DNA of 59,892 nucleotides. It comes from Caldilineaceae bacterium (GTDB lineage Bacteria > Chloroflexota > Anaerolineae > Caldilineales > Caldilineaceae). The notes beneath the pieces are model-generated. The model was not told the origin of the DNA, did not search any database, and was given only the letters and a program-made list of their open reading frames with translations. Shown here piece by piece: positions 1 through 59,892 of this stretch. The stretch's first letter is position 1, and the number at the start of each line of letters is the position of its first letter. The stretch is taken from assembly GCA_026989655.1 (NCBI GenBank), contig JALSIX010000088.1, positions 1-59,892 on the forward strand, read 5' to 3'. Both the position numbers and the translations under genes were made by a program.

Positions 1-219
1 GGATGGCTGGAGGGGCTGGAGACCGTCTTTCGACGGCGACGCATCCCCGCGCGTACCGTTGCCGCACCGGCCGGGCTGTCCGAGGCCCAGGCCATGCTCT
101 ACCTCCTGGAGCTGGGGGAGTGGGTGGCCCTCTATGCGGCCTGTCTCAACGCGGTGGATCCCGCGGCCCGGGTCCCGTTGGACTTCCTGGCCGCGTGGGA
201 CGACCACGGGGAAGGATAG
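1..219 (+). CDS. C-terminal fragment of bifunctional phosphoglucose/phosphomannose isomerase-like (SIS) protein
   Basis: An open frame enters from the left edge and ends at TAG 217-219, giving 72 residues. The segment reading EWVALYAACLNAVDPAARVP matches the C-terminus of SIS-domain bifunctional glucose-6-phosphate/mannose-6-phosphate isomerases, where a (D/E)WVSxYLAxLxGVDPTPV stretch precedes the last helix. These enzymes interconvert hexose 6-phosphates in the cytosol. The catalytic part lies outside the window, so the call rests on a short stretch. Another SIS-domain sugar isomerase is possible. Confidence 0.5.
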   Translation, partial: GWLEGLETVFRRRRIPARTVAAPAGLSEAQAMLYLLELGEWVALYAACLNAVDPAARVPLDFLAAWDDHGEG

Positions 220-269
220 GCCCCTCCCGCAGCCAGGGCCCCAGAGCGAACGGGCAAACCGGGAAAGGA

Positions 270-299
270 AAGGCGAGACAGGGTACCCTGTCTCGCCTT
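270..299. terminator. Bidirectional terminator hairpin (30-bp perfect palindrome)
   Basis: Bases 270-284 and 285-299 are perfect reverse complements (15 bp each, with the four central bases forming the loop). The palindrome sits between the stop of the isomerase-like gene on the plus strand and the convergent tRNA-Arg on the minus strand, so it can end both transcripts. No long U-tract follows on either side. Confidence 0.65.
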
Positions 300-312
300 C
301 TCTCGTCTCAGG

Positions 313-385
313 CACCCCGGGTAGGATTCGAACCCACGACCACCTGATCCGAAGTCAGGTGCTCTATCCGCTGAGCTACCGGGGC
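313..385 (-). tRNA. tRNA-Arg (anticodon TCG)
   Basis: Read on the minus strand, this 73-nt sequence folds as a complete cloverleaf. The acceptor stem is GCCCCGG pairing with CCGGGGT (first pair G-U), the D-arm contains GCTCAGC, and the anticodon stem CCTGA/TCAGG encloses loop CTTCGGA with anticodon TCG, which reads CGA (Arg). The T-loop is the standard GTTCGAATC. The discriminator is G and the CCA end is not encoded. Confidence 0.95.
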
Positions 386-474
386 ATCCCTGCTTTTTCG
401 GGCCTATTCTAGCACATCTGTAGGGGAAAGGACAATTTTTCTGCCGTCCGGCCCCGGTGGTATCATAGAGTGCT

Positions 475-2583
475 ATGGCTCTTCCACCGCCGACACGACC
501 GCATCACTCCTTGGAGGAAGTCCACGAGACCGTCATCGTGCCCAGCACGGGCTCCCGGTGGCGGCGTTGGCTGGCCATCACCGGACCGGCCCTGATGGTC
601 TCGGTGGGCTACATGGACCCGGGCAACTGGGCCACGGACCTGGCCGCGGGCAGCCGCTACAACTACAAGCTGATCTGGGTGCTCCTCATGTCCAACCTGA
701 TGGCCGTGCTCCTGCAGAGCCTGGCCGCACGCCTGGGCATCGTCAGCCGCACGGACCTGGCCCAGGCCAACCGGGAGGAGTACCCCAGCTTCATCAACAT
801 CCCCCTCTACATCCTGGCCGAGATCGCCATCACCGCCACGGACTTGGCCGAGGTCATCGGCTCGGCCATCGCGTTGAACCTGCTCTTCGGCCTGCCCCTG
901 CTCTACGGGGTCCTGCTCACCGCGCTGGACGTGCTCCTCCTGTTGGTCCTCATCCACTACGGCATCCGCAAGCTGGAGGCCGCGATCTTCGCGTTGGTGG
1001 GCACCATCGCGACGGCCTTCCTCATCGAGATCTTCCTGGCCCAGCCGGACTGGGGCGGCGTGCTCCGGGGCTTCGTCCCCTCCCTGCCCGATTCCACCGC
1101 CCTCTACATCGCCATCGGCATCCTGGGGGCCACGGTCATGCCCCACAACCTCTATCTCCACTCCTCCCTGGTCCAGACCCGGAAGATCGGCCGCTCGCCC
1201 CGGGAGATCTGGCAGGCCATCCGCCTGAACACCCTCGACTCGGCCATTGCCCTGAACGCGGCCTTCTTCGTGAACAGCGCCATCCTGATCATGGCCGCGG
1301 CGGTCTTCTACCGGGCCGGGCTCAACCAGGTGGCCGAGATCCAGGACGCCCACCGGCTGCTGGAGCCTCTGCTGGGTACCGCGGTGGCGCCCATCGCCTT
1401 CGCGGTGGCCCTGTTGGCCTCGGGCCAGAGCTCCACCATCACCGGCACCCTGGCCGGCCAGATCGTCATGGAGGGCTACCTACACTGGCGCATCCGCCCC
1501 TGGCTGCGTCGTCTCCTCACCCGGCTCCTGGCCATCGCGCCCGCGGTCTTCGCCATCCTCTATTTCGGCGAGGACTCCACCGGCGACCTGCTGGTGCTCA
1601 GCCAGGTGATCCTCTCCCTGCAGCTGCCCTTTGCCACCATCCCCCTGATCCACTTCGTGGCCGACCGGCGGCGCATGGGGCCGTTCGCCATCTCCCGGCG
1701 GCTCCAGATCCTGGCCTGGATCGTGGCCGGGCTCATCGTAGGACTCAACGTGAAGCTGGTCCTGGACGAGATCGGCGGCTGGCTGGCCGCTGCCGGCGCC
1801 CAGAGCTGGATCCTCTACGTGACGGTCATTCCCCTGAGCCTGGCCCTGCTCCTGCTGTTGGCCTATGTCACCGTCCGTCCCTGGCTCGACAGCCGTCTGG
1901 GCCGGGCCGGCGAGCCTCGAGGCGTGGACCTCCATCCCCTGCCCACCCGCCCGGAGCTGGCCCTGGCCCCACCCCCGCCCTATCGGCGCATCGGCGTGGC
2001 CCTGGACTTCGCGGGCGGCGAGGAGCGGCTGCTCAACGAGGCCCTGCGCTTCGCTCCCCTCAACCGGCCCCGCTATTTCCTCCTCCACGTGACCGAGAGC
2101 CCCGCGGCCCAGGGGCTGGGCCCGGAGGCCGCGGACCGGGAGATGGAGCGGGACCGGCAGCGGCTGGCCACCCTGGCGCAGACCCTGCAACAACAGGGTC
2201 TGCCGGTCAAATGCTACCTGACCACCGGGGATCCGGCCAGCAGCCTGGCCCGGCTGGCCGACGAGCTGAAGCTGGATCTGCTCATCGTGGGTTCCCACGG
2301 CCACCGAGGCGTGGCCGACTTCCTCCACGGCACCACCATCGACCGGCTCCGTCACCTGACCAGGGCCCACGTCCTCATCGTCCCCCTGGACCAGGCCCCC
2401 GGGGAGGGTGCGGAGCAGAACGGAGGACAGGAAAAAGGGGAAACCGCGGGAGAGAAAGACGCGGAAGAGAAAGAGGGAGCGAACGCCGGAGCCCAGGCCT
2501 CGCAGGCGTCGAAGCCGGGCCAGTCCGCAGGGCCGGACGAGAAGGGGGTGTCGGACGCCTCCGGCGCGCCGGGCTCGGGCTGA
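475..2583 (+). CDS. mntH: Nramp-family divalent metal (Mn2+/Fe2+) transporter with C-terminal UspA domain
   Basis: A 702-residue inner-membrane protein. Residues 30-480 form the multi-helix Nramp core. The metal-site motif DPGN is at 48-51 (TM1) and MPHN at 222-225 (TM6), both as in proton-coupled Mn2+/Fe2+ importers. About residues 502-640 form a cytoplasmic universal-stress domain with the nucleotide-binding signature GSHGHRGVADFLHGTTIDR. The tail is a charged, low-complexity Glu/Lys/Ala-rich segment. Classical MntH is about 400-450 residues, so the extra 220 are an appended regulatory module. A TATCAT hexamer at 461-466 lies just upstream of the ATG with no ribosome site, so the mRNA may be nearly leaderless. 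The gene is monocistronic and convergent with hypE. Confidence 0.9.
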   Translation: MALPPPTRPHHSLEEVHETVIVPSTGSRWRRWLAITGPALMVSVGYMDPGNWATDLAAGSRYNYKLIWVLLMSNLMAVLLQSLAARLGIVSRTDLAQANREEYPSFINIPLYILAEIAITATDLAEVIGSAIALNLLFGLPLLYGVLLTALDVLLLLVLIHYGIRKLEAAIFALVGTIATAFLIEIFLAQPDWGGVLRGFVPSLPDSTALYIAIGILGATVMPHNLYLHSSLVQTRKIGRSPREIWQAIRLNTLDSAIALNAAFFVNSAILIMAAAVFYRAGLNQVAEIQDAHRLLEPLLGTAVAPIAFAVALLASGQSSTITGTLAGQIVMEGYLHWRIRPWLRRLLTRLLAIAPAVFAILYFGEDSTGDLLVLSQVILSLQLPFATIPLIHFVADRRRMGPFAISRRLQILAWIVAGLIVGLNVKLVLDEIGGWLAAAGAQSWILYVTVIPLSLALLLLLAYVTVRPWLDSRLGRAGEPRGVDLHPLPTRPELALAPPPPYRRIGVALDFAGGEERLLNEALRFAPLNRPRYFLLHVTESPAAQGLGPEAADREMERDRQRLATLAQTLQQQGLPVKCYLTTGDPASSLARLADELKLDLLIVGSHGHRGVADFLHGTTIDRLRHLTRAHVLIVPLDQAPGEGAEQNGGQEKGETAGEKDAEEKEGANAGAQASQASKPGQSAGPDEKGVSDASGAPGSG

Positions 2584-2629
2584 GCCCGGCCGCATCGTCC
2601 CGCATCCCGCTCCGGGTTCATCCCACGCG

Positions 2630-2662
2630 AACGAGGGCCAACCCCCGGGGCTGGCCCTCGTT
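2630..2662. terminator. Hairpin between convergent mntH and hypE
   Basis: AACGAGGGCCA (2630-2640) pairs perfectly with TGGCCCTCGTT (2652-2662) around an 11-nt loop. It lies 46 bp after the mntH stop and 36 bp after the hypE stop on the other strand, so it probably terminates both. Confidence 0.7.
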
Positions 2663-2698
2663 GTTCGGCCGCTCTCACGCCCTGCCCGGGGCCCAGGC

Positions 2699-3769
2699 TC
2701 AGCAGATGCGGGGGAGCTGCTCGCCGATCTGCATGGAGACCACCCGGGTGCCGCCGATACCCGTCCTGGCCACCAACATGCCCGGATGCTCCCCTGTGAC
2801 CTGGCCGATGACGGCCGCCTGCTTGCCCAGGGGGTGGGCCTGCATGGCCCGCAGCACCGCCTCCGACCACTCCTCCGGCACGATGGCCAGGAGCTTGCCC
2901 TCGTTGGCCACGTAGATGGGGTCCATGCCCAGCATCTCGCACGCGGAGCGGACCGCGGGGTTGACCGGGATGCGCTGCTCGTCCAGGACGATGCCCACCC
3001 CCGCGGCCTGGGCGATCTCGTTCAGGGCCGAGGCCACGCCCCCCCGGGTGGGGTCCCGCAGGGTGTGCACCTTCGGGCAGGCCTCCAGGATGGCAGCCAC
3101 CAGGCCGTTCAGGGCCGCGGTGTCGCTGCGGATGTCCGTCTCGAAGGCCAGGCCCTCCCGCACGCTCATGATGGCCATGCCGTGGTCCCCGACGGTGCCG
3201 CTGACCAGGACCACGTCCCCGGGCGCGGCTCGCTGGGGGCCGATCTCCACGCCCGGGGGGACGATCCCCACGCCGCTGGTGTTGATGTAGACGCCGTCCC
3301 CGTGGCCCTTCTCCACCACCTTGGTGTCCCCGGCCACCAGGGCCACCCCCGCTTCCCGGGCCGCGGCGGCCATGCTCTCCACGATCCGGCCCAGCACGTC
3401 CAGGGGCAGGCCCTCCTCCAGGATGAAGCCCGCGGTCAGGTAGAGGGGACGGGCGCCGCTCATGCTCAGGTCGTTGACCGTGCCGTTCACGGCCAGCTCG
3501 CCGATGTCCCCGCCGGGGAAGAAGAGGGGCTTGACCACGAAGGAGTCGGTGGAGATGGCCAGACGGGCCCCGGCCTGGCCCTGCTCCGCCAGGTCGATGA
3601 CCGCGGCGTCCCCCAGGCCGGCCAGGGCGTCGTTCTGGAAGGCGGGCAGGAAGAGATGCTTCACCAGCTCGCCGGAGAGCTTGCCGCCCCCGCCATGTCC
3701 CAGGATGATGTTGGGGTGGTCTCGGAGAGGCAGCGGGCAGGACCAAGAGCCCAGATCGATGGTCGCCAT
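2699..3769 (-). CDS. hypE: Hydrogenase maturation protein HypE (carbamoyl dehydratase)
   Basis: A 356-residue protein of normal family length. HypE takes the carbamoyl group from HypF onto its C-terminal cysteine and dehydrates it to a thiocyanate, the source of the CN ligands of the [NiFe] site. The diagnostic C-terminus PRIC is present with Cys356 as the last residue. The N-terminal glycine-rich ATP-binding motif (GHGGGGKLSGELV) matches the PurM/AIR-synthase fold. It is the last gene of the hydrogenase operon, starting 7 bp after the hypD stop. A GGAGG lies inside the end of hypD ahead of the ATG. Confidence 0.97.
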   Translation of the reverse strand: MATIDLGSWSCPLPLRDHPNIILGHGGGGKLSGELVKHLFLPAFQNDALAGLGDAAVIDLAEQGQAGARLAISTDSFVVKPLFFPGGDIGELAVNGTVNDLSMSGARPLYLTAGFILEEGLPLDVLGRIVESMAAAAREAGVALVAGDTKVVEKGHGDGVYINTSGVGIVPPGVEIGPQRAAPGDVVLVSGTVGDHGMAIMSVREGLAFETDIRSDTAALNGLVAAILEACPKVHTLRDPTRGGVASALNEIAQAAGVGIVLDEQRIPVNPAVRSACEMLGMDPIYVANEGKLLAIVPEEWSEAVLRAMQAHPLGKQAAVIGQVTGEHPGMLVARTGIGGTRVVSMQIGEQLPRIC

Positions 3770-3776
3770 GGGTGGT

Positions 3777-4877
3777 TCAGACCTCCAGGGTCATGAAACG
3801 GCCGTACTGGTAGTAGGCGGCGCAGGCCCCCTCGCTGGAGACCATGGTGGCGCCCAGGGGGTTCTGGGGCGTGCACTCCTTGCCGAAGGCCGGGCATTCA
3901 TTGGGCTTGATCAGCCCCTGGAGCACCTCGCCGCTGCGGCAGACCGGCGACTCCTGGGTGTAGATGTCCGCGACGGAGAAGCGCAGCTCCGCGTCGAACT
4001 CCCGGTACTTGGGGCGGAGCCGCCACCCGCTCTGGGGGATGACGCCGATGCCCCGCCACTTCCGGTCCACCACCTCGAAGACGTCCTCCACCATCCTCTG
4101 GGCCGCGGGGTTGCCCTGGTAGCGGACGGCCCGCTCGTAGGCGTTCTCCACTTCGGCTCGGCCCGCCTCCAGTTGCCGCACCGCCCGCCGGATGCCCTCC
4201 AGGATGTCCAAGGGCTCGAAGCCGGTGATGACGATGGGCACCTGGTACTTCTCGGCCAGGGGAACGTACTGCCAGTAGCCCATGACGCTGCAGACGTGCC
4301 CCGCGGCCAGGAAGCCCTGGACCCGGTTGGTGGGGGAGCTGAGGATGGCCTCCATGGCCGGGGGCACCAGCACGTGGGAGACCAGCATGGAGAAGTTGCG
4401 GATGCCCAGGGCCTTGGCCTGGTAGACGGCCATGGCGTTGGCCGGCGCGGTGGTCTCGAAGCCGATGCCGAAGAAGACCACCTCTTTGTCCGGGTTCTCC
4501 CGGGCGATCTTCAGGGCGTCCAGGGGGGAGTAGACGATGCGCACGTCGCCTCCCTGGCTCTTGACCCGGAAGAGGTCCATCTCGCTGCCCGGCACCCGGA
4601 GCATGTCCCCGAAGGAGCAGAAGATGATCCCGGGCATGGAGGCGATGGCCAGGGCCTTGTCGATCACCTCCAGGGGGGTGACGCAGACGGGGCAGCCCGG
4701 CCCGTGGATCATCTCGATCTCCTCGGGCAGAAGCTGGTCGATGCCGTTGCGGATGATGGAATGGGTCTGCCCGCCACAGACCTCCATGAGCACCCATTTG
4801 CGGGTCACCGTGGCCTGGATCTCGTCCAGGAGCTTCCGGGCCAGGGCCGGATCGCGGAACTCATCCAGATACTTCAT
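3777..4877 (-). CDS. hypD: Hydrogenase maturation scaffold HypD
   Basis: A 366-residue [4Fe-4S] protein that, with HypC, assembles the Fe(CN)2CO unit before insertion into the large subunit. CGGQTH (Cys34) and [10 protein letters not shown] (Cys62, Cys65) are the conserved redox and iron-binding motifs. The C-terminal cysteines ([10 protein letters not shown] and [10 protein letters not shown]) fit the cluster-binding region. The start codon overlaps the hypC stop by 4 bp (ATGA), which indicates translational coupling. Confidence 0.98.
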
Positions 4878-5137
4878 GTTGCCACCTCCTCGTCAGCCGT
4901 CAGTTCCTCCTCCAGCACGTTCAACTCCCGGAAGAGGGCCAAGGTCTCCTGCGCGGACTTCTCGTCCAACTTGGTGATGGCGAAGCCCACGTGGACGATG
5001 GTGTACTCCCCCTCCTGGATGTCCGGCACGTAGGCCAGGCAGACCTCCTTCAGGATGCCGTCGAAGTCCACCTTGCCCATGGGGATGCCGTTGTCCTCGT
5101 AGATGGCCACCACTTTGCCGGGAATGCCAAGGCACAT
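4874..5137 (-). CDS. hypC: Hydrogenase maturation chaperone HypC
   Basis: 87 residues beginning MCLGIPGKV, the HypC/HupF signature. Cys2 after the initiator Met is the ligand that carries the Fe(CN)2CO unit and contacts the large-subunit precursor. The start is fixed at the ATG of MCLG. The open frame continues 32 codons upstream, but that would bury the essential N-terminal cysteine. The gene lies 92 bp after hypF and overlaps hypD by 4 bp. Only one HypC/HupF-type chaperone is visible in the window. Confidence 0.97.
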
Positions 5138-5229
5138 GGCTCTGCCTCCTGTGGGGTCGATAATTGCGAAAACCGATGCACGAAAGGCTGGAACGATGGA
5201 CGTCGCGACACGGATCGCCCCCCATCGGG

Positions 5230-7548
5230 TCATCCCCTCCGGGCCATTCCCTCTTGGAAGGCCGCCACCACCGCCTGTCCCAGGGCCAGCCCGCCATCGT
5301 TGGGCGGGACCTGCCGGTGGGTCAGCACCTGGAAGCCGTCGCCCCGGAGCAGGGCCACGGTCCGCTCCAGCAGGGTGACGTTCTGGAAGACCCCGCCGCT
5401 CAGGGCCACCTGGCCCAGCCCCGTCTCCTCGCGGATGGTCTGGGCCAGTTCCCGGATCAGCTGGGCCACGCCGTTGTGGAAGCGAGCCGCGATGACCTCC
5501 ACCGGGACGCCGGCCCGCAGGTCCGCTACGATGGCCTGGATCACCGGCCCGGCGTGGAAGAGATCCCCGGCCCGGGCGAAGGTGTAGCAGCCCGTCTCCT
5601 CCGGCGGGGCCAGGGCCTCCAGCTCCATGGCGGCCTGGGCCTCGTAGGTCACCCGCTGGCGTACGCCTACCAGGGCCGCCACCGCGTCGAAGAGGCGCCC
5701 CATACTGCTGGTGGGCACGGTCTGGATGCCCCGGGCCAGCTGCTGGGCCAGGATGCGCCGCTCCGGGGGTGGGCAGGCCGCCACCGGGGGCAGCTCCTCC
5801 TGCCAGTCCACGCCCGCGGCCCAGAGATGGGCCAGGGCCATGCGGTAGGGCCGCTTCACCCCCGCGTCCCCTCCGGGCAGGGGCACGTAGGCCAGGTGGG
5901 CCACCCGCCGGTAGCCCCGGTAGTCGGCCACCAGCACCTCTCCGCCCCAGATGGCCCCGTCCGGCCCGTAGCCGGTGCCGTCGAAGCTGAAGCCGATGAC
6001 CGGCTCCTGGCCCTCCAGCCCGTGCTCCGCCATGCAGGCCGCGATGTGGGCGTGGTGGTGCTGCACCTGGACCAGGGGCCGCTCCCCCGCGTGCTCCTGG
6101 GCCCAGCGGGTGGAGAGATAGCCGGGGTGCAGGTCGCAGGCCAGGGCCACCGGTTCGGCCCGGAAGATGTGCTGGAAGTGGGCCACAGCCTGGCCGAAGG
6201 CCACCAGGGTCTCCAGGTTCTCCATGTCGCCGATGTGCTGGCTCATGAAGGCGAAGGGCCCCTTGGTCAGGCAGAAGGTGCTCTTCAGCTCGCCTCCCAC
6301 AGCCAGGATGGGGGGCAGCTCCCAGGGCAGCTTCACCGGGAAGGGGGCGTAGCCCCGGGAGCGCCGCACGGGCAGCTCCACGCCCTGGAAGATGCGCACT
6401 ACCGAGTCGTCGCAGCGGGCGTGGATGGGCCGGTCGTGCATGAGGAAGGCGTCGGCCAGGCCGGCCAGCCGCTCCCGAGCCTCCTGATTCCCCACGACGA
6501 TGGGCTCGTCCGAGTGGTTCCCCGAGGTCATCACCAGGATCGGCGGCGCCTGGCCCTCCTCCCCGGTCAGCAGCAGGTAGTGGAGGGGGGTGTAGGGCAA
6601 CATGACCCCCAGGAAACGGTTGCCCGGGGCCACCAGGGGGCTCAGGGGGCTGGGCTCCCGCTTGGCCAGGAGCAGGATGGGCCGCTCCCGGCCGGTGAGC
6701 AGGGCCTCCTCCTGGGGGGAGAGGTGGGCCACGCGGCGCACCTGGGCCAGGTCCCGGGCCATGACCGCGAAGGGCTTGTCCACCCGCCCCTTGCGCTCCC
6801 GCAGCCGGGCCAGGACGGCGTCCTGGGTGGCGTCACAGGCCAGGTGGAAGCCCCCCAGCCCCTTCACCGCCAGGATCCGCCCCTGGGCCAGGAGGGCCTG
6901 GGCCGTCTGGATGGGCTCGCCCGGGATCCGGCGGCCGTCCCCGCTCTCCAGCCAGACCTGGGGGCCGCACTCCGGGCAGGCGTTGGGCTGGGCGTGGAAG
7001 CGCCGGTTCCCGGGATCGTCGTACTCCGCCTGGCAGGCCGGACACATGGCGAAATCCGCCATGGTGGTCAGCGGCCGGTCGTAGGGGATGTCCCGGATGA
7101 TGGTGAAGCGGGGGCCGCAGTTGGTGCAGTTGATGAACGGATAGCGGTAGCGCCGGTCCTGGGGGTCGAAGAGCTCTTGCAGGCAGTCGTCGCAGATGCA
7201 GACGTCCGGCGAGACCAGGGTGCTGGCTGCGGGCTGGGCCTGGCTGTGGACGATGGTGAAGGCCTGGTCGTGCTGGGCGGGGATGGCCTCCACCGCCACC
7301 CCTTCGATGTGGGCCAGGGGCGGGGCCTGCTCCTCCAGGGCCCGGCGGAAGGCATCCAGGGCCTGGGGCGGCCCCTCCACCTCGATGAAGACGCCCTGGC
7401 TGTCGTTCCCCACGAAGCCGGTCAGGCCGTGTTCCTGGGCCAGGCCGTAGACGAAGGGGCGGAAGCCCACACCCTGGACCACGCCGGTGACCGTGAGCCG
7501 GCGGCGCTCCCGGGGATGCAGTTGCAGGGCCTGGGGTTGGGTGCTCAT
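5230..7548 (-). CDS. hypF: Carbamoyltransferase HypF
   Basis: A 772-residue cytosolic enzyme that converts carbamoyl phosphate and ATP to carbamoyl-AMP and transfers the carbamoyl to HypE. All modules are present in order. An N-terminal acylphosphatase domain carries GVVQGVGFRPF. Two zinc-finger pairs follow (CICDDC, NCTNC, MCPAC, ACPEC). A YrdC-like domain and a C-terminal Kae1/HypF domain (HHHAHIAA and LSGGVFQN) complete the protein. The start is placed at MSTQPQ because the acylphosphatase domain begins soon after it. An ATG 15 codons upstream is possible. It lies 41 bp after the NHL gene. Confidence 0.97.
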   Translation of the reverse strand: MSTQPQALQLHPRERRRLTVTGVVQGVGFRPFVYGLAQEHGLTGFVGNDSQGVFIEVEGPPQALDAFRRALEEQAPPLAHIEGVAVEAIPAQHDQAFTIVHSQAQPAASTLVSPDVCICDDCLQELFDPQDRRYRYPFINCTNCGPRFTIIRDIPYDRPLTTMADFAMCPACQAEYDDPGNRRFHAQPNACPECGPQVWLESGDGRRIPGEPIQTAQALLAQGRILAVKGLGGFHLACDATQDAVLARLRERKGRVDKPFAVMARDLAQVRRVAHLSPQEEALLTGRERPILLLAKREPSPLSPLVAPGNRFLGVMLPYTPLHYLLLTGEEGQAPPILVMTSGNHSDEPIVVGNQEARERLAGLADAFLMHDRPIHARCDDSVVRIFQGVELPVRRSRGYAPFPVKLPWELPPILAVGGELKSTFCLTKGPFAFMSQHIGDMENLETLVAFGQAVAHFQHIFRAEPVALACDLHPGYLSTRWAQEHAGERPLVQVQHHHAHIAACMAEHGLEGQEPVIGFSFDGTGYGPDGAIWGGEVLVADYRGYRRVAHLAYVPLPGGDAGVKRPYRMALAHLWAAGVDWQEELPPVAACPPPERRILAQQLARGIQTVPTSSMGRLFDAVAALVGVRQRVTYEAQAAMELEALAPPEETGCYTFARAGDLFHAGPVIQAIVADLRAGVPVEVIAARFHNGVAQLIRELAQTIREETGLGQVALSGGVFQNVTLLERTVALLRGDGFQVLTHRQVPPNDGGLALGQAVVAAFQEGMARRG

Positions 7549-7589
7549 GTCACGACGTTTCGGAACGGAACCGGGCGGTTCGAGACCAG

Positions 7590-8741
7590 TCAAGGGGAAA
7601 CCTGGATCTGCCAGATCATCACCCGGTTGTTGCCGGAATCCGCCACGGCCAGCCGCTCCCGGTGCAGGTGCAGGCCGTAGGGCCAGCAGAGGGTCTCCCG
7701 GGTGACGGTCTGCCAGCGGTTCTCGCCGTTGGCCTGGAAATCCGGCTGGCCGATGACGCCGTCCGCGGGATGGAAGGCGCCGGACGTCGGGGGATCACAC
7801 CAGAATAGTACCCGATTGTTGGCCGTGTCGGCAACTGCCAGGAGGCCGTGGTCCAGGGAGATGGCGTAGGGGAAGCGCAGGCGCTGGGCCCCCTGGGGAC
7901 CGTAGGGCCACTCCCCCGCGCGGGTGAAGTCGGCCTGGCCCAGGACCAGATCCCCTGGGCGGTCCTGGGTGGGGGGTGGGGTCCAACCCAGCACTCGATG
8001 GTTGCCGGCGTCGGCCACGTAGAGGGTCTTCTCGGTCCCGGCCACATCGTGGGGCCAGCGGAAAGAATCCCCAGACGGGGCCCCGCCCCGGTTCTCCTCC
8101 CCTTCCTGGAAGGAGTCCTGCCCCAGGAGCAGGTCCGGGGGTTGATCCGGCTCGGGCAGGCCTCGCCAGCCCAGCACCCGGCGGTTGCCTGTGTCCGTCA
8201 CGTAGAACCAGCCGTGGATGAAGCCCAGACCGTAGGGCCAGTAGAGGCCCAGCTCGCTGATGGGCCCGCCCCGATTCTCCGTCACCTGGCGGAGATCCGC
8301 CTGGCCCAGCACCTGGTCCGGGGGCGTGTCCGAGGCCTGGGGCACCTGCTCCCAGACCAGGACCCGGTGGTTCCAGGCATCGGCCACGTAGAGCCGCCCA
8401 CCGAAGACCCCCACACCGGTGGGCAGGTAGAGCCCTCGTTCCGGCCCCCGGCCACCCGCCTGGGGTCCCTCGCTGTGGAAGTCTGGCTGGCCCAGGACCA
8501 CGTCCGCGGGGGCGTGGTCCTCCGTGGGGGGGCCGTGCCAGATGAGCACCCGGTGGTTGCCCGAGTCCGCCACCACCAGCAGATCGTCGTCCAGGTAGAC
8601 GCCCCGGGGCGCGTACATCTGGGAAGGGGTGGGCGCGGCGTCGGGCAGGGCCAGGCCGCCGGGCGCGGGCGCGCCCAGCCAGCAGAGGGGCTGGGCCTGG
8701 ACCGTGGGGCGAGGCGCCGAGCGGGAAGGAGCGAGGGACAT
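7590..8741 (-). CDS. NHL-repeat (beta-propeller) protein of the hydrogenase operon
   Basis: 383 residues built from about six repeats, each with a version of ADSGNHRVLIW followed by DxVLGQxDF. These are NHL blades expected to close into a beta-propeller. There is no signal peptide or membrane segment, so it should be cytosolic, like its operon partners. From memory, NHL proteins accompany group 1h and 2a [NiFe]-hydrogenase genes; their role is not established. An assembly platform or a structural accessory to the hydrogenase is a reasonable inference. Spacing is 25 bp from the NifU-Rieske gene and 41 bp to hypF. Confidence 0.85.
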   Translation of the reverse strand: MSLAPSRSAPRPTVQAQPLCWLGAPAPGGLALPDAAPTPSQMYAPRGVYLDDDLLVVADSGNHRVLIWHGPPTEDHAPADVVLGQPDFHSEGPQAGGRGPERGLYLPTGVGVFGGRLYVADAWNHRVLVWEQVPQASDTPPDQVLGQADLRQVTENRGGPISELGLYWPYGLGFIHGWFYVTDTGNRRVLGWRGLPEPDQPPDLLLGQDSFQEGEENRGGAPSGDSFRWPHDVAGTEKTLYVADAGNHRVLGWTPPPTQDRPGDLVLGQADFTRAGEWPYGPQGAQRLRFPYAISLDHGLLAVADTANNRVLFWCDPPTSGAFHPADGVIGQPDFQANGENRWQTVTRETLCWPYGLHLHRERLAVADSGNNRVMIWQIQVSP

Positions 8742-8766
8742 GGTGGGATCCTGTTCCAGGGGCCGA

Positions 8767-9636
8767 TCACCCGGGGCGGACCCAGATGCGCCCTTCCTGG
8801 ATGCGCAGGGGGAAGGGTTCCAGTTGGGCCTGGGGCGCGGTGAGGCATTCGCCGGTGGTCACGTCGAAGCGGAAGCCGTGCCAGGGGCAGGTGAGCACGC
8901 AGGACTCGACATCCAGCATGCCGCCATCCAGGGGCAGGCCCTGGTGCGCGCACTGGTTGCGGTAGGCGTAGAACTGGTTGTCCAGGTTGACGATGAGGAT
9001 GCTCGTGTCCTCCGTGTCCATGCGGTAGGGGACGCCCGGCTCCACCGCTTCCACCGGGGGGCCCTGGAGCCAGCCCGCGTCCATCCCCGCCCCGTCCACG
9101 GCGATCTCCTCCGGCAGGATCAGGCCCGAGACCGGATCGTCCGGCACCACCTCCACCCGCTGGATCTGGGGCACGTGGGTGGTCAGGGCCTCCTGGACGC
9201 TCTCCCGCAGGGTCACCGCGGAGAGGGAGCAGCCGTTGCAGGCTCCGTGGAGCCGCACGAAGGCCGTGTCCCCTTCCACCCGCACCAGCTCCACGTCCCC
9301 GCCGTGGGAGCGCATGTAGGGGCGGACCATCTCCAGGACCCGGGCGGCCTGGGTGGCCACATCCGCGCGGACGATGCCGTGCATGGCGAAGAGGGCGTAG
9401 ACGCTGGGCTCGTCCACCAGCTCGAAGAGGAGCTCCTTGCCCCGGGGATCCGCCTTCAGCCGCTGGACGATCTGGGTCAGCCCCAGCTTGTGGAAGGCCT
9501 CGATGGCCCGTTTCAGGTCCAGGGCCGCGGCTCGGGCGGGGCCATCCAGCTTCATCACCTGGGCCAGGGCCTGGTCCACCTGCTGGGCCAGGCTCTCCAG
9601 GTCCATCTCTGCGGTCGTGGATGCGTCCATGCTCAT
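8767..9636 (-). CDS. NifU-Rieske fusion protein, probable hydrogenase electron-transfer partner (HucE-like)
   Basis: 289 residues with two iron-sulfur modules. A helical N-terminus of about 90 residues precedes a NifU C-terminal-type domain with CNGC (Cys133, Cys136). The C-terminal third is a Rieske [2Fe-2S] domain with CAH (Cys229, His231) and CPWH (Cys250, His253). No signal peptide is visible, unlike respiratory Rieske proteins. Rieske-type proteins are encoded with mycobacterial Huc and are thought to pass electrons from the hydrogenase toward quinone. That role is inferred here from domains and position. It lies 31 bp downstream of the small unknown gene 9668-10045. Confidence 0.88.
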   Translation of the reverse strand: MSMDASTTAEMDLESLAQQVDQALAQVMKLDGPARAAALDLKRAIEAFHKLGLTQIVQRLKADPRGKELLFELVDEPSVYALFAMHGIVRADVATQAARVLEMVRPYMRSHGGDVELVRVEGDTAFVRLHGACNGCSLSAVTLRESVQEALTTHVPQIQRVEVVPDDPVSGLILPEEIAVDGAGMDAGWLQGPPVEAVEPGVPYRMDTEDTSILIVNLDNQFYAYRNQCAHQGLPLDGGMLDVESCVLTCPWHGFRFDVTTGECLTAPQAQLEPFPLRIQEGRIWVRPG

Positions 9637-9667
9637 GCTGGGCCTCCTGTCATCCTGGGCCTTCTTT

Positions 9668-10045
9668 TCAGGTTGGACCCTCGGTGAAGAGCACCTCCTG
9701 CTCCAACATCTCCGTCACCTTGCTCCGCAGCAGCTCCCCGAAGACCTGCTTGGCCAGGGCCACCAGCAGCTCCTCTACCCTGTCTGCCTGGGGGAGAGGG
9801 GCCGTCAGCCGGCGCTTGGCCAGGGCCTGGAGCACGAAACAGGCGCCGGCCGGGTTGGCCAGGAGGAAGTCCTGGAAGAGGGCGTCCACGAAGTCATCCA
9901 GCCAGACGCCTGGGCCATTGGGCGCCGCCCGCAGGCGCTCCAGGGCCTGGGCCGGCCCCTGGTTGCGCTGGATCAGCCGGTCCACGAAGCGCTCCGCGGC
10001 GGTCATGAGGAGGAAGTCAAACTGCTGGCGTTGGTGCAGTTCCAT
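9668..10045 (-). CDS. Small uncharacterised protein of the hydrogenase operon
   Basis: 125 residues, not recognised. It is rich in Leu, Ala, Phe and Arg and looks all-helical, with one Cys and no metal motif, signal peptide or convincing membrane helix. A hydrophobic centre (FVDALFQDFLLANPAGACFV) is followed by a charged C-terminus (LLRSKVTEMLEQEVLF). Short gaps on both sides (36 bp and 31 bp) place it in the hydrogenase operon, so it probably serves hydrogenase assembly or anchoring. No function should be assumed beyond that. Confidence 0.75.
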   Translation of the reverse strand: MELHQRQQFDFLLMTAAERFVDRLIQRNQGPAQALERLRAAPNGPGVWLDDFVDALFQDFLLANPAGACFVLQALAKRRLTAPLPQADRVEELLVALAKQVFGELLRSKVTEMLEQEVLFTEGPT

Positions 10046-10081
10046 GGGACGGGTCGATCTCCGGGTAGCTCTGGGTCGGTC

Positions 10082-11326
10082 TCAGTCGGCGGGCTCGGTG
10101 GGCTGGATCGGGGCGGGCTGGCCGGTGCGGGCCTGGATCTCGGCCAGGGTCTCCTGGACGGCCGCGGCCGCGTCCAGCTCTCCGTGCTCGCGGAAGAGGG
10201 TCAGGGCCTGGGTCAGCTTGGGCACGGCGTGGACGAAGATGCCCAGGTGGGCCAGGGCGTTCCCCTGGTTGGCCAGCAGCCGGGCGTAGCCCAGGGGATC
10301 CTGGGCGGGATCCCGCACGGCCAGCAGCTCCTCGTAGAGCTCCACGGCCTGGGCCAGGTTCTCCCGGGGGTGGGCGGTGGGCAGATGCTGCAGCGCGTTG
10401 GCCAGGTTCAGCTGGGCGCTGGCCCAGGCCTCCGGATGGGTGGTCCGGTCGTAGACCTTCAGGGCCTCTCGCAGGGATTGGACGGCGATGGCCATGCGCA
10501 GCTGATCGCTGGCTGTGGTCAAGGGCATGGCCAGGTAGGCCAGGGCCAGGTTGTTGTGGGCCAGGGCGTAGAGCTCCGGCTGCTCCTCCCGGGTCAGGGT
10601 GAGGAGGGCCGTCTGGTAGCATCGGGCTGCTTCCAGCAAGGGCCCCCGGCGTCCGTCGGCCATCTCCTGGTAGAGGATGCCCAGGTTCAGGGCCATCTCC
10701 GCCCGGACCTGGGGCAGGGCGTCGTCCGGGATGAGGGCCAGGGCCTCCCGGTAGTGGAGAAGGGCCTGGGCGTCCGGGCCCTGCCAGGCTCGTCGGGCGT
10801 CGGCCAGGGCGGCCAGGAGCTGGCCAGCCAGGAGGGGCGAGGTGGGTCGGGCGGCCTCCACCGCCTGGGTCAGCAGGGCCACCGCCTCCGGGAAGCGCTG
10901 GCCTTCCAGCTGGTGGGCGGCCTGGGCCATGAGGACGAAGGCCCGCCGCTCCGCCTGGGCCCTCTGGGGCGCGGGCGGCTCGTCCAGGATCCCCTGGGTG
11001 TAGGCCACCGCGTCCAGGAGCTCCCGCAGCTCGCCGGAGAGGGTGGGGGCCAGGGCCGCGTAGGCCGCCGGGGTGGGCGCCAGAGCGAAGCGGTTGTAGC
11101 GGCTCACCGGGCTGGGGTCCTGGCCCAGGGCGGTGAGGGCCTGCTCCGGTTTCCCGTCCAGGGCCAGGGCGAAGAAGCGCCAGGGATCCGGCCAGCGCTG
11201 GGGTCGCCGCCCCTGGAGCAGGTGGCGCAAGGCCTCTTCGCCCTCCTCGGCCGGGGGCAGGAGGAGCGGGTGGGCTGGGGGCGGGAAGACGCCCAGAGGC
11301 TGGGGTGTGGGAATGGTATGGGCCAT
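10082..11326 (-). CDS. TPR-repeat protein of the hydrogenase operon
   Basis: 414 residues of tandem helix pairs with TPR consensus features (A-x-x-NLGxLYQEM, ALAHNNLALAYLAM, ASAQLNLANALQHL, ARLLANQGNALAHLG). The ATG at 11326 is preferred because GGAGGAG stands 9 nt before it. An upstream GTG at 11350, overlapping the previous stop as GTGA, would add 8 residues. There is no signal sequence. TPR proteins are recurrent in Huc-type operons. They are generic protein-binding scaffolds, so a role in bringing hydrogenase subunits and maturation factors together is an inference. Confidence 0.85.
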   Translation of the reverse strand: MAHTIPTPQPLGVFPPPAHPLLLPPAEEGEEALRHLLQGRRPQRWPDPWRFFALALDGKPEQALTALGQDPSPVSRYNRFALAPTPAAYAALAPTLSGELRELLDAVAYTQGILDEPPAPQRAQAERRAFVLMAQAAHQLEGQRFPEAVALLTQAVEAARPTSPLLAGQLLAALADARRAWQGPDAQALLHYREALALIPDDALPQVRAEMALNLGILYQEMADGRRGPLLEAARCYQTALLTLTREEQPELYALAHNNLALAYLAMPLTTASDQLRMAIAVQSLREALKVYDRTTHPEAWASAQLNLANALQHLPTAHPRENLAQAVELYEELLAVRDPAQDPLGYARLLANQGNALAHLGIFVHAVPKLTQALTLFREHGELDAAAAVQETLAEIQARTGQPAPIQPTEPAD

Positions 11327-11346
11327 GGCTGGGCACTCCTCCGGCG

Positions 11347-11583
11347 TCACAGACCGAAGGGCGGCTGGGCGAGGTCGCGCTCCGCGGCTCGTTTCATCCA
11401 GCTGGCCGCGATCTCGGCCAGGCGGCGGTTGGAGTAGTCCTGGATGCGGTGGCGCACGGCCTGGAGAGGGGGTTCCTGGTGGGGCTCCCAGAAGCCCACC
11501 TCCATGTAGACCACCCAGCGTCCTCGTTCCTCCACCACGGACATGGCCACGTAGGTGGCGTTACGGGTGGGAAAACCGCTCAT
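11347..11583 (-). CDS. Small uncharacterised protein (78 aa) in the hydrogenase operon
   Basis: Reads from ATG 11583 to TGA 11347. A beta-rich N-terminal half (YVAMSVVEERGRWVVYMEVG) is followed by an amphipathic helical half (AVRHRIQDYSNRRLAEIAAS). It overlaps the preceding gene by 23 bp and its stop overlaps a possible GTG of the TPR gene, which supports it being translated. No family recognised. Confidence 0.7.
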   Translation of the reverse strand: MSGFPTRNATYVAMSVVEERGRWVVYMEVGFWEPHQEPPLQAVRHRIQDYSNRRLAEIAASWMKRAAERDLAQPPFGL

Positions 11584-11893
11584 GTTGGGCCTCGGTTCGG
11601 GCAGTGGGTGGCTGGGGCAGGGCCACCCGCAGGGCGCCTTGGCGGGCGTCCCAGAAGGCGGGATAGTCGCCCGGTGGCGTGTCCGGCGGCAACACCTCCC
11701 AGATGAGCACGCTCCGATCCCCCTGGGGGTTGCGCTGCTTGAGGAGCAGGCCGCCTGCCTCCCCGCCCCGCAGGGGCAGCAGCCAGAGCTCCCGGCCCCG
11801 CACCAGGGCCACCAACACGTCCTGGGGGAAGTGCTGTCGGGCCAGGGTGGCGGGGATGTGGAGATAGCCTTGGGGCGTGATGCGTACGTTCAT
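11561..11893 (-). CDS. Uncharacterised hydrogenase-cluster protein (110 aa)
   Basis: Begins MNVRITPQGYLHIPATLARQ and contains LLKQRNPQGDRSVLIWEVLP. The N-terminal 40 residues resemble the swapped-hairpin (AbrB/SpoVT-like) pattern. The remainder is not recognised. I recall similar proteins next to group 2a hydrogenase genes but cannot verify this. Its ATG overlaps the protease stop (ATGA) and its own end overlaps the next gene by 23 bp, so it is embedded in a coupled set of genes. Confidence 0.75.
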   Translation of the reverse strand: MNVRITPQGYLHIPATLARQHFPQDVLVALVRGRELWLLPLRGGEAGGLLLKQRNPQGDRSVLIWEVLPPDTPPGDYPAFWDARQGALRVALPQPPTARTEAQHERFSHP

Positions 11894-12378
11894 GGGCGGG
11901 GTTCGGGTCTCGCGAGCTCGGCCAGGAGGATCTGCGCCAACCGTTCCATGGCAGCCTCCACCGGCGGGGAGAGGGGCGCGCCGAACTCCAGCCCGCCGGC
12001 CTCGATGAGGTAGACGTCGATCTGTTGGGGGTAGTCGTCCTTGAGGAGCCAGCGCGCGAAGGCCAGGGCGTGATCCCAGCGGAAGGCGTGGAGGTGGATG
12101 CCCTCCAGGGGTGGGAGCTGCTCCAACTCCGCTCCGGGCACCTTGTAGAGGGTGCCGGGGGGCTGGCCGGTGCGGCAGGCGTCCACCAGGATCACGTGGC
12201 GGGCGCCCCGCATGCGGAAGGCCACGTCCATGCCCGCGGTGCCCCCGTCCGCCACCTGGACATGCTCGGGCAGTCCCCGTTCCAGCAGGCGCCGCACCAG
12301 GACCGGGCCCACCGCGTCGTCGCCCCGCAGCAGGTTGCCGCAGCCGATGACCAGGGTGTCCACTGGCTGTCCGTACAT
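11890..12378 (-). CDS. hupD: [NiFe]-hydrogenase maturation endopeptidase (HupD/HyaD/HupW family)
   Basis: 162 residues. After nickel insertion this protease removes the C-terminal peptide of the large subunit. The N-terminal GCGNLLRGDDAVGP motif holds the first nickel-sensing acidic residue; ADGGTAGMD and VDACRTG follow the family pattern. The start at MYGQPV is favoured because AGGGAGAG stands just ahead of it and the family begins a few residues before LVIGxGN. It lies 114 bp downstream of hucL, its expected substrate gene, with a hairpin in the gap. Confidence 0.93.
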   Translation of the reverse strand: MYGQPVDTLVIGCGNLLRGDDAVGPVLVRRLLERGLPEHVQVADGGTAGMDVAFRMRGARHVILVDACRTGQPPGTLYKVPGAELEQLPPLEGIHLHAFRWDHALAFARWLLKDDYPQQIDVYLIEAGGLEFGAPLSPPVEAAMERLAQILLAELARPEPRP

Positions 12379-12413
12379 GGCTCTCCCTGTCTGGCCTTCC
12401 AGAACAGAGAGGC

Positions 12414-12437
12414 ACGGGCTGGGGAGCCCCAACCCGT
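12414..12437 (-). other. Intercistronic hairpin between hucL and the protease gene
   Basis: ACGGG-C-TGGG at 12414-12423 pairs with CCCA-A-CCCGT at 12428-12437 around a 4-nt loop, with one mismatch. It lies in the only gap of more than 100 bp inside the operon. It could be an mRNA-processing or 3'-stabilising element that raises structural-gene message over the accessory genes. There is no U-tract, so full termination is unlikely. Confidence 0.4.
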
Positions 12438-12492
12438 ACCTCGGGACCTCCGGTTCTCCTGGACGGGCCTCTGGGGACCCATGCCCCGGCCG

Positions 12493-14106
12493 TCAACAGA
12501 CGCCGTTGACCTGGAAGCGGGCCAGTTCCTTGCCCGTCCTCGCGTCGTAGGCATGGACGGTGCAGACCAGGCAGGAGTCGAAGCTGCGGGCCACGTGGCC
12601 CAGCTCCACCGGGTCCTGCATGTCCGCGATGGGGGCGCCGATGAAGGCGGTCTCCATGGGGCCCCGGACCTCCTGGCTGTCCCGGGGGCCGATGTTCCAG
12701 GCCGTGGGGGTGATCACCTGGTAGTTCTCGATCTTGCCGTCCTTGATGACGATCCAGTCGGCCAGGGCGCCCCGGGCCGCCTCGGTGGCGCCGAAGCCCT
12801 TGCCCTCTGCGTGCTCCACCGGCTTCACGTAGAACTTCTCGTGCAGGTCGATCTCGTCCAGCCACTTCCGGGCCAGCTTGTAGTACTTGGCCGCCTCGTG
12901 CATCCGGGCCAGGACCCGGACCATGACGCTGGGGCCGATCTGGTTGATCACGTTGTGGAAGAGGGGATCGTAGTCCTGCCAGGGCTGGGGATCCGGCTTG
13001 CCCGCGATGACCTGCCGGGCCAGGGGGCCGGCCTCCAGGGGGATGGATCCCTTGCCGGGCACGTCGTAGCGGGGGGCCTTGGCCCAGGTGTACTTGCCTT
13101 CCCGCCGCCCCTCCTGGGGATCCACCGGCTCGGTCACCCCTTCGAAGGGATGGAGCGCGCCGGAGCCCCGGAAGAAGGCGTGGGTGTGGTCCTCCCGTAC
13201 CCGGGCCTGGTCGAAGTCGTGGTAGCCCTCGCCGTCGTAGATGCCGGCCCGGTTGATCAGGGCGTGGTTGCGCCCCTCGATGGTGGGGTGGATGTACTCC
13301 TCGGGCTGGAAGTAGGTGCCGGTGGCCAGGTACTGGCCGTAGCCTGCCCCGAACTTGTCCAGGCCGATCTCCTGGCAGTAGCGGATGAAGAAGCCGCAGT
13401 CCGAGTTGTACTGGCTCTCGTTCTCCTCGACCCAGGCCAGGATGTCGTTCCAGGTCTTGTTCTCCAGCCAGCGGTCCACGGAGCAGCCCAGCCACTGTTT
13501 CTCCAGCCAGGCGTCCCGCCACCATTCCAGGATGGAGATGGAGCGGGTCACGTCCGAGAGGGTGGGGCCGCACATGACGCCCCCGGGGATCATGAAGCTG
13601 GAGTGGGGCCACTGGCCGCCGAAGATGGCGTAGACCTCCACCGGCTTGGCGGACCAGGTGACGCCGGGCTCGTAGCTGGTGCCCACGAAGGGGGCGAAGC
13701 GGCGCACCGCCTCGTCGTAGCCCTTGGCCTTGGCGTAGTTCTTGTTGGTCAGGTCGATGGCGAAGAGGGCGTAGAACCAGCGGGGGATGCTCTGGAGGGT
13801 CTCGCAGGCCTGGGCGATGTTGCGGACCAGGGTGGCGTTGGGCGGCACCTCGGTGCGCCAGGCGGTGTCCAGGGCGTAGGCGGCCTTGTAGAGGTGGCTG
13901 CCCCCGCAGATGCCGCAGATCCGGGGGGTGACGATGAGGCCGGCCTGGGGGTCCTTTCCCTTCAGGATGATCTCGAAGCCCCGGAACATGGCCGCCTCGG
14001 TCCAGGCGTCCACCACCACGCCGTCCTCCACCTTCACCCGGACGTCCAGGTCTCCCTCCACGCGTCCCAGCGGGCTGATGTGCAGATCCACTGCTCTCGT
14101 TGCCAT
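12493..14106 (-). CDS. hucL: Group 2a uptake [NiFe]-hydrogenase large subunit
   Basis: A 537-residue catalytic subunit that binds the [NiFe] centre and oxidises H2. The proximal motif RICGICGGSH supplies Cys64 and Cys67. The distal motif DSCLVCTVH supplies Cys512 and Cys515, with cleavage expected after His518, releasing a 19-residue peptide. The distal motif has Ser in place of the usual Pro of DPC, which I associate with the group 2a type (cyanobacterial HupL, mycobacterial HucL). It is separated from hucS by 13 bp. It has no signal, consistent with a cytosolic enzyme. Confidence 0.96.
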   Translation of the reverse strand: MATRAVDLHISPLGRVEGDLDVRVKVEDGVVVDAWTEAAMFRGFEIILKGKDPQAGLIVTPRICGICGGSHLYKAAYALDTAWRTEVPPNATLVRNIAQACETLQSIPRWFYALFAIDLTNKNYAKAKGYDEAVRRFAPFVGTSYEPGVTWSAKPVEVYAIFGGQWPHSSFMIPGGVMCGPTLSDVTRSISILEWWRDAWLEKQWLGCSVDRWLENKTWNDILAWVEENESQYNSDCGFFIRYCQEIGLDKFGAGYGQYLATGTYFQPEEYIHPTIEGRNHALINRAGIYDGEGYHDFDQARVREDHTHAFFRGSGALHPFEGVTEPVDPQEGRREGKYTWAKAPRYDVPGKGSIPLEAGPLARQVIAGKPDPQPWQDYDPLFHNVINQIGPSVMVRVLARMHEAAKYYKLARKWLDEIDLHEKFYVKPVEHAEGKGFGATEAARGALADWIVIKDGKIENYQVITPTAWNIGPRDSQEVRGPMETAFIGAPIADMQDPVELGHVARSFDSCLVCTVHAYDARTGKELARFQVNGVC

Positions 14107-14119
14107 GGTAACCCCCTTG

Positions 14120-15091
14120 TTAGACGACGAACATGTCTTCTTTGGACCACCGAGGGGCCGCGATCCGGGCTGCGGCGGCGTGGGCCATGTAGGTGACGTG
14201 ATCCGTGCCCGTGGGCACCTCCTTGGGGATGGAGCCGCTGATCTTCTGGGTCTTGAAGACCGTGCCGGGCCGCAGGTCGAAGAAGGGGAACTCCGGCTCG
14301 GTGCAGCCGGTGCAGGGCATGCCGGCCCGGGTCTTGGACGACTGGCGGTTCCACAGGATGCGGTTGCAGGGGGAGCGGGTCACCGGCCCCCGGCAGCCGA
14401 ACTCGTAGAAGAGGCAGCCCTTGCGGGTTCCCTGGCCGAACTCCTCGGTGGCCTGTTTGTACTCGAAGAACTGGACCCGGGTGCAGCCGGTCTGGGTGAA
14501 GGACTTGAAGAAGGTGAGGGGGCGCTGCAGATCGTCCAGGGCGATGTCCTTGGCCCGTCCGCTGGCCACCGCCACCAGGATCTGGGTCACCCAGTCCGGG
14601 TGGGCGGGGCAGCCGGGGATGTTGATCACCGGCAGGCCCATCTTGGAGCGGAAGTCTGCGCCCAGGAAGCCGCCGTGTTCCCGTTTCAGGTACTGGAGCC
14701 CCACCGAGTCTGTGGGGTTGGGCGCGGTGGCGGGGATGCCGCCCCAGCAGGCGCAGTCGCCGATGGCCACCACGATCTGGGCCTGGGCCGCGATCTCGGC
14801 CACCCAGTCCTTCATGGGGCGGTCCGCGAACATGTCGTAGCGGCCGCTGCCGTTGGGCCCCAGGATCACCGTGCCCTCGAAGACGAAGATGTCCAGGGGC
14901 CGTTCTCCCCGGGCGCAATCCCAGAAGATCTTCTGGGCCTGTTCGCCCAGCTCCATGCCCAGGGAGGGGTGCCAGAGGATCTCGATGCCGAAGTCGGTAA
15001 CCAGATCCACCGCGCTGGGCTCTTCGGCGTTGAGGAACGACATGGTGTTCCCGCTGCAAGCGCCGCCCTGTAACCACAAGAGTGATGCCAT
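14120..15091 (-). CDS. hucS: Group 2a uptake [NiFe]-hydrogenase small subunit
   Basis: A 323-residue iron-sulfur subunit relaying electrons from the [NiFe] site. It starts MASLLWLQGGACSGN directly, with no Tat signal peptide, which separates group 2a from membrane-bound group 1 enzymes. Cys12 is followed at position 15 by Asn where classical enzymes have the second cysteine. Later motifs (GDCACWGG, GCPAHPDW, GCLFYEFGCRGP, MPCTGCTEPEFPFF) match the cyanobacterial HupS and mycobacterial HucS sequences I remember. The start is set by GGAGGAGGG just upstream and by the family N-terminus; a start 15 codons earlier is less likely. Confidence 0.96.
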   Translation of the reverse strand: MASLLWLQGGACSGNTMSFLNAEEPSAVDLVTDFGIEILWHPSLGMELGEQAQKIFWDCARGERPLDIFVFEGTVILGPNGSGRYDMFADRPMKDWVAEIAAQAQIVVAIGDCACWGGIPATAPNPTDSVGLQYLKREHGGFLGADFRSKMGLPVINIPGCPAHPDWVTQILVAVASGRAKDIALDDLQRPLTFFKSFTQTGCTRVQFFEYKQATEEFGQGTRKGCLFYEFGCRGPVTRSPCNRILWNRQSSKTRAGMPCTGCTEPEFPFFDLRPGTVFKTQKISGSIPKEVPTGTDHVTYMAHAAAARIAAPRWSKEDMFVV

Positions 15092-15177
15092 CGAACTCTC
15101 CCTCCTCCTACTGTGTCCTGGACTGGGGTCCTGCACTCGGTTTGGCGTGGAACCGCGGGCACGGTTCCCGTGCCATG

Positions 15178-16041
15178 CTATTTCCCGTGGGGGGAGACGG
15201 CCTGCCCCAGACGCCCGCCGAACTCCACCAGGAAGGCCAGGGCCCGACGCACCTCCGGATCCCGCAGGGAACGGAACAGCGTCCAGAGGCTGGGCGGCTC
15301 GGGCCGCTGACGGGTGGCCTCGTAGCCCTCCACCAGGGCATTCCCCACCTCGGCCACGATGCCCACGGTCCGGGGCGCGAAGACGCCGGAGCCCATCAGG
15401 GCCGCGAACTCCTCCGATTCCAGGACCCGCTGGAGCCGTTCCGTCACCTCCATGAGCTGGGGGATCATCTGGACGAAGACGGGCAGGATCTGGAGGAGCT
15501 GGGGCAGGGCCTCGGCCAGGGTGGCCAGCATGGCCACCTCGGCCGTGGGGGCCGTGTCCAGGGCCTCCCGGACGCTCTCGGCCACGTTGTCCGCCACCTC
15601 GTCGCCCCGGCGGAGGAAGCTGTCCAGCATCTCCAGGGCGGCGGCCACCAGGTCGATGCGGTCCAGGACCTGGTTGATGGCCTCGAAGGTGGCCGGCTCG
15701 CCCAGCCGTCGGTTCAGCTCCAGGATCCGGGGCAAGGAGGCGGTGAGCTCCGGCAGGGCGTCGATGAGGGTGGGCAGGTGCTCGGCCAGGGTCTGGGTGG
15801 TCCCGGGAACGTCCAGATCCGGCGCGGGCACGGCCTGCTGCACCTCCTGGATGCTCTCGGAGACGTTCTCGATGATCTCGTCGCCCCGACGCAGGAAGCT
15901 GTCCAGGGAGGTGAGGGTCAAGGCCATCACGTCCAGCCTGTCCAGCACCTCCAGGAGCACCGCCGCGGTCTCTGGGTCGTTCAGCCGCTGCTGCAGCCGT
16001 TCTTGGGGGGTGAGGAAAGCCACGCCGTTTGTGCTCGCCAT
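15178..16041 (-). CDS. DUF1641-like helical protein with an internal duplication, upstream of hucS
   Basis: 287 residues, all-helical. Two similar blocks stand near residues 33-66 and 124-157: LDRLDVMALTLTSLDSFLRR then GDEIIENVSESIQE, and LDRIDLVAAALEMLDSFLRR then GDEVADNVAESVRE. The C-terminal part (about residues 200-275, LMGSGVF..LRDPEVRRALAFL) resembles DUF1641, a domain otherwise found beside formate dehydrogenase genes. Hydrophobic stretches such as LPQLLQILPVFVQMIPQLM could mediate membrane contact or oligomerisation, but there is no clear transmembrane helix. Its place just upstream of hucS is where, as I recall, hucM lies in mycobacteria. No homology to HucM is claimed. Confidence 0.75.
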   Translation of the reverse strand: MASTNGVAFLTPQERLQQRLNDPETAAVLLEVLDRLDVMALTLTSLDSFLRRGDEIIENVSESIQEVQQAVPAPDLDVPGTTQTLAEHLPTLIDALPELTASLPRILELNRRLGEPATFEAINQVLDRIDLVAAALEMLDSFLRRGDEVADNVAESVREALDTAPTAEVAMLATLAEALPQLLQILPVFVQMIPQLMEVTERLQRVLESEEFAALMGSGVFAPRTVGIVAEVGNALVEGYEATRQRPEPPSLWTLFRSLRDPEVRRALAFLVEFGGRLGQAVSPHGK

Positions 16042-16096
16042 CTTGGTTCCTCGTCTGGACTGTTCGAAGTCGCCGCTCGATCCGCTGCCGGTGGGC

Positions 16097-16792
16097 TCAG
16101 CCTCCGGCGGCGGGGGATGCCCTCTTCACCCCAGCCCGCTCCTCCAGGAGTGTCAGCCACGCATCGAGCCGGCCCTTCTTGGCCGCGGTCTCCACCACAG
16201 GCACCCCGGGGTTGACCGCGTGGATGGCCGCGAGGGCTTCCTCCCGGTCGAATTCCGTGGCCTGGGCCAGATCCATCTTGGTGAGGAGCACCAGGTCCGC
16301 GGCGTGGAACATGGTGGGGTATTTCAGGGGTTTATCCTCCCCCTCGGTGACGGAGAGGAGCACCACCCGCATGGATTCGCCCAGATCGTAGCTGGCCGGG
16401 CAGACCAGGTTGCCCACGTTCTCCACGAAGAGGAAGTCCAGCGCTGCCAGGTCCCACCCTTCCAGGTGGGCGGCCACCATGGCCGCCTCCAGGTGGCAGA
16501 TGCCGTCGGTGACGATCTGGCGAATGGGGGCGCCGCTGCGGGCCAGGCGCCGGGCGTCGTTCTCCGTGGCCAGATCTCCTACCAGGGCCGCGACCGCGTG
16601 CCCCCGGGCGCGAAGCTGGCTCAGGGTTCTCTCCAGCAGGGTGGTCTTGCCCGAGCCCGGGCTGGAGACCAGGTTGACCACGAAGACCCGGGCCGCCGCG
16701 AAGCGGGCCCGCAGCTCCTGGGCCAGGCGGTCGTTCTTGCTCAGGACCCCTTGACGGATCTCCAGAAGTCTTGGCCTCGTGTTCTCGCCCAT
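16097..16792 (-). CDS. hypB: Hydrogenase/urease nickel-insertion GTPase HypB
   Basis: A 231-residue G3E-family GTPase that, with HypA, delivers nickel to the large-subunit precursor. The P-loop SSPGSGKT is at 43-50 and the conserved CHLEA nickel/zinc motif follows in the middle of the protein. There is no histidine-rich nickel-storage N-terminus. The ATG at 16792 is preferred because AGGAGGGAGG precedes it by about 11 nt. A GTG at 16858 would add 22 residues and start 12 bp after hypA. Confidence 0.96.
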   Translation of the reverse strand: MGENTRPRLLEIRQGVLSKNDRLAQELRARFAAARVFVVNLVSSPGSGKTTLLERTLSQLRARGHAVAALVGDLATENDARRLARSGAPIRQIVTDGICHLEAAMVAAHLEGWDLAALDFLFVENVGNLVCPASYDLGESMRVVLLSVTEGEDKPLKYPTMFHAADLVLLTKMDLAQATEFDREEALAAIHAVNPGVPVVETAAKKGRLDAWLTLLEERAGVKRASPAAGG

Positions 16793-16870
16793 CTCGGGAA
16801 CGTCCACCTCCCTCCTGGGTTGGCTTTTCTGGATGGACCGACTTTCACCGAGTTCCACCGAGACCGCGTT

Positions 16871-17278
16871 TCACCGAGGCGGCTTGCCCGTGGAGCCGTT
16901 CGGGGATCGGCAGGGGGCCGGCTCGGGGACCGGATCGGTGTACTCCAGGGAGACGATCTCCAGCTCCCGGCCCTGAACGATCTGGCCCGTGGGCTCGCCG
17001 CAGACCGGGCAGCGAAAATGTTGGATGCCGGGCAGAGTGCGGTCGGCCTGGCAACGGGAGCAGTGGACCACCACCGGCAGTTCCTGGATGGCCAGCCGGG
17101 AGCCCTCCAGGACGGTGCCCTTGGCCGCGATCTCGTAGGCGAAGAGGAGGGCGTCCTGGACCACGCCGGACAGGGCCCCCAGGCGCAGGTGGACCACGTC
17201 CACCCGGCGGATGCCCATGGAATCCGCGGCCTGGCTGGCGATCTCCACCAAGCTATAGGCAATGGAAAGCTCGTGCAC
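16871..17278 (-). CDS. hypA: Hydrogenase nickel-incorporation protein HypA
   Basis: A 135-residue nickel metallochaperone. It must begin Met-His-Glu because the N-terminal amine and His2 bind nickel. The only place giving MHELSIAYSL is a GTG codon at 17276-17278, so GTG is the start. The zinc site is CxxC..CxxC with Cys73/76 and Cys90/93. The last 20 residues (a Pro-rich tail) exceed the usual family length slightly. It is the first gene of the hydrogenase operon. Confidence 0.95.
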   Translation of the reverse strand: MHELSIAYSLVEIASQAADSMGIRRVDVVHLRLGALSGVVQDALLFAYEIAAKGTVLEGSRLAIQELPVVVHCSRCQADRTLPGIQHFRCPVCGEPTGQIVQGRELEIVSLEYTDPVPEPAPCRSPNGSTGKPPR

Positions 17279-17360
17279 AGTGCGAGCTCGTCGGCGCGTG
17301 GAGGCCCCTTGTCGGCCCCGGTCGGAAGGAAAAAAGGTCTCCTCCCTGCCCGCGAGCCAA

Positions 17361-17379
17361 CTGCGGAGATCGTCCGCAG
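17361..17379 (-). other. Hairpin in the hydrogenase operon leader
   Basis: CTGCGGA (17361-17367) pairs perfectly with TCCGCAG (17373-17379) around 5 nt. It sits in the roughly 225-nt untranslated leader between the predicted transcription start and hypA. Apart from this hairpin and the promoter, the 17279-17574 gap holds nothing I can identify. Confidence 0.35.
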
Positions 17380-17510
17380 GGTGTGGCCGCGCGGGTCGTT
17401 GGGTGCTGTTCCTGTGGTGACGATGTGTCGGGGATGGAGAGACCTGTCGGCAAGATCCTGGAGGGGAAGGGTGTCTCCCACCCTCCCGATCCAGGGTCGG
17501 GATGGTCCAA

Positions 17511-17539
17511 ATTATAGCCAGGCCAGCCAGGGATGGCAA
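17511..17539 (-). promoter_or_regulatory. Promoter of the hydrogenase operon
   Basis: On the minus strand TTGCCA (17534-17539) stands 17 bp before a perfect TATAAT (17511-17516). This is a strong sigma-A type promoter, predicted to start near 17504 and leave a leader of about 225 nt before hypA. It lies between the terminator of the upstream operon and hypA, so it should drive all 16 genes down to hypE. Confidence 0.8.
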
Positions 17540-17574
17540 TGGCTAGAAGTGTGTATTTTGGGGAAAGATCCTCG

Positions 17575-17605
17575 AAAAAAGCCTCCTGGACAGCGTCCAG
17601 GAGGC
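17575..17605 (-). terminator. Intrinsic terminator of the liv/two-component operon
   Basis: On the minus strand GCCTCCTGGAC pairs perfectly with GTCCAGGAGGC (11 bp, loop AGC... read as GCT) and is followed directly by six T. It lies 16 bp past the response-regulator stop and separates that operon from the hydrogenase promoter. Confidence 0.92.
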
Positions 17606-17621
17606 ATGGGGGCGTGTTCGC

Positions 17622-18281
17622 CTAGGAGCGCTGGGGGGGCTGTTTCAGGATGACCAGGCCTCTCTCCGCGGCCAGGCGCACCAGCTCCACCTGGTTGCGG
17701 GCGCCCATCTTCTGGAGGATGTTGGCCCGATGCCGGTTGGCGGTGTGGGGGCTGATGCAGAGGATCTGGGCGATCTCATTGGCGGTGTGCCCCTCCGCGA
17801 TGAGCTGGAGGATCTCCCGCTCCCGGGGGGTGAGGAGCTCTGCGAAGGTGGCCATCTGGGCGTCCATCTCCTCCAGGTCGATGGCCACACCGATGTAGCG
17901 CTCTCCCTGCAGGATGGCATCCAGGGCCCGGAAGAGCTCGTCCTCCATGGCGTGCTTGAGGATGTAGCCGTCCGCGCCGCCCCGCAGGGCCTGGACCACG
18001 AAGGCGGTGTCGTCGTACATGGAGAGGACCAGCTTCTTCATCCGCGGCAGGTGATGGCTGAGGCGACGCAGGGTCTCCAGGCCGTTCATCCGGGGCATGG
18101 AGAGATCCAGGATGATCAGGTCTGCCTGGGTGCGCTGGGCGCAGTGGAGGGCCTCCTCGCCGTCGCAGGCCTCGTCCACCACCTGGTAGCGGCCGCTCAT
18201 CTGCAGGAGCGCGGCCAGCCCTCGACGCACGATGTGGTGGTCGTCGGCCAGGATGACCGACACAGGCCGTGGTCCGGACAT
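17622..18281 (-). CDS. NarL/FixJ-family response regulator
   Basis: 219 residues. The receiver domain (about 7-125) has the acidic pair Asp13/Asp14 and the phospho-acceptor Asp59 in LIILDLSMP. A LuxR-type helix-turn-helix follows (about 150-210; LTPREREILQLIAEG and HTANEIAQILCISPHTANRH). It probably binds DNA when phosphorylated by the kinase encoded 33 bp upstream. Targets are unknown. It is the last gene before the terminator at 17575-17605. Confidence 0.93.
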   Translation of the reverse strand: MSGPRPVSVILADDHHIVRRGLAALLQMSGRYQVVDEACDGEEALHCAQRTQADLIILDLSMPRMNGLETLRRLSHHLPRMKKLVLSMYDDTAFVVQALRGGADGYILKHAMEDELFRALDAILQGERYIGVAIDLEEMDAQMATFAELLTPREREILQLIAEGHTANEIAQILCISPHTANRHRANILQKMGARNQVELVRLAAERGLVILKQPPQRS

Positions 18282-18314
18282 GATGCGTGCCCCTGTGGTT
18301 CGGAGACGGGGAAG

Positions 18315-20033
18315 CTAGGCCAAGGGGATCGTTCCCTGGATGGCCGTGCCCACCCCAGGAGTCGATTCGATGTGGAGGGAGCCGCCCAGCATTTTAGCCC
18401 GTTCCTGCATCCCGATCAACCCCAGCCCTCGCTCGCCCACTTCCTTCATGTGGAAGCCTTGCCCATCGTCGCGGATGGCCAGGTGCAGTCGCTCCCCGTC
18501 GCAGACCAGGGTGATCCAGACCTGGCTGGCCTGGGCATGCCGGGCCACGTTGGTCAGGGCCTCCTGGACGATGCGGTAGCTGGCCGTCTCCACGGCCTGG
18601 GGCACCTGGACCAGGTTCAGGCTGTCGAAGTGGACGGTGAGCTGGGTGCGCTTGCGGAAGGCCAGGATGTACTGCCGCAGCGCGGCCTCCAAGCCCAGTT
18701 CGTCCAGGGTGGGGGGGCGCAGCTCCCGGGCGATGTTCCGCAGCCGGGCGGTGGCCTGGTTCACCTGGTGGCGGAGGGCATCCAGCTCCTCCCGCAGGGC
18801 CATGGCCTCCGGCGGCAACCGCTGGGCCAGGACCTGCAGCCCCAGTTTGATCCCCACCAGGGCCTGGCCGGCCTCGTCGTGGAGCTCCCGGGCGATGCGC
18901 CGCCGCTCCTCCTCCAGGAGCTGGACCTGGCGCGCGGCCAGGGCCCGGAGCCGGGAGCGCTGGGCCGCCAGCTCCGCCAGCAGGTTGGCGTTGCGCAGGG
19001 CCAGGGCCGTGGAGTGGGTCAGGGATTCCAGAAAGTCCACGTCGGACCAGGTGAAGGGCTCCTGGCCTCCCTTCTTGTTGTGGAGCTCCACGAAGCCCAG
19101 CACCCGGTCCTCCAGCCCCAACACCGGCACGCAGATGGCGTTGGCCACCTGGAAGCGACGGGCCAACAGCGGGTTGGCCAGCCGGTCCCGGGGATAGTCG
19201 TTGGTCAGGTAGGGGCACTGGTTGAGCACCACCCAGCCGGGCGTCCCCTCTCTGGCCGGCCAGCGTTCCCGGAAGTCCAGCCACTGGCCCCGGCGCCAGT
19301 AGCCGTCCACCCACACGTCCTGGGGGCCCACCAACCCGGCCATGCCCGCGTCCGCGCCCAGGAAACCCGAGGCGTGCTCCACCAGGCGGCGCAGGAGCAG
19401 GGCCGGCTCCAGCTTGGCGTTCAAGGAGGCGTTGAAGGCCAGCAGGTTCTCGAAGGAGGAGGCCCACTCCAGCATCTTGGCGAAGAGCTGGGCCCGCTCC
19501 AGCCCGGCCGCGGCCAGGAGCGCGATGGTCCGGGCCAGGTCCATGTGGCTCGGGGTGAAGGGCCGCTGGGGATCCCGTCGATAGCACTCCAGGGTGCCCA
19601 GCAGATGCTCCTGGTGGTTGAGGATGGGGAGGGCCAACAGCGAGGTCGCGCCGCACTCCTCGGCCAGCTGGGAGCCGACCGGGGACTCGGCCCGCAGGTC
19701 CTGGACGAGCAGGGGACGTCGGTGTTCCAGCAGCCAGCCGGCCACGTCCTCCCCTGGTCCCAGGGAGCGGTCCAGGGAACGGAGCTCTCCCCGGTGGAAG
19801 GCCCGGCCGATGCGGATCCGGCCATCCTGGTGGATGCCCACGGCCACCGTGTCCCCGCCCAGGGCCAGCGCGGTGGCCTCGGCCAGGCGTTGGACCAGGG
19901 CATCGGTGTCCGGCTCTTCCACCACGATGCGGGCGATGGCCCGCAGCCGTTCCAGGTGGGCCTCCAGGGGAACCTGGTCTGGGAGGGCCGTGGGGTGGCC
20001 GGAGATCATGGGCTGGCTCTGGGAGGTGGGCAT
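18315..20033 (-). CDS. GAF-domain sensor histidine kinase (HisKA_3/NarX type)
   Basis: 572 residues, soluble, with no membrane helices. Two GAF-like sensor regions occupy about residues 20-180 and 195-340. The HisKA_3 dimerisation domain carries His385 in ARELHDEAGQAL, the hallmark of kinases paired with NarL-type regulators. The C-terminal ATPase domain has DDGQGF and GERGLGLIGMQERA. The start at 20033 gives a normal N-terminus, but no good ribosome site is seen; ATG 20009 is an alternative. The gene lies 91 bp after livF on the same strand and is probably co-transcribed with the importer. Confidence 0.92.
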   Translation of the reverse strand: MPTSQSQPMISGHPTALPDQVPLEAHLERLRAIARIVVEEPDTDALVQRLAEATALALGGDTVAVGIHQDGRIRIGRAFHRGELRSLDRSLGPGEDVAGWLLEHRRPLLVQDLRAESPVGSQLAEECGATSLLALPILNHQEHLLGTLECYRRDPQRPFTPSHMDLARTIALLAAAGLERAQLFAKMLEWASSFENLLAFNASLNAKLEPALLLRRLVEHASGFLGADAGMAGLVGPQDVWVDGYWRRGQWLDFRERWPAREGTPGWVVLNQCPYLTNDYPRDRLANPLLARRFQVANAICVPVLGLEDRVLGFVELHNKKGGQEPFTWSDVDFLESLTHSTALALRNANLLAELAAQRSRLRALAARQVQLLEEERRRIARELHDEAGQALVGIKLGLQVLAQRLPPEAMALREELDALRHQVNQATARLRNIARELRPPTLDELGLEAALRQYILAFRKRTQLTVHFDSLNLVQVPQAVETASYRIVQEALTNVARHAQASQVWITLVCDGERLHLAIRDDGQGFHMKEVGERGLGLIGMQERAKMLGGSLHIESTPGVGTAIQGTIPLA

Positions 20034-20124
20034 ATGGGATCGATCGTGGCCGGTCGGAGGTCGCGGGCTCCGCGTCGACACGGATGGCCTCCATGGAGCC
20101 GGCGCCGCGGCGGGTTTCCGGCCC

Positions 20125-20841
20125 TCACTCCTCGCCCAGGTAGGCCTTGCGGACCATCTCGTTGGCCTGGAGTTCCTGGGCCGTTCCCTCCAGCACGATC
20201 TCCCCGGTCTGGAGGACATAGCCTCGGTGGGCGATCTGCAGGGCCATGAGGGCATTCTGTTCCACCAACAGGATGGTCATTCCTGCCTGGTTGATGCTCT
20301 GGATGGTCTCGAAGATCCGCTCCACCAGCATGGGGGCCAGGCCCATGCTGGGCTCGTCCAGCAGCAGGAGCCGGGGGCGGGCCATCAGGGCCCGGCCGAT
20401 GGCCAACATCTGCTGTTCCCCGCCGGAGAGGGTGCCCCCGAGCTGGTCCCGGCGTTCCTGGAGGCGCGGGAAGAGGTGGAAGACGTACTCCAGGTCCTCC
20501 TGGATGCCGTCTGGGTCCTCCCGGATGAAGGCCCCCATCTCCAGGTTCTCCATCACGGTGAGCCGGGGGAAGATCCAGCGCCCTTCCGGGGCCTGGGCCA
20601 CGCCCAGCTCCGTCACTCGATGGGGTGGGAGGCCGTCGATGCGCTCTGCCTCCAGGTAGATCTCCCCGTGGCGAGGATGGACCAGGCCGGAGATGGTCCG
20701 GATGGTGGTGCTCTTGCCCGCGCCGTTGGCGCCGATGAGGGTGACGATCTCGCCCCGGTCCACGGTCAACGAGATGCCCTTCAGCGCGTGGATGTGGCCG
20801 TAGAAGGCGTGCACGTTGCGCAGTTCCAGCATGTGGGCCAT
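20125..20841 (-). CDS. livF: Branched-chain amino-acid ABC transporter ATP-binding protein LivF
   Basis: A 238-residue ATPase. Walker A is GANGAGKST, the signature motif is LSGGEQQMLAIGRAL and Walker B is LLLLDEPSMGL. The pattern APEGRWIFPRLTVMENLEMGA is typical of LivF. It couples ATP hydrolysis to uptake through LivH/LivM at the cytoplasmic face. It starts 6 bp after livG. Confidence 0.95.
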   Translation of the reverse strand: MAHMLELRNVHAFYGHIHALKGISLTVDRGEIVTLIGANGAGKSTTIRTISGLVHPRHGEIYLEAERIDGLPPHRVTELGVAQAPEGRWIFPRLTVMENLEMGAFIREDPDGIQEDLEYVFHLFPRLQERRDQLGGTLSGGEQQMLAIGRALMARPRLLLLDEPSMGLAPMLVERIFETIQSINQAGMTILLVEQNALMALQIAHRGYVLQTGEIVLEGTAQELQANEMVRKAYLGEE

Positions 20842-20847
20842 GGCGCC

Positions 20848-21660
20848 TCACCCCGTCTCCCGCGTGGTGGCTGCGGGCTCCGCCGCGCCCTCTGCCGCGG
20901 CCCGACCCAGGTAGGCCTCGATGACCCGAGGGTTGTGCTGGATCTCCCGGGGAGGGCCTTCCGCGATCTTCCGGCCGTAGTCCAGCACGTGGACCCGGTC
21001 GCTGATCCCCATGACCACCTTCATGTCGTGTTCGATGAGCAGGACGGTGAGGCCCAGGTCGTCCCGGAGCTGGCGGATGAGCTCCGTCAGAGCCTGGGTC
21101 TCCCGGGGGTTCATCCCCGCGGAGGGCTCGTCCAGCAGCAGGAGCTTGGGCTGGGTGGCCAGGGCCCGGGCGATCTCCAGCCGGCGCTGCAGGCCGTAGG
21201 GCAGCGCGTGGGCCACGGTGTCCCCCATGTGTCGGCCCAGCCCCACGTAGTCCAACAGCTCGTCGGCCCGGTGCCGGGCGGCCTCCTCCTCTCGGACCAT
21301 GCCCGGGGTGCGGAGCAGGGCATGGTACCAGTTGGAGCGCAGACGGCAGTTCATGCCCACCAGGATGTTGTCCCGGGCGGTCATGTTCTTGAACAGGCGG
21401 ATGTTCTGGAAGGTTCGGGCGATGCCCAGCTTGGTCACCTGGTTGGGCCGCTGGCGCCCCAGGGGGTGGCCGTCGAAGACCAGGGTGCCGGAGGTAGGTC
21501 TGTAGAGGCCGGTGACCATGTTGAAGAAGGTGGTCTTGCCGGCGCCGTTGGGGCCGATCAGGCTGGCGATCTCCCCGGCCTCGATGGTCAGGTCCACCCG
21601 GTCCACGGCCACCAGGCCGCCGAACCTCTTGGTCAGGCTGCGGGCTTCCAGGAGCGGCAT
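20848..21660 (-). CDS. livG: Branched-chain amino-acid ABC transporter ATP-binding protein LivG
   Basis: A 270-residue ATPase with Walker A GPNGAGKTTFFN, signature LPYGLQRRLEIARALA and Walker B LLLLDEPSAGMNP, the LivG form. The sequence GIARTFQNIRLFKNMTARDN is also diagnostic. It begins 1 bp after the livM stop and is followed by livF. Confidence 0.95.
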   Translation of the reverse strand: MPLLEARSLTKRFGGLVAVDRVDLTIEAGEIASLIGPNGAGKTTFFNMVTGLYRPTSGTLVFDGHPLGRQRPNQVTKLGIARTFQNIRLFKNMTARDNILVGMNCRLRSNWYHALLRTPGMVREEEAARHRADELLDYVGLGRHMGDTVAHALPYGLQRRLEIARALATQPKLLLLDEPSAGMNPRETQALTELIRQLRDDLGLTVLLIEHDMKVVMGISDRVHVLDYGRKIAEGPPREIQHNPRVIEAYLGRAAAEGAAEPAATTRETG

Positions 21661-21661
21661 C

Positions 21662-23617
21662 TTACCAGTTGCCTCCTCTGTCCTCCACGGGGGGCTCTCC
21701 CACCACGGTCTGGGTCTCGGGGTCCAGGGATTCCTCCCGGAACGCGTATTCCTCGTCGGCCTCGTGGAGCTCTGCGGCCCGGGTGGCCGAGGGGAAGAGC
21801 CCCTCGGGCCGGAGCACCATGATGGCGATCAGGCCGGTCGCGTACATGACCCAGCGCCAGCGTTGGAGCACATCGCCGCCGGGCACGTACTGGGGCACGA
21901 TCTGGGCCAACACCACCCGGTCGAACAGGGATATGAGAAGGCCCCCGGCCAACACGCCCCAGATGTTGCCCATCCCGCTGACGATGACGATGATGAGCAG
22001 GAAGATGGAGACCAGGAAGCTGAAGAGCTCGGGGAAGATGGCCTGGATCATGGCCGCGTAGATGGCGCCCGCGAAGCCCGAGAAGGAGGCCCCCAGCGCG
22101 AAGGCCAACAGCTTGGTCCGGATGGGATCCACCCCCATGGCGTCCGCGGCCGTCTCGTCCTCCCGGATGGCCATCCAGGCCCGTCCCAGGCGGGAGTGTT
22201 CCAGCCGGTGGGAGGCCAGGAGCACGATGGCGCCGATGACCACGATGAGCAGGTACCACTGCATGGGCGGGCTCAGGAGGAGGGGCCCCACCTGGATGGG
22301 GTCCACGCCCAGCTCCATGCCCAGGATGGTGGGACGGCCCACCGGGTTCATGCCCTGGGGGCCGTTGGTCAGGTTGAAGCCCTCCAGCTTGGAGCCCACC
22401 AGGTAGATCTCCGTGAAGGGGATGCGGATCTTGATGTCCCACATCTCCCGGATGGCCCGGGGCACGATCTCGCCGAAGGCCAGGGTGACGATGGCCAGGT
22501 AGTCGCCCCGGAGGCGCAGGGTGGGCGCGCCGATGATCATGCCGAAGATGGCGGCCATGACCACGCTGATCCAGATGACGATCCAGAAGTTCCACTCCAG
22601 CCCCAGGTTGGGCCAGGTGAAGATGCCCACCGTGTAGGCGCCGATGGCGAAGAAGGCCGCGTAGCCCAGGTCCAGCAGCCCCGCGAAGCCCACCACGATG
22701 TTCAGGCCCAGGGCCAACACCACGAAGATCAGGGCCACGTTCATGGTGATGAGCAAGGAGAGGTTGGTGGCCTGCTCCAGCTCCCGCACCAGGAGGGGCA
22801 GGAGGGCCAGCCCCACCACCACCGCTGCCGCGAGGAGGGTGCCCCGCATCCTCCGGGGGATGGCCTGGGAGCTCCCCTGCAGGGTTCGGGTGCCCTGTGT
22901 CACGGCTTGTTGGAGGGGGTGGAGGAGCCGGTTCAGGAGGGCGTAGCTCTGGGCCAGGAAGCCCTGGAGGGCCTGGTATGTCCGCTCCACCGTCGTCAGG
23001 ATGGGAGGCTCGGCCCCGTAGCCGAAGTAGGCCATCACCCGGGGATCGCGGAGGTGGCGGAAGCGCACGCCGAAGAGGAAGGTGGCCGCGCCGCTGGTCA
23101 ACAGGAAGCCGATGAGCAACAGGAGGGTCAGGTCCATGCCCTGGCGCCCGGTGCCCGTGGCCGCGGCGAAGAGGACCACGGAGAGGACCGCCCACACGAC
23201 GCTCAGGAGGATCCCGGCCCGGCGCTCTCCTCGGAACCAGGCGGACGCGGTGATGTAGGCCAGGAGCAGGTAGACCAGGGCCGTGATCGGGGGCAGGGTG
23301 GAGAGGAACGCGATCCCAGCCCCCAACAGCAGGAGGTACGAGAGGACGAAGAAGAGGGCCAGCAGGGGATAGCCCAGGGGCTTCCCCTGGTACCAGAGGT
23401 AGGAGAGGAGGGCCATGAGCCCCCCCAGGGCCAGGCCGAACCATCCCACCGCCCCGTACTGGTGCAGGAAGGCCGGGGTCAGGGCGATGAGGAGAAAGGC
23501 CTCGATGGCCGTCACCATGACCCAGTCGCCGATGACCTCCGGGCGGGCCTTGGCCCTGTAGGCCCGGGTGGGGGCGGTGCTCCGTGCCGTGGGCGTTGCC
23601 TGAACCCGTTCCATCAT
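21662..23617 (-). CDS. livM: Branched-chain amino-acid ABC permease LivM with a long N-terminal membrane extension
   Basis: 651 residues, about twice the usual LivM length. The C-terminal half (from about 300) is a normal LivM core with GLNIVVGFAGLLDLGYAAFFAIGAYT and the EAA-like segment IREDETAADAMGVDPIRTKL. The first 210 residues add about six hydrophobic segments (for example FLLIALTPAFL, LFFVLSYLLLLGAGIAFL, LLLLIGFLLTSGAATFLF). An amphipathic linker joins the two parts. The N-terminus may be an enlarged form of the extra segment seen in some LivM proteins. The ATGATG start overlaps the livH stop. Confidence 0.9.
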   Translation of the reverse strand: MMERVQATPTARSTAPTRAYRAKARPEVIGDWVMVTAIEAFLLIALTPAFLHQYGAVGWFGLALGGLMALLSYLWYQGKPLGYPLLALFFVLSYLLLLGAGIAFLSTLPPITALVYLLLAYITASAWFRGERRAGILLSVVWAVLSVVLFAAATGTGRQGMDLTLLLLIGFLLTSGAATFLFGVRFRHLRDPRVMAYFGYGAEPPILTTVERTYQALQGFLAQSYALLNRLLHPLQQAVTQGTRTLQGSSQAIPRRMRGTLLAAAVVVGLALLPLLVRELEQATNLSLLITMNVALIFVVLALGLNIVVGFAGLLDLGYAAFFAIGAYTVGIFTWPNLGLEWNFWIVIWISVVMAAIFGMIIGAPTLRLRGDYLAIVTLAFGEIVPRAIREMWDIKIRIPFTEIYLVGSKLEGFNLTNGPQGMNPVGRPTILGMELGVDPIQVGPLLLSPPMQWYLLIVVIGAIVLLASHRLEHSRLGRAWMAIREDETAADAMGVDPIRTKLLAFALGASFSGFAGAIYAAMIQAIFPELFSFLVSIFLLIIVIVSGMGNIWGVLAGGLLISLFDRVVLAQIVPQYVPGGDVLQRWRWVMYATGLIAIMVLRPEGLFPSATRAAELHEADEEYAFREESLDPETQTVVGEPPVEDRGGNW

Positions 23618-24561
23618 GCCTTCTCCGTTTCGCCGAGCCCCAGCAGGCCCTGGGGTCGGAAGACGAGGACCAGGATGAGGATGGCGAAGATCACGGCCCG
23701 GGTCCACTGGGCGGCCAGGTACTGGTCGCTGAGGGCCTTGATGAAGCCGATGATGAAGCCCCCCAGCATGGCCCCCACGATGTTGCCGATGCCGCCGAAG
23801 ACCGCGGCCGTGAAGGCGAAGAGCCCGGCGTCGAAGCCCATCAGGTAGCGGCCGGTGTGGAGGAAGTTGCCGAAGATCATGCCGGCCGCCCCGGCCAGGG
23901 CCCCACCGATGAAGAAGGTGACCATGATCACCCGCTCCACGTCGATGCCCATGATGGCGGCCGCGCTGGCGTTCTGGGCCGAGGCCCGCATGGCCTTGCC
24001 CAGCTTGGTCCGCTGGACGAAGAGCCGCAGCAGCACCATCAGGGGAATGGTCACGCCGATCAGGAGCAGGTCCTGGGTGGTGAAGAGGAGGGGGCTGTCC
24101 AGCCCCAGCCACTCGGTGACGATGTTGATGCGGGGGAAGAAGTCCGGGTAGTTGATCTGGCTGGGGCCGTACCAGTTCGCGTAGATGTTCTCCAGGGCGA
24201 AGGACATCCCCACCGCGGTGATCAGGGGCGCGAGGCGGGGGGCTCTCCGCAGGGGTTTGTACGCGATGCGGTCGATGACCACGTTCAGGATGCCGGTGAG
24301 CAGCATGGTGAGCACCAGGATCAGGGAGAAGAGCCAGACCAGCTCAAAGCCGTACAGGGTGCCCTCCACGCCGAAGAAGCGGAACAGGGTCAGGGAGATG
24401 AGGAAACCGAAGGTGAAGAGATCGCCGTGGGCGAAGTTGATGAGCTCGATGATGCCGTAGACCATGGTGTAGCCCAGGGCGATCAGGGCCAGGTAGGCCC
24501 CGATGGTCAGGCCGTTGATGAGCTGCTGGATCAGGACGTCGGTGGGGGTCACGGGATACAC
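23614..24561 (-). CDS. livH: Branched-chain amino-acid ABC permease LivH
   Basis: A 315-residue polytopic permease. It opens with GLTIGAYLALIALGYTMVYG and INFAHGDLFTFG, both characteristic of LivH, and contains the cytoplasmic coupling loop KAMRASAQNASAAAIMGID. GTG start at 24561. It lies 87 bp after livK, the gap holding a hairpin, and its stop overlaps livM. Confidence 0.95.
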   Translation of the reverse strand: MYPVTPTDVLIQQLINGLTIGAYLALIALGYTMVYGIIELINFAHGDLFTFGFLISLTLFRFFGVEGTLYGFELVWLFSLILVLTMLLTGILNVVIDRIAYKPLRRAPRLAPLITAVGMSFALENIYANWYGPSQINYPDFFPRINIVTEWLGLDSPLLFTTQDLLLIGVTIPLMVLLRLFVQRTKLGKAMRASAQNASAAAIMGIDVERVIMVTFFIGGALAGAAGMIFGNFLHTGRYLMGFDAGLFAFTAAVFGGIGNIVGAMLGGFIIGFIKALSDQYLAAQWTRAVIFAILILVLVFRPQGLLGLGETEKA

Positions 24562-24601
24562 CTCCGCCAGAGAGACCGCATGGGAGACCGACGGGGTTCG
24601 T

Positions 24602-24640
24602 CCCGGAGGGGGACCGACGGAAGGCCGGCCCCCCTCCGGG
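24602..24640 (-). other. Hairpin between livK and livH (attenuator or mRNA-stabiliser)
   Basis: CCCGGAGGGGG (24602-24612) pairs perfectly with CCCCCTCCGGG (24630-24640), loop 17 nt, between the binding-protein gene and the permease genes. Such hairpins commonly let binding protein be made in excess over membrane parts. No U-tract follows. Confidence 0.5.
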
Positions 24641-24648
24641 GAACGCGA

Positions 24649-26004
24649 TCACTGCCACGGGTTGGCGGCCTCGCACTGGTCCGGGTACATGTCCGGGCTG
24701 ATGGGGCCCACGTACTGGATCTCGCCGTCCCGGACGATGTTGCCGCCCAGGGCGGTCAGGGTGGGGTCGCCGTTCTCGTCGAAGCTGAAGACCCCGGTGA
24801 TGCCCTGGAAGTCCTGGGTGTTGCGCATGGCCTCCAGGATGGCGCCCCGGTCCTTGGTGCCGGCCCGCTCGATGCTGTCCAGGATGACCTGCATGGCCTG
24901 GTACGCGTAGGTGCTCCAGGGGCTGGGCTCCACCCCGTACTCCGCGATGAAGTCGTTGAAGAACTTCTGGCCCTCGGGCGAGGTGAGCTGGCTGGGGGCC
25001 AGGCCGGGGAAGGTGAGGAGCACGTTGTCGTTGGCCACCTCCGGGCCGCCCACCTGTTCCACCAGGGCCGGGTTCACCAGCCCGTCCGGGCCCATGAACT
25101 TGATGCCCTGGTCGAAGAGGCCCAGGGCAGCCATCTGCTGGATCACCTGGGGACCGCCGGAGTCGATGACGAAGCCGCCGTAGACCAGGTCCGGATTGGC
25201 GGCCTTCACCTTGGTGAGCAGGGAGCGGAAGTCGATGTCCGTGGACTCCACGCCGTCTCGGCCCACCAGCTCCAGGCCCTCCTTCTCCGCCTGCTGGATG
25301 AAGGCGTCCACCACGCCCTTGCCGTAGAGCTGGCGGTCATCCAGCAGGTAGACCCGCTGGTAGCCCAGGCAGCGGGCCCAGGCCGCGCCGGCCCAGCCCT
25401 GGACGTCGTCCGCGGCGTTGGTGCGGAAATAGGTGGGGCGGTTGCCGGCCGGGTAGTAGATGTCCGGCTCGCCCTCGGCCCAGGGCTTGGTCAGGCCGGG
25501 GTAGGTGTTGGCCGGGGTGATCTGGGCCATGCCGGCCCGGTTGGTGATGGGGATGGAGACCTTGGCCGCGCCCGAGTTGTAGGTCGCGAAGTAGACCATG
25601 CAGTCCGGATCGTTCACACACTTCTGCGCGTTCTCGGCCTCGATGGTCCCATCCCACGACCCGGTGGTGGGGGAGGCATCGTCCAGGTTGACCACCTCGA
25701 TGGTGAAGCCTGCTGGACCCTGGCCGTCCCGGGCGTCCAGGTAGTGCTTCAGGGCCAGGTCCACAGCCCGCTTCATGGACTCTCCTTCGGGCAACATGGG
25801 GCCCTGGAGAGGCCAGCTGGTGTAGATGCGGATCACGTTCTCGCCGGCAGAGGGGGCCGCGGCCTCCTGGCCCGCGGCGGCCCCTTCCTGGGCCTGGCCG
25901 GCTTCCTCCTGGGCCGGGGCCTGCTGGGCCGGCGCGCACGCGGCGAACACCACGGCCATCGCCGTCAGCAGCACCAGCAGTGGGTAGAAGCGTCCCTGCT
26001 TCAT
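24649..26004 (-). CDS. livK: Branched-chain amino-acid-type ABC transporter substrate-binding lipoprotein (LivK/LivJ family)
   Basis: 451 residues with a lipoprotein signal (lipobox FAAC, Cys23), then an Ala/Gln/Glu-rich linker. The type I periplasmic-binding fold begins at about residue 50 (IRIYTSWPLQGPM). AQKCVNDPDCMVYFATYNSG and VTLLTFPGLAP-like segments fit the Leu/Ile/Val/urea-binding family. The actual ligand could be an amino acid, an amide or urea; it cannot be fixed from sequence alone. The start is supported by AAAGGAGG upstream. First gene of the operon. Confidence 0.92.
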   Translation of the reverse strand: MKQGRFYPLLVLLTAMAVVFAACAPAQQAPAQEEAGQAQEGAAAGQEAAAPSAGENVIRIYTSWPLQGPMLPEGESMKRAVDLALKHYLDARDGQGPAGFTIEVVNLDDASPTTGSWDGTIEAENAQKCVNDPDCMVYFATYNSGAAKVSIPITNRAGMAQITPANTYPGLTKPWAEGEPDIYYPAGNRPTYFRTNAADDVQGWAGAAWARCLGYQRVYLLDDRQLYGKGVVDAFIQQAEKEGLELVGRDGVESTDIDFRSLLTKVKAANPDLVYGGFVIDSGGPQVIQQMAALGLFDQGIKFMGPDGLVNPALVEQVGGPEVANDNVLLTFPGLAPSQLTSPEGQKFFNDFIAEYGVEPSPWSTYAYQAMQVILDSIERAGTKDRGAILEAMRNTQDFQGITGVFSFDENGDPTLTALGGNIVRDGEIQYVGPISPDMYPDQCEAANPWQ

Positions 26005-26247
26005 GGCTGTGCCTCCTTTGGGGTGAGTGCGGATTGGGATGTGAGCCAAAGGTCACGAATGGGATGAAGGGATGGCTGTCGACGTGGCCGCGAGCGGGGG
26101 AACTCTGGCGACCAGCCCGGAACACACGGGGCCCACGGGACGCGAGCCACACAGGGGGGAACCAACACACGCTGCTGCGGGGGGCAGCCTGGATGACGAT
26201 CTGGGCCGGTTCGGTGGACCGGTTGTCCTGGCTTTTGGCTGCCGAAA

Positions 26248-26277
26248 ACCATACCACAGCCCTGGGATTTCGTGCAA
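26248..26277 (-). promoter_or_regulatory. Possible promoter of the liv operon
   Basis: On the minus strand TTGCAC (26272-26277) and TATGGT (26248-26253) are 18 bp apart, about 240 nt before livK. The match to consensus is weak. It is the best candidate in the 398-bp gap 26005-26402, which holds no gene. Confidence 0.3.
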
Positions 26278-26315
26278 GCTTCGGCCGCTTCTGGGTGGAT
26301 GCATCGACAGCGGAT

Positions 26316-26344
26316 TTGACCGGATATCTGGCTCCCGGTAAGAT
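26316..26344 (+). promoter_or_regulatory. Promoter of the HEAT-repeat gene
   Basis: TTGACC (26316-26321), 17-bp spacer, TAAGAT (26339-26344); predicted start near 26351, about 50 nt before the ATG at 26403. Confidence 0.6.
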
Positions 26345-26402
26345 GGGGGGCACAGATCCGTGTCCATCCCCTTGGGCTCCCGGAGCCGATGGGGCAAGGC
26401 CC

Positions 26403-27008
26403 ATGGCACGACGAACCGGTAGGACCCCTCTGGAACGCTTTCTCGCGGCTGCGGCAGCCGGGGCCGACGACCAGGCCGAAGCCTTGGTCGGGCAGCTCTC
26501 CCACCGGGATGTCCCCGGCCTGGTCCGATGGGCCCGCACCCGAAGCCCGGATCTCCGGTGGTGGGCTCTGCGCGGCCTGGCCCAGGTGGGGGACGGACGG
26601 GCCGTGCCCGTGCTGGTGGCCGCGCTGGAGGATCCCTGCTCGGAGCTCCGGGTGGTGGCTGCCCGAGCCCTGGCCCGGGTGTATTCCCGGGCCCCGGATG
26701 CGGTTCGCCCCCATCTGGCGCGGCTGGCCGATCTCCTGGCCGATCCGGACGGCATGGCCCGCCAGGCCGCGTCGGATGCGTTGGCCCAGATCGGCCCCGA
26801 GGCGGTGGATGTCCTGGCCCAGGCCCTGGCCAGCCCGGAGCCAGCCCGACGAGCTCGGGCGGCCGCGGCCCTCCATCGCATGGGCCATCGGGCCGCGGCG
26901 GGGCCCCTCTACGGGGTGTTGGAGGATGAACATCCCCTGGTCCGCCACCACGCCCACGAAGCCCTGGACGAGTTGGGGCTGTTGAACAATCTCCTGCTCC
27001 GACGCTGA
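26403..27008 (+). CDS. HEAT-repeat protein
   Basis: 201 residues made almost entirely of HEAT/PBS-lyase-like helical repeats of about 30 residues. Examples are LRWWALRGLAQVGDGRAVPVLVAALEDP and variants around ARQAASDALAQIGPEAVDVLAQAL and ARAAAALHRMGHRAAAGPL (each shown in part). It has no signal peptide. Such proteins are usually protein-binding scaffolds or phycobilisome-lyase relatives. No specific role can be given. It stands alone, divergent from the liv operon. Confidence 0.8.
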   Translation: MARRTGRTPLERFLAAAAAGADDQAEALVGQLSHRDVPGLVRWARTRSPDLRWWALRGLAQVGDGRAVPVLVAALEDPCSELRVVAARALARVYSRAPDAVRPHLARLADLLADPDGMARQAASDALAQIGPEAVDVLAQALASPEPARRARAAAALHRMGHRAAAGPLYGVLEDEHPLVRHHAHEALDELGLLNNLLLRR

Positions 27009-27068
27009 CACCTTCGCTCTCTGTACGTTGTTCTCGATACGGTCGCCCTGTTCTTCCAATCTTCCAAG

Positions 27069-27097
27069 GGAATTTGTTGCCAAGGAACTTGTTGCCA
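27069..27097. repeat. 14-bp direct repeat upstream of the SH3 lipoprotein gene
   Basis: GGAATTTGTTGCCA at 27069-27082 recurs as GGAACTTGTTGCCA at 27084-27097, a 13/14 match with a 15-bp period, ending 16 bp before the ATG. It may be a regulator-binding site or a leftover duplication. Confidence 0.45.
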
Positions 27098-27113
27098 CCT
27101 TCTGGGGAATGCC

Positions 27114-28232
27114 ATGTCTACCCTGAACGAGACATCCACGGAACGCATCCCGGTCTGTCCTCCTCGTCCTCGTTGGGCCCTGGCCCTCCTGGGGGCCCTG
27201 GCTCTCCTGGCCCTGGGGGGCTGCGCCACCATGGGGCCCACCATCTTCCAGCCCATGGGGAGCCTGCCCCAGGCCCCGGCCCAGGTCGCCCGGCCCGAGC
27301 TCCTGCCCGACAGCGTCACCCTCCTCGTCCCCGATCCCCAGAGCTCCCCGGAACTCCTGGAGTCCGGGGTTCCCACGGCCACGGTCCCGGTGACGGACAC
27401 CGCCCCGGTGGAGGAGCCGCCCCAGGTCACGGTGCGGAACCGCAGCGTGAACATCCGCAGCGGCCCGGGGCTGGATTTCCCGGTGGTGGCCGGCGCCCGC
27501 CAGGGCGACACCTTCCAGGTGGTGGGTCGGGACGAGGAGGGGGACTGGTGGCTCATCTGCTGCATCTCTGGGCCCGACGACGAGCCCGGTCGGCCCACCC
27601 AGCGTGCCTGGATCGCGGACATCGTGGTGACGGCCAATCCGGCTGCGGCCCAGGCCCCTGTGTTCCGGCCCCTCTTCCCCGAGGAGCTGGAGGCCCAGTG
27701 GTCCGTCTCCTACCGCTGCGACTCGGAGCGCTGTCCGGTCCGGGCCTGTCAGGGCACCATGGCCGTGGCCGTGACCCGAACCAATGCCCGGTGGCTGGAG
27801 CTGGAGCGGACGGTGGCCTGGGAGGGGGACTGCGGCGAGGACTCCACCTGGATCCACCAGATCGACCGGTACACCGGCCAGGAGCGCTACGCCGCGGCCG
27901 AGGAGATCTTCACCCTGCGCTACTGGGCCGGCCGGACCCCCGGTCCGGTGAATGCCGAGTATCGCCTGGAAGACGGCCAGGCGGTCGCGGCCTGGTGCTC
28001 GCCGGAACAGGAGGCGGAGCTGGAGGAGGCCGAGGGTTGGCTCACCGACTATCGGGGCATCGCCTGCTACGACGCCCAACTGGGCATGCTGTTGGCCATG
28101 AAGTACGAGAAGCGCTGGCTCTTCAGCGGTGAGTACGAGGGGGAGGTGTACGAGCGGGCCTATTTCGGCGATCGGGAGCTCTACGAGATCCGGCTCTTGG
28201 AGACCAACGCCTCCCTCACGCCCATGGAATGA
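27114..28232 (+). CDS. Secreted lipoprotein with a bacterial SH3 domain
   Basis: 372 residues. A cationic N-terminus and hydrophobic stretch end in the lipobox ALGGC (Cys37), so the mature protein should be lipid-anchored on the outer face of the membrane. An SH3b domain follows a Pro-rich linker at about residues 102-165 (VNIRSGPGLDFPVVAGARQG, GDWWLICC). The C-terminal 190 residues are not recognised and include four cysteines near CDSERCPVRAC and WEGDC that may form disulfides. SH3b domains usually bind cell-wall or other proteins. A strong terminator follows. Confidence 0.8.
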   Translation: MSTLNETSTERIPVCPPRPRWALALLGALALLALGGCATMGPTIFQPMGSLPQAPAQVARPELLPDSVTLLVPDPQSSPELLESGVPTATVPVTDTAPVEEPPQVTVRNRSVNIRSGPGLDFPVVAGARQGDTFQVVGRDEEGDWWLICCISGPDDEPGRPTQRAWIADIVVTANPAAAQAPVFRPLFPEELEAQWSVSYRCDSERCPVRACQGTMAVAVTRTNARWLELERTVAWEGDCGEDSTWIHQIDRYTGQERYAAAEEIFTLRYWAGRTPGPVNAEYRLEDGQAVAAWCSPEQEAELEEAEGWLTDYRGIACYDAQLGMLLAMKYEKRWLFSGEYEGEVYERAYFGDRELYEIRLLETNASLTPME

Positions 28233-28263
28233 CCTCCAGAGGTTCCCCGGTGGCGGTCGGGGA

Positions 28264-28308
28264 ATGGACGGCCCGCGGGTGCTCGACCCGCGGGCCGTCC
28301 ATTTTTTA
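28264..28308 (+). terminator. Intrinsic terminator of the SH3 lipoprotein gene
   Basis: A perfect 17-bp stem (28264-28280 with 28286-28302), 5-nt loop GCTCG, followed by TTTTTT. It may also slow read-through from the convergent gltX. Confidence 0.95.
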
Positions 28309-28392
28309 TCTCTCTGGGTCTATTTATCTTACTCACTTGTCTCTGGGGCTCTTTGGCGTCCGGCCCCATATGGGGGGCACCGGCGAGGGAGC

Positions 28393-29934
28393 TCAGGGGG
28401 TTCGTTGGAGCTGGGCCTCCAGGGCCTGGATGGCCCGCTCCACCCGACGGAGCACCTGCTCCCGCCCCAGGGCCTCCATGCTCTCGAAGAGGGGCGGCGA
28501 GACCCGTTTGCCGGTGAGGGCGCCCCGGAAGGGGCCGAAGAAACTGCCGGCCTTGATCCCCATCTCCTGGGCCGCGGCCCGGAACGCGGCCTGGATGGCA
28601 TCGGCCTGGAAGGGCTCCACCTGCTGCAGGATCTCGTGCCCTTTGCGGAGGACGGCCAGGCTCTGTTCCGGGGAGAGCTTGCGCCCCAGGAGCACGTTTG
28701 GGCTCTCGTAGGGAAGCGCGTCCGCGTCCACGAAGGCCCAGTCCAGCCACGGGGCCGCCTCGTCCAACCGCTTGATCCGCTCCTGGATCAGGGGGACCAG
28801 CCTGTCCAATCGGCTGTCCCCGGCCAGGTCCTCCTCGGGGATGCCGAGCTGTCGGCTCAGGAAGGGCAGCAGTCTCCGTTTGAGCTCCGTCGGGTCCATC
28901 TGGCGGATGTACACCCCGTTCAGCCACTCCAGTTTCTCGTAGGGGAGGGCTGCGGGCGCGGGGTGGATCTCCTGGAGCTCGAAGCGTTGGATGGCCTCCT
29001 CTCGGGTGAAGACCTCCCGCTCTGGGTCGAAGTTCCAGCCCACGTTGACCAGGAAGTTGAACAGGGCCTCGGGCAGGTACCCGGCCTCCATGAACTCCCG
29101 GACCAGGGCCAGGTATTCCTTTCCGTCCACCACCTTTCGGCGTTTGCTCATCTTGCCCCTGCCGCTGGGGTCCAGGATCACCGGCAGGTGGACCCAGACC
29201 GGGGGTTCCCAGCCGAAGGCATCGTACAGGAGCTGGTGCAGGGGCGCGGAGGGCAGCCATTCCTGGCCCCGCAGCACATGGGTGATGGCCATCAGGTGGT
29301 CGTCCACCACCACGGCCAGATGGTAGGTGGGCATGCCGTCGCTCTTGAGCAGGACCGCGTCCTCCAGCTGGCGGTTGTCGGTGACGATGGGGCCTCGGAG
29401 CAGGTCGTGGACGGTGGTGGTCCCTTCCAAGGGCACGGCCAGACGCACCACGTGGGGCAGGCCCTGGGCCTCCTTGGCCGCCCGCTCCTCTGGGGAAAGG
29501 GAGCGGCAGTGGCGGTCGTAGCCGGTGCGCTCGCCTCGGCGCTGCTGTTCCTCCCGCAGGGCGGCCAGCCGCTCCGGTGTGCAGTAGCACCGGTAGGCAT
29601 GGCCGCTGGCGATGAGCTGCTCCGCGTGTTCCCGGTAGAGCGCGGTCCGTTGGCTCTGGACGTAGGGGCCATAGGGGCCGCCGATGTCGGGCCCCTCGTC
29701 CCAGTGGAGTTCCAGCCAGCGCAGCCCCTGCAGGATGTCGTCCAGGCTGTCGGGCACGTAACGGCGTCGGTCCGTGTCCTCGACCCGGAGGATGAACTGG
29801 CCGCCGGTGTGACGGGCCCAGAGCCAGGAGAAGAGGGCGGTGCGCAGCCCGCCCAGGTGGAGGTAGCCCGTAGGGCTGGGCGCGAACCGGGTTCGGGCCG
29901 GAGGGTGGGAGTGGTTGGGGTCCTGAGCGGTCAT
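28393..29934 (-). CDS. gltX: Glutamate-tRNA ligase
   Basis: A 513-residue class I aminoacyl-tRNA synthetase that charges tRNA-Glu (possibly also tRNA-Gln if the organism uses the amidotransferase route). The HIGH-type motif is PSPTGYLHLGG near the N-terminus and the KMSKS-type motif is GKMSKRRK. A CYC..CRSL-type region, as in zinc-containing GluRS, lies at about residues 115-150. The C-terminal anticodon-binding part is complete. The start at MTAQDP is chosen because the family begins shortly before RTRFAPSPTG. Confidence 0.96.
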   Translation of the reverse strand: MTAQDPNHSHPPARTRFAPSPTGYLHLGGLRTALFSWLWARHTGGQFILRVEDTDRRRYVPDSLDDILQGLRWLELHWDEGPDIGGPYGPYVQSQRTALYREHAEQLIASGHAYRCYCTPERLAALREEQQRRGERTGYDRHCRSLSPEERAAKEAQGLPHVVRLAVPLEGTTTVHDLLRGPIVTDNRQLEDAVLLKSDGMPTYHLAVVVDDHLMAITHVLRGQEWLPSAPLHQLLYDAFGWEPPVWVHLPVILDPSGRGKMSKRRKVVDGKEYLALVREFMEAGYLPEALFNFLVNVGWNFDPEREVFTREEAIQRFELQEIHPAPAALPYEKLEWLNGVYIRQMDPTELKRRLLPFLSRQLGIPEEDLAGDSRLDRLVPLIQERIKRLDEAAPWLDWAFVDADALPYESPNVLLGRKLSPEQSLAVLRKGHEILQQVEPFQADAIQAAFRAAAQEMGIKAGSFFGPFRGALTGKRVSPPLFESMEALGREQVLRRVERAIQALEAQLQRTP

Positions 29935-29999
29935 GGAAGCCCTTCCTGCCAGGGAAGTGAAGCGGTTCTCGGGCTGAAAACGTGGATTCCCGGGGGCGT

Positions 30000-30028
30000 A
30001 GGCTACCACAAGGCCCCGGGTCCGTCAA
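30000..30028 (-). promoter_or_regulatory. Possible gltX promoter
   Basis: On the minus strand TTGACG (30023-30028), 17-bp spacer, TAGCCT (30000-30005). The -35 is good and the -10 weak. Predicted leader of about 60 nt. Confidence 0.4.
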
Positions 30029-30139
30029 CGCGGGCGGGGCCCTGTGGCCGGGCTGCGTTTGCCGCCCTCGCGCCGGGGCGCCCCGGGGGATCCCCGGGGC
30101 GCCCCGATCAGAGCGGGCTTGGGAAGCCTTCCTTCCGGC

Positions 30140-33100
30140 CTACCGGGAGACCGCGGGCAGGAAGATCTTCTGTTCGGCGGTGGCCGTCTGCTCCACGATG
30201 ATGGAGCCGGAGACGGTGGGGCGGCTCGGATCCACGTAGGTGTAGGTCCCCTCTGTGGTGAGCTTGCGTTTGTAGCTCTCGCCACTGGCCAGGAGCCCGC
30301 TGTCGAAGGCGTCGGTGCTCTTCAGGCGGCTGGGCCCCGTGTACTCGGCCGTGGGTGTGATGCTCCGCGCGCCCCGGAGGGGGCTGCTGACGTTGATGAA
30401 CTCGATCACCGTGCCCGGGGCCACGGTCACCACCGGGGGCTCGAAGCCCTGGTCCGTGATGAGGATCTGGACGTCGGTCTCCTCCACCACCTTTGGGGTC
30501 AGGGGCACATCGTGCTGGACCGGCGCGTCCACCACCACCAGGTCCGGGCTCCGGTAGGGCTGGTAGCCCTCCTTGTCCACCTGGAGCTGGTAGGTGCCCG
30601 GGGGGGTGAAGAAGCTGAAGTAGCCGTCGTCTCCGGTGGTCTGGGGGTTCACCTGGTCGAAGTCTCCCGCGGGCCACAGGGTGTAGCCGGGGAGGCCGCC
30701 GGCGTCGCTCACCTCCTGGACCAGACAGGCCACCTGGGCGGCGTCCACGGCCTGGCCTGTGAGGATGTCAAAGACCGTGCCCTCCGGGTCGATGGTGATC
30801 TGGCCGTCGGAGCAGACCTTGATCAGGTTGCACACCACGCAGATCCGCATGTTGCCCTGGATGGGGCCGGTCTTCGGGGTGGTGAAGGTGGCGCTGTAGA
30901 CCCGGTCGCCGTCTGGGTCCGTCAGCTCCAGGGTCTCGTCCCCCAGGTCCAGGGTCACCTGGGCGTTGGGGTCGCTGCAGCAGATGCGGACGGTCACCGT
31001 GTAGGTGGTGTTCCGGCGCAGGAAGACCCGCCAGCCGGTCCCGTCCATGCGTCCGTTCGGGTCTCGGGGCAGGATTACCCGGCCATCTTCGTCCTGGAAG
31101 CGCAGGCTGCTGGGATCCCAGAACAGGGTGCTGTCCACGATCACCCGGACCGTGGTGGCTGTGCTGGTCTGGGCGCCGAGCCGGGCCACCGCGGTGATGT
31201 CGTACTCCCCGTCGGCCAGGCCGGACACCGGATAGGACCAGCGGCCGTTGCTGTCCGGTGTCACCGTCGCGGTGACCACCGTGGTGCCGCCCGCGTCCTG
31301 GATGGTCAGCTCCACCGTGGTGCCCGGCTGGGTCCGGCCCGTCACCGTGAAGGTGCCGGTGCAGACCGTGCTGGGTGTGGGGTAGGTGATGACCGGCGGC
31401 AGCAGCGGCACCGTCAGGGTCACCACCGCGGTGTTGTTGGTCGGGTCGTCGTCGTGGGCTGCGGCGATGGTCACCTGGTTGGTGATCACCGTGCCCGGCG
31501 CGAGGTCCAGGGACAGGGAGGTCTCCAGGACCAGGATCCCTCCAGCTCCTGGGGCCAGGGTGCCCACGGTGTAGACGTGGCTGCTGTCGATCTCCCCGTG
31601 GGGCAGGTTGGGGATAGACCGTTCCCGGAGCAGGCTCTGGGGCCCGGACAGGGTGTCGGTGATCACCACCTGGGTTGCGGTGGCGCTTCCCTGGTTGCGG
31701 TACTTCACCAGCCAGGAGGCCCGCCACTCTCCTGAACCCCTGCGGGGATTGGGGACGAGGCGCAGTTGGCCCTGTTTCTCCACCGTGGGATCCATGCCCT
31801 CGGTGGGGGGCTCGTCCGGCCGCTCCTGGCGATAGAGGTAGTCCTCGGTCTCGCCGAAGCGGAAGGGGTCGCTGTAGCCCCGACCGTCGCCGATGTAACA
31901 GGTGCCGGCACCGCAGTCCAGCACCTTGTTGGCGGGCCGTTCGGACAGGGTGATGCGCAGCCAGGCCGGCGCCTTCTCGTCCGTCTGGGGCCAGCTCACG
32001 GGCCAGTTGGTGGGGATCGGAAGGATGTGGACGCCGGGGCCCAGGGCCTGGACGTCGATCTTGTAGTCCACCACGATGTGCTCCCAGCCGGTGACGGGCT
32101 GGCTGCTCTCTGGGGCCGGGCACTGGTAGGTGTCGTCCCATGCCCCGTCCCGGTTGCTGTCCAGCCAGACGTTCACATAGGCCACGGCCTCCTGGTTGTC
32201 CGGCAGCATGGCCAGGAAGCGGGGGTCGATGGTCACGGCCACGGGGATGGTGGCCACCCGACAGTTTCGGAAGGCCAGGCGATTCCGGACCAGGCCGTCG
32301 TCTCGCTCATCCAGGTCGGCGCGGTTGGCCCGGGGCAGGATGTTGTTGGTGGGGTCTGCATCCGGGCCCACGTCCGCGTCCAGCTCCTCGGTCACACCCT
32401 TGCCCAGGCGGATGGGCCAGGGGATCAGGTGCTTGGGGCCCTGGTCCGGGCCGGTCGCCGGGTCGAAGACCGTGGGGAACGTCGCCTTCACACCGGGGTA
32501 GGCGAGCATGTCCACGCCTGGATGGTTGGTGCTGTCCGGTGCGTCGCCCAGGTCGGCGCAGACCAGGACGATGACGGCCGGGTTGCTCTTTCCTCGGGCC
32601 ACCACCTGGTCTCCCACCACGGCTGCCCAGTGGGCCACATTGGCCAGGGGGCTCCCGCACGGGACCTGCTCTGTGGGCTTGACCCGGAGGCGGAGGCGGG
32701 CCGTGGGGCGATCCGGGCCCAGGCGTACCTTCCAGCGCACGCCCCGGCCGTCGTCCTCCAACACCGCCTCCCCTGCGTCCACCTGGACCCCCGTGGCCCC
32801 CAGGCCTGCCGGCAGGGTGTCGGTGATCACGAAGGTCTGGGGGCTGGACAGGCCCTGGGTGCGCAGGACCAGCTCGTAGCCGAACTCCCGTCCCTGGAGG
32901 ACCTCCACTACAGAGGGCTGGGCACCGCCGGGCTGCTGGGGAGCCAGCACCTCCTGGCCCCGGATCACCCGCTTCTCCAGGACGGCCTCTGGCGGCGTGC
33001 CGGGACACTTCTCCCGGGCCCGGAGACGATGTTCCACCTGGGCAAGCTGGGTGGCATCCGCCTTCAGGACCACGGCCTTGTTCACGATCTCCGGGTTTTG

Positions 33101-34336
33101 GGGAGGCGGGCAGCGGCGCACCTTCACCGGGATGTGGATGGCCACCTTGGCGTTGGGAGAGAGGCTGCCCTTCCACAACACGGTGCCGCTGGGGCCGGCC
33201 GCGGCGTTGTACTGGAGCAGCCCGGTTTGGACCGTGGGCTGGAGCTCCTGGACCCTGGGCGGGCCGACCGGGATCACCTGGGCCGGCAGGGGGTCGACCA
33301 TGTTCAGGGCCACGGGCACGGAGCCGCCCACGTGCTCGATCTGGATGGTGTAGGTGAAGACGTCGCCCAACCCCACCGTCTGGCCGTCCGCGGAGCTGGT
33401 CTTCACGGCCCGGATCTGTCCCGGCTCGCCCTGGTCCAGGGGCGGGACGTAGAGGTAGTCCTCGGTCTCGCCCAGCTGCCACATGGCCGGGGCCTGGGGG
33501 CCTCGGCCGTCGTGCTGGAAGGGGGCCAGGGGGATGATGGGCTCCTCGCTCAGGGTGAAGCGCACCCACGCGGTTGCCCGGGGCTTCTCGTTGAGGACCT
33601 TGAGGGTGGGCACCACGAGCTCCTGGACCGAGGGGTTGCCCGGCACCAGGACGACGAAGTTCTGGACGATCCATTCGTGGGCGAAGGCATCGGGGCGGTT
33701 GTCCCCCGCGGGCGTGGTGCAGGCCTTCCGCTCGCCCCACTGGCCGTTCCGGTTGCCGTCGAACCAGACGTTCAGGAACATGCGGCGGCCGTCGGGCGCG
33801 GACGGCAGGGCCAGGTTGGAGATCCGGACCCGGAGCCGGGTCTCCTGGCAGTCCACGAAGCGGGTCTCCTTCATCCGGAGCCAGCCATCGTCGTGTTCGT
33901 CTCGGTCCATGGCCCCGGCATCCGTGCCGTTGTCCGTGATGTTGGTGACGCCGTCCTCATCCGGCATCTGGTCCGCGTCCTTCTCGCCCGAGACCCGGTA
34001 GCCCAGGTGGATGGGGAGAGGGTTTCGGTGGAGTGGGCCGCTGATGTCGGCTCCGCCCACGTCCCACACGGTGGGGAAGCGGGCGGGGACGCCGGGGTAG
34101 GCCTCCTGGGCCAGGCCGTGGTGGTTGGTGCTGTCCGGTGCGTCCCCCAGGTCGGCCCGACGGTCTGCAGGAGGGGTGGGGATCGGCTCCTGGGCGAAGG
34201 CCGAGGTCCTGGGGGCCGCGGCCAGGGCGGCGGCCGTCAGCAGGGCCAGCAGGAGCAGGATGGCGGTGGGGAGAGGGCGGTGTTTTGGGGCGGAGCGGGC
34301 CGCCGGGATCGGCGATGTTATGGGCTGTCTGTCCAT
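30140..34336 (-). CDS. Large secreted modular protein (two GEVED modules, DUF11-like repeats, cupredoxin-like C-terminus)
   Basis: 1,398 residues. An N-terminal signal peptide (hydrophobic about 24-45) ends near AFA-QE at residue 48. Two GEVED-type modules start at about residues 62 and 594, both opening DLGDAPDSTNH and carrying Asp-rich calcium-type loops (DEDGV, DERDDG). DUF11/conserved-repeat segments (YTIQIEHVGG, WLVKYRNQGSATATQVVITD) and an Ig-like domain lie between and after them. A carnitine/SdrD-like prealbumin fold follows (GDDGYFSFFTPPGTYQLQVD). About residues 1289-1380 resemble a cupredoxin without certain copper ligands. The last residues, KIFLPAVSR, resemble C-terminal motifs of Chloroflexi surface proteins. 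The start has AAGGAGGT in front. Likely a cell-surface or extracellular structural/adhesive protein. Confidence 0.85.
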   Translation of the reverse strand: MDRQPITSPIPAARSAPKHRPLPTAILLLLALLTAAALAAAPRTSAFAQEPIPTPPADRRADLGDAPDSTNHHGLAQEAYPGVPARFPTVWDVGGADISGPLHRNPLPIHLGYRVSGEKDADQMPDEDGVTNITDNGTDAGAMDRDEHDDGWLRMKETRFVDCQETRLRVRISNLALPSAPDGRRMFLNVWFDGNRNGQWGERKACTTPAGDNRPDAFAHEWIVQNFVVLVPGNPSVQELVVPTLKVLNEKPRATAWVRFTLSEEPIIPLAPFQHDGRGPQAPAMWQLGETEDYLYVPPLDQGEPGQIRAVKTSSADGQTVGLGDVFTYTIQIEHVGGSVPVALNMVDPLPAQVIPVGPPRVQELQPTVQTGLLQYNAAAGPSGTVLWKGSLSPNAKVAIHIPVKVRRCPPPQNPEIVNKAVVLKADATQLAQVEHRLRAREKCPGTPPEAVLEKRVIRGQEVLAPQQPGGAQPSVVEVLQGREFGYELVLRTQGLSSPQTFVITDTLPAGLGATGVQVDAGEAVLEDDGRGVRWKVRLGPDRPTARLRLRVKPTEQVPCGSPLANVAHWAAVVGDQVVARGKSNPAVIVLVCADLGDAPDSTNHPGVDMLAYPGVKATFPTVFDPATGPDQGPKHLIPWPIRLGKGVTEELDADVGPDADPTNNILPRANRADLDERDDGLVRNRLAFRNCRVATIPVAVTIDPRFLAMLPDNQEAVAYVNVWLDSNRDGAWDDTYQCPAPESSQPVTGWEHIVVDYKIDVQALGPGVHILPIPTNWPVSWPQTDEKAPAWLRITLSERPANKVLDCGAGTCYIGDGRGYSDPFRFGETEDYLYRQERPDEPPTEGMDPTVEKQGQLRLVPNPRRGSGEWRASWLVKYRNQGSATATQVVITDTLSGPQSLLRERSIPNLPHGEIDSSHVYTVGTLAPGAGGILVLETSLSLDLAPGTVITNQVTIAAAHDDDPTNNTAVVTLTVPLLPPVITYPTPSTVCTGTFTVTGRTQPGTTVELTIQDAGGTTVVTATVTPDSNGRWSYPVSGLADGEYDITAVARLGAQTSTATTVRVIVDSTLFWDPSSLRFQDEDGRVILPRDPNGRMDGTGWRVFLRRNTTYTVTVRICCSDPNAQVTLDLGDETLELTDPDGDRVYSATFTTPKTGPIQGNMRICVVCNLIKVCSDGQITIDPEGTVFDILTGQAVDAAQVACLVQEVSDAGGLPGYTLWPAGDFDQVNPQTTGDDGYFSFFTPPGTYQLQVDKEGYQPYRSPDLVVVDAPVQHDVPLTPKVVEETDVQILITDQGFEPPVVTVAPGTVIEFINVSSPLRGARSITPTAEYTGPSRLKSTDAFDSGLLASGESYKRKLTTEGTYTYVDPSRPTVSGSIIVEQTATAEQKIFLPAVSR

Positions 34337-34441
34337 TTTGATCGCTACCTCCTTGGGGATGGGCACTCCCACGGGAGCCACAGCCGGGTCGTCCATGGCC
34401 TTGGCCCAGGGCTGGGTTCCAGGTGTGGGAGAATGCACGGA

Positions 34442-34493
34442 GCCGACTATGGGCGGCTTTGCTTTTTTCCCCTTGGACCGCACAATAGTCGGC
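34442..34493 (-). other. Inverted-repeat element, possible leader RNA structure of the secreted-protein gene
   Basis: GCCGACTAT (34442-34450) pairs perfectly with ATAGTCGGC (34485-34493) around 34 nt. On the minus strand the loop includes GCGG..CCGC (4 bp inner stem) and the purine-rich stretch GGGGAAAAAAGCAAAG. It lies about 105 nt before the ATG at 34336. It may be a structured leader or an operator. It does not fit a riboswitch class I can name. Confidence 0.4.
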
Positions 34494-34843
34494 ATACAGC
34501 GGGCCCGCTGCTGTCCCCATTCTCCCAGGCTCCTGGTGGGGGCTCTGTGCGGTGCTGCAAAGGGGGTGTGTGTTCTAGGGCACAGACTCCTCTGGGGGGA
34601 CGAGGCCATGGTCCTGGGGCCCTGCCCGGGGGCAGGGCCCGGCAAGGCCAGGCCGCCGGATCTACGCCAGTTGACGGGTGCATCTCCGTGGGACATGGGA
34701 CGATACTGCAGGATAGAGAAAGGGCGAATGGTCCAAGGTGGCCGGAGGCCTCACGTCTTGGATGTCCTGGGCCTCTGGGCTTAGGGCCTGCGGTTCGATC
34801 CATCCGCGATTCGTCCTGGATCATTTGGCGGGGGAGGTTTTGG

Positions 34844-34872
34844 TTGAGGCAGGGCAGCGTTCGTAGTATACT
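34844..34872 (+). promoter_or_regulatory. Promoter of the NarL-type regulator gene
   Basis: TTGAGG (34844-34849), 17-bp spacer, TATACT (34867-34872). Start predicted near 34879, leaving a leader of about 130 nt. Confidence 0.6.
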
Positions 34873-35007
34873 GGGAGCAGAAGATGTAAAATCCCGTATA
34901 CGTTTCCGTGTAATATTTAATGGATAATGGCTTCAGTGTGAAAAACGTTGGGCGGGCGGAAGCATCTGTGGACCGAGGAAAGCCGAGCAACCAGAGGTGA
35001 TGTAACC

Positions 35008-35748
35008 ATGCCATACGACGACGGACGCTATCGCACATCCCAGGATCCGTATGAGTTCATCCGGGTGATGATCGTGGAGGATCACCCTCTGTTCGGCCAG
35101 GGGCTGCGCCGTGTCCTGGAGGGGGAGGAGGACCTGCGGGTCATCGCCGAGGTGGACGACGGCGCCATGGCCGTGGAGCGGGCCCTGGAGATGCAGCCGG
35201 ATGTGATCCTGATGGACATCAACCTGCCCAGCAAGAACGGGCTCCAGGCCACCCGGGAGATCAAGAACCACCCGGCCGGTGCCAGCGTCGGGATCATCAT
35301 CCTCACCGCGTACCACGACGACGAGCAGCTCTTCCACGCCCTGCGGGCCGGGGCTGCGGCCTACTACCCCAAGGAGGTTCGCCCCAGCGTCCTCCTGCCG
35401 GCCATCCGGGCCGTGGCCCAGGGCAACTACGTCATCGGCGACGAGGTGATGAACCGCCCCCAGGTGGCCCGTTGGATGATCCGCCAGTTCGAGGACCTGG
35501 CGACCTTCGGCGAATCCCCGGACGAGATGTTCATGCCCCTCAGTCCTCGGGAGATGGAGATCCTCCAGCTCATCACCCGGGGCCTGAGCAACAAGGAGAT
35601 CGCCCACACCCTGGGCATCAGCCGACAGACGGTCAAGAACCACATGAGCAGCATCCTGCGCAAACTGGCGGTCAACGATCGGACCCAGGCAGCCGTCCTG
35701 GCCCTGCGTCGAGGGTGGGTGCGGCTGGAGGACACGGTGATCCGGTAG
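35008..35748 (+). CDS. NarL/FixJ-family response regulator (orphan)
   Basis: 246 residues. The receiver domain (about 18-140) has the acidic pair Glu24/Asp25 and the phospho-acceptor Asp70 in VILMDINLP. A LuxR helix-turn-helix is at about 175-235 (LSPREMEILQLITRG, NKEIAHTLGISRQTVKNH). The ATG at MPYDDG is preferred because AGAGGTGA precedes it; the open frame extends 20 codons upstream. No kinase gene is adjacent, so its partner lies elsewhere. A strong terminator follows. Confidence 0.92.
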   Translation: MPYDDGRYRTSQDPYEFIRVMIVEDHPLFGQGLRRVLEGEEDLRVIAEVDDGAMAVERALEMQPDVILMDINLPSKNGLQATREIKNHPAGASVGIIILTAYHDDEQLFHALRAGAAAYYPKEVRPSVLLPAIRAVAQGNYVIGDEVMNRPQVARWMIRQFEDLATFGESPDEMFMPLSPREMEILQLITRGLSNKEIAHTLGISRQTVKNHMSSILRKLAVNDRTQAAVLALRRGWVRLEDTVIR

Positions 35749-35778
35749 CGCACCCCAGTTCAAGGCAGAGGGGGCTCC

Positions 35779-35824
35779 AGAACGGGAAGCGCAGGCTGTG
35801 GAAATTGCGCTTCCCGTTCTTTTC
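35779..35824 (+). terminator. Intrinsic terminator after the NarL-type regulator
   Basis: A perfect 15-bp stem, 35779-35793 with 35806-35820, 12-nt loop, running into TTTT. Confidence 0.92.
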
Positions 35825-35904
35825 TGCCACAATGGAAGGCGGTCATCCACGATGGCTGCCGGCCTGTACCTGTGCGTTCTCGCCATCCGGTCCATGGAAG
35901 CCCC

Positions 35905-36096
35905 ATGTCCCAGACCCCGTCCGGCCAGCGCGGCCAGAGCTTCATCGAGTACGCGCTGATGATCATCCTCATCGCGATCGTGTTCCTCTCCATCCTCCTG
36001 ATCCTGGGAGACGACCTGCGCACCTTCATCAACGACCTGCTGTTGCAGTGGTTTCCCCCGGAAGGGGCAGCCCGGTGGCCCATCCTGTGGATCTAG
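35905..36096 (+). CDS. Flp/Tad-type pilin
   Basis: 63 residues. After a short leader MSQTPSGQRG comes QSFIEYALMIILIAIVFLSI, the class of prepilin cleaved by TadV-like peptidase between Gly and Gln, with Glu at mature position +5 and Tyr next to it. The hydrophobic helix would form the pilus core. No tad assembly genes are in the window, so this is an isolated pilin locus. The gene is short and overlaps the comF start by 22 bp. Confidence 0.82.
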   Translation: MSQTPSGQRGQSFIEYALMIILIAIVFLSILLILGDDLRTFINDLLLQWFPPEGAARWPILWI

Positions 36097-36869
36097 CGCG
36101 CGTTCCATCCCGAGGGAGGTGGGCCCGGCGTCTGGCCCGGGGCCTCCACCGAGCCCTGGATCTCCTCTTCCCGCCCTCCTGTGTGGCCTGTGGACGGCTG
36201 GGGTATTCCCTCTGTCCTGCCTGTGCCCAGGCCGTGGAGCCGGTGCCCTCCCCGTTCTGTCCTCGCTGCGGCCATCCCGGCCGGGAGACCCCGCGGCCCT
36301 GTCCTCGTTGCGGAGACGGCCAGGGCTTTCCCCTGGTGTGGGTGCGCGCGGCGGCCCTCCACACCGACCCACTGCGGGAGGCCATCCACAGGCTGAAGTA
36401 CGGGGGCCAGAGGGAACTGGCGGCCCCACTGGCACGTTACCTGGTGGCCGTGTACCGGCAGCCGCCGTGGACGTCCATGACGTCCACCCTGGACGCGGTG
36501 GTCCCGGTGCCCTTGCACCCGAGCCGGCAGGCGGAGCGGGGGTACAACCAGGCAGCCCTGCTGGCCCACGCCTTTGGGGAGTCGGTAGGGCTGCCCGTGG
36601 TGGAGCCCTGGCTGGAACGGATCCAGGCCACCCGAAGCCAGGTGGGGCTTTCGGCCCGGGAACGCCATCGGAATGTGGCCCGGGCCTTTCGGGCCGCCTC
36701 CGCGGCCTGTGGGCACACGGTCCTGCTGGTGGACGATGTGTTCACCACCGGGGCGACGTTGATGGCCTCGGCCAGGGCCCTGCTGGCGGTGGGCGCTCGG
36801 GCGGTGTACGGCCTCGCCCTGGCCACGCCCACCCTGGCACCGGTAGACGGCCTGGCCGTCCACCGGTGA
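36075..36869 (+). CDS. comF: ComF-family phosphoribosyltransferase-like protein
   Basis: 264 residues. An N-terminal four-cysteine double zinc ribbon (CVACG..CPAC..CPRCGHPG..CPRCG) is followed by a PRTase fold with the PRPP loop VLLVDDVFTTGAT. ComF proteins act in natural DNA uptake or processing of single-stranded DNA. The exact reaction is unresolved. There is no ATG before the zinc ribbon; GTG 36075 is chosen because GGAAGGGG stands 7 nt upstream, and GTG 36087 is an alternative. The start overlaps the Flp pilin gene, so the two are probably co-transcribed. Confidence 0.88.
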   Translation: MAHPVDLARVPSRGRWARRLARGLHRALDLLFPPSCVACGRLGYSLCPACAQAVEPVPSPFCPRCGHPGRETPRPCPRCGDGQGFPLVWVRAAALHTDPLREAIHRLKYGGQRELAAPLARYLVAVYRQPPWTSMTSTLDAVVPVPLHPSRQAERGYNQAALLAHAFGESVGLPVVEPWLERIQATRSQVGLSARERHRNVARAFRAASAACGHTVLLVDDVFTTGATLMASARALLAVGARAVYGLALATPTLAPVDGLAVHR

Positions 36870-36965
36870 AGGACAGGGACGCCGAGGTCTGGGCAGGTGG
36901 GGGCGACGACGGCTTTGGGGCGACGGCTGGGGCAGGTGGTGGGAGATCGCTCAGCAGGGCCGAGA

Positions 36966-36994
36966 TTGACAATCCCTGGATTCCACCCTACAAT
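36966..36994 (+). promoter_or_regulatory. Promoter of hpf
   Basis: Perfect TTGACA (36966-36971), 17-bp spacer, TACAAT (36989-36994). Start near 37001, giving a leader of about 200 nt before hpf. The 333-bp gap 36870-37202 holds no other recognisable feature. Confidence 0.85.
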
Positions 36995-37202
36995 GGGAAC
37001 ACAGCCAGCTCCTCGGCCCCTGTGTCACCGAGAGATGGCCACCCGGAACGACCCATGGTCTGCCCCATTGTCCTGGACTTCCTCCACTCCCAGCTCCTTT
37101 GAACAGTCCAACGGGACGTCCGAATGCCCGGGCGGGGGGTTCAGCCCTGTCCTGGGCTTACCCTACGCAGATCTCAACGTGTGGCAGAAAGGAGAGCGAA
37201 AG

Positions 37203-37772
37203 ATGGAGTTGACCATCCACGCCCGGAACCTGGAGATGACGGACTGGATCCGCCAGTATGTGGAGAAGAAGGTGAAGCGGCTGGAGCGCTACCTGCCCCA
37301 GGCACGAGAGCTCCGGATCGACCTGGTCCACAACGAGACCCGGGCGGCCGCGGATCGTTACACGGCCCAGTTGACCATGTGGGCCAACGGCCAGATCCTC
37401 CGCGCGGAGGAGTCCACCGGCGATATCTTCGCGTCCATCGACGCCGCGGTGGACATCATGTACCGCCAGATCGAGCGCTACAAGGGGCGACGGTACCAGA
37501 ACCGGCGACGGAACGCCGCGGCCAACGCAGTCTACATGGAGACCGCACCGCCGCTCCTGGAGGAGGACGAGGGGGAAGAGGAGGCCCCCCGGATCGTTCG
37601 GGTGAAGGAGTTCGTGGCCGAGCCCATGGACCCTGAGGAGGCCATCGAGCAGATGGAGTTATTGGGGCACGACTTCTACGTCTTCTTCAACCCCGACACC
37701 AAGTCCCTCAACGTGGTCTACCGCCGCCGGGATGGGAACTACGGCCTGTTGCAGCCCCAGATCGTGATCTGA
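37203..37772 (+). CDS. hpf: Ribosome hibernation-promoting factor, long form
   Basis: 189 residues. The N-terminal S30AE domain (about 1-100; [40 protein letters not shown]) binds the 30S decoding centre. The C-terminal domain (about 130-189; [35 protein letters not shown]) dimerises ribosomes to 100S particles, as in long HPF. The ATG follows AAAGGAGAG. It has its own strong promoter and a hairpin after it. Confidence 0.96.
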
Positions 37773-37805
37773 GGCGCCGAGCCAGCCCTTGGCCCCCTCC
37801 TCTTT

Positions 37806-37837
37806 CCGGAGGCGGATGGAACCCCATCCGCCTCCGG
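37806..37837. terminator. Hairpin between convergent hpf and the isochorismatase gene
   Basis: CCGGAGGCGGATGG (37806-37819) pairs perfectly with CCATCCGCCTCCGG (37824-37837), loop AACC. No U-tract on either strand. Placed to stop both genes. Confidence 0.7.
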
Positions 37838-37860
37838 CGCGTCCAGGGGCACGGGGTGGC

Positions 37861-38484
37861 TCACACGAACTGGATGGCATCCACCGTCCGGGTGATGCTG
37901 CCGGTGTACAGCCAGGAGACCTGGCGCAGGGTCAGGGCCTGATCGAACTCCGTCAGCGCGGAGATGCCCTCCGCGGGGACCACCACGTTGTACCACCGGA
38001 GACCCGCCGCGGCCGCGGTGTGGAGCACGCAGATACTGCTCACGGTGCCCACCAGCACCAGGTGCCGTACCCGCCAGACATGTCCCAGGAAGTGCTCCAG
38101 CCAGGTGCCGTAGAAGCCGTCGTAGCGGTTCTTCTGGACCACCAGATCGCCGGGCTGGGGGGCCAGCTCCTCCACGATCTGCCAGCCCCAGGTTCCGGCC
38201 CGACAATGTTCGGGCCAGATGGCCCACTCGGGATCCCCCTCGAAGTGGGTGTCCTGGGTGTACGCGATCCGGGCCCCGGCCTGTCGGGCTCCCGCGAGCA
38301 GTTTCTGGATCGGGGGGATGGTGCCCGCGGCGTCGGGAACCACCAGGGTCCCTCCCTCCTTCACGAAGTCGTTCTGCATGTCCACCACGATGACAGCCGT
38401 CTCCCCCCCGGGCAGCTCCACCCGCTCCTGGAAGGGAAGTTCGGGCACCTCCACGGTCTTGCCGGGGACAGCAGGCACAGCCAT
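37861..38484 (-). CDS. Isochorismatase-family cysteine hydrolase (nicotinamidase-like)
   Basis: 207 residues. The Asp-Lys-Cys triad of the family is visible: Asp in AVIVVDMQNDFV, Lys in VVQKNRYDGFYGT and Cys in SSICVLHTAAAA. The DPEWAIWPEHC segment resembles nicotinamidases (PxHC), but the metal-site pattern is incomplete in my reading, so substrates may include nicotinamide, biuret-type or other amides. The ATG has GGGAGGT upstream. Monocistronic. Confidence 0.85.
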   Translation of the reverse strand: MAVPAVPGKTVEVPELPFQERVELPGGETAVIVVDMQNDFVKEGGTLVVPDAAGTIPPIQKLLAGARQAGARIAYTQDTHFEGDPEWAIWPEHCRAGTWGWQIVEELAPQPGDLVVQKNRYDGFYGTWLEHFLGHVWRVRHLVLVGTVSSICVLHTAAAAGLRWYNVVVPAEGISALTEFDQALTLRQVSWLYTGSITRTVDAIQFV

Positions 38485-38564
38485 GGCACACCTCCCATCT
38501 GCTGTGGTACGTGCGCTTCGTCTCCTGGGGTGGACACGGTCCACCGGGCCTTTGCCCATCTCCC

Positions 38565-38593
38565 AGTTTATCGGCTGCCGAACCGGCCGTCAA
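38565..38593 (-). promoter_or_regulatory. Promoter of the isochorismatase-family gene
   Basis: On the minus strand TTGACG (38588-38593), 17-bp spacer, TAAACT (38565-38570). Start near 38558, leader about 75 nt. Confidence 0.55.
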
Positions 38594-38746
38594 CACAGGC
38601 CCGCCGGGTGCGTTCGGGATGCCGTCCGGGGAACAGGGCCCCATCCTCTCCCTCCGGGCCCGGCACAGGCGCGGAGATGGCCTCCTCCCCGGGTTTTCCG
38701 GCTGTGGTGGGGCCGGGGCGGGTTCGTGGGCCAAGTGGCTCTGTGC

Positions 38747-38752
38747 TAGAAT
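38747..38752 (+). promoter_or_regulatory. Possible -10 element of the dynamin-like gene
   Basis: TAGAAT about 75 nt before the TTG start. No clear -35 partner. Confidence 0.3.
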
Positions 38753-38828
38753 AGAGGAGGCTCGTGCTGCTCTCGAGATCCACGTCCGGGTCCTCGGACC
38801 CTGGACCGAGACGGAGGGAGAGACCCTT

Positions 38829-40580
38829 TTGCGTCGACTGCTCACCCCTGCCCAGGATCGCTTCCTGCGGGAGGAACGGGAACTCCTCCAGAGCCTCCAG
38901 GTCCTCCTGGCCCGCCTGGGCGCGCCGGAGGAGGACCTGGCACACCTGCAACAGGCCCTGCGTCAACTGGAGGAGACCTTCCTGCTGGTGGTCGTGGGCG
39001 AGTTCAACGCGGGCAAGAGCGCGGTGATCAACGCGCTCCTGGGCCACCGGTACCTGCCCGAAGGGGTGATCCCCACCACCCACCAGCTCCAGCTCATCCG
39101 CTACGGCGACTCCGAGGGCACGGCCGTGGAGAACGGCCTGGCCGTGGTCCAGGTGCCCGTGGACTGGCTCCAGGAGGTCCACCTGGTGGACACCCCGGGC
39201 ACCAACGCGGTGATCCGGGAACACGAGCGCATCACCGAGGAGTTCATCCCCCGCAGCGACCTGGTCCTCTTCGTCACCAGCGCGGACCGGCCCTTCAGCG
39301 AGAGCGAACGGGCCTTTCTGGAGAAGGTCCGTCGCTGGGGCAAGAAGGTGGTCTTTGTGGTCAACAAGGTAGACCTGCTCCCAGGGCCGGAGGAGCGGGC
39401 CCAGGTCCTGGACTACGTGGCCGCGAACGCCCGTCAGCTCCTGGGGCTGGAGGCGCCGCTCTTCCCGGTGAGTGCCCGGGATGCCCTGGCCGCGAAACAG
39501 GCCGCCCAACGCAACGGCCGTCCCCTGGAGGCCCAGGAGGTGTGGGAGCACAGCGGCTTCCCGGCCCTGGAGGCCTTCATCCAGGGCCGGCTGGACCAGG
39601 CGGAGCGCCTGCGCCTGAAGCTGGAGAGCCCCCTGGGCGTCGCGGCGGTCCTGCTGGGGAAGTACCGGGCCGTGCTGGCCGAGCGCAAGGCGCTGCTCCA
39701 GGAGGACTTCGAGACCCTGGACGCCATTGAGCAGCAGCTCCAGGCCTATCAGGAGGACATGGAGCGGGACTTCCGATATCAGCGCAGCCGGGTGGAGACG
39801 GTTCTCTACGAGATGGCCGAGCGAGGGGATCGCTTCTTCGACGAGACCCTCCGGATCACCCGGGTCCTGGAGCTGGTGAACGGCGAGCGGCTGCGGGGCG
39901 AGTTCGAACGCCAGGTGGTGGGCGATACCAGCCGGGAGATCGAACAGCACGTCCACGAGCTCATCGACTGGCTGGTGGAGCGGGACTACCGCCAGTGGCA
40001 GGCCGTGATGGAGTACCTGAACCGCCGGGCCGCCCGGCACGCCGACCGCCTCATCGGCCAGGTCCAGACGGAGTTCGAGCTGAACCGGCGCAGCCTGCTC
40101 CAGAGCATCGGCCGCAGCGCTCGGGAGGTGGTGGACTCCTACGACCGGGAGCAGGAGGCCCTGAAGCTGGCCCAGGACGTCCAACGGGCCATCGTCCAGA
40201 CCGCGGCCGTGGAGGTGGGGGCTCTGGGCCTGGGCGCCCTGTTGGTGGCCGTCCTCCAGACCACGTTGCTGGACATCACCGGCCTGTTGGGGGCCGGCGC
40301 GGTGGCCGCCCTGGGGCTCTACGTCCTTCCCTACCGACGGCAGAAGATCAAGGCCGCGCTTCGGCTGCGCATCCAGGAGCTGCGCAGCCGGCTGGACGAG
40401 GCCCTGACCCGACAGTTCCAGATGGAGCTGACACGGAGCGTCTCCCGGATCCGGGAGGCCATCGGGCCCTACACCCGCTTCGTGCGGACGGAACGGGAGA
40501 AACTGGTGGAGCTGGAACGGCAGATCGCCCAGATGGAGGATCGTCTGGCCCACCTGCGCCAGGCCGTGTCCACCCTGTAG
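38829..40580 (+). CDS. Dynamin-family large GTPase
   Basis: 583 residues. The G domain carries P-loop GEFNAGKS (57-64), switch TT in PTTHQLQLIRYG, DTPGT and NKVD. A long helical middle (about 260-480) resembles the stalk of bacterial dynamin-like proteins. Two hydrophobic segments near residues 465-510 (GALGLGALLVAVLQTTLL, GAGAVAALGLYVLP) could form a membrane-inserting paddle. A C-terminal coiled coil ends the protein. The start is a TTG: no in-frame ATG exists before the conserved region nearby, and GGAGGGAG stands 8 nt ahead. Likely role in membrane remodelling or repair. Confidence 0.88.
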   Translation: MRRLLTPAQDRFLREERELLQSLQVLLARLGAPEEDLAHLQQALRQLEETFLLVVVGEFNAGKSAVINALLGHRYLPEGVIPTTHQLQLIRYGDSEGTAVENGLAVVQVPVDWLQEVHLVDTPGTNAVIREHERITEEFIPRSDLVLFVTSADRPFSESERAFLEKVRRWGKKVVFVVNKVDLLPGPEERAQVLDYVAANARQLLGLEAPLFPVSARDALAAKQAAQRNGRPLEAQEVWEHSGFPALEAFIQGRLDQAERLRLKLESPLGVAAVLLGKYRAVLAERKALLQEDFETLDAIEQQLQAYQEDMERDFRYQRSRVETVLYEMAERGDRFFDETLRITRVLELVNGERLRGEFERQVVGDTSREIEQHVHELIDWLVERDYRQWQAVMEYLNRRAARHADRLIGQVQTEFELNRRSLLQSIGRSAREVVDSYDREQEALKLAQDVQRAIVQTAAVEVGALGLGALLVAVLQTTLLDITGLLGAGAVAALGLYVLPYRRQKIKAALRLRIQELRSRLDEALTRQFQMELTRSVSRIREAIGPYTRFVRTEREKLVELERQIAQMEDRLAHLRQAVSTL

Positions 40581-40641
40581 CCGGGGCCTTGACCCCCTCA
40601 GGGGACTGCCCCTTTCGTGTCGAGAAGCCCGACCCGTCGCC

Positions 40642-41247
40642 ATGGCGGAGAGGACTGTGTCCCAACTCCCTGGCCTCCCACCCCGGCCCAGCCAGACAGC
40701 CATGTGGATGAACGAGCCGCTGCCTCGGGTCTCCCTGATGCCGCTGGAGCCGGAGCTCCACACGGACGCGCTGCAGCGGGTCTACGAGCTGACTCCGGGC
40801 TACTGGCAGATGTACCACCTGCCAGCCGTTCCCCAGGGCCAGGCTGCCCGGGATCTGGCCGCGGCCCAGGAGGACCCCAGGCGCCATGCCCTGGGTATCC
40901 TCCTGCCCAACGAGCCCGGCAACCCCGCGGCAGGGGCCCAGCTGGTGGGCCTGGTGGACTTCCGCCTCCACTGGCCGGGTCCGGAGCTCGTCTACCTGGG
41001 GATGATCCTGGTGGCCGAGCCCTTCCAGCGCCGGCGGATCGGCACCGCGGCCTGGCATCTGTTGGAGCCCTGGCTGGTCCAGGAGGCCGGCATGGCCCGA
41101 GCCCGCCTGGGGGTGGAGCAGTTCAACATCCCGGCCCTGAAGTTCTGCCAGAGCCTGGGCTTCGCCCTCACCGGCGAGTCCCATCGCATCCGCTCGGGGA
41201 AGCGCCTGGTGCGGTTGCTCTACATGGAGAAGGAGCTGACCCCATGA
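40642..41247 (+). CDS. GNAT-family N-acetyltransferase
   Basis: 201 residues. The acetyl-CoA binding motif A is visible as ILVAEPFQRRRIGTAAWHLL, with the C-terminal strand-helix NIPALKFCQSLGFALTGESH. Substrate unknown. It is the first gene of a tightly packed run; its stop overlaps the queF start (ATGA). ATGs at residues 21 and 23 are alternative starts. Confidence 0.85.
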   Translation: MAERTVSQLPGLPPRPSQTAMWMNEPLPRVSLMPLEPELHTDALQRVYELTPGYWQMYHLPAVPQGQAARDLAAAQEDPRRHALGILLPNEPGNPAAGAQLVGLVDFRLHWPGPELVYLGMILVAEPFQRRRIGTAAWHLLEPWLVQEAGMARARLGVEQFNIPALKFCQSLGFALTGESHRIRSGKRLVRLLYMEKELTP

Positions 41248-41765
41248 ACCCTGAGGACGCCGTCCGTGCCTCCTGTGCCGGCGGTGCCATGGCCAGCCAC
41301 GGCGCCGACGACGCCGGAACCCGCCGTCCATCCGCCCCCGGATCCGCGCCGGGGAGCTCTCCACCCCCGGAGCCCCGCTATCTGGGCAAGCCCACCGCCG
41401 GGCCCACCCGAGCCCTGGACACCTTCCCCGCACCCCGACACGTGACCCGGGTGACCTTCACCAGCGACGAGCTGACCACCTTCTGCCCCATCACCGGACA
41501 GCCGGACTTCAACACCATCACCATCGAGTACGGCCCGGACCAGCGGTGCATCGAGTCCAAGAGCCTGAAGCTCTACCTCTGGAGCTACCGGGACGAGCGG
41601 GCCTTCTGCGAGGCCCTGGCCGCGCAGATCGCGACGGACATCTACCGGGTCACCCAGGCCCACTGGGTCCGGGTCACCATCCGGCAGCACGTCCGGGGAG
41701 GCATCGTCACCGAGGCCGTGGCCGAGCGACGCCGGGACGACGAGGAGGCATCGACCGCGCCATGA
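41244..41765 (+). CDS. queF: NADPH-dependent 7-cyano-7-deazaguanine reductase QueF (type I)
   Basis: A 173-residue enzyme that reduces preQ0 to preQ1 in queuosine tRNA modification. The catalytic pocket FCPITGQPDF (Cys81, Asp88) and the NADPH-binding ESKSLKLYLWSYR motif are intact. The N-terminal 45 residues are Pro/Ala-rich and not part of the family fold. They are real if translation starts at the overlapping ATGA, but ATG at residue 16 is possible. No other queuosine gene is in the window. Confidence 0.95.
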   Translation: MNPEDAVRASCAGGAMASHGADDAGTRRPSAPGSAPGSSPPPEPRYLGKPTAGPTRALDTFPAPRHVTRVTFTSDELTTFCPITGQPDFNTITIEYGPDQRCIESKSLKLYLWSYRDERAFCEALAAQIATDIYRVTQAHWVRVTIRQHVRGGIVTEAVAERRRDDEEASTAP

Positions 41766-42499
41766 ACCCCGCCCCTTCTGGCTCTGGAGCCCACGCCCTT
41801 TCCCCAGAGGCCTTCGCGCGTGCCGTGGCCCGGATCGCGGACCAGATCCGCGCGCTCACCAACGCGAACCTGCACTTCACCCAGGACCCCTACCAGATCG
41901 AGCGCCACCACACCCTCCTCTCCCTGGCCGGGGAGCTGGCCGCCCTGGTGGACGCCCGGCCGGCAGAGGCCATCCAACGCCACTTCCACCAGGACCTCAC
42001 CTACGTCACCCCCCATCCCGTGGTGGACGTAGCCGTCTTCGACCGGGCCGGCCAGGTGCTCCTCATCCGCCGGGCAGACTCCGGCCTCTGGGCCATGCCC
42101 GGCGGCATGTGCGAGGTCAACGTCTCCCCCGGGGAGAACGCCCTGCGGGAGGTGTGGGAGGAGACCGGCTGCGTGGTGGCGCTGACCGCCCTCCTGGGCC
42201 TCTTCGACAGCCGGACGGAGCGGGCGGATCGGACCTTCGCCCATCTCTACCATCTGCTCTTCGCGGCCCGTCACCTCTCGGGCGTCCCCCGGGTGACCCA
42301 GGAGACCCGAGAGGTGGCCTGGTTTTCCCAGGAGGCGATCCCCTGGGATGCCATGCACGGAGGACACGGGAGACGCCTGGCCCACGCCCTGGCCTGGCAC
42401 AGGGATCCGGCCACCCGGCCCCATTTCGACCCGGTCGACTGGACGCCCCACACCAGCTGGCAACATCGGACCCTGCCCGGACAGCGCCATGAGGACTGA
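41762..42499 (+). CDS. Nudix hydrolase with an N-terminal extra domain
   Basis: 245 residues. An N-terminal helical domain of about 70 residues (ADQIRALTNANLHFTQDPYQ) precedes the Nudix fold, as in ADP-ribose/CDP-choline-type Nudix hydrolases. The Nudix box at about 105-127 reads GGMCEVNVSPGENALREVWE followed by ETG. The catalytic REVWEE part is intact, but the position usually Glu, 8 before the Arg, is Val. The substrate is a nucleotide diphosphate derivative, not identifiable. ATGA overlap with queF. Confidence 0.85.
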   Translation: MNPAPSGSGAHALSPEAFARAVARIADQIRALTNANLHFTQDPYQIERHHTLLSLAGELAALVDARPAEAIQRHFHQDLTYVTPHPVVDVAVFDRAGQVLLIRRADSGLWAMPGGMCEVNVSPGENALREVWEETGCVVALTALLGLFDSRTERADRTFAHLYHLLFAARHLSGVPRVTQETREVAWFSQEAIPWDAMHGGHGRRLAHALAWHRDPATRPHFDPVDWTPHTSWQHRTLPGQRHED

Positions 42500-42503
42500 C
42501 CCC

Positions 42504-43574
42504 ATGCCCCATCGGGACCCTCGGCTGGCCCGGTACCAGCGCCAGATGGTCTTCCCCGGCATCGGCCCACAGGGCCAGGAGCGCCTGCAGGCAGCCCGGG
42601 CGGTGTTGGTGGGCTGCGGTGCCACCGGCTCCCATCTGGCCGAGATGATGGCCCGCTCCGGCGTGGGCCACCTCCGCATAGTGGACCGGGACTTCGTGGA
42701 GCTCACCAACCTCCAGCGCCAGACCCTGTTCGACGAACAGGACGTGGCCGAGAGCCTGCCCAAGGCCGTGGCCGCTGCCCGCAAGCTGGCCCGGATCCAC
42801 AGCCAGATCCAGGTGGAGCCGGTGGTGGCGGACGTGAACCCGGACAACGTCCTGGAGCTCCTGGCCGATGCCACCCTGGTCCTGGACGGCACGGACAACT
42901 TCGTCACCCGCTACCTGCTCAACGATGCCTGCACCCGCCTGGCCCTTCCCTGGATCTACACCGGCGTGGTGGCCTCCCACGGCATGACCGCCACCCTGAT
43001 CCCCCCAGGAGCGGAGGTCAAGCTGCCGGGCCAGCGCTCCACCACCCCCTGTCTCCGTTGCCTCCTGGGGGAGATCCCCGGGCCGGGCACCACGGAGACC
43101 TGCGACACCGCGGGGGTGGTGATGCCCGCGGTGGCCACCCTCGCCGGCATCGCGGCCGCCGAGGCCCTGAAGCTCCTGGTGGGTACCGGTGACCTGAACC
43201 CGGGCATCGTCTACGTGGACCTGTGGGACCACACCTATCGGCTGTGGCAGGCGCCGCCCCGCCGGCCAGACTGCCCTGTGTGCACGCGACGGCGCTTCCA
43301 GTTCCTGGAGGCCCAGGAGGGCACCGTCACCACCACCCTGTGTGGACGCAACGCGGTCCAGATCCGGGTACGGGGCCGCCCCACCCTGGACCTGGAGCGT
43401 CTGGCCCAGCGTCTCGCCCCGGTGGCCGACCGCGTGCGACGCAACGAATACCTGCTCAAGGCCCAGGTGGACGGCTACGAGCTCACCGTCTTTCCCGACG
43501 GCCGGGCCATCGTCCTGGGTACAGAGGAGCCCGGCGTGGCCCGCAGCCTCTACGACCGGTACATCGGGAGCTGA
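42504..43574 (+). CDS. ThiF/MoeB-family (E1-like) adenylyltransferase
   Basis: 356 residues. A Rossmann nucleotide site (LVGCGATGSHLAEMMARSG) is followed by the DxDxVExxNLxRQ motif (IVDRDFVELTNLQRQ) and two CxxC pairs (CLRC, CPVC) for zinc. The C-terminal 85 residues match the tail found in Bacillus-type ThiF/MoeB. These enzymes adenylate the C-terminal Gly of a ubiquitin-like sulfur carrier (ThiS/MoaD). No such carrier is nearby. ATG 42504 follows GAGGA at good spacing; ATG 42489, overlapping the Nudix gene, would add 5 residues. Confidence 0.9.
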   Translation: MPHRDPRLARYQRQMVFPGIGPQGQERLQAARAVLVGCGATGSHLAEMMARSGVGHLRIVDRDFVELTNLQRQTLFDEQDVAESLPKAVAAARKLARIHSQIQVEPVVADVNPDNVLELLADATLVLDGTDNFVTRYLLNDACTRLALPWIYTGVVASHGMTATLIPPGAEVKLPGQRSTTPCLRCLLGEIPGPGTTETCDTAGVVMPAVATLAGIAAAEALKLLVGTGDLNPGIVYVDLWDHTYRLWQAPPRRPDCPVCTRRRFQFLEAQEGTVTTTLCGRNAVQIRVRGRPTLDLERLAQRLAPVADRVRRNEYLLKAQVDGYELTVFPDGRAIVLGTEEPGVARSLYDRYIGS

Positions 43575-43604
43575 CCCGGAGGGGCCAGCGCGAGGAGAGA
43601 GAGC

Positions 43605-45848
43605 ATGTCCCAGGCCACCAGCACGGTCCCCGGCCCCGAGGTGGAGGCCATCGTCGGCGGCTACCACGGTGCCCCCCACCAGGTGTTGGGCATGCATCCG
43701 GTGGAGGTGGACGGCCGGCCCTGTCTCGCGGTGCGGGCCTTCCGGCCCCACGACGTGGCGGTCCGGGTCCTGGATGTGAAGAACCGGCGCCGCTATGCCA
43801 TGCACCGGGTCCATCCCCATGGCCTCTTCGAGGTGGTGCTGCGCCACCGCAGGAGGCCGTTCCCCTATCGGCTGCTGGTCACCGGACCGGACCACCCGGA
43901 GCAGGAGGTGGAGGACCCCTACCGTTTCCGGGACTTCTGGCTCACGGAGTTCGAGATCTACCTCCACGCGGAGGGCAACTACCTGGACGCCTACGAGAAG
44001 CTGGGCGCGCACCTGCGGACGGTGGACGGGGTCGAGGGGGTGAACTTCGCGGTGTGGGCGCCCAACGCGGAGCGGGTGAGCGTCATCGGCCCCTTCAACC
44101 GCTGGGACGAGCGGGTCCACCCCATGCAGAGCCGACCGGGCGGCCTGTGGGAGCTCTTCATCCCCCATCTCGCCCAAGGAACCTACTACAAGTACAGCAT
44201 CCGCTCCCGCCTCTTCGGCTACCGGGTGGACAAGGCCGATCCCTACGCGTTCCACGCGGAGAAGCGCCCGGGCACCGCGTCCATCGTCTGGGACATCGAC
44301 AGGTACTCGTGGAACGACCAGGAGTGGATGGCCGAGCGGCCCCGGCGCCAGGCCTTCGACGAACCCCTGAACATCTACGAGGTCCACCTGGGCAGTTGGC
44401 GGCGGCGCGTCGGGGCCGAGGAGGGCTTCCTGGACTACCGGACCCTGGCCCACGAGCTGGTGGCCTATGTGAAGGAGATGGGCTACACCCACATCGAGCT
44501 CCTGCCCATCACCGAACACCCCTACGACGGTTCCTGGGGGTACCAGACCACCGGCTACTTCGCCCCCACCAGCCGCTTCGGCACGCCCGAGGACTTCATG
44601 TACTTCGTGGACCACTGCCACCAGCATGGCATCGGCGTCATCCTGGACTGGGTGCCGGCCCACTTCCCCAAGGACGCCCATGGCCTGGCCTTCTTCGACG
44701 GCACCCACCTCTACGAGCACGCGGACCCACGGCTGGGGGAGCACCGGGACTGGGGGACCAAGATCTTCAACTACGGTCGGAACGAGGTGCGCAATTTCCT
44801 CCTTGCCAGCGCCCTCTTCTGGCTGCGAAAATACCATATCGACGGCTTACGAGTGGATGCCGTGGCCTCCATGCTCTACCTGGACTACAGCCGAGGACCC
44901 GGCGAGTGGATCCCCAACCGATATGGGGGGCGGGAGAACCTGGAGGCCATCGACTTCATCCGCCAGTTCAACGAAGTGACCCATGTCCATGCGCCCCAGG
45001 GCGCGCTCACCATCGCGGAGGAGAGCACCGCCTGGCCCATGGTGACCCGGCCCACCTACGTGGGCGGGCTGGGCTTCGACTACAAGTGGAACATGGGGTG
45101 GATGCACGACACCCTGGAGTACTTCCAGAAGGATCCCATCTACCGCAAGTACCACCACAACCTGTTGACCTTCAGCCTGGTCTACGCGTTCTCCGAGAAC
45201 TTCATCCTGCCCTTCAGCCACGACGAGGTGGTCCACCTGAAGCGCTCCATGCTGGACAAGATGCCCGGCGATCTGTGGCAGAAGTTCGCGAACCTGCGGG
45301 CCCTCTACGCCTACATGATGGGCCACCCGGGCAAGAAGCTTCTCTTCATGGGCGGGGAGTTCGGCCAGTGGCGGGAATGGAGCGAGGACCGGGAGCTGGA
45401 CTGGTTCCTGCTGGACGAGCCCCTGCACCGACAGCTCTGGGAGTACACCCGGGCCCTGAACCGCTTTTACCGGGAGCATCCGGCCCTCTACCAGGTGGAC
45501 ACCCACGGGGAGGGCTTCCAGTGGATCGACTTCAACGACGTGGAGCAGTCTGTCCTGATCTTCGAACGACGGGCAGCCGATCCGTCGAACTTCCTGGTGG
45601 TGGCCTGCAACTTCACACCGGTCCCCCGTCATGGATATCGCCTGGGCCTGCCCCAGCCCGGTACCTACGTGGAGGTCTTCAACAGCGACTGGCCCCAGTT
45701 CGGCGGCAGCGGCGTGGCCAACGGTGCGGTGTGCACCGAGCCCATCCGCTGGCACATCTACGAGCAGTCCGCAACCGTGGACCTGCCGCCCCTGGCCGTG
45801 ATCTTCCTCCAGCTCCAGGAGCAGGCCGGAGAGGCTCCGCAGAGGTGA
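43605..45848 (+). CDS. glgB: 1,4-alpha-glucan branching enzyme
   Basis: A 747-residue GH13 enzyme that introduces alpha-1,6 branches into glycogen. Two N-terminal CBM48 domains (to about residue 230; [20 protein letters not shown]) precede the catalytic barrel. Nucleophile Asp418 ([11 protein letters not shown]), acid/base Glu472 ([10 protein letters not shown]) and transition-state Asp540 (FSHDEVVH) are all present. The length is normal. It is followed after only 3 bp by a histidine kinase gene. Confidence 0.97.
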
Positions 45849-45851
45849 CCG

Positions 45852-48170
45852 ATGAGGGCAACCATGGAACCCTACCCTCGCCCCCTGCAGGTCGAGCGGG
45901 ATCCGGACGCCAGCCCAGAGGCCCTGGACATGATCCGGGCCTTCGAGAACGTGCTCCCGGTCCTCCAGCGCTTTCTGAGCTTCCGGGGCGCGGCCCTGTT
46001 CGTGGGAGAACCCCAGGGCCTGCGGCCGGTGAGCGGCTATCAACTGCCCTTCTTCCGCCACGTCATCGGCCGCCACCTGCCCTGGAACAAGGCCCAGATC
46101 GGGATCATCCAGGCCACCCGGCGGGAGCTGGTGCTGGAGGACGTGGACGCGGAACCCGGTTTCGTCAAGCTGGATCCTCGGGTCACCATCCGCTCCTGGA
46201 TCGGGGTGCCCATCTTCCTGGAGGAGGAGATGCGGGGGCTCCTCTCCATCATGCACCCGGAACCCGGGCGCTTCACCGCCCAGGACGGCGAGCTGGCCTA
46301 CGTGCTGACCCAACAGGTGGCCATCTCCGTGGAGAAGGAGCGCCTCCTCCAGGCAGAACAGCGCCGACGCCGGGAGGCGGAGGCCCTCCGGGACGCCACC
46401 ACAGCCCTCACCCTGGACCTGGAGCCCGAGGCCATCCTGGTGGAGCTCCTGCGCCGGCTGCGGCGGGTGGTCCCCTTCGAGAGCGCCGGTGTCCTCCTGC
46501 GGGAGGCCCGGGACCGGGTGCGGGTGGTCGCGGCCCTGGACGTTCCCCATCCGGAGGAGGTGGTAGGGCGCACCTTCTCGGGCGACAACACCCTGTTCCA
46601 GACCATCGTCCGCACTGGCCGGGCCGTCTACTACCCGGATGTCCAGGCTACCGGGGCCTTCCACGGCTGGGGGGGCACCCACTACGTCCGGAGCTGGATG
46701 GGGGTGCCCCTGCGCCACCGGGGCGCGGTCATCGGCTACATCACCCTGGACCACAGCCGGTTCAACGCCTACAACCCGGATGACATGGCCCTGGCCCAGG
46801 CCTTTGCCAATCAGGTGACGGCCACGGTGATCAACGCCCAGCTCTTCCAGCAGGTCCGCCACGCGGCCGAGGAGAACCGCCGCCGGGCCGACGAGCTCAC
46901 CGCGCTGGACCGTCTCCAGCGCGCGCTCCGGGACGCGGTCACGGTGCAGCAGGTCCTGGAGGCCAGCCTCCAGTGCCTGGACATCTTCCAGGCCCAACAT
47001 GCCAGCATCTCCATGCCCGATACCCAGGGCACCCTGCGGGTGGTCCACCAGCTGGGGCCTGTCCAGGCACTGGACATCCCGCCCATGGAGTTGGGACAGT
47101 CCCTGGTGGGGCGGGTCTACGCCACCGGCGAACCCTACCTGACCAACGACGCCTTCGGGGAGGCCCAGGCCGCGACAGGGGCCCTGGAGGTCTGGCGGCG
47201 CCAGGGCTTCCAGCGGGTGCGGGCCCTCTTCGCCCCCCTCCGCACCGGGACCGAGATCGTGGGGGTCATGACCCTCATGGCCGGCGAGGGCCGTTACACC
47301 GAACAGGAGCTGCGGCTCTTCTCCACCATGGCCGAGATCGTGGGCAGTGCCCTGGCCCGGGCCCAGCTCCTGGAGACCCTGGAGGAGCGGGTGGCGGCCC
47401 GCACCCAGGAGCTCCAACAGGCCTACGAGCAGCTCCAGGAGTTGGACCGGCTGAAGTCCCGCTTTGTGGCCAACGTGAGCCATGAACTGCGCACCCCCCT
47501 GACCAACATCAAGTTCTACCTGGAGCTGGTGGAGCGGGGCACGCCGGAACGTCGAGCCCAGTACATGGCCACCATCCACCAGGAGGTGGACCACCTGCAG
47601 GATCTCATCGAGTCGGTGTTGGACCTGACCCGGCTGGAGGAGGAACGGGAGACGGGGATGGCCTCGGCCCAGCCCGTGGACCTGGCCCAGTTGGCCCAGG
47701 ACGTGGTGGCCCGTCTGGAGCCCTTGGCCGGGGAACACCGGGTGACCCTCCAGGTGGACGTGCCCGCGGCGCCCGTGTGGACCTACGGCAGTCCCACCCG
47801 TCTGGCCCAGGTCATCAACAACCTGGTCAGCAACGCCATCCGCTACAACCGCCCCCAGGGCCAGGTGGCGGTCCGGGTGTCCTGGGACGAGGGCCACCAC
47901 ACCGCCCTGCTCCAGGTGGAGGACACGGGCATCGGCATCCCCCGGGAGGAGCAACAGCACATCTTCCAGCGCTTCTACCGGGGCTCCCAGGTGAACCATC
48001 GGGTGACCCCCGGCACCGGACTGGGCCTCAACATCGTCCAGGAGATCGTGGCCATCCACGGTGGCCAGGTGGAGGTGGAGAGCGAACCGGGCCGGGGCAG
48101 TGTCTTCACCGTGCGGCTGCCCGCCTCTCGGGCGGGCCCGGTTGTGGAAAGTCGAGGAGAACAGGGGTGA
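45852..48170 (+). CDS. Multi-GAF sensor histidine kinase
   Basis: A 772-residue cytosolic kinase. Three GAF-type domains occupy roughly residues 30-165, 185-340 and 350-510. A coiled coil (TLEERVAARTQELQQAYEQL) leads into HisKA with phospho-acceptor His544 (VSHELRTPLTN). The ATPase domain follows with VINNLVSNAIRY (N box), DTGIGIP (G1) and GTGLGLNI (G2). No transmembrane segment, so it senses a cytoplasmic or soluble signal. GTGA overlap with the following receiver-kinase gene suggests a phosphorelay pair. ATG 45864 is an alternative start. Confidence 0.94.
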   Translation: MRATMEPYPRPLQVERDPDASPEALDMIRAFENVLPVLQRFLSFRGAALFVGEPQGLRPVSGYQLPFFRHVIGRHLPWNKAQIGIIQATRRELVLEDVDAEPGFVKLDPRVTIRSWIGVPIFLEEEMRGLLSIMHPEPGRFTAQDGELAYVLTQQVAISVEKERLLQAEQRRRREAEALRDATTALTLDLEPEAILVELLRRLRRVVPFESAGVLLREARDRVRVVAALDVPHPEEVVGRTFSGDNTLFQTIVRTGRAVYYPDVQATGAFHGWGGTHYVRSWMGVPLRHRGAVIGYITLDHSRFNAYNPDDMALAQAFANQVTATVINAQLFQQVRHAAEENRRRADELTALDRLQRALRDAVTVQQVLEASLQCLDIFQAQHASISMPDTQGTLRVVHQLGPVQALDIPPMELGQSLVGRVYATGEPYLTNDAFGEAQAATGALEVWRRQGFQRVRALFAPLRTGTEIVGVMTLMAGEGRYTEQELRLFSTMAEIVGSALARAQLLETLEERVAARTQELQQAYEQLQELDRLKSRFVANVSHELRTPLTNIKFYLELVERGTPERRAQYMATIHQEVDHLQDLIESVLDLTRLEEERETGMASAQPVDLAQLAQDVVARLEPLAGEHRVTLQVDVPAAPVWTYGSPTRLAQVINNLVSNAIRYNRPQGQVAVRVSWDEGHHTALLQVEDTGIGIPREEQQHIFQRFYRGSQVNHRVTPGTGLGLNIVQEIVAIHGGQVEVESEPGRGSVFTVRLPASRAGPVVESRGEQG

Positions 48171-49330
48171 ACGAGTTCACGGTGTCCGGCATCTCCCTCC
48201 CCGACCGAGCGCCCGAGCCGCCTTCGGGCGGCACGGTCCTGGTGGTGGAGGACAACACCGCGATGAACCAGGCCATCAGCGAGATCCTTCGCCTGGAGGG
48301 ATACCGGGTGATCTCGGCCCACGACGGCGTGGAGGCCCTGGCCATGCTGAAGGAGGAACGGCCCGACGTGGTCATCAGCGACATCATGATGCCCGCCATG
48401 GACGGCTACGAGCTCCTCCGGCGAACCCGGCAGGACCCCCGCCTGCGCACCCTGCCCTTCATCTTCCTCACCGCCCGCTCCTCCCCGGAGGATCACCGGA
48501 CGGCCAAGCGGATCGGCATCGAGGACTACCTGGTGAAGCCGGTGGATGGCCAGGATCTCCTCCTGGCAGTGGGCAACGCGCTGCGCCGGGCCCGGGACAT
48601 CCAGGCCGAGATGAAGGATCAGGTGGACGGCCTGCGCAACCGGATCCTGGCCACCCTCCAACACGAGTTCCGGACCCCCCTCACCTTCATCCTGGGCTAC
48701 GCGGAGTACCTGGCCAACTCCACGGAAGAGCCCCAGGAGGGCATGGATGTGGAGGTCCTGCGAGAGGCGGTCCAGGCCATCCTGGTGGGCGGCCATCGGC
48801 TGCAGGATCTGATCGAGAAGTTCCTGCTCCTGGCGGATCTCCAGCACCGTCGGGATCTGGCCGACGTCTCCACGGTCCTGGATCCCTGGGGGACCGTCCA
48901 GGAGGTGGCGGCCCGGATGGCGCCCCAGGCGGAGGAGGCCGGCCTGGCCATCGAACTGCACCCGCCGGAGACCCGTCTGCAGGTACTGGGAGTGCCGGAC
49001 CTCATCGGCAAGGCCGTCCAACATCTGGTGGAGAATGCCCTGCGCTATCGGCGTCCGGAAAGCCGTCGGGTGGCGATCCGACAGACCCAGTACGAGAACT
49101 TCGTGGGCCTCGCGGTCCAGGACGAGGGGCTGGGGATTTCCCCGGCCCTCCTGGAGCAGTTGAGTCGACCGTTCGAACAGGCCCACCGCGAGAACCAGAC
49201 CCTCTCCGGAGCGGGGCTGGGCCTGGCCATTGTCCGACACATCGCGCGGCTTCACGGGGGAGGGCTGACCATGGAGAGCCAAGAGGGCCAGGGAAGCACC
49301 TTCACCCTGTGGCTGCCACACCTGAAGTGA
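48167..49330 (+). CDS. Receiver-histidine kinase hybrid protein
   Basis: 387 residues. The N-terminal receiver (about 20-140) has phospho-acceptor Asp72 in VVISDIMMP and Lys in YLVKPVDG. It is followed directly by HisKA with His166 (LQHEFRTPLTF) and an ATPase domain (LVENALRY, DEGLGISP, GAGLGLAIV). It has no output DNA-binding domain. It could receive phosphate from the GAF kinase upstream and relay it on. The GTG start overlaps the previous stop (GTGA) with GAGGAGA in front. Confidence 0.92.
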   Translation: MNEFTVSGISLPDRAPEPPSGGTVLVVEDNTAMNQAISEILRLEGYRVISAHDGVEALAMLKEERPDVVISDIMMPAMDGYELLRRTRQDPRLRTLPFIFLTARSSPEDHRTAKRIGIEDYLVKPVDGQDLLLAVGNALRRARDIQAEMKDQVDGLRNRILATLQHEFRTPLTFILGYAEYLANSTEEPQEGMDVEVLREAVQAILVGGHRLQDLIEKFLLLADLQHRRDLADVSTVLDPWGTVQEVAARMAPQAEEAGLAIELHPPETRLQVLGVPDLIGKAVQHLVENALRYRRPESRRVAIRQTQYENFVGLAVQDEGLGISPALLEQLSRPFEQAHRENQTLSGAGLGLAIVRHIARLHGGGLTMESQEGQGSTFTLWLPHLK

Positions 49331-49340
49331 GGGGGAGGAC

Positions 49341-50525
49341 GTGGACACCTTGGCCGTGTGCGGAGGACGATTCCCGGCCCCCGACGCGGAGAGCGCTCCC
49401 TTTGTGGCCGGGACGATCCTCTGCCGGGAGGCATGGATCCGAGAGGTCCACACCCAGGGGCCGGGGGCGGTGGCCGAGGAGACCCCGGTCCTGGACGCGA
49501 CGGGCTGTGTGGTCCTGCCCGGATTCGTGGACGTCCACATCCACGGCAGCGCGGGGGTGGACGTGATGGATGCCTCGCGGACCGGCCTGGCCCGGCTCAG
49601 CCGTTTCCTGGCCCGGCACGGGGTCACCGGCTTCCTGCCCACCACCATCACCGCCCCGCCGGAGGCCCTGTTGGCCGCGGTGGAGGCCGTGGCCCGCTTC
49701 ATGGAGGCGGAGCCCCCGGGGGCTCGAGCCCTGGGTGTCCACCTGGAAGGGCCCTACATCAGTCCCCGCTATCCCGGCGCCCAGCCCGTGGAGCACATCC
49801 GCCGGCCCGATCCCCGGGAGCTGGCGGCCCTGGCCGCGGCGGGCCCGGTGCGCCTGATCACCCTGGCCCCCGAAGTGCCCGGCGCCCATGGGCTCATGGC
49901 CCAGGCCCTGGAGGCCGGCATCGGCGTGGTCATCGGCCACACTGCCGCGACCTACGAGGAGGCCCAGGAGGCCATCCGCCGGGGCGCCAGCCAGGCCACC
50001 CACACCTTCAACGCGATGACCGGCCTCCACCACCGACGTCCCGGGGTGGTGGGCGCGGTCCTCCACAACGACGCGATCTACGCCCAGCTCATCCCCGATA
50101 CCGTCCACGTCCACCCCGCGGCCATGGACATCCTGGCCCGCTGCAAGGGGCCCCAGGGCACCCTCCTGATCACCGACGCCATCCGGGCCGCGGGCATGCC
50201 CCCGGGCACCTACGAGCTGGGCGGCCAGGAGGTCGTCGTCTCTCCGGAAGGGGTCTGTCGTCTCCCCGATGGGACCCTGGCCGGCTCCATCGTCACCATG
50301 GACCAGGGCCTGCGCCATTTCCTGGCCGCCACCGGCTGGCCCCTGGAACGGGCCTGGCCCGTGACCAGCCGCACCCCGGCCCAGGCTCTGGGCATGGACG
50401 GGGTGATCGGACGCGTTGCCCCGGGATATCGGGCGGACCTGGTCCTGTTGGACGCCCATCTGGAGGTGGTGGCCACCGTGGTGGGGGGCCAGGTGGTGTT
50501 TGACCGAAGGCAGGAGGCGGGGTAG
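49341..50525 (+). CDS. nagA: N-acetylglucosamine-6-phosphate deacetylase
   Basis: A 394-residue amidohydrolase-fold enzyme that removes acetate from GlcNAc-6-P in amino-sugar catabolism and cell-wall recycling. Metal and catalytic motifs: VDVHIHGS, HLEGPYISP, GHTAATYEEA, HTFNAMTGLHHR (shown in part) and LITDAIRAAG with the catalytic Asp. GTG start preceded by GGGGGAGG, 10 bp after the hybrid kinase gene. No nagB or GlcNAc transporter is adjacent. Confidence 0.95.
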   Translation: MDTLAVCGGRFPAPDAESAPFVAGTILCREAWIREVHTQGPGAVAEETPVLDATGCVVLPGFVDVHIHGSAGVDVMDASRTGLARLSRFLARHGVTGFLPTTITAPPEALLAAVEAVARFMEAEPPGARALGVHLEGPYISPRYPGAQPVEHIRRPDPRELAALAAAGPVRLITLAPEVPGAHGLMAQALEAGIGVVIGHTAATYEEAQEAIRRGASQATHTFNAMTGLHHRRPGVVGAVLHNDAIYAQLIPDTVHVHPAAMDILARCKGPQGTLLITDAIRAAGMPPGTYELGGQEVVVSPEGVCRLPDGTLAGSIVTMDQGLRHFLAATGWPLERAWPVTSRTPAQALGMDGVIGRVAPGYRADLVLLDAHLEVVATVVGGQVVFDRRQEAG

Positions 50526-50650
50526 GTCTGTGGCCGGTGGGTGGAGGGCCCGGGCCCGCCTCCCGTTGCTCCGGATGCCGGGCACCTGGTTGGCCATCCC
50601 AGCGCCCGGTCTTCCCATCCGAGACACACCCTGTACAGGAGGAGATCGCC

Positions 50651-51238
50651 GTGCCCTTGCCCAGCCGCGAGGAAGCTCTGGCCCTGTTGGAGGAGTGGGT
50701 GCAGTCCGAGAACCTGCGCCGCCACATGCTCTCGGTGGAGGCCGCGATGCGGAGCTACGCCCGCCACTTCGGCCAGGACGAGGAGCTGTGGGGCCTCACC
50801 GGCCTGCTCCACGACCTGGACTACGAGCGCTATCCCGAGATGGACGACCCGGAGAACGGCCATCCCCGGGCGGCCCTCCGTCTCTTCCGGGAGCGGGGCT
50901 ACCCAGAGCCCCTGATCCACGCGGTGGCCGCCCACGCGGTCTTCCTGGGCGTCCCCCGGGAGAACCTGCTGGACCGGGCTCTGCTGGCCTGTGACGAGAT
51001 CACCGGTCTGATCCTGGCCTGTGCCTACGTCCGCCCCGACCGGGACATCCGCCAGGTGAAGGTCCGTTCCGTGAAGAAGAAGTGGAAGGATCGCCGCTTC
51101 ACCGCGGCCATCGACCGGGAGGAGAACATGGCCTACATCCAGGAGCTGGGCGTGCCCTTCGACGAGCACGTGGCCCGGGTTCTGGAGGCCATGCAGGGCA
51201 TTGCCCAGGAGCTGGGACTGGCCGGCAGGTCCGACTGA
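50651..51238 (+). CDS. HD-domain phosphohydrolase
   Basis: 195 residues. The HD motif (His32 in RRHMLSVEAAM, then LLHDLDYERYP with His-Asp) and a later AHAVFL histidine and CDEITGLI aspartate match the metal-dependent HD superfamily. The best-matched relatives are small HD hydrolases of unknown substrate. GTG start with AGGAGGAG just upstream. It lies 125 bp after nagA and converges on the OmpR-type regulator with a 15-bp gap. Confidence 0.88.
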   Translation: MPLPSREEALALLEEWVQSENLRRHMLSVEAAMRSYARHFGQDEELWGLTGLLHDLDYERYPEMDDPENGHPRAALRLFRERGYPEPLIHAVAAHAVFLGVPRENLLDRALLACDEITGLILACAYVRPDRDIRQVKVRSVKKKWKDRRFTAAIDREENMAYIQELGVPFDEHVARVLEAMQGIAQELGLAGRSD

Positions 51239-51253
51239 GTTCCGGAGCTCGCC

Positions 51254-51955
51254 CTAGGGCTGGAACTTGTACCCCACCCCCCGCACGGTGACCAGGTGGC
51301 GGGGAGCGGTGGGGTCTTCCTCCAGCTTCTGGCGCAGGTGGCGGATGTGCACGTCCACCGTTCGCTCGCTGTTGATGTCGCTGTCGTATCCCCACACCGC
51401 CTCCACCAGCTCGCTCCGACGGAAGGGGCGTTCCGGGTGGCTGGCCATGTAGCGGAGCAGGCGAAACTCCGTGGGCGTCAGGTCCACGGGCTGCCCTCCC
51501 CGACGCACCTGGAACCGGCCCACGTCGATCTCCAGATCGCCGAAGAGGAGCCGCTCCTGGGGGGTGCCGGCCAGGGCCAGCTCGCCGTAGGCCCGCCGCA
51601 ACAGGGCCCGGACCCGGGAGACCAGCTCCCGGAGGCTGTAGGGCTTCACCACGTAATCGTCCGCGCCCAGCTCCAGACCCAGCACCTTGTCCACCTCCTC
51701 GTCCCGGGCCGTGAGCATGAGGATGGGCTGGCGCTTTCCCTCCTGGCGCAGTGTCCGGCAGATCTCGAAGCCCGAGATGTCGGGCAGGCGGATGTCCAGG
51801 ATGATCAGGTCCGGGTTGGTGCTCCGGGCCAGTTCCAGGGCTTGCTGGCCATTGGCGGCCCAGTCCACCTGGTAGCCCTCCTGGCGCAGGGCATATTCCA
51901 GGCCCCGGGCCACGGCCCGTTCGTCCTCCACCAGCAGGATGCGTCGGTGCTCCAT
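51254..51955 (-). CDS. OmpR/PhoB-family response regulator (orphan)
   Basis: 233 residues. The receiver domain has Glu10/Asp11 and phospho-acceptor Asp54 (LIILDIRLP). The winged-helix output domain (about 135-233) includes LTPTEFRLLRYMASHPERPF and VDVHIRHLRQKLEEDP, typical of the family. No kinase gene adjoins it. Start at MEHRRILLV. The open frame upstream encodes nothing family-like. Confidence 0.95.
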   Translation of the reverse strand: MEHRRILLVEDERAVARGLEYALRQEGYQVDWAANGQQALELARSTNPDLIILDIRLPDISGFEICRTLRQEGKRQPILMLTARDEEVDKVLGLELGADDYVVKPYSLRELVSRVRALLRRAYGELALAGTPQERLLFGDLEIDVGRFQVRRGGQPVDLTPTEFRLLRYMASHPERPFRRSELVEAVWGYDSDINSERTVDVHIRHLRQKLEEDPTAPRHLVTVRGVGYKFQP

Positions 51956-51997
51956 GGCGTGGTCCTCTGTGGTGTTTCCGGGATCGTGCCCCACTCC

Positions 51998-52003
51998 ATT
52001 ATA
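51998..52003 (-). promoter_or_regulatory. -10 element of the OmpR-type regulator gene
   Basis: A perfect TATAAT on the minus strand, about 43 nt before the start codon. No good -35 partner at 16-18 bp. Confidence 0.5.
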
Positions 52004-52205
52004 GCAGAGGGCCTGCCGATTCCAGAGCCGGGGGATGGGGCCAGCCCAGGGTGTCTGTCAAGCCGCCCACACCGGCGCCCCCCGAGCTGCCTCAGGACGC
52101 ACGGAACGCCCTCGGCCCAGGATGCCCGGTCTCGGCGTTCGGAGCCGTGACGCGGTGCACAGCCGCGGCGTCGCCCCTCCCCCAGGGGATCGCCCACTGC
52201 GGGGG

Positions 52206-53579
52206 CTAGGTGGAGCCGGAGTGGGCCAAGGCCTGGCGCATGCGGGCCACGTGTTCCCGCAGCGCGGTCTCGGGATCCAGGCCCCGTCGTCGGGCCAGGG
52301 CCACCAGGCGCCAGAGCAGGCGCCCCAGCTCCTCCTGGCTGCTTCCTTCGGGAAGCCACGCCTCCAGCCCGGGATCCGGGTGGATGTCCCCTGGAGACAG
52401 GAGGCCGGCCTTCTCCGCCTTGGCCTGGAGCTTTCGGGCCTTCTCCAGCGCGGGCAGGGCCGCGGGGATCCCGTCCAGGGGGCTGTGCTTCTGGCCCTTC
52501 TCGGCCCTCTCCTGGGCCTTGATGGCGTCCCAGTTCGCGTAGAGCTCGTCCAGGGTGCGGATCTCCGCGTCCCCGAAGACGTGGGGGTGGCGCCGGATCA
52601 GCTTGTGCACCGCATTGCGGAGGATGTGGTGCATCTGGAAACGGCCTTCGTCGGTGGCGATCTGGGCCAGCATGACGATGATCAGCAGGAGGTCGCCCAG
52701 CTCCTCGACCGTGTGGGCGTCGTCCTCCTCGTCGATGGCCTCCAGAACCTCGCAGGCCTCGTCCAGAACCGCGCCCCGCAGGGAGCGGAGCGTCTGTTCC
52801 CGGTCCCAGGGGCAGCCCTCCGGCGCGCGCAGATGGGCCACGATCTCCTGGAGATGGGAGAAGCTGCTGCCGAAGTCCAGGGGAGGCACGTAGAGGCTGG
52901 TCATGTGGTCGAAGTCGTCCCGCCGGTCCAGGGCATGGAGGGGGAAGAGGGCCGTCCGGCCTCCGGCGGTCCCGGCCCCCTGGACCAGGGTGACCGGATG
53001 GTCCGGGGGATAGGCGTTGAGCAGGGTGAGCTTCACATCCGAGGCCAGCCACCGGGCGTGGAGCTGGCCCACCAGGGTGGGGAGCCCCACGTCCAGTTGG
53101 GGATGGTGCTGTCGGGCCAGGAGCATGGCGTCCACCACCTGGCCGCCGTCCATGGGGTCGACCTGGACCGCGGCGAAGGCGGGCTCCAGGAAGCTGGCCG
53201 CGTGGAGGACCTGGGCGGCCAGGCCCTGCTCCTGGGCCTGGTGGAGGAGCCGGGGGGTGGTGGCCTCGCCTACCCAGGGGTCGCCGGGAACCGCGTAGAC
53301 CACGGCCTCCTGGGCTGCGGCGGCCACCACCCGTTCCACGATGGCCCCATAGACCTGGGCGAACTCCTGGTGGGCTTCGTAGAGGTCGTCGCAGCTCTGG
53401 AGCCGAAGGGGCTCGGACTGCAGCAGCTCTGCCACCGGGTGGCGGCCGGTGCGCAGGATCACCCGACGTCCACTGTGGAGCGCCTGCCATACGGCCAGCG
53501 GTACCTGGCCGGGGTCGCCGGGCCCTAGGCCCACGATGAGGATGTCCGCAGCGGGCACGGAGATGGGCGGTAGGGTCAT
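52206..53579 (-). CDS. mazG: MazG-family nucleoside triphosphate pyrophosphohydrolase with N-terminal methylase-like domain (YabN type)
   Basis: 457 residues. The N-terminal 200 residues have the tetrapyrrole (corrin/porphyrin) methylase fold start DILIVGLGPGDPGQVPLAVW and YAVPGDPWVGE. A MazG domain follows (CPWDREQTLRSLRGAVLDEA with EVLEAIDEED and EELGDLLLIIVM metal-site motifs), then an imperfect second MazG-like half. Such fusions, like Bacillus YabN, hydrolyse non-canonical NTPs. The second of two adjacent ATGs is chosen because GGAGG then sits at normal spacing. It follows the GH130 gene by 67 bp. Confidence 0.93.
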   Translation of the reverse strand: MTLPPISVPAADILIVGLGPGDPGQVPLAVWQALHSGRRVILRTGRHPVAELLQSEPLRLQSCDDLYEAHQEFAQVYGAIVERVVAAAAQEAVVYAVPGDPWVGEATTPRLLHQAQEQGLAAQVLHAASFLEPAFAAVQVDPMDGGQVVDAMLLARQHHPQLDVGLPTLVGQLHARWLASDVKLTLLNAYPPDHPVTLVQGAGTAGGRTALFPLHALDRRDDFDHMTSLYVPPLDFGSSFSHLQEIVAHLRAPEGCPWDREQTLRSLRGAVLDEACEVLEAIDEEDDAHTVEELGDLLLIIVMLAQIATDEGRFQMHHILRNAVHKLIRRHPHVFGDAEIRTLDELYANWDAIKAQERAEKGQKHSPLDGIPAALPALEKARKLQAKAEKAGLLSPGDIHPDPGLEAWLPEGSSQEELGRLLWRLVALARRRGLDPETALREHVARMRQALAHSGST

Positions 53580-53646
53580 CATGGCCTCCGTCGATGGCGG
53601 GCAAGGGCTCTGCGAAGACCGTGGCACGGGATCGGGAGGCCGGAAG

Positions 53647-54570
53647 TCACCCGTATCGGGCGAAGTCCAGCAGCTCGGCAAAGGAGCCGGTGGCCAGGCC
53701 GATGACGTGGTCGCCCCCGCCGTAGTAGACGTAGATCCGATCCCCCACCCGGATGTTGGCACAGGAGAAGACCACATTGGCCACGTCCCCCCGCACCTCC
53801 CACAGCTCCTCGGGCCAGAGGATGGCCTCTCGAGGGCGGTGGATGACCCGGGCGGGGTCCTCCAGATCCAGCAGGGCCACGCCGATGCGGTAGATGCGCT
53901 CCTCGTTGTAGCCGTGGTAGAAGAGCAGCCAGCCGTGTTCCGTCTCGATGGGCACGCCGTTGGCCCCAACGGCCACGCTGTCCCAGAGGTTGCCTGGGCG
54001 AGGCCCCAACACGGGGGCCATGTGGGCCTCCTTCCAGTGGACCAGGTCGTCGCTGTACGCGATCCAGATCCGCGGACGTCGGCGGTGCAGGAGCGCGTAG
54101 CGTCCCTGGATCCGGCGGGGGAAGAGGACATGGTCCTTGTTGTCCTCGTTGCGGACCAGGGGACCTATCCGCTCCCAGGTGATCAGGTTGGTGCTCCGGG
54201 CGATCATGGGGGTGATGGTGGCGCCGTGGAACCGGTGGAGGCCCCGGCCTGGCCCCAGGTAGCCGTAGGCGGTGTAGCACATGTAGAAGGCCCCCTCCAG
54301 GCAGGTGACCCGGGGATCCTCCACTCCCCGGCGCTCCAGGGGATCTCCGTTGGGCTCCAACACGGGATGGCGGAGCCGGTTCCAGCGGACGCCGTCCGCG
54401 CTCACCGCGTAGCCGATGCGGCTGACCCAGTCCTGGCCCTGGGCCCGGTAGTGCATGTGGAACAGGCCGTTGTGGTGGATCACCGCTGGGTTGAAGACGT
54501 TGACGCTCTCCCAGGGCGAGGACGGATCCGGCAGCAGGATGGGGTTGGCGGGATGCCGTTGCAGCCTCAT
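53647..54570 (-). CDS. GH130-family beta-mannoside phosphorylase-like enzyme
   Basis: 307 residues with the five-bladed propeller pattern of GH130. [20 protein letters not shown], the catalytic-Asp motif RGVEDPRV (Asp85), [15 protein letters not shown] and [12 protein letters not shown] are family features. GH130 enzymes phosphorolyse beta-mannosyl bonds (mannosylglucose, mannobiose, mannosyl-GlcNAc); a few are hydrolases. The substrate is not determined. It lies just downstream of a sugar ABC importer and probably processes its substrate. Weak ribosome site. Confidence 0.9.
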
Positions 54571-54930
54571 GGTGTTCTCGACGGTTCGTCTTGCTCGTTG
54601 ATCTCTTCCCGGAGATGGCTCGACCCCACGGGGGCGGAGCTGAACACCTCCGGCCACTCGCCATGGCCCGGGAAGCCCCCCGTGGGCCTCGCCGGCCCTG
54701 GCCCCGAAGCTCGGGACCAGCTCGAGCCGGTGCGCGCCGGGGTCCTGCCCACAGTGCGCCCTGGCTGTTGCCGGGATCGGGGCTGGGCAACTGTTCCATT
54801 GTATGGGACCCAGAACGTGGATGCAACTCCGTGAAGGACCGGATTCCGAGAGGCCCACCGTGCCGTTGCCGGCTCCTGACCCTGGCTCGGCACCGGCCTC
54901 CTGGCGCCGAGACGCGGGGAGGCCAGGGGG
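54571..54930. other. 360-bp intergenic region between the sugar importer and the GH130 gene
   Basis: No gene is seen. It holds a candidate promoter for the GH130 gene (54798-54826) and, near the importer end, a weak hairpin (GGCCTCC 54895-54901 with GGAGGCC 54918-54924) that could act as a terminator. Confidence 0.5.
54798..54826 (-). promoter_or_regulatory. Promoter of the GH130-mazG pair
   Basis: On the minus strand TTGCAT (54821-54826), 17-bp spacer, TACAAT (54798-54803). Good -10, weak -35. Leader about 220 nt. Confidence 0.45.
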
Positions 54931-55791
54931 TCAGCCCTTCAGGCCGGTGGTGACAATGCCCTCCTCGAAATAGCGTCGAAAGAGCATGAAGAGGAGCAGG
55001 ATGGGCAGCGTCAGGATGGTGGCCGCGGCCATCTGCGCGCCGGGGTAGTCCCCGTACTCGCCTTTGGTGAAGACGGCCAGCAGCACGGGCAGGGTCATCA
55101 GATCGTAGTCCCGGACCACGATCAGGTTCCACAGGAACTCGTCCCAGCGGGCCATGAAGTTGAAGATGGCCACGAAGGCGGTCACCGAGGCAGAGAGGGG
55201 GATCATGATGCGCCAGATGATGGTGAACTCCCCGGCGCCATCCATGCGGGCTGCGTCGATCAGGTCCTGGGGGATGGTCTTGAAGAACTGGGTGAAGAGG
55301 AACACGCCGGTGGCATCGGTGAGGAAGCGGACGATCATGCCGGCGTAGGTGTTGATCAGGTTGAGCCGGAGCACCAGCAGGAAGGTGGGGATCAGGAAGA
55401 GGATCCCCGGGAAGATCATCTGGTACAGGATGGCGTTGAAGAGCGCGTCCCGGGCCCGGAACTCCAGCCGCCCCAGCGCGTAGCCGGTGATCGCCCCGAT
55501 GAAGACGATGGCCGCGGTCTGCACCGAGGCCACGAAGAGGGTGTTGAAGAAGGCCCGCAGGAAGGGCCGCTGCAGGGCCACCCCGCCCTGCAGGACGAGC
55601 CGGTAGTGTTCGAGGGTCAGTCGGGTGGGCCAGAAGCGGGTGTAGATCTCCTCGGTCGGCTTGATGGAGGCCAGAAACATCCAGACGAAGGGGAAGAGCC
55701 AGAAGAGGGCCCCGGCCGTGAGGACGGCGTAGATGGCCACCGAGGTCAGATGCCGCCGGTTCTTGCGGCTGCGGACCAGGCTCCCGATCAT
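54931..55791 (-). CDS. Carbohydrate ABC transporter permease (MalG/UgpE family)
   Basis: A 286-residue, six-helix permease. The EAA loop (AARMDGAGEFTIIWRIMIPL) contacts the ATPase, and the C-terminus ends ...YFEEGIVTTGLKG, a hallmark of MalG-like permeases. The start overlaps the upstream permease stop (ATGA). No ATPase gene is in the locus, so a shared MsiK-type ATPase encoded elsewhere is likely (inference). Confidence 0.94.
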   Translation of the reverse strand: MIGSLVRSRKNRRHLTSVAIYAVLTAGALFWLFPFVWMFLASIKPTEEIYTRFWPTRLTLEHYRLVLQGGVALQRPFLRAFFNTLFVASVQTAAIVFIGAITGYALGRLEFRARDALFNAILYQMIFPGILFLIPTFLLVLRLNLINTYAGMIVRFLTDATGVFLFTQFFKTIPQDLIDAARMDGAGEFTIIWRIMIPLSASVTAFVAIFNFMARWDEFLWNLIVVRDYDLMTLPVLLAVFTKGEYGDYPGAQMAAATILTLPILLLFMLFRRYFEEGIVTTGLKG

Positions 55792-56705
55792 AGGGCCACC
55801 TCCCGTTCGATCAGACGGCGCACCACCCCGGTGGAGGCGAAGCTCAGGGCCGCCATGGAGATGGCCATGGCCGAGCCCAGCCCAGCCTCCAGGTTCTCGA
55901 AGGTCTTCTGGTAGATGAGCAGCATGAAGGTCTGGGTGCTGCCCAGGGGGCCGCCACCGGTGATCAGATAGGGCTCGGTGAAGATGCCGTAGGAGAGGAT
56001 GGTGGCGAAGACGAAGACCACGGTGAAGGAGGGGTTCAGCAGGGGGATGGTGATGTGGAGGAAGCGCTGCCAGGCGTTGGCCCCGTCCACCGCGGCGGCG
56101 TCGTAGAGCTCCCTGGGGATGGCGTTGAGCCCGGCCAGGAAGATCAGGCCGTAGTAGCCCACGAACTTCCAGACCACCACCATGGCGATGGAGATCATGG
56201 CCAGCCTGGGATCCGTGAACCAGGGAACCCGCACGTGGAACAGCTTCCAGATCCAGGTGTTGATCAGCCCATTGCCCGAGAGGAGCAGCATGAAGACCAC
56301 CGAGTAGGCCACGCCGGCCATGGTGTAGGAGGCCAGGTACGCAGCGATGTAGAAGCCCCGGAAATGGCTCACCCGCTGGAGCATCAGGGCCAGGAGCAGG
56401 GAGGCCACCGTCACCGCGGGCAGGAAGACGATCCAGAACTTGGCGGTGACCCAGAGGGCGTTCCAGAACTGGGAGTTCGTCACCACCTGCTGGAAGTTGC
56501 CCAGCCCCACCCACTCCTTCCGGGGCGAGACGATGTTCCACTCCTGGAAGGCGATAATGAGCCCCCAGACAAAGGGGTAGACCCAGAAGACCAGGTTGTA
56601 GATCACGTAGGGGGCGACCAGGAGATAGGCGATCCAGTGGATGCGGCGTGGCCGCTTGGCCGGCCCGGCGGACACCCGCTCCTGGGCCGAGATGGAGGTT
56701 GCCAT
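55788..56705 (-). CDS. Carbohydrate ABC transporter permease (MalF/UgpA family)
   Basis: 305 residues. Six transmembrane helices beginning WIAYLLVAPYVIYNLVFWVY, with the EAA loop DAAAVDGANAWQRFLHITIP. Pairs with the MalG-type permease immediately downstream. It starts 76 bp after the binding-protein gene, that gap containing a hairpin. Confidence 0.94.
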   Translation of the reverse strand: MATSISAQERVSAGPAKRPRRIHWIAYLLVAPYVIYNLVFWVYPFVWGLIIAFQEWNIVSPRKEWVGLGNFQQVVTNSQFWNALWVTAKFWIVFLPAVTVASLLLALMLQRVSHFRGFYIAAYLASYTMAGVAYSVVFMLLLSGNGLINTWIWKLFHVRVPWFTDPRLAMISIAMVVVWKFVGYYGLIFLAGLNAIPRELYDAAAVDGANAWQRFLHITIPLLNPSFTVVFVFATILSYGIFTEPYLITGGGPLGSTQTFMLLIYQKTFENLEAGLGSAMAISMAALSFASTGVVRRLIEREVAL

Positions 56706-56732
56706 GCGTCACCTCCAGGGGAACTGGGACAG

Positions 56733-56774
56733 AGGGGGCCGTCCGGGATCTCTCCTCGGCCCGAACGGCCCCCT
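56733..56774 (-). other. Hairpin between the sugar-binding protein and permease genes
   Basis: AGGGGGCCGT (56733-56742) pairs perfectly with ACGGCCCCCT (56765-56774). The 22-nt loop can form a further 4-bp stem. Same position and probable job as the hairpin after livK. Confidence 0.55.
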
Positions 56775-56781
56775 GTGGAGG

Positions 56782-58107
56782 CTACTTGCTCAGGGCCAGG
56801 TAGTCCTCAATGGCCTTCACCGCGTCCGCCATGGCCTGTTCCGGCGTCTTGGTGCCGAACCAGATGGGCTCGATCATCTCCCGGCCCATGAGCCGCTGCA
56901 CCTCGATGGTGGCCGGGGTCAGGGCCGGCGGTACCGAGTAGGGCACGCCCTCCGCGTAGGCCTTCACCTTGGGGTTGGCGTCGAAGTACTCCGCGAAGAG
57001 GGAGTTCGTGGTCAGGTCCTCCCGCACCGGCGGCAGGTTGGTGGCCTCCAGCCAGGAGACATCGTGTTGCACGTCGGAGAAGTACCACTTCATGAACTCC
57101 CAGGCCGCCTCCTTGTTCCGGGACTGGGCGAAGAGCACCATGCCCTTGGTGTCCGCGAAGGTGTAGACCGGCTGGCCCTTGGGGTAGGCGTCCGGCACCG
57201 GCGGCGTGGTCACCACGTACTCGAAGTCCGGGAACTTCTCCGCGGTGGGGATGATGGACCAGGGGCCCCGCACCGAGCCGGCCACCAGCCCGTTCTCCAG
57301 GGGGTTGGCGAGGGACTCGGTGGGCGCGCACTCGTTGCGGAACATGTCGTTCATGAAGTTGAGAACGGCCATGCCGTACTCGTTGTCGAAGAGCACCTCC
57401 CCCTTCTCCACATCCAGGTAGGGCGCACCCTGGGAGGCCGCGTAGTAGAGGGTCAGGAAGCCGAACCAGCGGTCCCACCAGTTCTTGGGGCTGGGGAACA
57501 TGATGGCGTACCGCTCCCCGGGGATCTTGATGGCCTCGCACAGGGCCTTCACGTCCCCGTAGGTGAGGGGCGGCTCATCCATCCCCGCCTCGTTCAGCAG
57601 GGCTGTGCCCCACCAGTAGCGCATGGGGTTGTTGTACAGGGGCAGCACGTAGTAGTGGCCCTGGTAGCCCCACCCTTTCTCCAGGATGCTGCGCATCTTC
57701 CGGGTCTCGGCCAGCTCCCAGAAGTCCGGGAACTGCTCGTCCAGGGGGACGATGGCGCCGGAGGAGACCAGCTGGGCCGCGAAGCCGGAGAAGATGTTGG
57801 TGCTGATGTCCGGGGCGGTGCCGGTGGCGATGGCGGTGAGGAGCACCTCCTCCGAGCTGGCGCCGGCGGGGATCACCTGCCAGTCGATCTGGATCGCCGG
57901 GTGGGTGGCGTTCCACTCGTCCACCACCTCCTTCCAGAAGGCCTCCTGCAGGGGGTTGGGCGCGGTCCAGAAGGTGAGGGTGACGGCCTCCTCGGCCGAG
58001 GCTTCCTCCGGGCCTGTCTGGGCCGCAGGGGGAGCGGGCACAGCACAGGCGGCCACCAGGAGGCTCAGGACGGCGAACAGGGCCAGGAACACAGACAGAC
58101 GTCGCAT
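56782..58107 (-). CDS. Sugar ABC transporter substrate-binding lipoprotein (family 1)
   Basis: 441 residues. A lipoprotein signal with lipobox VAAC (Cys21), then a Pro/Ala/Glu linker and the extracellular solute-binding family 1 fold (VTLTFWTAPNPLQEAFWKEV; GTAPDISTNIFSGFA; PLYNNPMRYWW; AAWEFMKWYFSD). Delivers an oligosaccharide or related solute to the permeases downstream. The GH130 context suggests a mannose-containing sugar. AAGGAGGG precedes the ATG. Confidence 0.93.
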   Translation of the reverse strand: MRRLSVFLALFAVLSLLVAACAVPAPPAAQTGPEEASAEEAVTLTFWTAPNPLQEAFWKEVVDEWNATHPAIQIDWQVIPAGASSEEVLLTAIATGTAPDISTNIFSGFAAQLVSSGAIVPLDEQFPDFWELAETRKMRSILEKGWGYQGHYYVLPLYNNPMRYWWGTALLNEAGMDEPPLTYGDVKALCEAIKIPGERYAIMFPSPKNWWDRWFGFLTLYYAASQGAPYLDVEKGEVLFDNEYGMAVLNFMNDMFRNECAPTESLANPLENGLVAGSVRGPWSIIPTAEKFPDFEYVVTTPPVPDAYPKGQPVYTFADTKGMVLFAQSRNKEAAWEFMKWYFSDVQHDVSWLEATNLPPVREDLTTNSLFAEYFDANPKVKAYAEGVPYSVPPALTPATIEVQRLMGREMIEPIWFGTKTPEQAMADAVKAIEDYLALSK

Positions 58108-58155
58108 GTTTTGCCCTCCTTTTGTGTCCTGCGTCTGAGCGGCACCAGGGATCTC

Positions 58156-58178
58156 GACCTTCCGGATCCCGGAAGGTC
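58156..58178 (-). other. Hairpin between lacI-type gene and binding-protein gene
   Basis: GACCTTCCGG (58156-58165) pairs perfectly with CCGGAAGGTC (58169-58178), loop ATC. It lies in the 151-bp gap downstream of the regulator. It could be a weak terminator or attenuator; there is no U-tract. No separate promoter for the importer genes was recognised here. Confidence 0.45.
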
Positions 58179-58258
58179 CGCATCGATGTCCACAAGCCAC
58201 TGAACACGCTGAGGAAACAGATCGCTCGCGAGGGCCACACGATCGCTCTCGGCGCCTA

Positions 58259-59356
58259 TCACCTCCCTTCCTGAGCAGGTGGGACGGGATCTCCGTCACC
58301 CGTCTGGGACGGGCATCCACAGGACTGGCGGATGATCACGTGGGTGGCCACCCGGATGCAGACCTGCACATGTTCGTCTGCAGGGTGTTCGATCCGGTCC
58401 AACAGATGACGGGCGGCCTCGCGCCCCATGGCCTCGCCGTGGACCCGGACAGTGGTCAGCGGGGGAGCCTGGTGGGCGGCCCAACGCACGTCGTCGAAGC
58501 CCACCACAGCCATTGCCTCGGGCACCGGACGACCGAACTCCCGACAGGCGGCCATGGCGCCCAGGGCCACCGCGTCGTTGACGGCCACCACCGCCGTGAT
58601 CTCCGGGCGACGTTCCAGCACGTCCCGCATGGCGGTGTGCCCGGTCTGAAAGGTGGTGTCGGGCATGAAGCCCGTCTCCGGTTTCAGGCCCGCCTCCAGG
58701 CAAGCGCGGCGATATCCAGCGGCCCGTTCTCGGCTGCTCACCCACTCCTCCGGGCCCGACAGGAAGATCAGGGCCCGGTGTCCATGTTCGTGGATCAGGT
58801 GGCGGGTGAGCCGATAGACGCTTTCCTCGTTCTCGTGCAGCACACAGTCCAGATCGCTCTCCGGGAGGAGGTTGTCGAAGAGGACCAAGGGGACGCCATG
58901 GTGATATAGGCTTCGGATGAAGGCCGGGGGCAGGTTGGGACCCACCAGGATCAGGCCATCTACCCGCTGTTCCTCCAACATGGGCAGGACCCGGTGGGGC
59001 TGGAGGGCCTCCTCGTCCATGAAGGTGGTGATCAGGTGATAGCCCCGGCGTTGACACTCCCGATCGACGCCGACGAGAGGATGGGAGGCCGTGGTGAAGT
59101 GGGTGGGCGCGTCTCCGCGCAGGGCCACAAAGCCAAGGGTGCCTGTTCTCCGGGCCGTGCGGCGACGCACCGTTCCGTGGGGTCGGTATCCCAGCTCCTG
59201 GACCACCTCCAACACCCGCTGTCGGGTGGCTGCACTGATTCCTCCCTGGGCGTTCAGAACCCGGGAGACCGTGGATACCGAGACCCCGGCCCGCTCGGCG
59301 ATGTCCCGGAGCGTTCGTCTTCTGGAGCTCTCCCTGGGGGTGGATCTCTGTTCCAT
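58259..59356 (-). CDS. LacI-family transcriptional regulator
   Basis: 365 residues. N-terminal helix-turn-helix and hinge (TLRDIAERAGVSVSTVSRVL) are followed by a periplasmic-binding-like ligand domain (LGFVALRGD, GLILVGPNLP, ALIFLSGPEEWVSS, AVVGFDDVRW). It should bind a sugar and release its operator. The first gene upstream of the importer. The start at MEQRST is assumed; ATG 59368 would add 4 residues. Neither has a clear ribosome site, so the message may be short-leadered. The last 25 residues (CGCPSQTGDGDP) go beyond the usual end. Confidence 0.94.
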   Translation of the reverse strand: MEQRSTPRESSRRRTLRDIAERAGVSVSTVSRVLNAQGGISAATRQRVLEVVQELGYRPHGTVRRRTARRTGTLGFVALRGDAPTHFTTASHPLVGVDRECQRRGYHLITTFMDEEALQPHRVLPMLEEQRVDGLILVGPNLPPAFIRSLYHHGVPLVLFDNLLPESDLDCVLHENEESVYRLTRHLIHEHGHRALIFLSGPEEWVSSRERAAGYRRACLEAGLKPETGFMPDTTFQTGHTAMRDVLERRPEITAVVAVNDAVALGAMAACREFGRPVPEAMAVVGFDDVRWAAHQAPPLTTVRVHGEAMGREAARHLLDRIEHPADEHVQVCIRVATHVIIRQSCGCPSQTGDGDPVPPAQEGR

Positions 59357-59430
59357 GTGGTGGGCCATGGCGTGGTGGAGCGCACGGAGAGGCGCCGGCC
59401 CCCTCCGGCCGGAAGGGCTTTGCGATGTTG

Positions 59431-59465
59431 CGCAATTTTGCAATTATATTTTACGCAAAATTGCG
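59431..59465. promoter_or_regulatory. Operator-like inverted repeat at the LacI-family gene
   Basis: CGCAATTTTGC (59431-59441) is repeated in inverse as GCAAAATTGCG (59455-59465), a perfect 11-bp inverted repeat with a 13-bp spacer. One arm lies at the predicted transcription start and the other between -10 and -35. A TTGCGCAA palindrome (59428-59435) overlaps the left arm. The AT-rich sequence stands out from the GC-rich surroundings. Confidence 0.7.
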
Positions 59466-59476
59466 AGCCCTGTCAA
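59448..59476 (-). promoter_or_regulatory. Promoter of the LacI-family gene
   Basis: On the minus strand perfect TTGACA (59471-59476), 17-bp spacer, TAAAAT (59448-59453). Start near 59441. Confidence 0.8.
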
Positions 59477-59543
59477 TCCCCTGGGCCAGCCAGGGGGGAT
59501 GTCTCCGGCGGGTTTGCGTACGGGGCTGTGGGGTCGGTCACCG

Positions 59544-59632
59544 GTGCACCCCCGCGGATGTGGCATGTGGGACATGTGCCGGGTCCGTGGCGGTGGTGGG
59601 CACGTGCACCCCCCGCGGATGTGGCATGTGGG
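59544..59632. repeat. Direct repeat pair beside the insertion sequence
   Basis: A 28-base unit at 59544-59571 (beginning GTGCACC, ending GGCATGTGGG) recurs at 59604-59632 with a single extra C, 60 bp apart. The stretch 59477-59656 contains no gene that I can support; only this repeat was found in it. Confidence 0.75.
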
Positions 59633-59656
59633 TCCCTCCCCTCACCGGGGGTGGGC

Positions 59657-59892
59657 CAGGGCAATCGCGTGAAAAATGGCCAGTTTTCCGTTCTTATGGC
59701 AAGGTGAGGGGGCCGGAGCGGATCCAAGACCTACCCACCCTCCAGGAGGAACGCCCATGTCCCCAAAAGAAAAGACCGGAGCCTTCATCACCTACTTTCA
59801 GGAGCTTCCAGACCCCCGCCATAGCCGGTCCCAGCGTCACCGATTTTTGGACATTCTGGTCATCGGCATCTGTGCGGTTCTGTGTGGGGCCG
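59657..59892 (+). mobile_element. Left end of an ISAs1-family insertion sequence (cut by window edge)
   Basis: The transposase gene start at 59757 identifies the element. The left end is placed at CAGGGCAATCGCGTGAAAAA (59657-59676), which looks like a terminal inverted repeat of the family. The opposite end and target duplication are outside the window, so the boundary is tentative. Confidence 0.55.
59757..59892 (+). CDS. ISAs1-family transposase, N-terminal fragment
   Basis: 45 codons run off the right edge. The protein begins MSPKEKTGAFITYFQELPDP and continues RHSRSQRHRFLDILVIGICA, the conserved N-terminal domain (DDE_Tnp_1-associated) of ISAs1/H-repeat transposases (ELPDPR..RHxLxDILxIxxCAVLCG). 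AGGAGGA precedes the ATG at normal spacing. Whether the full gene is intact cannot be told. Confidence 0.88.
   Translation, partial: MSPKEKTGAFITYFQELPDPRHSRSQRHRFLDILVIGICAVLCGA

Follow-up and report, generated by a model that had tools for sequence, protein, structure and literature searches.

A two-module form of HucM in the Huc-type hydrogenase operon of a Caldilineaceae bacterium

The huc operon and the parts of the HucM protein

The gene at 15178 to 16041 of the window, which here denotes the whole stretch of 59,892 nucleotides that was analysed, is encoded on the minus strand in an operon for a group 2a (Huc-type) [NiFe]-hydrogenase. The genes on that strand follow the order hypA-hypB-hucM-hucS-hucL-maturation protease, with these positions and assignments:

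16871..17278, minus strand: hypA (Pfam HypA, E 6.8e-29; start inferred from the Pfam match)
16097..16858, minus strand: hypB (Pfam cobW/HypB/UreG, E 1.1e-20)
15178..16041, minus strand: hucM, two-module HucM/DUF1641 scaffold protein (ATG start, 287 aa; HucM matches and family profile)
14120..15091, minus strand: hucS, [NiFe]-hydrogenase small subunit, group 2a, Huc type (7uur_D, E 1.1e-188)
12493..14106, minus strand: hucL, [NiFe]-hydrogenase large subunit (Pfam PF00374, E 1.1e-80)
11890..12432, minus strand: hydrogenase maturation protease (Pfam HycI, E 3.4e-16; TIGR00072, E 4e-41)

The location of hucM between hypB and hucS, together with the match of HucS to 7uur (E 1.1e-188), agrees with the preliminary description of this DNA, in which the gene had been placed directly upstream of hucS. 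The hucS reading frame ends at 14120 and can start at either 15091 or 15079, with the probable start at MASLLWLQ. The menaquinone-binding residues Lys212, Tyr229, and Tyr301 of Mycobacterium smegmatis HucS are kept in the window protein as K208, Y225, and Y297, numbered in the 319-aa window fragment with an offset of 4. The maturation protease is followed on the same strand by a TPR-like protein (10082-11350) and a small conserved protein (approximately 11561-11870), both of which are also found in the huc operons of Thermus and Sulfobacillus. At the other end, directly upstream of hypA, the same strand encodes, at 17622-20255, a GAF-type histidine kinase (by ORF reading) and a response regulator with a LuxR-type HTH. 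This pair is a candidate regulator of the huc operon.

An internal repeat in HucM was evident from a local alignment of residues 16-109 with residues 108-199, which scored 192, compared with a mean of 32 and a maximum of 60 for shuffled sequences; none of 2000 shuffles reached 192. The repeat has a period of 93 residues, and its unit consists of the LDxLD..LDSFLRRGDE..NVxES block and the helical segment behind it. The duplication noticed earlier is therefore real and extends beyond the core LD-R-D..SLDSFLRRGDE..NV-ES by which it had been described. The DUF1641-like tail reported at the same time was recovered as a Pfam PF07849 match at residues 243-280 (E 1.1e-11; 44.8 bits against a cut-off of 21). 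A match to CorA (E 1.4e-4, under the cut-off) was put down to coiled-coil similarity. The protein was divided into the following parts:

15847..15999, minus strand: docking module 1, aa 15-65 (HucM matches of the first-repeat half; module HMM; Arg52 invariant)
15886-15888, minus strand: Arg52, the invariant arginine of module 1 (conserved in all 129 modules)
15721..15846, minus strand: inter-module segment, aa 66-107, mostly a predicted long amphipathic helix, H78-114 (AlphaFold2 secondary structure; hydrophobic moment)
15568..15720, minus strand: docking module 2, aa 108-158 (7utd_Q match at aa 109-159; module HMM; Arg145 invariant)
15607-15609, minus strand: Arg145, the invariant arginine of module 2 (conserved in all 129 modules)
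15316..15567, minus strand: stalk segment, aa 159-242, predicted helices H166-207 and H223-245 (AlphaFold2; amphipathicity)
15202..15315, minus strand: DUF1641 domain, aa 243-280, putative membrane foot of the stalk (Pfam PF07849, E 1.1e-11)

An AlphaFold2 monomer model of moderate confidence (pLDDT 73.6, pTM 0.33) is all-helical, with long helices at residues 78-114 and 166-207 behind the blocks. A Foldseek comparison of this monomer with the PDB gave no match with E below 0.001, a result that is uninformative for an extended helical protein whose relative forms an intertwined oligomer. The inter-module segment has a hydrophobic moment of 0.53, against 0.36 for shuffled sequences (47 proteins), and the post-module segments have 0.55 against 0.40. 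When two- and three-module proteins are taken together, the amphipathicity of the post-module segments is 0.51-0.55 against 0.33-0.40. Net charge is positive in the tail and strongly negative in the body, which is what a membrane foot would be expected to show.

Identity of the protein and its linkage to hydrogenase genes

The window protein matches M. smegmatis HucM (MSMEG_2261; PDB 7utd, 7uus; PMC10017518) directly, with E 1.9e-13 for 7uus chain Q and E 4.1e-9 for 7utd_Q, the modelled 60-residue cage segment. The first-repeat half by itself matches the same two chains (E 5.4e-12 and E 1.7e-9, respectively), and a family profile of 41 relatives matches HucM with E 3.9e-28. The 51-residue module is homologous to the modelled cage segment (residues 20-79 of M. 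smegmatis HucM), and the homology covers module, stalk, and DUF1641 tail. Both proteins are encoded upstream of hucS and belong to the same partner enzyme, with a conserved menaquinone site. M. smegmatis HucM, however, has 188 residues and one module, whereas the window protein has 287 residues, two modules, and an extra inter-module helix. Membership in HucM is based on sequence homology and on a location near hucS in a group 2a (Huc) operon, both of which are found here, and the window gene is very probably the hucM gene of a Huc-type [NiFe]-hydrogenase (group 2a), encoding a protein with two modules and a HucM-type function. The presence of two modules instead of the one per chain in the solved structure is treated as a variant, and the protein still counts as HucM, because most sampled HucMs outside Actinomycetota have two modules as well.

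The preliminary description had proposed that a different fold does the job of HucM at this locus. Displacement of HucM by an unrelated DUF1641 fold would accord with the low overall identity to HucM and with the structure paper, which does not use the name DUF1641 for HucM (PMC10017518). Yet the direct sequence homology to HucM, and the DUF1641 domain found in 22 of 22 actinomycete HucMs and in 41 of 41 two-module HucMs scanned, leave this explanation with practically no probability, and it is counted as refuted. As HucM is itself a DUF1641 protein, the contrast drawn between the two was a gap in naming and not a difference in fold; the other half of the proposal, that the protein does the same job as HucM, appears right as judged by homology and conservation. 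It has also been considered that the protein is an assembly or maturation factor for the hydrogenase only and not a structural subunit. Its place among hyp genes in some loci would suit such a role, but the homologue HucM is purified together with HucSL, and the oligomer does not form without it (PMC10017518), which makes this explanation highly improbable.

A HucS search yielded 80 loci with flanking DNA, which represent the best 80 of 270 loci and are skewed toward relatives of the window HucS. Of these best 80, 73 have a HucM homologue close to hucS, so that the gene has the conserved linkage with hydrogenase genes that had been put forward as a check on the original proposal. In six of the seven loci lacking HucM, the contig ends at most approximately 2.5 kb upstream of hucS, and one locus (L090) has no HucM homologue in 4.8 kb upstream of hucS. 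Among the same best 80 of 270, hucM is on the same strand as hucS in 66 loci and divergent in 7 loci of Planctomycetota and Rhodothermota. Another 11 huc loci of Chloroflexota were re-read with extended flanks, and each of them has a HucM homologue with two modules.

No HucM or DUF1641 protein was found within 6 kb in the Huc-like operons of Alphaproteobacteria and Bacteroidota (plasmids; L115, L116, L117, L122, L118, L119), and no HucM within 6 kb of two HupUV/HoxBC-type sensor loci that served as controls. In the alphaproteobacterial operons, two small hypothetical proteins are encoded right after hucL, and these might take the place of HucM. The HucS positions that are conserved in loci with HucM and changed in loci without it lie largely around the menaquinone site (203-218, 298-313). 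At the sequence level, the changes fit an altered quinone- or HucM-facing surface, with phylogeny as a confounding factor. Two DUF1641 loci beside hyp genes (L159 in genome G364 and L178 in genome G303), for which the HucS search listed no match in either genome, are possibly decaying or split huc clusters.

Module number and assembly of the complex

Modules were counted with an HMM of the 51-residue docking module. One module is present in 27 of 27 Actinomycetota HucMs, in Thermus and Sulfobacillus, and at one divergent Anaerolineae locus. The remaining sampled Huc loci with a readable HucM, from the best 80 of 270, have two modules, save two separate lineages with three, one in Anaerolineales (L035) and one in Bryobacter (L048/L049). 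Huc has been solved only in its single-module form, while at least three layouts exist by module number. Across phyla, the modules are spaced 91-99 residues apart in most proteins. One arginine, corresponding to Arg52 and Arg145 in the window and to approximately Arg60 in M. smegmatis HucM, is invariant in 129 of 129 modules and might serve self-assembly of the cage rather than HucSL binding; most other conserved module columns are common to both copies. In a HucS+HucL tree, the third module was gained twice, and the clade of single-module actinomycetes has two-module Acidobacteriota as its sister group. A topology that unites the multi-module forms in one clade is also compatible with the HucS+HucL data (p-AU 0.216), so that both module loss in Actinomycetota and module gain in the others are accommodated, and module-module identities likewise do not discriminate between the two.

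The solved M. smegmatis complex is C4-symmetric and has an 8:8:4 composition, its four HucM chains, with one module each, serving as the scaffold for four HucS2L2 lobes (PMC10017518; PMC10792529). The C-terminal parts of HucM form a hydrophobic-lined tube to the membrane, and deletion of hucM abolishes the oligomer (PMC10017518). By homology, the chains of the window protein would intertwine around an axis, with their modules holding HucS2L2 lobes, their hydrophobic-lined amphipathic helices enclosing a menaquinone conduit, and the DUF1641 foot touching the inner face of the membrane. Menaquinone would climb the tube to HucS Tyr229/Tyr301 and be reduced there with electrons from H2. Contact of HucM with HucS/HucL is suggested by homology and conservation, and it is inferred from the mycobacterial complex that both modules bind HucSL, that the helices form the tube, and that the foot contacts the membrane.

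For the stoichiometry, homology and counting slightly favour a two-tier C4 tetramer, in which each module carries its own tier of four lobes (16 HucSL in all), over a pseudo-tetramer made of two chains (8 HucSL), the rest of the probability falling to other arrangements. It is tentatively proposed that Huc outside Actinomycetota is assembled on a multi-module HucM, with two (or three) tiers, each of four HucS2L2 lobes, arranged along a single menaquinone tube. The computed mass is 1.65 MDa for the two-tier C4 tetramer and 0.82 MDa for the two-chain version. In the latter, two two-module chains would replace four single-module chains in the same four-module cage with 8 HucSL, leaving two feet instead of four, and the duplication would alter the number of chains and not the complex. 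Such an arrangement is a possibility to be taken seriously, although short of probable: two chains of two modules each supply as many HucM modules, four, as the solved 8:8:4 complex contains, and the repeat alignment reveals sequence similarity between the inter-module helix and the post-module one. It would, however, require the chain to fold back over a predicted 37-residue helix, and the three modules per chain found in two lineages do not divide into a four-module cage, which favours one tier per module.

The two modules need not be equivalent, and one of them could dock HucSL while the other acts as a spacer or as a self-assembly element of the stalk. Conservation across proteins is indeed somewhat lower for module 2 (within-class identity 0.40) than for module 1 (0.46), and the consensus residues Arg4 and Asp19 are less kept in module 2. 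The key arginine is nevertheless without exception in either module, and each of the two gives a strong match to the module HMM, which renders docking by a single module unlikely. Four chains with one working module each would have a computed mass of 0.89 MDa.

DUF1641 in other redox systems and the meaning of module number

The HucM family profile also matches ForE1, YjlC, and a protein deposited under the name NDH-2 membrane coupling protein. Each time the best match lies in the stalk and tail and outside the docking modules. These matches lend support to the earlier suggestion that DUF1641 is a general redox-enzyme adaptor, which is in part known already. ForE1 (YjgD) of the Bacillus subtilis ForCE formate dehydrogenase (PDB 8rqz) shares the DUF1641 tail region and is, like HucM, a small subunit without cofactors through which a soluble dehydrogenase can reduce menaquinone, and it is needed for menaquinone-linked formate oxidation (PMC8808070). 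It differs in its partner, a Mo formate dehydrogenase, and in that its best profile match does not extend to the docking modules. YjlC and the NDH-2 coupling protein (PDB 9snk, 9pxk) match the same stalk and DUF1641 part of the profile, but the matched stretch is without a docking module and the partner is, by entry name, NDH-2. HysM of an archaeal group 2e hydrogenase is in its authors' model a HucM homologue that forms a tube; by their figure it has 18% identity to HucM (PMC11018855).

The DUF1641 loci checked in a Chloroflexota sample are of two kinds, all of them adjoining either an SQR-like flavoprotein or huc/hyp genes. In this sample, docking modules in full length are confined to the DUF1641 proteins by huc/hyp genes, with weak partial matches in two SQR-linked ones. 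As the docking modules are limited to the huc/hyp-linked kind and the tail is present in both, the tail seems to be common to the family and the front part to be specific to the partner. The source genome encodes two more DUF1641 proteins. One (L003/L135, contig C27) has a different internal repeat and lies beside an SQR-like flavoprotein and a molybdopterin oxidoreductase with NrfD, and the other (L002/L136, contig C17) lies beside an SQR-like protein and a DsrE-like protein. Treating HucM, ForE, YjlC, and the SQR-linked proteins as one DUF1641 family provides a functional hypothesis for a Pfam domain labelled as of unknown function, namely that DUF1641 is a membrane foot and quinone conduit for soluble dehydrogenases.

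The observation of a duplicated DUF1641 protein beside hucS is thus confirmed and its interpretation corrected: the protein is a two-module variant of HucM. Huc-type hydrogenases help consume atmospheric H2, and with a two-module HucM in most sampled phyla outside Actinomycetota, their complex may be built differently there from the solved one. The difference in module number gives a clear prediction on the native mass of the complex. If each module carries its own tier, the complex would reach approximately 1.65 MDa and have 16 hydrogenase active sites, or 24 with three modules, per membrane foot, and the mycobacterial complex would be the smallest of a size series set by module number. Should module number set the size of the complex, the HucM family would be a natural series for the number of enzyme lobes per quinone tube and would offer a simple handle for enzyme engineering.
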